36,641 nucleotides of DNA from Candidatus Woesearchaeota archaeon (GTDB taxonomy: Archaea; Nanobdellota; Nanobdellia; Woesearchaeales; UBA10216): contig JACPBX010000010.1 of NCBI GenBank assembly GCA_016180085.1, positions 1 through 36,641 of the forward strand. Reading direction: 5' to 3'. The position numbers and the translations under genes are program-made. The notes under the pieces were generated by a model. That model had not been told where the DNA came from. It did not search any database and saw nothing but the letters and a program-made list of their open reading frames with translations. Shown here one piece after another: positions 1-36,641 of the stretch. The stretch's first letter is position 1; each line of letters starts with the position of its first letter.

Positions 1-126
1 GTGATTCCTGCTGCCAATGCTGTTGTTAAAGGCTTCACATTTATCACCTCACGGCTCAATATATCTAATTTTAGATATATCTAAAAGGATAAAGTATATA
101 AATGTTTTGATTACAACAGTGCAACA

Positions 127-546
127 ATGGCTGCTCCTGACATAAAAATAAACAACCTGGTGAAGCTCAACGCGCTGCTGCTGCTGAGCAAGCGGAAAAT
201 CCACGGCTATGAGATAATAAAGGCGCTCCAGCACAACCTTGGCACGAGGATAAGCGCAAGCCAGGTTTACCCTTTCCTCGGAATCCTCAAAAGGAAAGGA
301 TACATCGACCATTCAAAAACGGACAAGAGAGACAAGAAGGAATACTCCCTGACAGCTGCAGGGAAGGAGTTCATGCGCCGCATAACCGCGCGCCTCGCAT
401 CCGTGATTGACCTGGCAATAATGTCAGCAATCAAAACCTGCGCCCACTGCAACTGCGAGGTCTACAAGGGCGGCTATGAGAAGCGCATCAGGGACAAACT
501 GCTCTACTTCTGCTGCAGGAACTGCGCGAGGAGCTACAGGGGCTAG
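127..546 (+). CDS. PadR-like winged-helix regulator with C-terminal Cys-rich (TRASH-like) metal-binding motif
   Basis: N-term 'LLLLSKRKIHGYEIIKALQ...ISASQVYPFLGILKRKGYI' is PadR-like; C-term 'CAHCNCEVYKGGYEKRIRDKLLYFCCRNCARSYRG' is TRASH-like. Confidence 0.75.
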   Translation: MAAPDIKINNLVKLNALLLLSKRKIHGYEIIKALQHNLGTRISASQVYPFLGILKRKGYIDHSKTDKRDKKEYSLTAAGKEFMRRITARLASVIDLAIMSAIKTCAHCNCEVYKGGYEKRIRDKLLYFCCRNCARSYRG

Positions 547-669
547 ATAAAACTGGTGAGTGATGATTGAGCATAAGCGGTGTAGTTGCTCCGATTGAAG
601 GGAGAGCACAGTGGGGGTCGAACACCGTAGCCGAAGGCGAGGAGCGGAGAAATGAAGTTGGGCGCCGTT

Positions 670-1293
670 TCACATCTGAAGGATTGTAGTGATAAACTTA
701 TATCCAAATTTAATCGCAAAATAAAGTAGTATTAATCCAGCGGCCAATGAGATATATTTGAAATTCTTTTGATTTATGAATCTTCTACCTCCATGAATTA
801 AAGAAATTAGGAATATAAAGAAAATAATAACGCCAATTAAAATTCCTATACTTAGAAATAAACCTCTACTAAAAGAGGCAGAACTGGAAGCTAAATCGGC
901 TCCCATTATTCCAGTCCATAATAATAAAATGGCTGGGTTGGAAATCGTTAATACAATTCCTGGAATGAAATGCTTTTTGCTTTCAACGTTTTCAGAGATG
1001 TCTAACTCTTTATTTTTGAAAAAATCTTTAATTGCACTATAGGAAAGATAGAATAGAACCATCACTCCAAAAAATAATAAGATTATATTAAAGATTTTTG
1101 ATTGTGTTAAGAATGATAAACCGAACACAACAAGAAGAAGGTAAACTATTAATGCAATCATCACACCTAAGCAAAAAGAAGCGGAAGACTTCCAACCTTC
1201 TTTTAATCCTCTTCTAATTACTTCAATGTTTGTTGGGCCAAGGGGAGCTGTAATTGATAAACCAAGTAATACGCCTGATAGTATTGTATTCAT
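670..1293 (-). CDS. LysE family amino-acid exporter
   Basis: 'GLSITAPLGPTNIEVIRRGLKEGW', multi-TM; gene visibly more AT-rich than its surroundings. Confidence 0.8.
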   Translation of the reverse strand: MNTILSGVLLGLSITAPLGPTNIEVIRRGLKEGWKSSASFCLGVMIALIVYLLLVVFGLSFLTQSKIFNIILLFFGVMVLFYLSYSAIKDFFKNKELDISENVESKKHFIPGIVLTISNPAILLLWTGIMGADLASSSASFSRGLFLSIGILIGVIIFFIFLISLIHGGRRFINQKNFKYISLAAGLILLYFAIKFGYKFITTILQM

Positions 1294-1445
1294 CTATTAT
1301 AGATTAAATTTGGAACTTAATAAAGATTACTGAAAGTTTAACTTTATAGGCGCCCAAATTTATTGCATTTAACTGTTCATATCCGCAAATCCGGCTTTTT
1401 GATGGTCTGAAAGACTGTGGAACGGCTAAATTCTGGGAATTGGAG

Positions 1446-1561
1446 GCGTAGGTTGCCTATGCTGCTGTGGCGTGCAAATCGGCAGTGGCCGATTGCACAC
1501 AACATCGGCAACAGCCGATGCGTATAGGCGGCGTAACCGCCTATATTCCGCATAGCGGAAT
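1446..1561. repeat. Cluster of five consecutive hairpin-forming inverted repeats
   Basis: GCGTAGG-TTG-CCTATGC (1446-1462), GTGCAA(A)TCGGC-AGTG-GCCGATTGCAC (1472-1498), CATCGGC-AACA-GCCGATG (1503-1520), TATAGGCGG-CGTAA-CCGCCTATA (1523-1545), ATTCCGC-ATA-GCGGAAT (1545-1561). Confidence 0.85.
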
Positions 1562-1718
1562 TGTGTCCAGTGGCTTCTTTGGGCGTTTTTGACCGCTGCC
1601 ATGAGTAAAAGTGTGAAAGGTTTGCGGCTATTGCCGAAGGATTTACGGATTTTTGTGCCCACTGGACACTGGACAAGTGCGGGCAAGCTTTATAAGCAGA
1701 AACTGCTGTGCAAGCGCC

Positions 1719-2558
1719 ATGGACCAAAACAAGGCACTGATAGCTTTTCAGGGCAAGAATATCAGGAGGACATGGTTCAATGATGAGTGGTGGTTTGTGG
1801 CAGCAGACATAATCTCAGCCCTGACAAACTCTACAGACCCCTCAGGCTATCTAAAAGATATGCGCAGAAGAGATGAGGGGTTCGCACAAGGGTGGGGGCA
1901 AATTGCCACCCCCCTTCCAATAGACACGTCCGGAGGGCAGCAAAAAATGAGCTGCGTTTCAACTAAGGGGGCTTTCAGGCTCATCCAATCAGTACCTTCA
2001 CCAATGGCAGAGCCGTTCAAGCAATGGCTTGCACAGGTGGGATACGAAAGAGTGCAGGAAATAGAAAATCCTGAACTGGCCCAAAAGCGAATGAGGGGAT
2101 TATACAAGGCAAAGGGCTATTCTGATGACTGGATAGAAAAGAGAGTTAGAGGCATTGCTATAAGAGATGAATTAACAGAGGAATGGAAGAAAAGGGGCGT
2201 TTTGGAAGAAAGAGATTATGCTATTCTCACAGCAGAAATATCAAAAGCCACATTTGGCATGACTCCGGAGGAATACAAAAGATTCAAGGGGCTGAAAAGA
2301 GAAAACCTGCGAGACCATATGAATGACTTAGAACTGATTTTTTCAATGTTGGGAGAAAGAGTGTCCACTGAAATCACAAGAAAAGAAGATGCACAAGGAT
2401 ATACTGAAGTGGAAGGTGCTGCTAAAAGAGGCGGAAGAGTGGCAGGAAATGCAAGAAAAGAAACTGAGCAGGAATTAGGCCGACCCGTTACATCAAGCGA
2501 AAACTATCTTTCAGAACCGGAAAAAAAGAAAAAGCTAGAAGATAAAAGCAAGAAATAA
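1719..2558 (+). CDS. BRO-N domain (phage antirepressor-like) protein
   Basis: 'ALIAFQGKNIRRTWFNDEWWFVAADIISALTNSTDPSGYLKDMRRRD...FRLIQSVPSPMAEPFKQWLA' is BRO-N-like; TATA-like 'ctttataagc' ~25-30 nt upstream of ATG 1719. Confidence 0.82.
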   Translation: MDQNKALIAFQGKNIRRTWFNDEWWFVAADIISALTNSTDPSGYLKDMRRRDEGFAQGWGQIATPLPIDTSGGQQKMSCVSTKGAFRLIQSVPSPMAEPFKQWLAQVGYERVQEIENPELAQKRMRGLYKAKGYSDDWIEKRVRGIAIRDELTEEWKKRGVLEERDYAILTAEISKATFGMTPEEYKRFKGLKRENLRDHMNDLELIFSMLGERVSTEITRKEDAQGYTEVEGAAKRGGRVAGNARKETEQELGRPVTSSENYLSEPEKKKKLEDKSKK

Positions 2559-2716
2559 AGGAACCCTCCAACACGTTCGTTCCGTTCTAGTAAAATGCCC
2601 CCTATCAGTTGCTACCCACTAAAAATTATTGAACTTAACGTAGGCAGTTTCGAGAAGTTGTTGCCACTCTTAAAATTATGATAACGAGTAGCAAATACGC
2701 GTATTCACTAGTTAAG

Positions 2717-2747
2717 TTTAAATAGTTAAACAGTTTAACTGTTAAAC
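2717..2747 (+). promoter_or_regulatory. TATA box plus overlapping palindromic operator GTTAAAC-A-GTTTAAC-T-GTTAAAC
   Basis: TTTAAATA at 2717-2724, then three alternating heptamers at 2725-2747, upstream of ATG 2760. Confidence 0.7.
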
Positions 2748-2759
2748 TGGTGATGTGAA

Positions 2760-3026
2760 ATGGAGGAAGAACTGGTTAAAATGTCGCCAAAGGGACAGCT
2801 TGTAGTGCCTAAGGAAATAAGGCTTAGTGAAAGGTTCAAGCCAACCGACAGGTTTGTGGCTTTTGGCGTCAAGGGCGGAGTGCTGTTCAAGAAGGTAGCC
2901 ATACCTACCGTAAAGGCAGAATTTGAGTCTTTATCAAGAGAGATAGCCGAACAGTTTAAAGCCAGAAACGTCAAAGAAAAGGACGTTGAAGAGGCCATCA
3001 AATGGGCAAGGCAAAGACAACACTAG
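2760..3026 (+). CDS. AbrB/SpoVT-like antitoxin
   Basis: 'VKMSPKGQLVVPKEIRLSERFKPTDRFVAFGVKGGVLFKKV' swapped-hairpin AbrB pattern; overlaps downstream PIN toxin. Confidence 0.8.
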   Translation: MEEELVKMSPKGQLVVPKEIRLSERFKPTDRFVAFGVKGGVLFKKVAIPTVKAEFESLSREIAEQFKARNVKEKDVEEAIKWARQRQH

Positions 3027-3505
3027 ACACCAACATACTTATTTCTGCTTTTGGATGGAAAGGGAAGCCAATGCAAGTGCTTGCAATGGCAGTTGAGGGA
3101 AAATTTGAGCTTGTCACTTCTGATAAGCAGTTTAATGAGCTTGAACGCGTTCTTGACTATCCAAAATTCCGTTTTACAGAAAAGCAGAAAAAGAGGTTTA
3201 AAGCCTTGATTCTATCAGTAGCAACTCTAGTCAAGCCCAAAGAGAAAATTAATGCAATTAAGGAAGACCCGGATGACAATATGATTTTGGAGTGCGGCGT
3301 TGCAGGAAAGGTTGATTACATAGTCACAGGAGACCCTGATTTACTAAAATTGAAGGAATTCAGAGGCATCAAAATAAGGACGGCAAAGGAGTTTTTAAAA
3401 GAGGGCAGAAAGGACAATACAAAAGAACTTTTCCAGAGATTTCTCAACCGCCCAAGGGTTGATTTTGGCAAAGACTTTCTGAATGAAATAGACACGACAA
3501 TGTGA
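3002..3505 (+). CDS. PIN-domain toxin (putative toxin-antitoxin component, PIN family)
   Basis: 'TLDTNILISAFGWKGKP...KEDPDDNMILECGVAGKVDYIVTGDPDLLKL' PIN active-site residues; 25-nt overlap with antitoxin. Confidence 0.85.
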   Translation: MGKAKTTLDTNILISAFGWKGKPMQVLAMAVEGKFELVTSDKQFNELERVLDYPKFRFTEKQKKRFKALILSVATLVKPKEKINAIKEDPDDNMILECGVAGKVDYIVTGDPDLLKLKEFRGIKIRTAKEFLKEGRKDNTKELFQRFLNRPRVDFGKDFLNEIDTTM

Positions 3506-3546
3506 AACGTGACACAGCATTTGACAAAGTGAAAGACATACAAAGA

Positions 3547-3729
3547 AGTGAAGGGATTCGCTGACGCTGCAAACGGCTAAAAACCGGCAGGCTCACTGCA
3601 CAGTCCAGCCGCCGTCAGCAACAATCGTCGTTCCTGTAGTGAAGGGATTCGCTGACGCTGCAAACGGCTAAAAACCGGCAGGCTCACTGCACAGTCCAGC
3701 CGCCGTCAGCAACAATCGTCGTTCCTGTA
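3547..3729. repeat. Exact tandem duplication, 91-bp period, 2 copies
   Basis: agtgaagggattcgctgacgctgcaaacgg...cgtcgttcctgt present at 3547-3637 and 3638-3728 without differences. Confidence 0.97.
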
Positions 3730-4439
3730 ACGAATGATGACTCGTCAGATGCAAGGTAAAGGGCAGCGTAGGCTATGTCTTCAGGCTCGCCCAGCCTGCC
3801 GATGACCGTTGCCTGGAGCATGCCCTGCATGGTTTTCTTGTCATTCAGGATTCCCTTTGTCATCCCGGTCTTTATTACTCCGGGGCAGATAGCGTTTACC
3901 CGTATCTTGTTTGGTGCAAAATCAAGCGCCATGGATTTTGTAAGCTCAATCAGGCCGCCTTTTGACGCGCAGTAGGCAGCAATCTTTGCAAAGGCAACGC
4001 AGCCTGCAATCGAGGCAGTGTTGATTATCGAGCCCCCGCCTGCCCTGGCCATTTCAGGGATGGCATACTTTGAGCACAGCCATGCGCCCTTCAGGTTAAT
4101 GTCAATAACCCGGTTCCAGTCCTGCTCAGTGCACTCGACAGCATTGCCCCAGCGGACAATGCCTGCGTTGTTGTACAGGATATTCAGCTTGCCGAAGTTC
4201 TTGACAGCTGCGGCAACGATTGCCCTTGCATCAGAGTCTCTGGACACATCTGCCTTTACAAAAACAGACTTTCCTTTTGCCCTGGCAATCAGGCCAACAG
4301 TTCCCCTGCCGCCCTTTTCGTCATAGTCCGCAACAACGACCTTGGCGCCTTCCCTGGCAAAAAGAATTGCAGAAGCCCGCCCTATGCCGGAGCCTGCCCC
4401 TGTAACTATGGCAACTTTGCCTTTCAATCGATTAGCCAT
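3684..4439 (-). CDS. SDR family NAD(P)-dependent oxidoreductase (3-ketoacyl-ACP reductase-like)
   Basis: 'KVAIVTGAGSGIGRASA', 'NNAG', 'YCASKGGL', 'VTGTTIVADGGWTVQ'. Confidence 0.9.
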   Translation of the reverse strand: MANRLKGKVAIVTGAGSGIGRASAILFAREGAKVVVADYDEKGGRGTVGLIARAKGKSVFVKADVSRDSDARAIVAAAVKNFGKLNILYNNAGIVRWGNAVECTEQDWNRVIDINLKGAWLCSKYAIPEMARAGGGSIINTASIAGCVAFAKIAAYCASKGGLIELTKSMALDFAPNKIRVNAICPGVIKTGMTKGILNDKKTMQGMLQATVIGRLGEPEDIAYAALYLASDESSFVTGTTIVADGGWTVQ

Positions 4440-4452
4440 TGCAACCACCCCT

Positions 4453-4983
4453 TTATTCCTTGCAGCAGTCAATGATCTTCTTAAATATTTCTGCTATCCT
4501 GGAGAGCCCTGTCTTGCTTGCTTCCTTGCCAGATGAGCCTGTTTCGCTGCTTACACCGCTTATGCTGCTCTTGGCGTCTTTCCCGATGCTTTCCGGGCTG
4601 TTAACAGCCCAAAACAGGCTGTAAAGGTTGAAAGCCTCAATGAACATCTCCTCTGCTTCCTTCTTCCTGCCGTCATGCAGGTATTTTGTGCCCACTTCAG
4701 TCAGCCTCATGGTTGCAGCCAGCAGGTGCTTGCTGATGCACCAGTCCTCGCCCTTGTTGTCCCTTACTATCTTCTTCAGCAGCCTTTTCCTGAGCTCCCT
4801 GGTCTGCTCAAGCATAGGCAGGTATTGCCCGTTGTTTGTTTTCACAAAGCTGAACAGGAAGTGCTCTTCCAGGCTGATGAGGTTCATTATGCCTATGCTA
4901 AGGTCCTCGCCCAAGGACAGGTCCAGCTTGTTCCTGGCCTTAACCTCTTCAACCTGCTTAATGAAGTTTTCAACGTCTTTCAT
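4453..4983 (-). CDS. Conserved hypothetical helical protein
   Basis: Start MKDVENFIKQVEE overlaps stop of upstream ORF 4980..5540; antisense ORFs look spurious. Confidence 0.7.
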   Translation of the reverse strand: MKDVENFIKQVEEVKARNKLDLSLGEDLSIGIMNLISLEEHFLFSFVKTNNGQYLPMLEQTRELRKRLLKKIVRDNKGEDWCISKHLLAATMRLTEVGTKYLHDGRKKEAEEMFIEAFNLYSLFWAVNSPESIGKDAKSSISGVSSETGSSGKEASKTGLSRIAEIFKKIIDCCKE

Positions 4984-5540
4984 TTTGTCACAAAATAAAA
5001 TACCGCGCCGGTTGCCGCCAGGCAAAGCAGCGTTACTATTATGCCCTGAAACGGCATAAGGCTCTTCCCGCCGCGAACCTTCCTTATCCACTTGTGCAGG
5101 GCAAACGCGCCAACAGTCACAGCTGTGCCTGCAAGCGTTCCCACGAGCAGCTTGTCAACGCCAAACAGGTGATATGCCGGATCGGGCGAGCCGAGAAGCT
5201 TCGCCAGGTAAAGCGTCAGGAGAGTAAGGCCCAAAGATGCTATGATAAAAATCGTTGACTGGTATGGCATTAGCTCCCTGCCACTCCTTTTCTTTTTCAG
5301 CCATGTGCCAAACCAAAGTGCAGTGGAAACGACAAACCCGCCAATAAAAGTCCCTGTAACGGCATCATCAACGCCAAGAAACCTTGTTGCCGCAACCCCT
5401 CCGGCGGTTGCTGCAGCGCACAGAGGGCAGTGCGCCATCACAGGCTTTGCCATTGCCAAAGCAGATGCAGCTGACGCAGCCACTCCAGCAGCAAATTTCA
5501 ACGCAACGCCCCTGGCTCCCCTGAATGGTCCCATTTGCAA
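4980..5540 (-). CDS. Multi-TM membrane protein with CPLC motif
   Basis: 'MAHCPLCAAATAGGVAATRFLGVDDAVTGTFIGG' followed by TM helices. Confidence 0.75.
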   Translation of the reverse strand: MQMGPFRGARGVALKFAAGVAASAASALAMAKPVMAHCPLCAAATAGGVAATRFLGVDDAVTGTFIGGFVVSTALWFGTWLKKKRSGRELMPYQSTIFIIASLGLTLLTLYLAKLLGSPDPAYHLFGVDKLLVGTLAGTAVTVGAFALHKWIRKVRGGKSLMPFQGIIVTLLCLAATGAVFYFVTK

Positions 5541-5560
5541 AACCCTGTGCCTTATGCTGC

Positions 5561-6118
5561 TTATGCTGGCGGCATCGGAGGATTCATGTCCATGCCTCTC
5601 TGCGAAGGCGCAATGCTGTTGTATTTTGTGTCAATAAGGTCCCTGACCTGCTTCAGAGTGTAGCCCTTGTTCAGCATGTCATCAGCCATGACCGCCAGGT
5701 CAACGCAGTATGGGCAGTCAATTGCAGCGTGGTCCTCCCAGTCGCCGCCTGTCTGGACAAAGCAGTCATACAGGTTATTCATCTTGGGAATGGTCTTGCC
5801 CCTGTGGCTCATGGCATGCATCCCGCAGCCGCAATGGCACGTAAGAAACTTGAACTCATCTTTCCTGGCTACTGCAACCTCGTAGGCCTTCATCGTCTTG
5901 GCGTTTCTCGTGGCAAAAGCCGGCAGGTCAAGGCTTGCAGTCACCGCGCCTGTGGCTCCCGCAGCTCCTGTATCTTCAGTCACAGATGCAGCACCCCGGG
6001 CTGCGGGGCTGTGGTCGCTGCTGTCGCCTTCGCCGGAATATAGCTTCATCATAGGCGCGCCAATGCTTAAAACAAGCAACGCAATAATCATGACAGAAAC
6101 CCACTTTGAAATTGCCAT
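5561..6118 (-). CDS. Exported PCYCGC-motif-like Cys-rich protein
   Basis: N-term signal/anchor; 'FLTCHCGCGMHAMSHRGKTIPKMNNLYDCFVQTGGDWEDHAAIDCPYCVDLAVMADDMLNKGYTLKQVRDLIDTKY'. Confidence 0.7.
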   Translation of the reverse strand: MAISKWVSVMIIALLVLSIGAPMMKLYSGEGDSSDHSPAARGAASVTEDTGAAGATGAVTASLDLPAFATRNAKTMKAYEVAVARKDEFKFLTCHCGCGMHAMSHRGKTIPKMNNLYDCFVQTGGDWEDHAAIDCPYCVDLAVMADDMLNKGYTLKQVRDLIDTKYNSIAPSQRGMDMNPPMPPA

Positions 6119-6180
6119 TTTTCCCTCACCCTCGCTGTCGCCAGCTTTGTTTGTCAGCTTTCCGCTAGCTTTTCAGTCTG

Positions 6181-6203
6181 TGTAAAGCTTTTAGTATATA
6201 AAG
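6181..6203 (-). promoter_or_regulatory. Promoter (TTTATATA) with partial BlaI-box-like AAAGCTTTACA just downstream
   Basis: Minus strand reads TTTATATACTAAAAGCTTTACAC upstream of the 6118 start; shares TGTAAAGCTTT with the palindrome at 13799-13814. Confidence 0.4.
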
Positions 6204-6260
6204 TTTTCGTTATATCACAATTTAGATATGTACTCCAGAAGTCTAAGTTGAAGCGCTAAT

Positions 6261-6356
6261 TCATTTTCTCTGAAATTTATCGCGAAGAAACAGTGCTATT
6301 GCTGCCAGAACCAAAACGCCGCCAATTGCCCAAAACAGCTTTGAAAACTGCAAAGA
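6261..6356 (-). pseudogene. Possible C-terminal remnant of a membrane protein related to CDS 7932..8435
   Basis: Minus frame 'LQFSKLFWAIGGVLVLAAIALFLRDKFQRK*' resembles 'QQFNLIFWTAGGALVALSVILLIKDKI' of the 7932 gene. Confidence 0.4.
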
Positions 6357-6369
6357 AGTACGGCACATC

Positions 6370-6468
6370 ATGCTGAAAAAACTTGATTTCCTGCAGAGGG
6401 AGTTAAAAGGTGGCATCTGCCATTTCCAGATTGACGTGACCGGCTTGTGCGAGAAATGCAGGAAATAA
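6370..6468 (+). pseudogene. Short ORF/remnant with CxxC tail (possible regulator C-terminus)
   Basis: 'MLKKLDFLQRELKGGICHFQIDVTGLCEKCRK*' resembles a metalloregulator C-terminus (Fur-like?). Confidence 0.3.
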
Positions 6469-6510
6469 TGGTGGCAAAGCTTTAAATTCGCCTGTTGATT
6501 CCTTTCAGGG

Positions 6511-7011
6511 ATGGCATCGATTGACGACATTGTGGCTGCAATAAATGCCACGCTCTCAGAGGCGGAGCTTAAACAAATACGCCATGGATGGATAGTCCGA
6601 GGCAGGGACAATGGATATCTTAGGCTAGAGCTGGCGCATTCCATAGTTAATGCGTTAGAGAAAATTGACGACCAAACGCTTGAAGGTGAAGCAAAGGAGT
6701 TTTACGCATGGGCTGTTTTTGTAGCAGAAATCATACAAGCTCCAATGCTGAAATTCGAGATTGCTGCGATACCTCACTTAGTTGGCAAAGACAGCAGGAA
6801 AGAAGCCGCGGCGGCTTCCAGGCTATATCTTAAAGGCTTGGATCTTATGAGCGTTTTTGAGAGCGATCCCAGGACTCTGGCAGGCTCCGGTTCCGTAGGC
6901 GTCACTAATGATGAAACGGGAAAGTATAATATGCTTAACAGGGCTGGAGAAGTCATTATACAGGCTTACCAGTCGCTATGGGCCAAAGTAGTTGATGCCA
7001 AAGGAGAATAA
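6511..7011 (+). CDS. Hypothetical protein
   Basis: TATA-like 'ctttaaatt' ~26 nt upstream; long intact helical ORF. Confidence 0.65.
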   Translation: MASIDDIVAAINATLSEAELKQIRHGWIVRGRDNGYLRLELAHSIVNALEKIDDQTLEGEAKEFYAWAVFVAEIIQAPMLKFEIAAIPHLVGKDSRKEAAAASRLYLKGLDLMSVFESDPRTLAGSGSVGVTNDETGKYNMLNRAGEVIIQAYQSLWAKVVDAKGE

Positions 7012-7026
7012 AAAGAAAGAAAAAAC

Positions 7027-7092
7027 TCACTTCTTCTTTTTGCTGCCCTTCTTCTCCTTCATGTCATCGCTGCATCCGCACGTTCCGCACAT
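7027..7092 (-). CDS. Cysteine micro-protein MCGTCGCSDDMKEKKGSKKKK (21 aa)
   Basis: ATG TGC GGA ACG TGC GGA TGC AGC...TGA; GAGGTGA ribosome-binding-like site upstream; TATA-like ATATTTAAAG further upstream; not in supplied ORF track. Confidence 0.55.
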   Translation of the reverse strand: MCGTCGCSDDMKEKKGSKKKK

Positions 7093-7156
7093 GGCAGTCA
7101 CCTCACATTAAATACAATTTACAATTGCAAATGGCTTGTTCTTTAAATATTTTCCC

Positions 7157-7930
7157 TTAATGACTTTTTGCAAAATCTGTTATGGAACCAAGCTCAGTCT
7201 GAATATCGGTGTCTGCGCTTCCATAACTGATTAATATTTTATCCAAGTCGTTAAAAACGTGATCTCCAAAGCCGTTATTTTGCACGCCGTTGACGTAAAA
7301 CCTAAGCTTTTTGCCTTCCGAATTACAAAACTGCCGATTATTTGGGAACTTAAGGCACGCCTCGTTGAAATCACCGCCTATGCTCCTGAAAAACAGCCAC
7401 AAAGGCACACCAGTAGCGTGCATATGAATGACATCGCCTGTCATTTCAGGAGGCTGCGCGCCTTTATCAACGTGAATAAAGCTGCTGGTTGCATTGGCGT
7501 CCATCTTTGACATGTCCATCGCAAAAGGCTCAAAATCAAAAGCTACGCCGTCCATGTAGACCTTCCAATCAGCATGTATGTGCTGCGAACCCAACACGCC
7601 AATGGTTGATTTAGTGTCCATGTTGCACTGAAGCTGGCCAGAGCTTATGCACATCTCAACAGGCATGCCGCATGCGTCGCATTTGCCATCGTTGTCCTTA
7701 TCCATGAATTCCTTTGCCAATGCAACGTCAAAGCCTGTTAAGGACATACGGCTTAAACGGCTGCCCATTTTATTCGAGTCAACCTCACTTGGCTTACTTG
7801 TTGCTTCGCCACCAGCTTCTTTTTGAAAATTGACAAACGAGGAAATGCTAAAAATCAAAGTGACTAAGACTATAGCTAAAGTTCCATATACTAAATAATC
7901 CTCCTTAACTTTCACTTTCATTTTTCCCAC
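7157..7930 (-). CDS. Membrane-anchored exported protein with CDACGMPVEMC motif and HxH domain (paralogue 1)
   Basis: N-terminal TM; 'DKDNDGKCDACGMPVEMC'; 'HIHADWKVYMDG...SSFIHVDKG...DVIHMHATGVPLWLFFRSIGGDF'. Confidence 0.75.
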   Translation of the reverse strand: MGKMKVKVKEDYLVYGTLAIVLVTLIFSISSFVNFQKEAGGEATSKPSEVDSNKMGSRLSRMSLTGFDVALAKEFMDKDNDGKCDACGMPVEMCISSGQLQCNMDTKSTIGVLGSQHIHADWKVYMDGVAFDFEPFAMDMSKMDANATSSFIHVDKGAQPPEMTGDVIHMHATGVPLWLFFRSIGGDFNEACLKFPNNRQFCNSEGKKLRFYVNGVQNNGFGDHVFNDLDKILISYGSADTDIQTELGSITDFAKSH

Positions 7931-7931
7931 T

Positions 7932-8435
7932 TCATTTAGCCTTTGCCACTCCCGCTTTTGTTTTTACAGCTATCTTATCCTTGATTAATAATATAACACT
8001 CAACGCCACTAGCGCTCCACCTGCTGTCCAAAAAATCAAGTTAAACTGCTGTGCAGCCTGGAAAGGAGTGCCGGCAACTATAAGCCCCGCGTTTAGCATC
8101 AAGGCCTTGCCAGAGAGGCAGCCCATTTTCCTCAGCTTGAGCAGCAGCAGAATGCCGAAGAGTATCACCGCAGCGGTCCAGAACGGCACTGCCACTTTCT
8201 GAAGAAAGAGAAGGGGCATTCCAACAACTGTAACCCCAATCAGCGCAAGCAGGGCAATTGCGGCAGTGCAGACGTTGTGGCAGACTGTCCATGAGCTGAA
8301 GATGCCCATCAGGCCGCTTGCGCTGCTGGTTGCGCTCAGGATTTTTTCCTTCAACCCCGTAGCTGCTGGCGCTGCAGTCGGCTTTGCTGTTGCTTTGCCC
8401 TTTGCAGTTTTGGCCTTTACTGCCTTATTTGCCAT
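7932..8435 (-). CDS. Multi-TM membrane protein with WTVCHNVC motif
   Basis: Ala/Lys-rich N-terminus then TM helices with CxxxC; start overlaps stop of upstream gene. Confidence 0.7.
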   Translation of the reverse strand: MANKAVKAKTAKGKATAKPTAAPAATGLKEKILSATSSASGLMGIFSSWTVCHNVCTAAIALLALIGVTVVGMPLLFLQKVAVPFWTAAVILFGILLLLKLRKMGCLSGKALMLNAGLIVAGTPFQAAQQFNLIFWTAGGALVALSVILLIKDKIAVKTKAGVAKAK

Positions 8436-9042
8436 GCTTTCTCCTCGCAGCAGTGTGGCTTTGGCCTTTTGCACCCTTCCACATCTTCAGAAGCCAGAAA
8501 TATACCAGCCCTACAAGGCCGAGCAGCAGTATTACGTACAAAATATTTGTCAAAGTCCAGTAGCCGCTGCCAATGCTGCTGTAGCCGGAACTTCCCATCA
8601 TTCCCTGCGTGTTTTGCCCGAAGCCCATTCCCTGCATCATCCTCATCATGGGCATCATCCTGCCTGCTACTGTGCCCGCCCCCATTATTCCGCCGCTGCC
8701 AATTGCCGTGCCTACGCCTGTGCCTGTGTCGCAGTACATCGCCTGTGCAAGGTTGATATGGAACTGGTCATGGTAAGGTGTGCCTTCCTCAATTCCCATC
8801 ATCCTGTGCATCACATCATGCGCATCGCCAGGATGCATCTGCTCCATCAGGTATTCGCCAATCGCTTCAAGCTGCTCGTTGCCAAGCTCGTCACAGCTTA
8901 CGCCGCTGTCAAAAAGCTCCTTGCCTATGGCAATCTCGCTTTCTTCGCTTCCGCCTTCATGCGCAATTGCGGCAGCCGCCATCACCAAAAATGCAACTGC
9001 AAAAAATACGATAAATATGCCAGAACAATTTGCTTTTTTCAT
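8425..9042 (-). CDS. Exported Met/His-rich membrane-anchored protein, possible metal binding
   Basis: Signal peptide; 'SCDELGNEQLEAIGEYLMEQMHPGDAHDVMHRMMG', 'GRMMPMMRMMQGMGFGQNTQGMMG', C-terminal TM. Confidence 0.7.
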   Translation of the reverse strand: MKKANCSGIFIVFFAVAFLVMAAAAIAHEGGSEESEIAIGKELFDSGVSCDELGNEQLEAIGEYLMEQMHPGDAHDVMHRMMGIEEGTPYHDQFHINLAQAMYCDTGTGVGTAIGSGGIMGAGTVAGRMMPMMRMMQGMGFGQNTQGMMGSSGYSSIGSGYWTLTNILYVILLLGLVGLVYFWLLKMWKGAKGQSHTAARRKHGK

Positions 9043-9069
9043 TGTTTCACCCTCAAAGTTTTATCCAAG

Positions 9070-9693
9070 CTAACATCCAAACTCCCCGCTAATCGGGCAA
9101 ACGGATGAAGCGTTAGCCTTCAATTTCGGAGTTCCAGGCTCTTTGCCTTTGCTTATGTAATCCTCAGCAATAGTGGTGTTCCACTCGTGCTCGTGGTTCC
9201 ACAGGTTCCAGAAGTGGCGCCATTCGTTCCAGCCAATTCCGAGATGCTTCACATAGATGCCGTTTTCAGCAAGCATCTTCCCAATCTTCCTGCCCGTCAT
9301 GCAGGGCATGCTGTAGCAGTAAACTATGATGTCCTTGTCCTTAGGCAACGCTGCAAACGCGGAAACTATCCTGTCAACGTCGCCGTAGGCTGCTGTGTTG
9401 CGGTCGCTGTATGCCGGAATGTTCACGGCGCCAACTATGTGCTCAGCCTCATATTCCTCTGCGCTGCGCAGGTCAACAAGGACATAGTCATCAACGCCCT
9501 TGTCCATCTTGCCCTTCAGGCTGTGAGGGCTGACGTGGACTGCGTTCTCTGCCAGATAAAAGCCCTTAATAAGCTCATCCTCGCTTGGTTCGGCCGGGCT
9601 TTGCACATTTAAGACCACAACTGCGGCTATTGCCCCGGATACTGCGCCTAATATTAGAGCCAGCATAAGCGTAACAGCTGCCGGTTTCATCAT
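9070..9693 (-). CDS. Exported/membrane-anchored rhodanese-domain protein ending in Cys
   Basis: N-terminal TM; 'YVLVDLRSAEEYEAEHIVGAVNIP...IIVYCYSMPCMTGRKIGKML'; C-terminus 'SSVCPISGEFGC'; ATGATG overlaps stop of OsmC gene. Confidence 0.85.
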   Translation of the reverse strand: MMKPAAVTLMLALILGAVSGAIAAVVVLNVQSPAEPSEDELIKGFYLAENAVHVSPHSLKGKMDKGVDDYVLVDLRSAEEYEAEHIVGAVNIPAYSDRNTAAYGDVDRIVSAFAALPKDKDIIVYCYSMPCMTGRKIGKMLAENGIYVKHLGIGWNEWRHFWNLWNHEHEWNTTIAEDYISKGKEPGTPKLKANASSVCPISGEFGC

Positions 9694-10247
9694 TGTGCCT
9701 CGCCTTGCGCCTCGTCTACGCTTTGGGATGCGTGCAGCTCTACACTGAGCTTTATCGGATGCGTCAGGCAATAGATGCCAGGGCACCTGCCAAGTGCAGC
9801 CTGTTCGATTTCCTTTATTTTATTTTTATCTGCGCCGCACTCCACTTCAACTGTTAACTTGGCAGATTCAACAATAGGCTCTTCGCCTAGCCCTAATGGC
9901 TTGCTCAAATTTACCTTATTTTCCGCAGCTACTTTTAGCTTGTTGAGAGGCACACCTTGCTCGGTAGCGATGTTTGCGAATGTCTGTGCAAAGCATGAGG
10001 CAAGCCCAAAGAGGCAGTATTGCACGGGATCTGGCTTAAGCGCGTGCCCACCCGTAAACGCCGGCCCGTCAGCCTCAACAAGTGTCTTGTGGTCTCCGTG
10101 CTGCAGCTCTGCACGAAACTGGGGTTTTCCGTTGCCAAAAACCCATTCGCCCTCGACCTTTTTTATTTTGACAGCCTTACTACTGTCTTTTTTCACTTCT
10201 TCAATAAAATCGGCTGCTTTCTCAACATCTATATTGTTCATGTTCAC
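9690..10247 (-). CDS. OsmC family protein
   Basis: 'PDPVQYCLFGLASCFAQTFANIATEQGV...CPGIYCLTHPIKLSVEL' OsmC pattern with both conserved Cys. Confidence 0.85.
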   Translation of the reverse strand: MNMNNIDVEKAADFIEEVKKDSSKAVKIKKVEGEWVFGNGKPQFRAELQHGDHKTLVEADGPAFTGGHALKPDPVQYCLFGLASCFAQTFANIATEQGVPLNKLKVAAENKVNLSKPLGLGEEPIVESAKLTVEVECGADKNKIKEIEQAALGRCPGIYCLTHPIKLSVELHASQSVDEAQGEAQ

Positions 10248-10278
10248 ACAACACCTGTCGCTTGCTGCCTCTTGCCTA

Positions 10279-10692
10279 TTATTCGCCAGATTGTTCGCCC
10301 GGTTCGTTCAGGCTGCACCCGCTTTTATCAGCAAGCTGCCCAAAGGTCATTTCCCCTCCAACCCTGCTCTTGTCAGAAAATTCCCAGGTTGGGTAGCCCT
10401 TTATGCCTGCCTCGCTGCAAACCTGAGTCTGGCCTGCGCGGTTTGGAAGGGAGCATTCAACATAATTGACATATTTCCAGCTGCTGCCAAACATTTCCTC
10501 CTGGTTTTGGCAGTGCGGGCACCAGTAAGCGCCGTACATCTTCACGCCGTTTTCGGTAAGGCACTTTGCAAAATCGTCATACTTCCCAGGCTCTTCGGTT
10601 TTCCCGCTTTTCTGCGCGTTTATTGCCATAGCAGCAGCGAAAGCCAAAACAGCGATTATGGCAAGCAGAATCACCTGACTTTTCTTTTTCAT
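10279..10692 (-). CDS. Membrane-anchored thioredoxin-like protein (WCPHC)
   Basis: 'NGVKMYGAYWCPHCQNQEEMFG...GIKGYPTWEF'; N-terminal TM. Confidence 0.9.
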   Translation of the reverse strand: MKKKSQVILLAIIAVLAFAAAMAINAQKSGKTEEPGKYDDFAKCLTENGVKMYGAYWCPHCQNQEEMFGSSWKYVNYVECSLPNRAGQTQVCSEAGIKGYPTWEFSDKSRVGGEMTFGQLADKSGCSLNEPGEQSGE

Positions 10693-10728
10693 GATTATGA
10701 CCTTCCCCTTATCGGTTTTTAAACTCTC

Positions 10729-11904
10729 TTACCGCTTTGCTTCTGCCTTAAGCTGCCTTTTCACAAAATAAAGCAGCAGCGCAGCAAAGGCCAAGAGCAC
10801 GGCTGCCGCAACAAAATTGAATTTTGCAGTGTTCTCAAGCACTGCATCGCTCAGCCTTTCGGTAAGGCCTGTTGTGCGGACCTGGTACTTGTGCGTTATG
10901 AACGCGAATATTGCAAGCGCTGCAAAGATTTCCACTACAGCGGCCAGTTTTCTGGCGTTGCTGCTTGCAATTAGCCTGGAAATAACAAACTTGTGCAAAA
11001 CCAGCGTGGCTGCACCAAGCACAGCTAGCAGGAAAATCATGCCGAGCAAATCAGCAGCTGTTATTATTGTTGTGCCCCTGCTTATTATGAACAGCGCGCC
11101 GAGAAAAATCAGGAGCAGCCCCGAGATGATGTTAGTGCTTGCCAGCAGCAGCTTCTTTTTCCCTACGTTCAGGGTTATTGCAAACCCCCTGATAAGCCTG
11201 CTCTCGGCAAGGTTAAACCTATCATACGCGAACGATACCGCGAAGAGAGGGATTGCCAGGCCAAGCGCGTAAAAGAACAGCAGCAGAGCGGTATAGGCGT
11301 AGTTGTTGAAAACAGCAGCCATTGTGAAAATTCCTGCAATAACAGGGCCTATGCAGGCAGACCAGCCAATCGCGAACAACGCCCCGAATATGAAAGTGCC
11401 CGGGGCATCCTTCGGCAGCCTGCCCCTGAGGTGGATAAACGAGAACCCTTTCCCGAAGAACATCATCACGCCCAGGGCTATCAGGATTATCCCTGATGCC
11501 TGAACCAGGACTGCTATGTCCTGCTGGAACGTCACAAATGAAACCCTGCCGAGCGCGGTTAATGCGATGCCGAGGGCAATGAACGCCAGCGAAAACCCGC
11601 CGAAAAACTCAAGCGTCGTGAGGGTGATGTTCCTGCGGCTTTTCGCTGTGTAAGCGAGGAATGCAGGAAGCAGGGCAACTGTGCACGGCGCAAGGAAGCT
11701 GAGGATGCCGCCGAGGAAAGCGATTAGGAAAGTAACGTTCCTAAGCGTTGACTCGGCCGTAAAGCGGTTGTAGTCCTGAAGCTTCTGCAGGATGTTCAGC
11801 TGCTTCTCAATGCCGCTATCTTCGGCATTTTGAGCGGCAGCATAACTTGCAGCAAGCAGCAGGAAAAGCAATAATGATGCGATGATGCGCAAGGCCGCTG
11901 CCAT
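10729..11904 (-). CDS. CcdA/DsbD-like transmembrane thiol-disulfide transporter
   Basis: 'FLAPCTVALLPAFLAY', 'GWSACIGPVIAGI', multi-TM. Confidence 0.85.
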   Translation of the reverse strand: MAAALRIIASLLLFLLLAASYAAAQNAEDSGIEKQLNILQKLQDYNRFTAESTLRNVTFLIAFLGGILSFLAPCTVALLPAFLAYTAKSRRNITLTTLEFFGGFSLAFIALGIALTALGRVSFVTFQQDIAVLVQASGIILIALGVMMFFGKGFSFIHLRGRLPKDAPGTFIFGALFAIGWSACIGPVIAGIFTMAAVFNNYAYTALLLFFYALGLAIPLFAVSFAYDRFNLAESRLIRGFAITLNVGKKKLLLASTNIISGLLLIFLGALFIISRGTTIITAADLLGMIFLLAVLGAATLVLHKFVISRLIASSNARKLAAVVEIFAALAIFAFITHKYQVRTTGLTERLSDAVLENTAKFNFVAAAVLLAFAALLLYFVKRQLKAEAKR

Positions 11905-11906
11905 TT

Positions 11907-12530
11907 TTACCCGAACACGATATTTATCTCATCGCCATCACGGGGCATGTAATGGTTAAACTCAGTGTTTTCAACGTCGTTGACGAACATCTTCACAGTG
12001 CCATCAGGGCCGTTGCAATAGTCAAGGATGCACTCGCTGCTGAACTTTTTCTTCCAGACATCACTGAAGAAGTAGCCGAGCTGCATGTTTTTAACCGTGG
12101 GAGCCTGAACCTCCCAGTGCAGGATGTTGTCAGTTGCATGCGTGTGGACAGGCTTATGAACAGAGCCTTCAAGCCCCAAATTCGTAGGGATGGTTACCGC
12201 CTTGCCTTTAATTAGTATAGTAACATGAGGGTGCCAGTGTATTGCTCCTTTCGGAATTTTCGCAGCAAAAGCCTTTTCATCAAAGCCATCGCTGCCGCCA
12301 CCGTCGGGCGTTATTAACGGCTTGTCACCATTGCCGCCCTTTCCAGCGAAAACAAAATAGCCGCCAATAACAATTAAAGCTATAACAGCTGCAACGATAA
12401 TTTTCTTGTTCAAGCCCTTTTTCTTCGGCGCTTCCTTTGGCTGCGCGGTGTGCTTTGCCTGCTTGTGCTGTTCCAGGCTTTCAGGGCTCTGGAATTCCTT
12501 ATTGCAACCGCTGCAGAGATGTTTTTCCAT
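11907..12530 (-). CDS. C2H2 zinc finger - TM - extracytoplasmic HxH domain fusion (paralogue 2)
   Basis: 'LCSGCNKEFQSPESLEQHKQAKH' then TM, then 'IHWHPHVTILIKGKAVTIPTNLGLEGSVHKPVHTHATDNILHWEV'. Confidence 0.8.
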   Translation of the reverse strand: MEKHLCSGCNKEFQSPESLEQHKQAKHTAQPKEAPKKKGLNKKIIVAAVIALIVIGGYFVFAGKGGNGDKPLITPDGGGSDGFDEKAFAAKIPKGAIHWHPHVTILIKGKAVTIPTNLGLEGSVHKPVHTHATDNILHWEVQAPTVKNMQLGYFFSDVWKKKFSSECILDYCNGPDGTVKMFVNDVENTEFNHYMPRDGDEINIVFG

Positions 12531-12573
12531 GTTTAAGACCTATATTAACCCGTATCAAGACAATTCAAGGCAG

Positions 12574-13335
12574 CTACCCCGCCCTTTCCCTGCAGTAGCT
12601 GACAATCTTTTCCTTTGCTGAATCCAGATGCCTTGACGTGCCCTGAACAGCTGCCGCGAAACTGTCGGCTTTCATTTCATCCTCGCTTACCCTGCTGCTG
12701 TCAGGAAAATTTGCAAGCGCATAGAATGGCGAAAGCAGCCTTGCCACATAGCCCGATAGCTTGAGAACCGAAGCCCTGCCCTTTATGTGGGCAAGCTCAT
12801 GAAGCACAATCGCCTCAATCTCCTTTTTCCAAAGAATGTCAAACAGGCCTGCAGAAAGGAAAATCCTTGGCGTGAACAGCGAAAAAGAGAAGGCAACAGG
12901 CGTTGCAGTGTTAAGGATGTACAGCTTTGGCTGCCTTATCGCCAGCCCGCCAGAGTGCCTTTGCACAAGCCTGTTCCAGTGGCTGCCTTGCAGGAGGGAT
13001 GCCTTTCGGGACTGCCTTTTTACAAAGACAATCGGGGCAACCGCAAGGGCTATGACCATCGCAATGACTGCCGTGAGCCCAAGCATCGTCAGTATTGCCT
13101 TCGCCTGGTCACAGCCGGAAAAGTAGCTCTGGCACCCCCTGAAGAAGATGAAGAACAGGAACGGAAACACGAAGGCAAAAACGTGGATGTACAGAAGCGT
13201 AAGGCGCTTCTTCGTGTCAGCGGTTTTGAGCCTTCTCAGCATGACAAGCGCAGCAATCGCTATCGCAAACGACAGGATAACTATGCCCGATTTCAGAGGG
13301 CTCATGAAAAATGCCAGCGTACATTCAGTGCACAT
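12574..13335 (-). CDS. M56/M48-like membrane metalloprotease (BlaR1-type protease domain, no obvious sensor domain)
   Basis: 'IEAIVLHELAHIKGRASVLKL', TM helices; downstream of blaI-like gene. Confidence 0.8.
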   Translation of the reverse strand: MCTECTLAFFMSPLKSGIVILSFAIAIAALVMLRRLKTADTKKRLTLLYIHVFAFVFPFLFFIFFRGCQSYFSGCDQAKAILTMLGLTAVIAMVIALAVAPIVFVKRQSRKASLLQGSHWNRLVQRHSGGLAIRQPKLYILNTATPVAFSFSLFTPRIFLSAGLFDILWKKEIEAIVLHELAHIKGRASVLKLSGYVARLLSPFYALANFPDSSRVSEDEMKADSFAAAVQGTSRHLDSAKEKIVSYCRERAG

Positions 13336-13405
13336 TCAGCCTGCCTCACTAAAAGCTAAACAACTGCCCCCTTTTAATTTTTGCCATTTTCCGGCTTTAT
13401 CTGCC

Positions 13406-13756
13406 TTATTTTTTTCCCTTTACAAAACGCTCGTTAAAGTAGCTGATGGCAACATTGCCAAACTTCTCAATCAGCCTGTTAACAGTCTCATCAACGACAG
13501 ACAGCTCAAACTGCTTCCTGTCCTTCTTCGGGAAGTAGACATACCTTAAGCCTCCCCTCGCTGTTTCAATCCTCCTGTCAACAACGCCTTTTTCGAAGAG
13601 CCTGTCAAGAATCACAGCTACGCTTGTCAGGGCAACCTTCCTGCCCTTCTTCAGCTTCTGGTAAATCTCCCTAACCCTCAGCGCCCTGTCAGGCCAAAGC
13701 ACAACCAGCACATCGTTCTCAAGGGGGCTGAGCACTGAACTGAACATGCGCTTCAT
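13406..13756 (-). CDS. BlaI/MecI/CopY family transcriptional repressor
   Basis: 'SPLENDVLVVLWPDRALRVREIYQKLKKGRKVALTSVAVILDRLFEKGVVDR'. Confidence 0.85.
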   Translation of the reverse strand: MKRMFSSVLSPLENDVLVVLWPDRALRVREIYQKLKKGRKVALTSVAVILDRLFEKGVVDRRIETARGGLRYVYFPKKDRKQFELSVVDETVNRLIEKFGNVAISYFNERFVKGKK

Positions 13757-13798
13757 GCCAGAACCGGTTCTTTAGCAAGTATAAATATTTTTCTAATA

Positions 13799-13814
13799 TT
13801 GTAAAGCTTTACAA
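13799..13814. promoter_or_regulatory. Perfect 16-bp palindrome TTGTAAAGCTTTACAA, putative BlaI operator between divergent promoters
   Basis: Lies between a minus-strand TATA-like region (~13781-13790) and a plus-strand ATTTAAATAT (~13821-13830). Confidence 0.65.
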
Positions 13815-13870
13815 CAAAAGATTTAAATATGTGCTGTATTACAAAAGTTGCAAAGGTTGTTAAAGCTAAA

Positions 13871-14554
13871 ATGGTTCTCAAAAAAGACAACAACGCCAAG
13901 CTTCTTGTTCTGGTTGCTGTAGCTGCAGTTGTGCTGCTGCTAAACCAGTGGCAGATAATGGCCATTTCCGACCTGACAGGAGGCAGCGGAGGGTCCTCAA
14001 AAGGGACAAAACTCAACGTCAAGCTGTCAGGCGATGTTGTGCAGGACGCAATAAAGGCAGTAGTCCCAACCGGCACTCCGCTGTATGGCGCAGAACTTGG
14101 CGTGAGCTTTGATGACCCAATAAACAGCCTGAACATACTTGCCAAGCTCGACAGGCAGGTGCCAACCAACACCCTGGCAGAAGCGGAAAAAGCAAGGTTC
14201 ATCAATGTTGGAACAAGAATCAGCTGCGAGTTCTGCTGCGGCGCGCCATCCGTGGTTGACCAAAGTGGAAGAGACCTCTGCGGCTGCTCCCACGCTGCAT
14301 CGTTCAAGGGCCTTTCAAAATACCTTATTAAAAACCATCCGGGCGAGTGGAGTGATGACGAGATACTGCTTGAGCTGACAAAGTGGAAGGCGTTATATTA
14401 TCCCAAGAACATGGTCGAGAAGGCTGTAGCTGCACTGGAGAATGGCATGGAGCTCACGCCTGCAGTGCTTAACGACAGGGATTTGCTCAAGAAAATATCA
14501 GCAGGCGACACAACAAGCATCGGAGATCTCCCGTCAATGGTCGGCGGATGCTAA
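13871..14554 (+). CDS. Membrane-anchored Cys-rich protein with CEFCCG/CGC motifs and C-terminal LPSMVGGC
   Basis: N-term TM 'AKLLVLVAVAAVVLLLNQ'; 'ISCEFCCGAPSVVDQSGRDLCGCSHAASFKGLSKYLI'; ends 'SIGDLPSMVGGC'. Confidence 0.75.
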   Translation: MVLKKDNNAKLLVLVAVAAVVLLLNQWQIMAISDLTGGSGGSSKGTKLNVKLSGDVVQDAIKAVVPTGTPLYGAELGVSFDDPINSLNILAKLDRQVPTNTLAEAEKARFINVGTRISCEFCCGAPSVVDQSGRDLCGCSHAASFKGLSKYLIKNHPGEWSDDEILLELTKWKALYYPKNMVEKAVAALENGMELTPAVLNDRDLLKKISAGDTTSIGDLPSMVGGC

Positions 14555-14641
14555 GTTAGAGTGTAGGTAAAAAATCATATTCGTTGTGGCTGCTGCGGCT
14601 GCAGCGGCGAAATGAAAGCGATCATGAATGAGGTGGTAAAG

Positions 14642-14881
14642 ATGGTTGAAGCAAGCAAGATTTTGCCGGCAGTGCTGATTGCCTTAGTCCTGGTTTCTGC
14701 GGTGCAGGCGTTCCAGCTGAATTCCCTGAAGGAAAAGGTTGAGTCAGGCCAGTTTTCGGCTTCGGGAAGCTCAAAAGGGCCCGCCACCGGAGGCAGCACC
14801 GGCAGTGCAGTGGCTAGTTCTGGAAGCACAGGCGCAACCAGCAGCATCGCAGACCTTCCGCAAATGGTTGGCGGGTGCTGA
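14642..14881 (+). CDS. Small TM-linker protein ending in LPQMVGGC
   Basis: 'SKILPAVLIALVLVSAVQAF' TM, Ser/Gly/Thr linker, 'SIADLPQMVGGC' end; GAGGTGG upstream of ATG 14642. Confidence 0.75.
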   Translation: MVEASKILPAVLIALVLVSAVQAFQLNSLKEKVESGQFSASGSSKGPATGGSTGSAVASSGSTGATSSIADLPQMVGGC

Positions 14882-14927
14882 AGGCAGAAATGGCTAAGAG
14901 GCTAAAAGGTGTTGGGAGGTTCCTGGA

Positions 14928-16172
14928 ATGACAGAACAAAAAAAGGCCAATGAGCATCATGCCAAGCATCACGCAGGAGAGCATTCAGGCAAGCAGCAGC
15001 ACCACCACGAAAAAGAACAAAAAGAAATTAGGATAACGCTTCCTGAAATCAAGGGCTTAAACCTGTCGGCAATTGCAACTGTCTCAGCTGTCGCCCTGCT
15101 CGTGATTGTCGTTTTCCAGGCATTCCAGGCCTTTACCCTTTCGCAAAAGCTTAATGCACTGGCGGCAGAAGCGCAGGAGCTTAACAGGCTGCCGGCAGTG
15201 CAGCTGACTGCGATTAGCGTGGAATCCTCAGTTGACTGCGAGCAGTGCACGCAGGTTGATGCCCTGATAAGCGAAGTGGAAAAGGCAAGAGCCAACATAA
15301 CGGCATCAACAGTTCTAAAAGTCAATGATGCCAGATCGCAGGAGCTAATCGACAAATACGACATTGCACGCCTGCCTGCAGTAATAATAACAGGCGAGAT
15401 TGACAAGGTAGCTATCACAGGCTTCACAAAAGTCAACGACGCACTTATATCGCAGACCCCGCCGCCTTACGTGATCCCAACAGGAAAAATCAGAGGGCTT
15501 GTGAGCCTGACATATGTGAATGTTTCCAGCTGCAGTGAGTGCCCTGACCTAATGGGTGTTGTGCAGCAGCTAAGGGCACAAATCAAAGTAGCAGACTTCA
15601 AGGCGGTTGACAAAGACAGCGAGGAAGGCAAAAAGCTTGTTGCGGAGTATGAAATGACAAGGCTGCCGGGAATCCTCCTTTCAAGCGACATCAACGAATA
15701 CTCACTGGCAGACCAGCTTGCACAGGTTGGCACTGTTAAGAAGGACGGGTTCATAGCGCTGGGCTCAAATGCCCCGTACCTGAACGTTTCTACAGGAAAG
15801 ATTACAGGCATTACGCAGCTCATACTGCTCAACGACAGCAGCTGCACTGGCTGCTATGATGTCACGATGCACGTTCCGATAGTGAGGAGATTCCAGGTAA
15901 ACCCTGCAACAATAAAAGTGACTGATGCTGCAAGCGCGGAGGGCAAAGAGCTAATCTCCAAATACAAAATAACAGCTGTGCCAACCATCCTGGTAACGGG
16001 CGATGTTTCGCCCTACGAGCAGCTTCTTGGCATCTGGCCAACTGTTGGGACAACAGAAAAGGATGGCGCATTGGTCTTCAGGACCATGAGCGCAATCTCC
16101 GGAAGCCCCTATAAGGACCTGCAGACAGGAAAGTTAGAATCAAACCTGCCACAGCAAACACAGCAGCAGTAG
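14928..16172 (+). CDS. Membrane-anchored protein with three tandem thioredoxin-like domains and a His-rich N-terminus
   Basis: Three repeats with CEQC, CSEC, CTGC, each followed by 'KYxIxxLP'-type cis-Pro segments (RLPAVIITG, RLPGILLSS, AVPTILVTG); N-term 'HHAKHHAGEHSGKQQHHH' then TM. Confidence 0.8.
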   Translation: MTEQKKANEHHAKHHAGEHSGKQQHHHEKEQKEIRITLPEIKGLNLSAIATVSAVALLVIVVFQAFQAFTLSQKLNALAAEAQELNRLPAVQLTAISVESSVDCEQCTQVDALISEVEKARANITASTVLKVNDARSQELIDKYDIARLPAVIITGEIDKVAITGFTKVNDALISQTPPPYVIPTGKIRGLVSLTYVNVSSCSECPDLMGVVQQLRAQIKVADFKAVDKDSEEGKKLVAEYEMTRLPGILLSSDINEYSLADQLAQVGTVKKDGFIALGSNAPYLNVSTGKITGITQLILLNDSSCTGCYDVTMHVPIVRRFQVNPATIKVTDAASAEGKELISKYKITAVPTILVTGDVSPYEQLLGIWPTVGTTEKDGALVFRTMSAISGSPYKDLQTGKLESNLPQQTQQQ

Positions 16173-16185
16173 CGTTTTAAAAGTG

Positions 16186-16297
16186 CGCCGGGAGCGGGAA
16201 CTTCACTTGCCTAGGACAGGTTTTGAACCCGCATGACTATGGTGTACAGTCACTCGCTTAGGAGGCGAGCGCGCATACCAGCTTGCGCCTTCCCGGC
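16186..16297 (-). tRNA. tRNA-Arg(CCT), 22-nt intron at 59/60 (16200-16221) and 20-nt variable region (16233-16252)
   Basis: Acceptor GCCGGGA/TCCCGGC; D arm GCGC-AAGCTGGTAT-GCGC; anticodon arm CTCGC-CTCCTAA-GCGAG; T stem GCGGG/CCCGC; removing ACCTGTCCTAGGCAAGTGAAGT gives T-loop TTCAAAT; 4-bp TTCA/TGAA helix with 3-nt bulges AAA and GTT. Confidence 0.88.
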
Positions 16298-16496
16298 ACG
16301 CTAACTAAAGAATAAATCTTTTTCATATGCCTTTCGGCCATTTTTCCAAAAATCTTTCGATGTTCTCACTAAATATTTTGCCTTTGCTGCAAACGCTTCA
16401 AGTTTTAGGGAATTTTTTGAAAAGTTTTCAAGAACTCCGAAAATAATTTTTAACAATTTTAGTAAAGTTTATTAAGTAGTTAGCATCTTATCTGCT

Positions 16497-16550
16497 AAGA
16501 CCGTGGTGTACAGGTAAGCGCATGCTATTTGCGCTATTTTTTCTTTTTTT
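16497..16550 (+). ncRNA. Candidate small RNA with promoter and T-rich end
   Basis: TTTATTAA (16468-16475) ~25 nt upstream; AAGACCGTGGTGTACAGGTAAGCGCATGCTATTTGCGC with hairpin GCGCA-TGCTATT-TGCGC followed by TATTTTTTCTTTTTTT. Confidence 0.4.
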
Positions 16551-16722
16551 ATTCCTCAAACCTTCCCTTAACCTTGTACTTCTCAGAAGTCAGAATCTCA
16601 TCAACCTGGCGGTCATAGCTTGTCAAAGAGGCATCTTTTGATGAGAACAGAAGCCTGTAAGCAACATAAGCAGCAGCCGCAGCAACTATCCACATTATAA
16701 TTTTCTGGTCAAGCACAGCCAT
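16549..16722 (-). CDS. Small single-TM protein (57 aa)
   Basis: MAVLDQKIIMWIVAAAAAYVAYRLLFSSKDASLTSYDRQVDEILTSEKYKVKGRFEE; not in supplied ORF track. Confidence 0.55.
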   Translation of the reverse strand: MAVLDQKIIMWIVAAAAAYVAYRLLFSSKDASLTSYDRQVDEILTSEKYKVKGRFEE

Positions 16723-16829
16723 TTTCAGTCAATGCTTGGTATAATAGTTCAGCAGATATTTAAACCTTCGCTTTAGGCATCAGGCATCCAGCGAAAACTT
16801 TAACTACTGCAGCGGCCATTAGTGATGCT

Positions 16830-17054
16830 ATGGCGAGAAGAAGGAAAAACCAGGCAGATGCAACCAAGAACCGCAGGCTTGACGAGTTCTTAAAAGCCCT
16901 GAAGATTGAAGGCGAAAAGAGGGACAAAATAGTAGCCTTTGTTGAAGACCTTACCTTCAAGCAGCTGAAGCAGCTCAGCACCGGCATAAAGGAGGAAGAC
17001 GAGGGAAAGAAGAAGCTGCCAAAGCTAAGGCTCAGGATGCCGTGGCAAAAATAA
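16830..17054 (+). CDS. Small hypothetical protein
   Basis: Intact 74-aa charged helical ORF between annotated neighbours. Confidence 0.55.
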   Translation: MARRRKNQADATKNRRLDEFLKALKIEGEKRDKIVAFVEDLTFKQLKQLSTGIKEEDEGKKKLPKLRLRMPWQK

Positions 17055-17062
17055 GCCATCAG

Positions 17063-17443
17063 TCAAGCCAAGTCCCTATGTGTCTCATACATAAAGGCTG
17101 CGTGTGTGTTGTGCTTTTTTAGTTCCTTTGTTAACAGCCTTGCAATGTCCTTAGACTGCATTTCCTTCTTCCTGTGAACGTGCTTGGTAACTGTTTTCGC
17201 GACTGCACCGGCAATTCGTTCGCATTCCCTCTCATTCATTAGGACAACGTAGCACGCGGCGTAGGCCGAGCCGTAAACCTTGCGCTCATCATAGCCCTCG
17301 CACAGGCCTGTAGCGCGCTTCACCACGCAGTGCACGCCCTCGCTGTGGCCGTGCTTCTGCTGTTTCTGCTTAACCTGCAATGATTTTAGCTCCCTCGCCC
17401 TGCTTTCTGCCCTGTAAACTGCCATTTTTACCATTCCAGTCAC
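17063..17443 (-). CDS. ATP-cone-like domain protein
   Basis: 'CVVKRATGLCEGYDERKVYGSAYAACYVVLMNERECERIAGAVAKTVTKHV...SKDIARLLTKELKKHNTHAAFMYETHRDLA'. Confidence 0.65.
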   Translation of the reverse strand: MTGMVKMAVYRAESRARELKSLQVKQKQQKHGHSEGVHCVVKRATGLCEGYDERKVYGSAYAACYVVLMNERECERIAGAVAKTVTKHVHRKKEMQSKDIARLLTKELKKHNTHAAFMYETHRDLA

Positions 17444-18150
17444 CCCAGGTTTACCGTGCCGTTGGCTATAAGCATGAGCAGCCAGCCCATCGCTACCAGA
17501 AGCAGGCCTATGAGCAGCCTAATTGCGCCCCTGCTTTCCTGCTTCCACTTCTTAACCTCGTGAAGCCTCTTCCCGGCTGCGACCATGATAAGTATTACGA
17601 TTAGCGGCGCTACAAAGATAATGTTGTAAAGCACCAGCATAAGGAATGCTGAAAAGTCGAAGTATTGTGAAAGAAGCGTGATAATGGCAAGGTAGGGAGC
17701 GCCAGTGCATGGCAGCTCAACACCTGCCACAAACGCGCCAAGCAGCATAATGCCCGGAATAGTGACCTTTGACGCGTAGCCATGCAGCTTTTTGGCAAAA
17801 AGTGGCGGGATGGCAAGCGAAAACCATCTTCCATACCAGAAGTAGTCCTTTACCTCGAAAAGGCCTGCAATGATTATGATGGTGCCAACTGCAATGGCGA
17901 TGTATTCGCTCAGATATAATGGCAACCCTGAAAGGAAGTACATCAGCCCAAGCCCTGCGAGCAGGTAAGTCACGAACACTGCAAAAATGTAAAGCCCTCC
18001 CAGAAGCAGCATCTTTTTCGTTGACTGGTGGGTTGCCAGCAGCACAGAGATCATCAGTATAAGGACACCTATGGCGCATGGATTAATTGAGTCAATAGCA
18101 GCAGCACCCGCTACTGTTACCAGGGTTGGAAGGTAAGCCTCAACTGCCAT
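17440..18150 (-). CDS. CcdA-like thiol-disulfide transporter (second copy, shorter)
   Basis: 'AAIDSINPCAIGVLILMI', 'GAFVAGVELPCTGAPYLAII', multi-TM. Confidence 0.85.
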   Translation of the reverse strand: MAVEAYLPTLVTVAGAAAIDSINPCAIGVLILMISVLLATHQSTKKMLLLGGLYIFAVFVTYLLAGLGLMYFLSGLPLYLSEYIAIAVGTIIIIAGLFEVKDYFWYGRWFSLAIPPLFAKKLHGYASKVTIPGIMLLGAFVAGVELPCTGAPYLAIITLLSQYFDFSAFLMLVLYNIIFVAPLIVILIMVAAGKRLHEVKKWKQESRGAIRLLIGLLLVAMGWLLMLIANGTVNLG

Positions 18151-19039
18151 TCAGTGCACCCCTTTTGAGAGCAACCTCGTAGCTTTCGCACATCCGCTCA
18201 GTCTTATCTTTTGCTACAGGGTCAAACTCGAATACGATGCAGTCGCCAGGAGGAACATTGCCGAAAGGCGAGGGCGCATAGCCCTCGTAGCCTGAGCTGC
18301 CAAGCTTTTCTTGCACTATCCTTCCATCAACTGCCTTGTAAACAAACACCTGCAAAGTTCCAGGCATGCCAGCTTCGCCAGGGCAGCTGTCGCCATCCCT
18401 CATTGTGACAATGCCAGAATCGGTTGGCAGGCTAAACACTCCCGGATGCAAATCACCGCCCACGCTCCTGAAGAAGCTGCCAATGCTTACATCGCTGAAG
18501 TCAACAACCACGCCTTCGATGTGCATGCGGTTGTCGCCGTGCTCGTGCAGCACTGATGAGCCAACCCTGTTGGAAAGCCCTTCCGGGTCAACAAGCTCAA
18601 GATGTTCTCCGCAGCGCCAAACCTCAAAGTCAGCATGCCAGTGGACAGGGCCGGATGTTTTGGAAACAGCATTCAGGTAAATCGTGGAACCGGCAACATA
18701 AGCTGTAACAGCCACAACAACTACCACAATGGACCAGAAAAGCAGATGCGAAACCAGCGGGCTTGCCTTTTTGCTTTTCCTTTTGGCAAGCACAGAGACA
18801 GCAACCAAAATAGCAAGAGCCGCTGTTCCCAAAAAGACCGCGCGCAGCGAACCCTGCCTCATTGCCTCGTCCAGCATAATAACACTACTTACGCTGCTTT
18901 CTTTTTCGCCCAGTTCCATATCATGCTCATCGGCTTCGGTGCCGTGTGCATGCGCTGGCAGGGCAAACAGCATCAGAAAAACAAACAGGACTACAAGCGA
19001 TAAGGCAGTAGCCGCAGATGCCAAAAGACCATTTCTCAT
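18140..19039 (-). CDS. Membrane protein with HxH exported domain (paralogue 3)
   Basis: 'PVHWHADFEVWRCGEHLELVDPEGLSNRVGSSVLHEHGDNRMHIEGVVVDFSDVSIGSFFRSVGGDL'. Confidence 0.75.
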   Translation of the reverse strand: MRNGLLASAATALSLVVLFVFLMLFALPAHAHGTEADEHDMELGEKESSVSSVIMLDEAMRQGSLRAVFLGTAALAILVAVSVLAKRKSKKASPLVSHLLFWSIVVVVVAVTAYVAGSTIYLNAVSKTSGPVHWHADFEVWRCGEHLELVDPEGLSNRVGSSVLHEHGDNRMHIEGVVVDFSDVSIGSFFRSVGGDLHPGVFSLPTDSGIVTMRDGDSCPGEAGMPGTLQVFVYKAVDGRIVQEKLGSSGYEGYAPSPFGNVPPGDCIVFEFDPVAKDKTERMCESYEVALKRGALNGS

Positions 19040-19049
19040 CTTTGCCTTC

Positions 19050-19130
19050 TCAGCAAAACTCGCACACGTTTTTCTTCTGCACAGCCCTTTTGCCGCCCTT
19101 AACGTTGGCAGAAGTTTTTCTGGCTTTCAC
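19050..19130 (-). CDS. Micro-protein ending in CEFC (26 aa, GTG start)
   Basis: MKARKTSANVKGGKRAVQKKNVCEFC*; GAGGTGA 5 nt before GTG; 10-nt gap to the next gene start; not in ORF track. Confidence 0.45.
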   Translation of the reverse strand: MKARKTSANVKGGKRAVQKKNVCEFC

Positions 19131-19282
19131 ATCGCTCACCTCATTTTGCTCATTCTTAACTCGCAAACTATCAGTATACAATTCCGTATATTAAGTATAT
19201 CAGTGGTATAAATAGTTTTTGGTCGGGGCTTGTGGTGAAAGGGGAATAAAGCTTAAATAGCAGCCATTCAGTATTTCGCAGG

Positions 19283-19684
19283 ATGCTCAAGCACCTCATG
19301 GACAAGTGGGATTCCTACCTTTCAATACTGCTTGGCGTTTTTCTGGTCATTGCAGCAAAGACAGCCAATCTCAGCCCAAAGCTGATGCTGCTGTTCAAAT
19401 ACTACGTTTTCATCATGATAGCGGTTGTCATCTTCGATACGGTCAAGAACTTCGGGCAGCACGAAAGCGCAATGTGGAAAATGGCAGCAATACTCTCTAA
19501 CGGCACTGTGCTCGTCAGCTGCGTAATCATACTGCAGAGGATGTTTAACGTTGCAACAGCAGTCAGCCTTTCAGCGGTTCCGCTCCTCTCCAAGCTGCTC
19601 TCGCTGCCAAACTTCATGCTTTTCCTGGGAATTTTCCTAATAATCGAGAACGCGCTGTGGGTTTATGTTTATGACCACTTCTGA
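19283..19684 (+). CDS. Small multi-TM membrane protein
   Basis: TATA-like 'cttaaatag' ~25-30 nt upstream; hydrophobic segments. Confidence 0.6.
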   Translation: MLKHLMDKWDSYLSILLGVFLVIAAKTANLSPKLMLLFKYYVFIMIAVVIFDTVKNFGQHESAMWKMAAILSNGTVLVSCVIILQRMFNVATAVSLSAVPLLSKLLSLPNFMLFLGIFLIIENALWVYVYDHF

Positions 19685-19690
19685 GTATTA

Positions 19691-20575
19691 CTATGAGGAT
19701 GGTACGTAGCCGTTGTTGGCAGATGCAACTTGCTTAATTGCATGCCTTGTGCTTACCACGCAAGGCAGATCTTGAACCTTCATTCCGAGCTGCTTGACAA
19801 CATCAGTATCCACGTAGCCACCAACCAGATAGTGCTTCACAATAAGTGCATCTGCCTGCCTTTCAGTCAGTTTAATGGCATCAAAATTGCCATCGTCTCT
19901 CTTATGCTTTGCCCACAAGTGAACAGGCTCGGGCAGAACTGTAAGATAGTCCCTCCTGGTTCTGGCATTCATAGGAGGAACTAGTATTGGTACGTCAATA
20001 CTGAAATAGCAAAAGTCTCCTGACATGCCTACCTCATCAGTAACCCTTGCAGCGAATTCATTTTCAGGCCGCGTCAAATGAACATTTGCCAGGTCAAGAA
20101 TAGCCTCAAATGAAGCTGTGCCAGTTTCAGGTATGAGACGCAGGTCATCTGGCCTCCTGAATTCATCAAACCTTACTTCACTATGATTTTTTAAGTGAGG
20201 TTTCCTTACTAAAGGAGGAAAATAATGCATAACAATGCGGCCAAGCCCGGGCACTGATACTTCTTCTGTAACGGTCATGCCGTACACAAACTTATTCATA
20301 CTGTCTCTGACGTAAAGATGATGATATGTCCTTGAGCTGCCATCAAGAGAACCTGGAACTTTCCTAGTGCCTGAGCTATCTGCTGCCTGCAAAACCCTTT
20401 CTTCGGGAAAAGAAACACCTTGTTCACGGAAAACATCGTTCTGAAGATCGACGCCACTATTAACAGCATCAATCGCTTGCAAATCAAAGTAGCTCCCGTC
20501 TATTGCCTTGGCATGATTCACCCTGTTGACAATAAGCAGTTCCAGCCCGCCGCTGATAGGAATGATTTTATTCAT
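19691..20575 (-). CDS. Hypothetical protein
   Basis: Long intact ORF, no family recognised. Confidence 0.65.
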   Translation of the reverse strand: MNKIIPISGGLELLIVNRVNHAKAIDGSYFDLQAIDAVNSGVDLQNDVFREQGVSFPEERVLQAADSSGTRKVPGSLDGSSRTYHHLYVRDSMNKFVYGMTVTEEVSVPGLGRIVMHYFPPLVRKPHLKNHSEVRFDEFRRPDDLRLIPETGTASFEAILDLANVHLTRPENEFAARVTDEVGMSGDFCYFSIDVPILVPPMNARTRRDYLTVLPEPVHLWAKHKRDDGNFDAIKLTERQADALIVKHYLVGGYVDTDVVKQLGMKVQDLPCVVSTRHAIKQVASANNGYVPSS

Positions 20576-20620
20576 TGTAACTACTTGTGAGTTGAGATTT
20601 GATATATAATCTTTTCGTTT

Positions 20621-21955
20621 TTACGCCTTTATTATCCCGTAACCGATCAATCTCCATCGGCTTCCCAGAAGCCTCGAGAGCGTGACCCTTGAGCCGGCTT
20701 CTGCGCACACCGGAAGCTTCAGCCTCAGCAGCACTGCGCCTTTCTTTAGTTCGGCAACAATGCCAACCGTGGCAGAGGAATTTACGTTAAGCATAAGCGT
20801 CTCGCCCTGTTTCATGGGCTCAACAACGAGCTCGTCCCTGGCGCCAACAACCCTTTCCAGCAGGTGAATCTCGGTTTTCAGCTCATGCCAGACCGGCGGG
20901 AGCTTGTCCGGAAGGCCAACCACTGTTCCTGCAAGGGTATCTGCCTTGACAACGCCAGGGTCAAGGGATGTCAGCATCCCGATAGAGCCGCCAGGAGAAA
21001 CAGCCTTAACGCTGCTGCCTCCTGTTACAAGGCCGACAAGCTTTGTCTGTATTGGAGTCCACGAGGACTTTCCTGCCTTTTCAGTTCTTCTGCCAGGCCT
21101 TATCTCGATAACCTGGCCAACTGAAAATGCGCCCTGCTTTACTGTGCCTCCGAGAACGCCGCCCTGCAATTTTTCCGGAAGCGTGCCTGGCCTGTTGATA
21201 TCGAAAGACCGCGCTACAAGCATCATGGGTTCGGCTTCCTTTTTCCGTTCAGGAGTTGGAATTGTTCTCTGTATTGCCTCTATCAACGCATCAATGTTTA
21301 TGCGGCGCTGGGCTGATATGGGTACAACAGGCGCTGCCTCATAAGGGGTTCCCTTTACAAACGCCTTTATTTGGTTGCAGTTCTCAACAGCTTCCTCGCT
21401 GCTAACAAGGTCTATCTTGTTCTGCACAATCACAACGTTCCTGATGCCGACAATCTGCAGCGCCATTAAGTGCTCACGAGTCTGGGGCTGCGGGCATTTT
21501 TCATTTGCAGCAATGAGAAGGAGGGCTCCGTCCATTATGGCTGCCCCCGAAAGCATTGTCGCCATGAGGCTCTCGTGGCCTGGGGCATCAACAAAGCTCA
21601 CTTTTCTTACGAGCGCGGTTTTTTCACCGCAACCGCTGTTGCCGCAAATATCCTTTGTTGTAAAGCAGGATGGCTCAGGGCACTTCGGGCACTTCCTGAA
21701 TTCGGCATCGGCGTAGCCAAGCCGAATGGTAATGCCCCTTTTGATTTCCTCGCTGTGCGTGTCAGTCCATCTTCCTGTTATGGCTTCAACCAGTGTGGTC
21801 TTGCCGTGGTCGACATGGCCAACCATGCCTATGTTTATTTCAGGCTGGACAGCTTCCTTTTTCTTCCCGCTTTCAATCTCCTTATCTTCTTCCGCAGCTG
21901 CCGCAGAAACTGAAGAAACCGCAGCCGATTCCGCTTTACTGGCTTTTTTAGTTAT
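20621..21955 (-). CDS. eif2g: Translation initiation factor aIF2 subunit gamma; probable non-canonical start (ATA at 21955), first ATG at 21826
   Basis: 'MVGHVDHGKTTLVEAITG...CPKCPEPSC...VSFVDAPGHESLMATML...VQNKIDL'; upstream in-frame 43 codons 'MTKKASKAES...KKEAVQPEINIG' complete the G1 strand. Confidence 0.9.
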   Translation of the reverse strand: MTKKASKAESAAVSSVSAAAAEEDKEIESGKKKEAVQPEINIGMVGHVDHGKTTLVEAITGRWTDTHSEEIKRGITIRLGYADAEFRKCPKCPEPSCFTTKDICGNSGCGEKTALVRKVSFVDAPGHESLMATMLSGAAIMDGALLLIAANEKCPQPQTREHLMALQIVGIRNVVIVQNKIDLVSSEEAVENCNQIKAFVKGTPYEAAPVVPISAQRRINIDALIEAIQRTIPTPERKKEAEPMMLVARSFDINRPGTLPEKLQGGVLGGTVKQGAFSVGQVIEIRPGRRTEKAGKSSWTPIQTKLVGLVTGGSSVKAVSPGGSIGMLTSLDPGVVKADTLAGTVVGLPDKLPPVWHELKTEIHLLERVVGARDELVVEPMKQGETLMLNVNSSATVGIVAELKKGAVLLRLKLPVCAEAGSRVTLSRLLGSRWRLIGYGIIKA

Positions 21956-22044
21956 TCAAACCACCAAGAACTTCGAAAACTTGGAAGGTATATAAAGTTA
22001 ATTGACTCAGACTTAACCGTCGAGTGCTTACTGGAAGTGCACAA

Positions 22045-23028
22045 TCAATACCCCTTGCCTTTATCAACAAGGTTTGGCATCGGCTTGTTTTCTAAGTAAG
22101 CCTTCAGGTTGCTGCAAAAAATATCAACAACCCTGTCCATGTAATGAGGGGTTAAGCCGGCGTTGTGGGGAGTGATTATGACATTTTCCATTTCCCACAG
22201 CGGGCTGCTTTCTGGAAGGGGCTCGGTTTCAAAAACATCCAGTGCTGCGCCAGCTATCTTTTGCTGCCGCAGTGCTGAAATCAAAGCTTTTTCATCAACC
22301 ACACTGCCCCTTGCAATGTTAACGAAATATGCTGTCGGCTTCATCGCTGAGAACTGCGCAGTGCCGAACATGTGCCTGGTTTCGCTTGTGAATGGCACCG
22401 AAAGCACAACATAATCGGCAACTGAAAGGATTTTTTTCAACTCCCCGGCATCTGCTGCAGGATGAAGCTCATCAACCAAGCTGCTAACAGCATCTGCTGC
22501 AGCCTTATCCGCTGCCCTCTTTGTTGCAATAACTTTCATCCCCAGGCCTTTGCACAGTCTGGCTATGCCCCTGCCAACAGCACCCAACCCAACTATAAGC
22601 ACAGTTTTCCCGTTTAGCTCGCCTACATTCAGGTCCTTTGCCCATTGCTTCTTCTCCTGGCTTTTGACAGCCGCAAGCAGCCTTCTCTCAAACATCAGCA
22701 TATACCCGATTACCTGCTCTGCTATTGGTATGGCGTGAACACCGCTGGAGTCAGTCAGCGCAATTGGCTTGCCAACCAATGAGGGAATGATTTTTTCGTT
22801 GCCGGCAGCAATGGAGTGAATCCATTTCAGCTTCCGGGCAGAATTGAGCCATGCAGGGTCGTAATTGTAATTTCCGCACACAAGGATTTCAGTCTTGGGC
22901 AGCAGCAATAAAAGCTCATCCTCATCTTTTGCTACAGTAACTGATGCAGACGGAGAAGCTGTGGCAATGGGCATTATGTGCCTGTCCTCAAAACGAAACT
23001 TTTCGGCGGTAAAAATGACTATGTTCAT
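22045..23028 (-). CDS. D-2-hydroxyacid dehydrogenase family protein
   Basis: 'KTVLIVGLGAVGRGIARLCKGLGMKVIAT', 'NIARGSVVDEKALISAL', 'GAALDVFETEPLPESSPLWEMENVIITPHNAG'. Confidence 0.9.
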   Translation of the reverse strand: MNIVIFTAEKFRFEDRHIMPIATASPSASVTVAKDEDELLLLLPKTEILVCGNYNYDPAWLNSARKLKWIHSIAAGNEKIIPSLVGKPIALTDSSGVHAIPIAEQVIGYMLMFERRLLAAVKSQEKKQWAKDLNVGELNGKTVLIVGLGAVGRGIARLCKGLGMKVIATKRAADKAAADAVSSLVDELHPAADAGELKKILSVADYVVLSVPFTSETRHMFGTAQFSAMKPTAYFVNIARGSVVDEKALISALRQQKIAGAALDVFETEPLPESSPLWEMENVIITPHNAGLTPHYMDRVVDIFCSNLKAYLENKPMPNLVDKGKGY

Positions 23029-23045
23029 TATGACTGAAAACAGCG

Positions 23046-23540
23046 TTAAGCAGTCGCCGCAACCGGCGCTTCTTCCTTCGGTGCAGAGACAGCAGCTTTC
23101 TTGGCACCGCCCTTGCTCTCGCTTTTCTTGGCAGCCCTGTCAGCCTTTGTGGCTTCTGCCTTCGCCCTCACGTTCGCAAAGACGTCATTCGTGCCTATCT
23201 TGACTGCCTTGAGGTTTATCTGCACAATCTTCGCATGGACCGTGTTGCCGCAGACTGTCTTGCGCTGGAGCATGCCCTTTTCGCCTTTCTTCACACCAAC
23301 GCCGGAATAGGCAAGAATCTTTTTCCTGCCAACGCCAAGGACGTCCTTGCGCATCGGGAAACCGCAGAAGTCAGAGCCGCCAGTGATTTCAAGCTCATAA
23401 CCCTGCATGTCAATTGTTTCGCCCTTGACAGTGTCGCCAATCTTCAGGCCGAGAAAAGACTTGGCAGCCGGCTCTTTAACCTCGCTCTGAACGCTGAGCC
23501 CTGTCTTCGGGTCTGAAATGACAACCTTGAACTCCACCAT
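23046..23540 (-). CDS. rps6e: 30S ribosomal protein S6e
   Basis: 'KVVISDPKTGLSVQSEV...GLKIGDTVKGETIDMQGYELEITGGSDFCGFPMRKDV'. Confidence 0.92.
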   Translation of the reverse strand: MVEFKVVISDPKTGLSVQSEVKEPAAKSFLGLKIGDTVKGETIDMQGYELEITGGSDFCGFPMRKDVLGVGRKKILAYSGVGVKKGEKGMLQRKTVCGNTVHAKIVQINLKAVKIGTNDVFANVRAKAEATKADRAAKKSESKGGAKKAAVSAPKEEAPVAATA

Positions 23541-23647
23541 GAATTTTTGGATTGGCAGGATGTTTAAAAAGGTTGCGATTTTGCAGAATTCAGGGGAAGC
23601 ATGCCAAATTCACCAGCAGCTGTTGCAAACCCTGCATCAGCTGAATT

Positions 23648-23675
23648 GCACATTCCGCTTGTGGCGGAATTGTGC
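23648..23675. repeat. Hairpin related to the 1545-1561 hairpin
   Basis: GCACATTCCGC-TTGTG-GCGGAATTGTGC; shares ATTCCGC...GCGGAATTGTG with 1545-1565. Confidence 0.7.
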
Positions 23676-23754
23676 CGCCGCATTAAAATTGCGCTGTTTA
23701 AACAACAAAAGTTAGGGTCATTTAGCCCGGTTGGCTTTTTTCTCAGATGATGTG

Positions 23755-24063
23755 TTAATCTTTAACGAATTTTATTTTCCAAGGACGTTTAGCCCATACC
23801 CATGCGAGCGGGAGCAACGCCCAAGAAACAGCAATCAAAACCAATGCGAATGCGATTAGCACAACGGGATTGTACAACAATGACAAATTAACTAACCCAA
23901 CTAAAAAAGCGACAGCATTAACAAACAGCCAGGCCACAATCATAGCGAGCCACCAGATGATTGCAGCCTTCGCAAGCCTAATCCAAAAAGCAAGCAAAAA
24001 TAAGAAGCGCCAATTAATCTGTGGATATTTAAAAAATTCCCAGCCTGCTAATCTTCTTTTCAT
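23755..24063 (-). CDS. Hypothetical membrane protein
   Basis: TM-rich ORF 'FLFLLAFWIRLAKAAIIWWLAMIVAWLFVNAVAFLVG'. Confidence 0.6.
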   Translation of the reverse strand: MKRRLAGWEFFKYPQINWRFLFLLAFWIRLAKAAIIWWLAMIVAWLFVNAVAFLVGLVNLSLLYNPVVLIAFALVLIAVSWALLPLAWVWAKRPWKIKFVKD

Positions 24064-24329
24064 GTCTAGACAACATGATCCTCAGCAGCTTCGCAATTTA
24101 AATATTGCGGTTGTTGTGGCTTACCAATTTAAGATTGGGGTCGAGAACAGTCAAGATATAGTTGAACATTTACGATTGCACACACGCTCATGGTTACGCT
24201 AAAGGGTGCGAAACTGTGGGACAGGGAACTGTTGTGTCATCAACATCCCAAAATTGCTGATTGAATCTGAGAGTATAAACACCTCAGAACGCTACAACGT
24301 CGTGCTCGAGGAAGTGACAAAGAGAAAGG

Positions 24330-24959
24330 CTAATAAGGCAGCTGTGGCGTCTGGCCCAGGGATGTCAGGACCATCATCACAAGCGACAGCACAATCAGGG
24401 CAACGTATGCCTTCATGCTCCAGAACAGCACCTTGCTCCCGTCCAGGCCCATGAAAGGAAGCATGTTGAACACCGCAAGCCAGGCGTTGATTGTGGCTCC
24501 ATACGCAGCAATTGAAAGCAGAAGATGCGAAGGATAAAACGCTCCTGCAATAAGCTTAGTGCCGATAAAAATTGCAGCCAGGACTATGTTGGTCAGCGGC
24601 CCTGCTGCCGAAATCCTGCCGCTTCTTGCGGCGTTGACATTTCCCTGGATGAAAACGCCGCCCGGCGCTGCAAAGATAAAGCCGAAAAAGGACATAACGA
24701 ATGCTATGAGCAGCATGAAGTCAAAAGCCCTGAACTCAGCCCTGCAGCCGTATTTCTGGGCGAAATACTTGTGCATAAGCTCGTGAAGGAGAAACCCGAC
24801 CCCCACGGTTAAAGCCGAGATAGCGGCCGCAATGAAAAATTTAAGCGTTAAGCTGAAGCCACCGCTGTTCAAAATGGCAAAAGCAAGCGAGATAACGACC
24901 CAAGCTCTTAGCAGGTGCTGGATTTCAACATGCGAAAACCTCATGCGAAAAGGGTGCAT
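24330..24959 (-). CDS. M50-family (site-2 protease-like) metallopeptidase
   Basis: 'LLHELMHKYFAQKYG' and 'NAWLAVFNMLPFMGLDGSKVLFW'. Confidence 0.85.
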   Translation of the reverse strand: MHPFRMRFSHVEIQHLLRAWVVISLAFAILNSGGFSLTLKFFIAAAISALTVGVGFLLHELMHKYFAQKYGCRAEFRAFDFMLLIAFVMSFFGFIFAAPGGVFIQGNVNAARSGRISAAGPLTNIVLAAIFIGTKLIAGAFYPSHLLLSIAAYGATINAWLAVFNMLPFMGLDGSKVLFWSMKAYVALIVLSLVMMVLTSLGQTPQLPY

Positions 24960-25020
24960 TGCAGATGCAAAAGGAGCTACGTTTAAATTAGTTGCGGTAG
25001 AAAAGTTTATATATTAGTTA

Positions 25021-25041
25021 TACATACTAGTGTGTATGTTA
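25021..25041. promoter_or_regulatory. Inverted repeat ACATAC-TAGTGT-GTATGT over the likely transcription/translation start of the Fic operon
   Basis: TTTATATATT upstream at ~25006-25015; repeat overlaps GTG 25030 / ATG 25036. Confidence 0.55.
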
Positions 25042-25362
25042 GTTGATGAACTTACTGCGATAAACAAGCGATTCGGAAATGGCAGATTGATTAATAAGTC
25101 AAGCCTTGAATTTGCGGAAAGCGCACTGAAGAAGACAAAGAACTGGCAGGAACAGGCCGCTTACATAATCAGGGCAATTGTAGCCGACCACCCCTTTGAA
25201 GATGGCAACAAGAGGACAGCGGCCGCTTACCTTTCGGCACTTTTGGAAGAGTATAAGATTCCATACGACCGGTATAAGATAGACAAACTTGTGTTGACTA
25301 TAGCCAAGGACACTAAAAGCATAGACAAAATAAGGAGGATGATAAAAAATGCAATCCATTAA
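25036..25362 (+). CDS. Fic/Doc-family toxin
   Basis: 'IVADHPFEDGNKRTAAAYLSALL' Fic motif. Confidence 0.85.
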   Translation: MLVDELTAINKRFGNGRLINKSSLEFAESALKKTKNWQEQAAYIIRAIVADHPFEDGNKRTAAAYLSALLEEYKIPYDRYKIDKLVLTIAKDTKSIDKIRRMIKNAIH

Positions 25363-25615
25363 TGTTCTGAGCAAGAAAGTTTTTGAAAGGGCAAGAAAAA
25401 TGCCAGACATCGCCCCAGAAATGTTTATCGCCCTTGAAGAATATGACAAAACTAGAAAGCTGAGAAGATGGGGCAACAAGGTCAGGGTAAACTTTACAAT
25501 AGACCCTGTAACATACCGCAGCTTTAGGGACTATTGCCAGAAGCACGGTTATAAGATGAGCACGCTGATTGAGAAGGCGATCAAGGATAAACTGGGTAGC
25601 ACAGCGAATATTTAA
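25349..25615 (+). CDS. Putative RHH-like partner/antitoxin of Fic protein
   Basis: Overlaps fic; C-term 'VRVNFTIDPVTYRSFRDYCQKHGYKMSTLIEKAIKDKL' ribbon-helix-helix-like. Confidence 0.65.
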   Translation: MQSINVLSKKVFERARKMPDIAPEMFIALEEYDKTRKLRRWGNKVRVNFTIDPVTYRSFRDYCQKHGYKMSTLIEKAIKDKLGSTANI

Positions 25616-25645
25616 ATAATACCTGCCGCCTTCACAGCACTATTC

Positions 25646-25787
25646 GGCTGCCGTAGTGTAACGGTCCGCATGCGGCCCTGTGGACAATCTTTTTACTCGC
25701 CCACGGGCGAGCAAAAAGCTTGACCAAAAAACGTGCAACATCGTTGACGGTAAGGCTTAGGACGGGGTTCAATTCCCCGCGGCGGCC
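25646..25787 (+). tRNA. tRNA-His(GTG) with 69-nt intron (25684-25752) at 37/38
   Basis: G-1, GCTGCCG/CGGCGGC acceptor, C73; loop CTGTGG|A; CTGT/ACGG central helix, bulges GGA and TAA; T arm CGGGG-TTCAATT-CCCCG. Confidence 0.9.
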
Positions 25788-25886
25788 CTCAGGATGGAAG
25801 CGTGCCTTCCGCGGGACTCCGAACCCAAGTCGCTTTACGGCGACTGGGCGCAGTCGACGCAAGTCGACTTGCGAGCAGTGAGGTTG

Positions 25887-25901
25887 CCCCGCGACGGCCC
25901 T
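25887..25901 (+). repeat. Partial copy of the tRNA-His 3' end (CCCCGCGACGGCCCT)
   Basis: 14/15 match to CCCCGCGGCGGCCCT at 25775-25789; related CCCCGCTGCGGCCCT at 27125-27139. Confidence 0.6.
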
Positions 25902-25962
25902 AACCTTGATTCTGAACTTCCAACGAAAGATTTATATACGTGTTACTACATTTGCAAACATT

Positions 25963-26262
25963 ATGGGAGCTACAGTTGCTGTGAGGATAGAGGACGCGAA
26001 ACTGGCCGAGATAAGATCCATTTCAAAACAAGAGAATAGGAAAAATTCTGAGGTTCTTCGCGAAGCACTGGACATTGGGCTTAAGGAAAAAAAGTTGGCT
26101 TTGGCCCTTGAGAAGTACAGGAAGCGGGAAATAAGCGTAGGCAAAGCTGCCGAACTGGCTGATGTGTCGATAAGCAAGTTTATGGATGCCCTGCGGGAGC
26201 GCAATGTGCCTTTCAACTACGGCGTAAAAGAGTTAATGGAAGACTTCGAGGGCTTGCTGTGA
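25963..26262 (+). CDS. UPF0175 family antitoxin-like protein
   Basis: 'VGKAAELADVSISKFMDALRERNVPFNYGVKELMEDFEGLL'. Confidence 0.85.
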   Translation: MGATVAVRIEDAKLAEIRSISKQENRKNSEVLREALDIGLKEKKLALALEKYRKREISVGKAAELADVSISKFMDALRERNVPFNYGVKELMEDFEGLL

Positions 26263-26271
26263 GGAGTTTCT

Positions 26272-26802
26272 ATGATTTCCAATGCGAGCCCTCTTATCAC
26301 CTATGCCAAGCTGAATAAGCTTGATTTTCTCAGTAAGTGTGTCGGCGCAATAACGATAGGCGAGACTGTATTTAAGGAGATAACACAAAAGGAAAGCGCT
26401 TCTCAGGAAGCTGAATTGGTTAATGGCAAGATTAAAGAAGGGGCAATCATTGTTAAAAAGCTTGAGAAGGGACACTCTGATAAAGCAAAACAGATTCAAC
26501 TAACCTTTAAAGGATTAGGCCGGGGGGAATCTGAGACAATTGCACTCGCCCTGCAGGAAGAGCAAACCGAAACGTTAATTGACGACCTTTATGCAAGAGA
26601 TGTTGCCAAACTAAACGGGCTAAAGCCGGTTGGCTCTTTGCGCGTTCTCATGGTAGCTTTTGAGAAGGGAATTGCAACTGAGGCAGATGTAGGAAACTTG
26701 CTTAAACAGATGATTGAGAACAAGTTCTGGATTAGCGGAAGTGCCATACTTAAGTTCTTGGAGCTTTTTGAAAAGTTAAAGAGAAGTAAACGGAAGCGGT
26801 AG
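26272..26802 (+). CDS. DUF3368 / PIN-like toxin
   Basis: 'ISNASPLITYAKLNKLDFL...GLGRGESETIALALQEEQTETLIDDLYARDVAKLNGLKPVGSLRVL'. Confidence 0.85.
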   Translation: MISNASPLITYAKLNKLDFLSKCVGAITIGETVFKEITQKESASQEAELVNGKIKEGAIIVKKLEKGHSDKAKQIQLTFKGLGRGESETIALALQEEQTETLIDDLYARDVAKLNGLKPVGSLRVLMVAFEKGIATEADVGNLLKQMIENKFWISGSAILKFLELFEKLKRSKRKR

Positions 26803-27065
26803 AAATTCCATTCTTTGATTTCTTTTCCCTCCTCCAAACCGTACTCGAACAATGTTTCCATACTATTTTGTATATAGGAAATGTTTAAATAGTTGCTGGT
26901 TTTCTAAACTTTGATTCACATGAAACGAGTTGGTTATCTTCACGGAAAGTGGATGTAGTTCTAAGGTAGCTCTAGCTTTATCGTCTTTAACTGCGGCGAG
27001 TGATTGTCTTCATCGTGACCCTTTTGCGAAAAGGTTCAATCCAAAACTACGATAATTCTCAAACT

Positions 27066-27137
27066 GGCCGTAGTGGTGTAGAGGCAGCACGTGCGCCTGT
27101 GGCGCGCAAGGGCGGGATTCGACTCCCCGCTGCGGCC
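27066..27137 (+). tRNA. tRNA-His(GTG), intronless second copy with A53-C61 mismatch
   Basis: G-1, GCCGTAG/CTGCGGC, TGCGC-CTGTGGC-GCGCA, C73; T arm CGGGA-TTCGACT-CCCCG lacks the G53-C61 pair. Confidence 0.82.
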
Positions 27138-27293
27138 CTCAAGCGATTTTCTGAAGCGGAAATTCATCATCAGCAGGGTTGATAAGGGCACGAGCGTAAG
27201 CGAGTGGCCTTATTGCTGTGATTAAACTGTCGCGGTGAACTTTCTTTTGAGTAAAGTACGATTTTGCAGCGAGAGCTGCGGAGGATGGTCGAA

Positions 27294-28343
27294 ATGTCAA
27301 AACTTCAACAAACAGGAATCAAATTTGCCTTGCCTGTTGGCAGCCTTAATGCTGCAGAACGGGGCAACACAAGCCAGTTGCTTCTTGATGCAGGATATGA
27401 AATAGAAGGCTACAAACCGGGCAAAGAGTCAATGAAGCCAAATTTTGTGAATGACCCAGAAATAGAAGCATTCACTGACAGACCCCAGAACATGCCTGTT
27501 TTGCTGGCTAGTGGCAGCTATGATCTTGCTATACTTGGCAGTGATTGGGTAAGGGAATGGGAACTTACCGGAGTCAAGATAGCCAAAATAGCAGACCTCA
27601 CTTACGGGGGCGTTAATATTGTACTTGCAGTCAAAATCGAAAGTCCCATAAGCGGCATTGAGCAGCTTGTGGAAAGCAGCAGGTCAAAGCCTGTACAGCT
27701 GGCGACGGAATACCTGCTTTTGACAGCAGACGCGGTAGCTAAAACCAGCGCCTGGCAAGCAGCGTATGGTGCTACTGCACAGCCTATTTTGGTTACCAGA
27801 ACATTGCAAGGGCGCGTAGCTGCCGAAATGATGGCTGCTGGCATTGCGATAAAGGAATCATTCGGCAAAACCGAGGTTGGAGCTATCAACGGCAGCGGCA
27901 TTGACGGGATTGTAGAAAGCACACAAACAGGGAGGAGCTTAAAAGAAGCCGGACTCAAGGCTATTGGAGCAATTTTCAGTTCAACAGCCTGCCTTTACGC
28001 CGCGCCATCTGCCATTGCCGAACCGGCCAAGCTGGAAAAAATTGAACAGGTGGCAAAACTGTTGATGGGTGTTGTTAGGGGCAGAAGCTGCGAATATGTG
28101 ACCTTTAATGTGCCGGAACAACAGCTGCAGCAGGTTGTGAGCTACCTTGTCCAGAATGGCTATGCCGCAAAAATGCCCACTGTAAGCGTGTTCGGCGGCA
28201 ATGCTGTTGTAGCTACAGTGCTTCCAAAGAGGGAATATCCTGAAGCAGTCAGTAAATTGCTTAATATTGGAGCAGATGACATTGTGAACATCCGCACAGG
28301 GCAAATAGTGACGAGGCAGCAATATGCTGAGGTGAAAAGATGA
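27294..28343 (+). CDS. hisG: ATP phosphoribosyltransferase (long form)
   Basis: '[15 protein letters not shown]...LATEYLLLT...[38 protein letters not shown]...C-terminal [35 protein letters not shown]'; GGAGG upstream. Confidence 0.88.
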
Positions 28344-28672
28344 GCCTCGACCAAAAGGTTGAGCCTGACTTTGCAAAGCGTGGAGGCCTTGTGGTGGCAA
28401 TAGCACAGGAAGTGGCTACAAAGCAAGTGCTGATGCAGGCCTACATGAACAGGGAAGCGTGGGCTGAAACGCTTAAGACGGGCTATGCGACTTACTGGAG
28501 CACGTCCCGCAATGAACTCTGGCGAAAAGGAGCAACGTCAGGAGACTGGCAACCTGTAAAAGAAATTTATGTCGACTGTGACAGCGACGCAGTTTTACTA
28601 GTGGTTGAACAGCAAGGAAAGGGAGCATGCCACACTGGCAACTACAGTTGCTTTTACACAAAAGTTTTTTAA
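28340..28672 (+). CDS. hisI: Phosphoribosyl-AMP cyclohydrolase
   Basis: '[77 protein letters not shown]'; ATGA overlap with hisG. Confidence 0.93.
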
Positions 28673-28696
28673 AACAGCAGTCGGAAGGTAAGAACT

Positions 28697-30004
28697 ATGA
28701 AACTTGAACGCGCTCGCGGAACAAGGGACTTCGCAGCAGAGGATGCTTTGCTGAGGCAGCAGGTAGTTGGCACTCTGTGCAGCGTGTTCGAGCTTTACGG
28801 CTACAACCCCCTTGAAACGCCGGTAATCGAGAAGTTTGAAACCCTGGCGTCCAAGTATGCCGGAGGCGAAGAGATACTGAAGGAAACGTTCAAGCTGAAA
28901 GACCAGGGCGGAAGGGAGATTGGGCTGAGGTATGATCTGACTGTGCCGATGTGCAGGTTCATTGCAACGAATCCAAACTTGAAGATGCCGTTCAAGAGGT
29001 ACCAGATTGGCAGCGTGTTCAGGGACGGGCCTCTCAAGATTGGAAGGTACAGGGAATTCATGCAGTGCGACATTGACGTCGTGGGCGTAAGGCCCATGGC
29101 TGCGGATGCCGAGATTGTAGAGATGGCACAGGAGGCATTTGAGCGGCTGCAGCTTAGCGTAGTTATCAAAGTCAATAACCGCAAGCTGCTGAATGGAATC
29201 ATAGATGCTGCCGGAATCAAAGCCGACAAGGCAGAAACTGTGATTCTGACCCTTGACAAGCTGGAAAAGCTTGGGAAGCAGGCAGTTGAGAAAGAGCTTG
29301 CCGAAAAAGGGGCATCAGCAGCTGCAATTAGGAAGCTGGTGCTGATGATAACGGTTCAGGGCAGCAACAGCGAGAAAATGCAGAAGCTGGAAAAAGAGGT
29401 CAACAGCAATGAGGGAAAAGAAGGCGTGGAAGAATTGCGGCAGATGCTGGAATGCCTTGATAACCAAACAAATGTTGAGTTTGACCCGTCGCTTGCGAGA
29501 GGACTGGCTTATTACACGGGAACAGTCTTTGAGGCTTTCCTGAACGAGCCGAAGAAGCCGCAGCTGAAGGAAATAAAATCCGCTGTTGCCGCAGGCGGCA
29601 GGTATGATAAGATGATTGGCAACTTTGTTGGAGGAGGCAGGGAATACCCTGCCGTCGGAATATCATTTGGCCTGGACATTATTGAGGACGCGCTTCTTCT
29701 CAGCGGCAGGGAAAAGAAAAGGACAACCACGTCTGTTTACGTTGTTCCTATCAAAGCCGTTGCCGAAGCCCAAAAAATCGCAGCAAAGCTAAGGCAGGAA
29801 GGAATAAGCACTGACATTGACATGAGCAACCGCGATGTGAAGAGAAACCTTGAATACGCTGCAGCTGCCGGGATGCCTTACGTTGTATTTGTTGGTGAAA
29901 AGGAAGTTAAGGAAGGCAAGCTAAAGGTGAGGAATATGAAAAGCGGCGAGGAAAAGGTGGTTTCCTTATCCGAAGCTGCAGAAGAACTAAAAAATTTTAA
30001 ATAA
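28697..30004 (+). CDS. hisS: Histidine-tRNA ligase
   Basis: 'ARGTRDF', 'LRYDLTVPMCRFIA', 'GSVFRDGPLKIGRYREFMQCDIDVVG', 'ARGLAYYTGTVFE', 'AAGGRYD'. Confidence 0.95.
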   Translation: MKLERARGTRDFAAEDALLRQQVVGTLCSVFELYGYNPLETPVIEKFETLASKYAGGEEILKETFKLKDQGGREIGLRYDLTVPMCRFIATNPNLKMPFKRYQIGSVFRDGPLKIGRYREFMQCDIDVVGVRPMAADAEIVEMAQEAFERLQLSVVIKVNNRKLLNGIIDAAGIKADKAETVILTLDKLEKLGKQAVEKELAEKGASAAAIRKLVLMITVQGSNSEKMQKLEKEVNSNEGKEGVEELRQMLECLDNQTNVEFDPSLARGLAYYTGTVFEAFLNEPKKPQLKEIKSAVAAGGRYDKMIGNFVGGGREYPAVGISFGLDIIEDALLLSGREKKRTTTSVYVVPIKAVAEAQKIAAKLRQEGISTDIDMSNRDVKRNLEYAAAAGMPYVVFVGEKEVKEGKLKVRNMKSGEEKVVSLSEAAEELKNFK

Positions 30005-30024
30005 GCCCAATTCTCCAATCCCAT

Positions 30025-30651
30025 ATGGACGCTAACCTCTCACGGTATTTTGAAGCGGTAGCTGAACGCCGGCAAATCGGGGCAGTAATTGAACGGCTGA
30101 TGCTGGAAAAGGGCTACGACCGAAGCCAGGTCGCCAGTGGACTGCGTGAGCAGTTTGGCTTGTCCTTTGGTTGGGCATTGGATTATCTTGTGAACGTCTT
30201 TAGCGGGTGCCTGTATGGGACATCAAGCGAGCTGTCAATAAAGCGATACCCTGGCAAAGGAAGGCAGAGGCTTGCAACTCTGCTTTCCCGGCTGGGCGTT
30301 GCGCAGGGCCATCCGGTGGTGATTTTTATAACAACCCTGGACAAAGGCTTCAAATACTATTCGGATGGAGGCGCGGATGGAAATGGCGCATTGCGGCATC
30401 CGGAGGGTGATTTGGAAAGTCGTGTTGGCGCTGTTGCGCCTGCAGTTGCGGAGCTGAAACCGTACTTCTTCATGGACGGCCATTCAGCCATTGGCGTGAA
30501 TTTCGACGTCGGAAACATGGTATCGCACGGGCAATTTTGCACAGGAGTGGTAGTGAAATCGTCACGACCCAATCCTTATATTTACCCCACAACCTACACG
30601 ATAACAGTAAGGTTCAAGGACCAAACACGAGACCTCCTTGTGAGGCCGTAA
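30025..30651 (+). CDS. Hypothetical protein
   Basis: Long intact ORF downstream of hisS. Confidence 0.6.
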   Translation: MDANLSRYFEAVAERRQIGAVIERLMLEKGYDRSQVASGLREQFGLSFGWALDYLVNVFSGCLYGTSSELSIKRYPGKGRQRLATLLSRLGVAQGHPVVIFITTLDKGFKYYSDGGADGNGALRHPEGDLESRVGAVAPAVAELKPYFFMDGHSAIGVNFDVGNMVSHGQFCTGVVVKSSRPNPYIYPTTYTITVRFKDQTRDLLVRP

Positions 30652-30655
30652 AAGT

Positions 30656-31558
30656 TCAGTCGCCCGCGACTGTCAAAACCTCACAGCCATCTCTCTTTAC
30701 AAGCACGGTCTTCTCAGCCTGGCTGACAATGCCCTTTGCCTCCTCAATAAGCGGCGGGAAGCTGTGGATGATTCCCTGCTGCCCAAGAATCCTCACTGCC
30801 AATGCAACTTTAATTGCCGGGAACTCTTTCAGGAGCCACCGCCTGGCAAAAGGGAGCTTCCCATAGCTGCGAATTTTTTCAAGAACTTTCCTGACAGCTG
30901 GCTCGCGGGTTTGCTTGTCCGATACCTGCATGAAAACCTGGGCGTTGGAGGATTCGTAAATAACACCCTTGCCTGTCGTGGCGAACGGCTCTATCGCAAT
31001 TACCTCGTTCTCCTGCAGCACTGTCTTGTCGCCGTTGTCAAAATTTGGAACGGTTGGCCCTGTGTGAATCTCAAACTTCCCAAGCCCGTGGCCGCTTAAG
31101 TTGCGAATTGGCGAAAAGCCATAAAGCGCTATTGTTTCCTGAATAGCCCTGCCAACTTCGCCGAGTGCCACTCCTGCTCTGGCAACCTTTATTGCGGCGG
31201 CGAGGGCTTTCTCTGATGCGGCAACCAGGTCTGAGTAATTGCCGCCCAAATCAACAGTTGCGGCATTATCGCCCATTGCGCCTTCAAAGCAAGCGCCAAC
31301 GTCAAGCTTGCACACCTGCGAGTCCAGGATTGTTTTATCATCGGCATCAGGGCAGTAATGCGCAGCGATGTGGTCAACGGAAATCTGCGCAGGAAAGGAT
31401 GGCTTTGCGCCAAGCTCAATTATTTTGGCATCAACCGCATCGCAAACTTCCAGCAATGGAATGCCCTTTTTAATCAGTTTTATGCCATAATCCAATGCAA
31501 TGGCCGATATTTTGCCGGCTTTTCTCCAATTTTCCAGGTCGGATTCTTCAACTATCAT
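30656..31558 (-). CDS. map: Methionine aminopeptidase (type II)
   Basis: 'KPSFPAQISVDHIAAHYCP', 'VCKLDVGACFEGAMGDNAATVDLG', 'NLSGHGLGKFEIHTGPTVPN', 'ENEVIAIEPFATTGKG'. Confidence 0.93.
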   Translation of the reverse strand: MIVEESDLENWRKAGKISAIALDYGIKLIKKGIPLLEVCDAVDAKIIELGAKPSFPAQISVDHIAAHYCPDADDKTILDSQVCKLDVGACFEGAMGDNAATVDLGGNYSDLVAASEKALAAAIKVARAGVALGEVGRAIQETIALYGFSPIRNLSGHGLGKFEIHTGPTVPNFDNGDKTVLQENEVIAIEPFATTGKGVIYESSNAQVFMQVSDKQTREPAVRKVLEKIRSYGKLPFARRWLLKEFPAIKVALAVRILGQQGIIHSFPPLIEEAKGIVSQAEKTVLVKRDGCEVLTVAGD

Positions 31559-31581
31559 TTCAAGAGCGTGTCGTTGCTGGA

Positions 31582-32415
31582 TTATTTATAAAACTGTTGG
31601 TAAACGAAGATGGCAATGGATGCAAGCGCGATTAAAAAGCCCAAACTGAATAAGCGCTTTGCAAGCCTCTCATCATCTTTAACTGCAAGAATCCCAAATG
31701 CAACTGCCGCATACCAGAAAAACATCCTTAAAGAAGGGCTTTTTATCCCTGAAAAAAGGATTATCGCCAAGACAAGAGCAAGCGCCAACGCGGCTGTCAG
31801 GCGCTTGCCGAAAAAGGTAGCGATTGTCATCACCCTGGCTTTCTTGTCGGAAGAATAATCCATTATAGCACCCAAGGCATGAATGGCGCTAACGCAAAAA
31901 GAGGCAAAATAAACAGTTGCCGGAACCGCTATTACAGGAGCGCCATAGCTGTAACCCAGCAGGATTACCGAAAAAACAAGGGCGCCATTGCTCAAAGAGT
32001 CCAGAACCGGCTTTTCCTTAAGGCGAACGGGCGGCTCTGAATATGCCCAGCCCAGCGAAACCGCAATGGCAGTCGCCACCATGTTCCCCGGATTGCGGGT
32101 AAAGCCTGAAAAAATGGCAAGCACAATGGTGGATGCGAGTGCGGCAGAGGAGACAAACCGGTGATGCCTCTCTTCCAGGGCAATCCCGTGAATGGCAGAC
32201 TGTTTCCTTTTGTTAATGGCATCTGCCCGGCAGTCATAAACATCATTGATTCCAAATACGATTAGCGGAAGCAGGATGGCAGTGAGAAGAAGCTGTAGAA
32301 TGGCCGTTGCTGTGATGGCCGCGCCTGATATCGCAAGCCCCAGCCCAAAAAGCAGCGCAACCAAAGGCCAGCTCAACGGCCTGCTAACTTTGAACAGGAA
32401 CCAGAGCCGCGACAT
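31582..32415 (-). CDS. UbiA family prenyltransferase
   Basis: 'FGINDVYDCRADAINKRKQSAIHG', 'MDYSSDKKARVMTIATFFGKR', multi-TM. Confidence 0.85.
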   Translation of the reverse strand: MSRLWFLFKVSRPLSWPLVALLFGLGLAISGAAITATAILQLLLTAILLPLIVFGINDVYDCRADAINKRKQSAIHGIALEERHHRFVSSAALASTIVLAIFSGFTRNPGNMVATAIAVSLGWAYSEPPVRLKEKPVLDSLSNGALVFSVILLGYSYGAPVIAVPATVYFASFCVSAIHALGAIMDYSSDKKARVMTIATFFGKRLTAALALALVLAIILFSGIKSPSLRMFFWYAAVAFGILAVKDDERLAKRLFSLGFLIALASIAIFVYQQFYK

Positions 32416-32532
32416 AATGCCTTTTTTGCCATTGCCCGCTTAAAAGCTTAACCAACAGAAACAGCTAAATGCTACTACTTTTAAGTAACTAAAATAGAAA
32501 GATTTAAATAGTGCTGAACCGGTGCAGGCCAT

Positions 32533-32982
32533 ATGGTATTCCCAACAGACTGGTTTTACATGGCAGCTGCAGAGTATGACAGGATAACACAATCGCTAAT
32601 ACCTGCGCTTAAGGATCTGCCGCAGGCAAGGGCTTACCTGGAAGGTTTTGTGGCAGCTTATGCGGCGATATCTGCAATTGATGCTGGCTTGCATTTCGGG
32701 CTTAATGCCATCAAGAGGGAAAACTGGCTAAAGCCGCTCAGGAGTGCGGGTTATGCAACGATGTGCGCATTGCCCCTGATTGTTTCTGCCATTGACCCTG
32801 AAGGTGCAAAACAGGTTCACGAGCTCGGCAATTACCTTGAGGGCATTGTTGGTCTGATGATGGGCACAGGAGCAGCAGCGTTCCAAGGCAACAGTGGTTA
32901 TTCATATGCCGCCTTGGCAACAAAGGCCATAAATAGGTTTAAAGGCAACGGAAAAGAGAAATTGGAAACAAGGCTACAGTAA
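32533..32982 (+). CDS. Hypothetical membrane-associated protein
   Basis: TATA-like 'atttaaatag' ~25 nt upstream of ATG; intact ORF. Confidence 0.6.
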   Translation: MVFPTDWFYMAAAEYDRITQSLIPALKDLPQARAYLEGFVAAYAAISAIDAGLHFGLNAIKRENWLKPLRSAGYATMCALPLIVSAIDPEGAKQVHELGNYLEGIVGLMMGTGAAAFQGNSGYSYAALATKAINRFKGNGKEKLETRLQ

Positions 32983-32997
32983 GAAAAGAGAGATCAC

Positions 32998-33186
32998 TCA
33001 CTTTTTCGCCTGCATCACAGTATAGCCGCACTTTCCGCAGCTTTGTCTGTCCTTGTGCCTGGCGAGGAAGACGCCTGGCCCGCACTTTGGGCAGCTGGTG
33101 GTTTTTCTGGCAATGGCGCCGCTTTTGGAATCGTAAATCTTCCACACCTGCATCGGCTTCCTGGGCTTCTTCTGCTTTTTTGCCAT
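32998..33186 (-). CDS. rps27ae: 30S ribosomal protein S27ae
   Basis: '[25 protein letters not shown]' zinc-binding pattern. Confidence 0.93.
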
Positions 33187-33214
33187 TTAATCCACTTTTA
33201 CAATTTTTAATTTC

Positions 33215-33547
33215 TTATTTCTTTTCTGCTGCCGCTGTTGCAGCTGCTGTGGGCGCCTTCTTTACCCTCGGCTGGTTCCTTGCAAGGATGACCTTTGAGC
33301 TGAACATGCCGGCGTCCTGCTTTGTCTTGTAAACGTATGCTTCCAGGCTTGACTTCCTGCTTCCGAAGACAGGAACACACCTGCTTATGACAACAACCGC
33401 CTCATCAGCTTTCAGGTGCTGGGCAAGGTGCTTTCTGAGCTCGGCAAAGCTTGGAGGGGCAGTGTCATATGCGACAACGCCCTTCAGCACTGTCCTTGAC
33501 AGCAATGGCTCCTCGACCTTTTCCGCAACTGCAACATTAAACGCCAT
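33215..33547 (-). CDS. rps24e: 30S ribosomal protein S24e
   Basis: 'AELRKHLAQHLKADEAVVVISRCVPVFGSRKSSLEAYVYKT'. Confidence 0.9.
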   Translation of the reverse strand: MAFNVAVAEKVEEPLLSRTVLKGVVAYDTAPPSFAELRKHLAQHLKADEAVVVISRCVPVFGSRKSSLEAYVYKTKQDAGMFSSKVILARNQPRVKKAPTAAATAAAEKK

Positions 33548-33572
33548 TAGAATCATCCCAAATCTTTCTGCC

Positions 33573-33761
33573 CTACCTTATCTTCAGGGCGTAATCGCCT
33601 TCCCTCGTAAGCTCCACCTTTTTGCCAATAAAAGATTTTTCAGGGTCGATAATGTTAATCCTGCCCTGCCACGTTGTGGCAAAGTCTGAGTTCTTGCAAA
33701 TCTGGCAGCTTCCCTTGCCTTCATCAACAAAAACCTTGCATTGCCTGCAGACACGCTTCAT
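33573..33761 (-). CDS. spt4: RNA polymerase subunit E'' (Spt4)
   Basis: 'CRQCKVFVDEGKGSCQICKNSDFATTWQGRINIIDPEKSFIGKKVELTREGDYALKIR'. Confidence 0.95.
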   Translation of the reverse strand: MKRVCRQCKVFVDEGKGSCQICKNSDFATTWQGRINIIDPEKSFIGKKVELTREGDYALKIR

Positions 33762-33773
33762 CTTTGAATGCCT

Positions 33774-34424
33774 CTACTTTTTCTCCTTTCTTTTTCCCGC
33801 TGCTTTCTCCTTTCCTTCCTTCTTTGCAGCGGGCTTCTCCTTTTCCCCTTTTCCCTCTCCCTTCTCTTCCTTTGCGCCTTCCTTTTCCTTTGCGGCGTCG
33901 TCCTCAAGCCATTCAAGCTTGCCGAGCCCGGGCTGGCGCATTGTCAGCCCAATCTTCGGGTTTGCTATGTCCTTGAAGCTCACGGCAATTATCCTTGCCT
34001 TGCACTTGTCAGCAATCTTCAGTGAGCGCTTGCTCTCCTTGCCCATAAGCGCCTTGTCAGCGCTGAAGCTTACAAAGTCGTCCATGGTCTGGCTGATGTG
34101 AATCATGCCGTCAACCACGCCGATGTTGATGAATGCCCCGAAGTCTGCTATATCCTTTATGCGGCCATAAACCACTTCCTGCAGCTCAGGCCTGAACGCG
34201 ACCAGCTCAAAATCGCAGTCGTAATAAGCAGAGCCATCTCCTGGAATGATAACGCCCTCCCTCGCTTCCTTGAGCGAGGAAACGCCAACAACAATCCCCA
34301 AATCCTTGGAGATGAAACCCTCATACGCCTTCTTGACCATTGTGAGAATTGCCTCATCTTTCGGCATGCCGAAAAGGTTAGGCGGAACCCTTACATGATC
34401 CCTCACATGGACGCGGTAAAACAT
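33774..34424 (-). CDS. rpoE1: RNA polymerase subunit E' (Rpo7)
   Basis: 'MFYRVHVRDHVRVPPNLFG', S1 domain 'EVVYGRIKDIADFGAFINIGVVDGMIHISQTMDDFV'; Lys/Glu-rich C-terminal extension. Confidence 0.93.
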   Translation of the reverse strand: MFYRVHVRDHVRVPPNLFGMPKDEAILTMVKKAYEGFISKDLGIVVGVSSLKEAREGVIIPGDGSAYYDCDFELVAFRPELQEVVYGRIKDIADFGAFINIGVVDGMIHISQTMDDFVSFSADKALMGKESKRSLKIADKCKARIIAVSFKDIANPKIGLTMRQPGLGKLEWLEDDAAKEKEGAKEEKGEGKGEKEKPAAKKEGKEKAAGKRKEKK

Positions 34425-34442
34425 GTTTCAAATGCCTCACAA

Positions 34443-34862
34443 TTACTGGTAAAACTTCAGATAACGCTTTTGGCGCAGCACGATAACAGCTGCCCCTTTT
34501 GAAGCCAGCTTATCCCGGAGCTCCCTGTCCTGGGTAGCAACAACAGCATTGCCGCCACTGGCAGAAGCGAGCTCAAGGATGGCTTTATCGGCGCTTTTAA
34601 AAACTTTTCGCTGTTGCCCGAGAACACCGATGCCCTTCGCCTTTATAAGCTGGATGCCCAGTTTCGCTGCGCTTCTGTCCCTAGCAGCTGCTTTTTTGTC
34701 AGCCATAATACCACTCAGTTCTTCTATCGTTTCATTCAGAACAACAGGCTCATAGCTGAAGTCGCACAGCCGCTGCAGTTCAGCAAAAATGTCAACCCCG
34801 AACTGCCCGGGTATGAGGAGGAAGTTGGTGTCCAATATTATTTTCTTAACTCCTTTCAGCAT
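34443..34862 (-). CDS. PIN-domain protein (Fcf1-like family)
   Basis: 'MLKGVKKIILDTNFLLIPGQFGVDIFAEL...[29 protein letters not shown]'; TATA-like AAATAT upstream. Confidence 0.85.
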   Translation of the reverse strand: MLKGVKKIILDTNFLLIPGQFGVDIFAELQRLCDFSYEPVVLNETIEELSGIMADKKAAARDRSAAKLGIQLIKAKGIGVLGQQRKVFKSADKAILELASASGGNAVVATQDRELRDKLASKGAAVIVLRQKRYLKFYQ

Positions 34863-34992
34863 AAGCGCCAAAGTTGAGGCTGCATATTTAAGCGTTGCTG
34901 AGGGTTGTGGAAAAATACCGAAACATTTAAAATCAGCAGCTGATTGGCAACAAACCCAAGTGTGTCTTTGCACTACTTTGGGGTTTTACTGA

Positions 34993-35451
34993 ATGACGTC
35001 TAACGGAAAAACTATTGTTTCTTCGCACAATGGAAGTTCTTTTGGCGGATTGGAACAGGCTGTCAGGAGCCCTTTCAGTGTCCGGGCATCAATTAAAGAA
35101 AATGGAACTGTTCTTGCAGAACTGACTGAAGGCGGAACGAATGTATTCCTGTCAAACGGCAAGTCGAGGATGGCTGCCAGCGGCTCCTATCAGCGAGGCC
35201 GCGCACGGGTCAGAGTAAACGGGCATGTGGTTCATGCACCACCCAGTACCGTGAGCGTTACTGTTTCCCCAAATATTCCCCTTTACGGAACGGGAGGGAT
35301 TTCTCAAGCTGAAACTGTGATTGGAAATCTGGCAACGGAATTGCAAAAAGCTTATCTGGGCGCAAACAGGCAACCGCTGCCAGAAAACGTTCCCATTAAG
35401 GCAATGGTGAGCGCAGCTTTGCAAATGGCAATAGCAGCCTATCGCCTTTAA
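34993..35451 (+). CDS. Hypothetical protein
   Basis: Intact ORF, no family recognised. Confidence 0.6.
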   Translation: MTSNGKTIVSSHNGSSFGGLEQAVRSPFSVRASIKENGTVLAELTEGGTNVFLSNGKSRMAASGSYQRGRARVRVNGHVVHAPPSTVSVTVSPNIPLYGTGGISQAETVIGNLATELQKAYLGANRQPLPENVPIKAMVSAALQMAIAAYRL

Positions 35452-35456
35452 CCCCT

Positions 35457-36239
35457 TTACGCTTCCAAAAACTTGACCAGCTTCTGGTCCTTGGATATTT
35501 CTTCCTCAATGGCCGTTTTCACTTCCTTCTGCTGCAGCAAAACGTTGAGGAACCTTGTGGCTGTGCGCTTAGTGAGGATGCTTTCAAGAGCGGCAGCAAG
35601 CCTTTCCGGCTGCTTCAAACTGGAGTTCTTCAAAATGCTGACAATCAGCTGCTCGTTTTCCTTTTTCCCGAAAAGCTTCAGGGCAACATCCTGCTGGAGC
35701 AGCTGCTTCAGAAGCTGTTCCTTGTTATGGTAGCTGAGTGGCTTGTGCGTGTCTTCCTTGCCCATCAGTGCAGCAATCGCTGAGGGGTTAGCCATGAGGA
35801 CAAACTTGACAAGCTGCAGCGCCCTTATTATTGGGCTTCGGTAGTTCTGCCTGTCAAGCTGGCTGACAACCTCCCTGATTACTTCCTGAAATCGGATTAC
35901 AGTTATTCCCGGCAATGAAACAGGTGCGGTTGTGACAAGAACCTTCTCATATTCCGAGTCCTTGCCAAGGTAGCTTCGTATCGTCCTTTCGACAGCCGCA
36001 ACAACGTTGGAGTCGTTGAACTTCCGCAGCAGGTCAGCCTTCTCCTTCTCGCTGACAACAGGCGTTGATGAGGAAACTGAGCAGTGCAGCTCAACGTGCT
36101 GAACAGTTGGCATGTTCGGCTGGCCTTTCTGCCTTATGGCTATTATGTCAACAACCCTGTTATTGGCGTTAATGTCAGAAACAGTAAAGAAGCCCTGCCT
36201 GTTCAGCCACAAATTAACGATATCCTTCTCAGGACTCAT
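35457..36239 (-). CDS. Conserved hypothetical with nuclease-fold-like N-terminus
   Basis: 'KDIVNLWLNRQGFFTVSDINANNRVVDIIAIRQ...HVELHCSVSS' reminiscent of restriction-nuclease-like folds. Confidence 0.55.
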   Translation of the reverse strand: MSPEKDIVNLWLNRQGFFTVSDINANNRVVDIIAIRQKGQPNMPTVQHVELHCSVSSSTPVVSEKEKADLLRKFNDSNVVAAVERTIRSYLGKDSEYEKVLVTTAPVSLPGITVIRFQEVIREVVSQLDRQNYRSPIIRALQLVKFVLMANPSAIAALMGKEDTHKPLSYHNKEQLLKQLLQQDVALKLFGKKENEQLIVSILKNSSLKQPERLAAALESILTKRTATRFLNVLLQQKEVKTAIEEEISKDQKLVKFLEA

Positions 36240-36284
36240 AAAGCACCACCAACAACCGATTAAGAAGCGGGAAGCAAACTTCAC

Positions 36285-36608
36285 TTATAAATGTTTTGCG
36301 CCGACGGGAATCTTTGGAAGCTTAAGCTGGAATAAAGGCTGCCCGGGTTTGCTCTGCACTTCCTCAGCCGCTGCCGCAGCAACAGCTGGCAGTTGCTGTA
36401 TTACTGTGGCAGCTGCCGCTGCCCTGCTGAAAGCATCCAGCACATCCGGCTGGATGGGATTTATCTCCCCGATTTTGAGGAACCTGCCAGGGCTGTCCTG
36501 TTGCATCATCAGCACAACCCTGCTCTCTTCCTGCTCGTCAACCAGCTTATAGCCGCATTTCTTCCCGACAGCAGCGGCGAATTCCTTAATCTCGCTGTGC
36601 GATGCCAT
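36285..36608 (-). CDS. Hypothetical protein
   Basis: Start MASHSEIKEFAAAVGKKCGYKLVDEQEESRVVLM; adjacent to 35457 gene on the same strand. Confidence 0.55.
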   Translation of the reverse strand: MASHSEIKEFAAAVGKKCGYKLVDEQEESRVVLMMQQDSPGRFLKIGEINPIQPDVLDAFSRAAAAATVIQQLPAVAAAAAEEVQSKPGQPLFQLKLPKIPVGAKHL

Positions 36609-36641
36609 ATTGTCCCTTTCCAATTTTTCCCTTGAAGTCCC

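Follow-up and report, generated by a model that had tools for sequence, protein, structure and literature searches.

PacL1 and PacL2 are DUF1490 metallochaperones of the M. tuberculosis effluxosomes; they are small, have a single transmembrane (TM) helix with conserved residues and an extended domain, and lie beside metal machinery (PMC13043812). A similar description would fit mini-protein B, encoded next to protein A in the window, i.e., the whole stretch of 36,641 nucleotides of a Candidatus Woesearchaeota archaeon that was analysed. B also resembles PacL1 in carrying a short motif at the very C-terminus, which in PacL1 is metal-binding (PMC13043812). However, PacL1 ends in DLHDHDH, faces the cytosol, contains AE repeats and pairs with P-ATPases (PMC13043812), whereas B ends in VGGC with one cysteine, is predicted to face outward, and has A and thioredoxin-fold proteins as its companions. 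A comparison of B with Pfam gave no DUF1490 match. A second similarity is to SoxY, in which an extracytoplasmic cysteine flanked by glycines is located on a flexible C-terminus, and this arm visits several enzymes (PMC6067878). Unlike SoxY, B has no folded SoxY domain and no GGCGG, is tethered to the membrane and has the cysteine as its last residue. A SoxY domain was matched in neither A nor B by Pfam or NCBIfam models, and inspection of the recurrent neighbour clusters revealed no recognisable Sox partner genes (SoxZ, SoxB, or SoxAX).

The third group for comparison comprises CopG (DUF411) and the TlpA–ScoI–PCuAC copper assembly, in which copper and CuA proteins are handled by proteins with a thioredoxin fold and by thiol reductants tethered to the membrane (PMC7558416). 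CopG is a direct neighbour of A and B in the second of two cluster types described below, but A and B themselves match none of these families, and A is without a detectable homologue of known structure. In the C-terminal Cys/Sec arms of thioredoxin reductases, the reactive residue lies at or next to the mobile C-terminal end. DsrC/TusE likewise carry a reactive cysteine in the final or penultimate position of a mobile C-terminal end (PMC3397948). However, these proteins are cytosolic folded carriers or enzymes rather than membrane tethers, and their motif differs. Judged by its architecture, B would work like the arms of PacL1, SoxY and DsrC, but by Pfam matches and motif it is a member of none of these families.

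Few cells are understood as poorly as those of DPANN archaea and CPR bacteria. The pairing of A and B recurs in many archaea and some ultra-small bacteria beside thioredoxin and copper-handling genes, and for this reason it would appear to be a cysteine "arm", not described before, in a redox system of copper and thiols. CuA "NosZ-like" proteins have been published from DPANN archaea (PMC10936187). The pair, which is conserved, cross-domain, of unknown fold and with an invariant terminal cysteine, lies divergent from a CopY-type repressor, has CcdA, thioredoxin, CopG and CuA genes on its flanks, and is a concrete candidate for the assembly route of such proteins. We know of no assembly route described for the DPANN CuA proteins. 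The pair may also represent a minimal case of peptide-borne cysteine transfer, in which four residues on a string may do all the work, and the function of the tail can therefore be probed by single substitutions.

Genes A and B and their shared C-terminus

A and B are unrelated membrane-anchored neighbours, and both terminate in Met-Val-Gly-Gly-Cys. Protein A (13871–14554, + strand, 227 aa) consists of an N-terminal TM anchor, a helical domain with an invariant CxxCC...CxCxH and the C-terminal tail LPSMVGGC (14528–14551, + strand; VGGC at 14540–14551); it ends in SIGDLPSMVGGC, followed by the stop codon TAA at 14552–14554. The C-terminus of mini-protein B (14642–14881, + strand, 79 aa) is SIADLPQMVGGC, with the stop codon TGA at 14879–14881, and its tail, read from the ORF translation, is LPQMVGGC (14855–14878, + strand). 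The initial annotation had described an LPxMVGGC tail common to both genes and a second gene made only of anchor, linker and tail. Both descriptions hold: B is composed of one hydrophobic TM helix with QAFQL at its end, a low-complexity stretch rich in S/G/A/T and the tail, which contains its single cysteine. The shared tail is real and far beyond chance; in the genome of the window (1.0 Mb, 45 contigs), A and B are the only long ORFs ending in GGC. Longer in-frame ATG starts are available at 13829 for A and 14612 for B, and the starts at 13871 and 14642 match the homologue alignments. A promoter-like TTTAAATA lies near 13822, upstream of 13871.

All 118 distinct B sequences, a set partly chosen by the tail pattern, contain exactly one cysteine after the TM helix, and the linker spans 23–58 residues rich in S/G/A/T/P. 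The charges flanking the helix (+1.7 vs. +0.7) weakly favour an N-in/C-out orientation, which would make the tail extracytoplasmic. B matches no Pfam or NCBIfam family. No relatives of A were detected in Pfam, NCBIfam, or PDB, the last searched by sequence and by fold, and A is, as far as such comparisons can tell, an undescribed family. Its alignment with homologues shows six invariant residues, C119, C122, C123, C137, C139 and H141, and this Cys/His cluster is probably a metal site. An AF2 model of A from the window places it in a confident helical domain (mean pLDDT 86.8). Several families were considered as relatives of A and rejected. For PCYCGC (PF13798), the hhalign probability was 1.8% and there was no Pfam match; for CopG it was below 1%, with no DUF411 domain in A or B; and profile comparison with the Met-rich, HCPLC, HWHxH and c8 families was negative.

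Conservation and distribution of the tail

A degenerate DNA pattern for MVGGC followed by a stop codon was present in 100 of 380 genomes of the phylum, mostly as two to three copies per cluster a few hundred bases apart, whereas the same pattern read backwards gave three matches in total. In CPR bacteria, the pattern occurred in 16 of 382 genomes; in 13 of them there were matching ORFs, all of which were A or B, and the other three matches had no corresponding ORF of at least 25 aa. Every MVGGC ORF read out in the phylum and CPR loci was A or B, and none of them belonged to another protein. The A–B pair is present in Aenigmatarchaeota as well. The tail is conserved as protein and not as DNA, since the number of codon strings that encode it is 45 among 82 distinct A sequences and 63 among the 118 distinct B sequences, the A set also being partly chosen by the tail pattern. 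A text search of open-access literature gave no paper on a C-terminal VGGC tail with its cysteine in archaea.

Since many loci were picked by the tail pattern itself, the fair test of conservation is provided by the loci collected via A. Loss of the tail in orthologues had been named beforehand as a refuting outcome; instead, each of the 26 loci gathered by their A gene, with no use made of the tail, contained B, in which V76, G77, G78 and C79 were invariant, as was Q22 in the TM region. A was encoded in 40/40 tail-bearing and 1/40 tail-negative genomes. In this single exception (G028; L213, G028:C30), both A and B end in QVGGC. Methionine is replaced by glutamine also in L045, so it is not an obligatory copper ligand. 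The tails of the two proteins agree on the presence of LP in 80 of 82 loci (both with LP in 51, neither in 29, two discordant).

Not every A carries the tail. In CPR and some Aenigmatarchaeota loci found via A, it is absent from A and B keeps VGGC, which indicates that A is able to work without its own tail; in other CPR genomes, A has the tail as well. In several of the tailless A proteins (L041, L043, L044, L046 and L048, from CPR and one Aenigmatarchaeota), the N-terminal half is a membrane domain with CPxC. This domain gave no convincing Pfam match and no PDB match in CPR A, and its structure model was weak.

Gene neighbourhoods and genome content

A profile search of 107 loci showed that A adjoins B almost everywhere and that the clusters fall into two subtypes. 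In type I, to which the window belongs, the order is A, B with LPxMVGGC and a triple thioredoxin (TriTrx). Often found with them are CcdA, Trx13, a small lipoprotein with GGGCG and His-rich proteins of the HWHxH kind, as well as an M56 protease together with a BlaI/CopY repressor encoded divergently. In type II, the order is a membrane winged-helix-turn-helix (wHTH) regulator (DUF7343-like), A, B in one or two copies that have no LP, CopG (DUF411), HCPLC and c8 membrane proteins, with CuA, CopA, PCYCGC and DUF5676 nearby. TriTrx lies within 2.5 kb of 61/72 LP-type B but only 2/47 non-LP B (p = 8e-20), and CopG or a CopG-like fusion lies beside 28/47 non-LP and 4/72 LP-type B (p = 7e-11); these tests ignore shared ancestry, and because A and B are co-inherited, the p-values overstate independence. 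The CopG neighbours of non-LP B mostly contain the motif CGCC...SCHT...EGHVP. Within 7 kb, CcdA accompanies 50/72 LP-type and 4/47 other B, and the CopA ATPase is found at 14/47 non-LP and 4/72 LP-type B. Type I clusters have fewer copper genes in their vicinity than type II clusters. At the CopG position of two type II clusters (L121:8690-9922 and L148:1162-2379), a CopG-like domain and a membrane domain similar to SfLAP/CcdA are apparently fused into one protein.

In the window, TriTrx (14928–16172, + strand) has a TM anchor and three thioredoxin-like domains, each with CxxC. It belongs among the thioredoxin-fold proteins, as it matches Thioredoxin_3 (2e-10), PDO_seleno_TRX (2e-11) and PDO entries of PDB and has six cysteines in three CxxC motifs. 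Divergent from A lies a BlaI/CopY-family repressor gene (PF03965; 13406–13756, − strand), and between divergent TATA-like boxes there is a palindrome, TGTAAAGCTTTACA (13800–13813). It is identical in seven near relatives, and TGTA/TACA palindromes occur in 11 of 17 BlaI–A intergenic regions, compared with a background of 0.026 per 200 bp; TGTAAAGCTTTACA is the probable operator of the BlaI/CopY-type repressor. Further on the − strand are an M56/M48-like membrane metalloprotease, the likely partner of the repressor (12574–13335), a His-rich (HWHxH) membrane-anchored protein of unknown function that is a recurrent neighbour (11907–12530), a CcdA/DsbD-type transmembrane thiol-electron transporter (PF02683; 10729–11904) and a member of the Trx13 family, thioredoxin-like secreted or membrane-anchored proteins with CxxC (10279–10692). 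The same strand encodes an OsmC-like protein (PF02566, 1e-15; 9690–10247), rare elsewhere, a membrane-anchored rhodanese-domain protein (PF00581, 4e-15; 9070–9786), a PCYCGC-motif protein (PF13798; 5561–6172), whose family recurs in type II clusters, and an SfLAP/CcdA-like multi-TM protein (17440–18150), a relative of which, in some type II clusters, carries a fused CopG-like domain. The possibility that the tail is a target of the M56 protease was discarded, since M56 is missing from the surroundings of most type II clusters.

The association with thioredoxin and copper genes extends to genome content, compared in 80 near-complete genomes, 40 with the tail and 40 without. TriTrx was present in 28/40 tail-bearing and 5/40 tail-free genomes, and in four genomes it was found without A or a VGGC stub. 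DUF411/CopG, counted with the curated Pfam model, was found in 27/40 vs. 1/40, and COX2/CuA in 21/40 vs. 5/40. The control family OsmC (one tail-bearing and no tail-free genome) gave no such pattern. A random placement of the tail relative to thioredoxin genes, which would have spoken against the original idea, is not what the loci (61/72 vs. 2/47) or the genomes (28/40 vs. 5/40) display. The link with copper had not been foreseen. In one tail-free genome (G061), a similar membrane wHTH gene lies beside CopA, CopG and a PCYCGC-like protein, which indicates that the type II A–B genes belong to an apparent copper regulon. The wHTH protein of this locus (L218, G061:C8), encoded between CopG and a copper ATPase, is membrane-anchored with cysteines in its loop and is a candidate external copper sensor.

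Possible function of the tail

It is proposed, with a probability of about one half, that A and B offer an extracytoplasmic cysteine peptide to a common thioredoxin-fold partner in a thiol/copper pathway and that the tail acts as the carrier. A and B would be two membrane-anchored parts of one extracytoplasmic pathway, each presenting x-VGGC-COOH to this partner. B would be a bare cysteine on a tether, with the helix as anchor and a flexible linker leading to the single cysteine at the end, and A would contribute the Cys/His cluster and, in most lineages, a copy of the peptide as well. For type I, where the peptide is extended to LPxMVGGC, the partner might be TriTrx, and for type II it might be CopG. 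Transporters of the CcdA/DsbD type would pass on cytosolic reducing equivalents, so that the cysteines stay reduced, and A and the thioredoxin-fold protein would exchange reducing equivalents, and probably also Cu(I), by way of the tail, from where the route could lead onward to CuA cupredoxins or to export by CopA. The conserved tail, its concordant form on A and B, their near-obligate pairing and the linkage to thioredoxin-fold, CcdA and copper genes are observations, whereas the outward topology, the docking on a thioredoxin-fold partner, the load (Cu(I) or electrons) and the way in which it moves are inferred. The proposal builds on the same cysteine peptide on A and B, on the extension that tracks the thioredoxin-fold neighbour, and on the copper and CcdA company of the genes. 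Published precedents are CopG, which has a thioredoxin fold and a Cu4 cluster bridged by cysteines, and TlpA-type thioredoxins, which reduce the cysteines of CuA before metal insertion (PMC7558416). Against the proposal stand the four genomes with TriTrx but neither A nor a VGGC stub, the tailless A proteins, the weak charge bias around the TM helix and the smaller number of copper genes in type I clusters. A presentation of the tail to the triple thioredoxin, suggested in the initial annotation, agrees with the tracking of LP with TriTrx, and so does the idea of a docking tail, while a redox-active tail, also suggested there, would suit the gene context; however, the VGGC core exists where TriTrx is absent, in the second subtype with CopG as neighbour, and TriTrx is therefore not the sole partner. 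In a more tentative version, B would lend VGGC in trans both to A, as a new-fold Cys/His metalloprotein, and to thioredoxin-fold partners, together forming an undescribed copper/thiol machine of DPANN and CPR.

The strongest rival is that the tail of B completes the metal site of A. According to this possible but rather unlikely explanation, VGGC inserts into A as a ligand of the Cys/His site, in cis from the tail of A or in trans from that of B, which would be the sole option where A is tailless; B would be a tethered metal-site subunit and not a shuttle. It is supported by the presence of B with A nearly everywhere examined, including CPR with tailless A, and by the M-to-Q replacement common to both proteins in G028. 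The AF2 model points in the same direction. The pLDDT at the tail of A from the window is 81–85 (85 at the MVGGC end), whereas a CPR A that lacks the tail and has an unrelated C-terminus reaches 49 there; this hints that MVGGC may pack on A and would suit a docked tail better than a free arm. However, the LP extension tracks the kind of thioredoxin-fold protein encoded nearby, which points to a partner distinct from A. Moreover, G056, a genome that has no A, encodes a diverged B-like stub ending in ELPPLYAGGVACPYT (L216:3309-3518) with a triple thioredoxin immediately downstream.

The adjacency of TriTrx and CcdA, with a single cysteine on a flexible tether, could be read as a pure electron relay, in which B is a one-cysteine disulfide partner passing electrons from CcdA and TriTrx to secreted proteins and copper is incidental. 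This is unlikely, as CopG, CuA and CopA are enriched, and type II clusters are without TriTrx (2/47 non-LP B near one) and mostly without CcdA.

Still less probable is a sulfane-sulfur carrier, with the terminal cysteine as a persulfide swinging arm, loaded by a rhodanese-like protein and unloaded by a thioredoxin. The sulfur of SoxY is carried on the cysteine of a C-terminal GGCGG (PMC6067878) and that of DsrC on the penultimate cysteine (PMC3397948). A membrane-anchored rhodanese protein is encoded in the window, some twelve loci encode likely relatives, two of them apparently as fusions with an HCPLC membrane domain, and type I clusters repeatedly contain a third mini-protein, marked by [VY]GGGCG. 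However, no Sox, Dsr or Hdr-like enzyme was recognised among the recurring neighbour families, and the copper families profiled across genomes (DUF411/CopG and COX2/CuA) track the tail. The rhodanese protein of the window (9070–9786, − strand) itself ends in Gly-Cys (SVCPISGEFGC). The third mini-protein (L171:6705-6920 on the − strand, L035:9002-9238, L135:2312-2479 and 15 others) has a lipobox or TM anchor, a low-complexity stretch and the conserved motif, which in two cases is at the very C-terminus (GGGGCGR), and it resembles the SoxY arm and B.

A sorting or lipidation signal similar to LPXTG or PGF-CTERM, or a prenylated terminal cysteine, was suggested by the exact C-terminal placement and by LP in one subtype, but it is highly improbable and is rejected on the architecture of A and B: the motif is the extreme C-terminus with no TM segment or basic cluster after it, both proteins are already TM-anchored, a whole subtype is without LP, A and B are the sole carriers among the MVGGC ORFs read out, and no sortase or transferase family recurs among the surveyed neighbours.

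It is also worth mentioning that in many type II B proteins (L101, L103, L081, L085 and others) the tail is preceded by a conserved Met/His segment, GWTENEIMNYEMHGTIPAR or YEEMMARMHPEQ, which looks as if it could bind metal.
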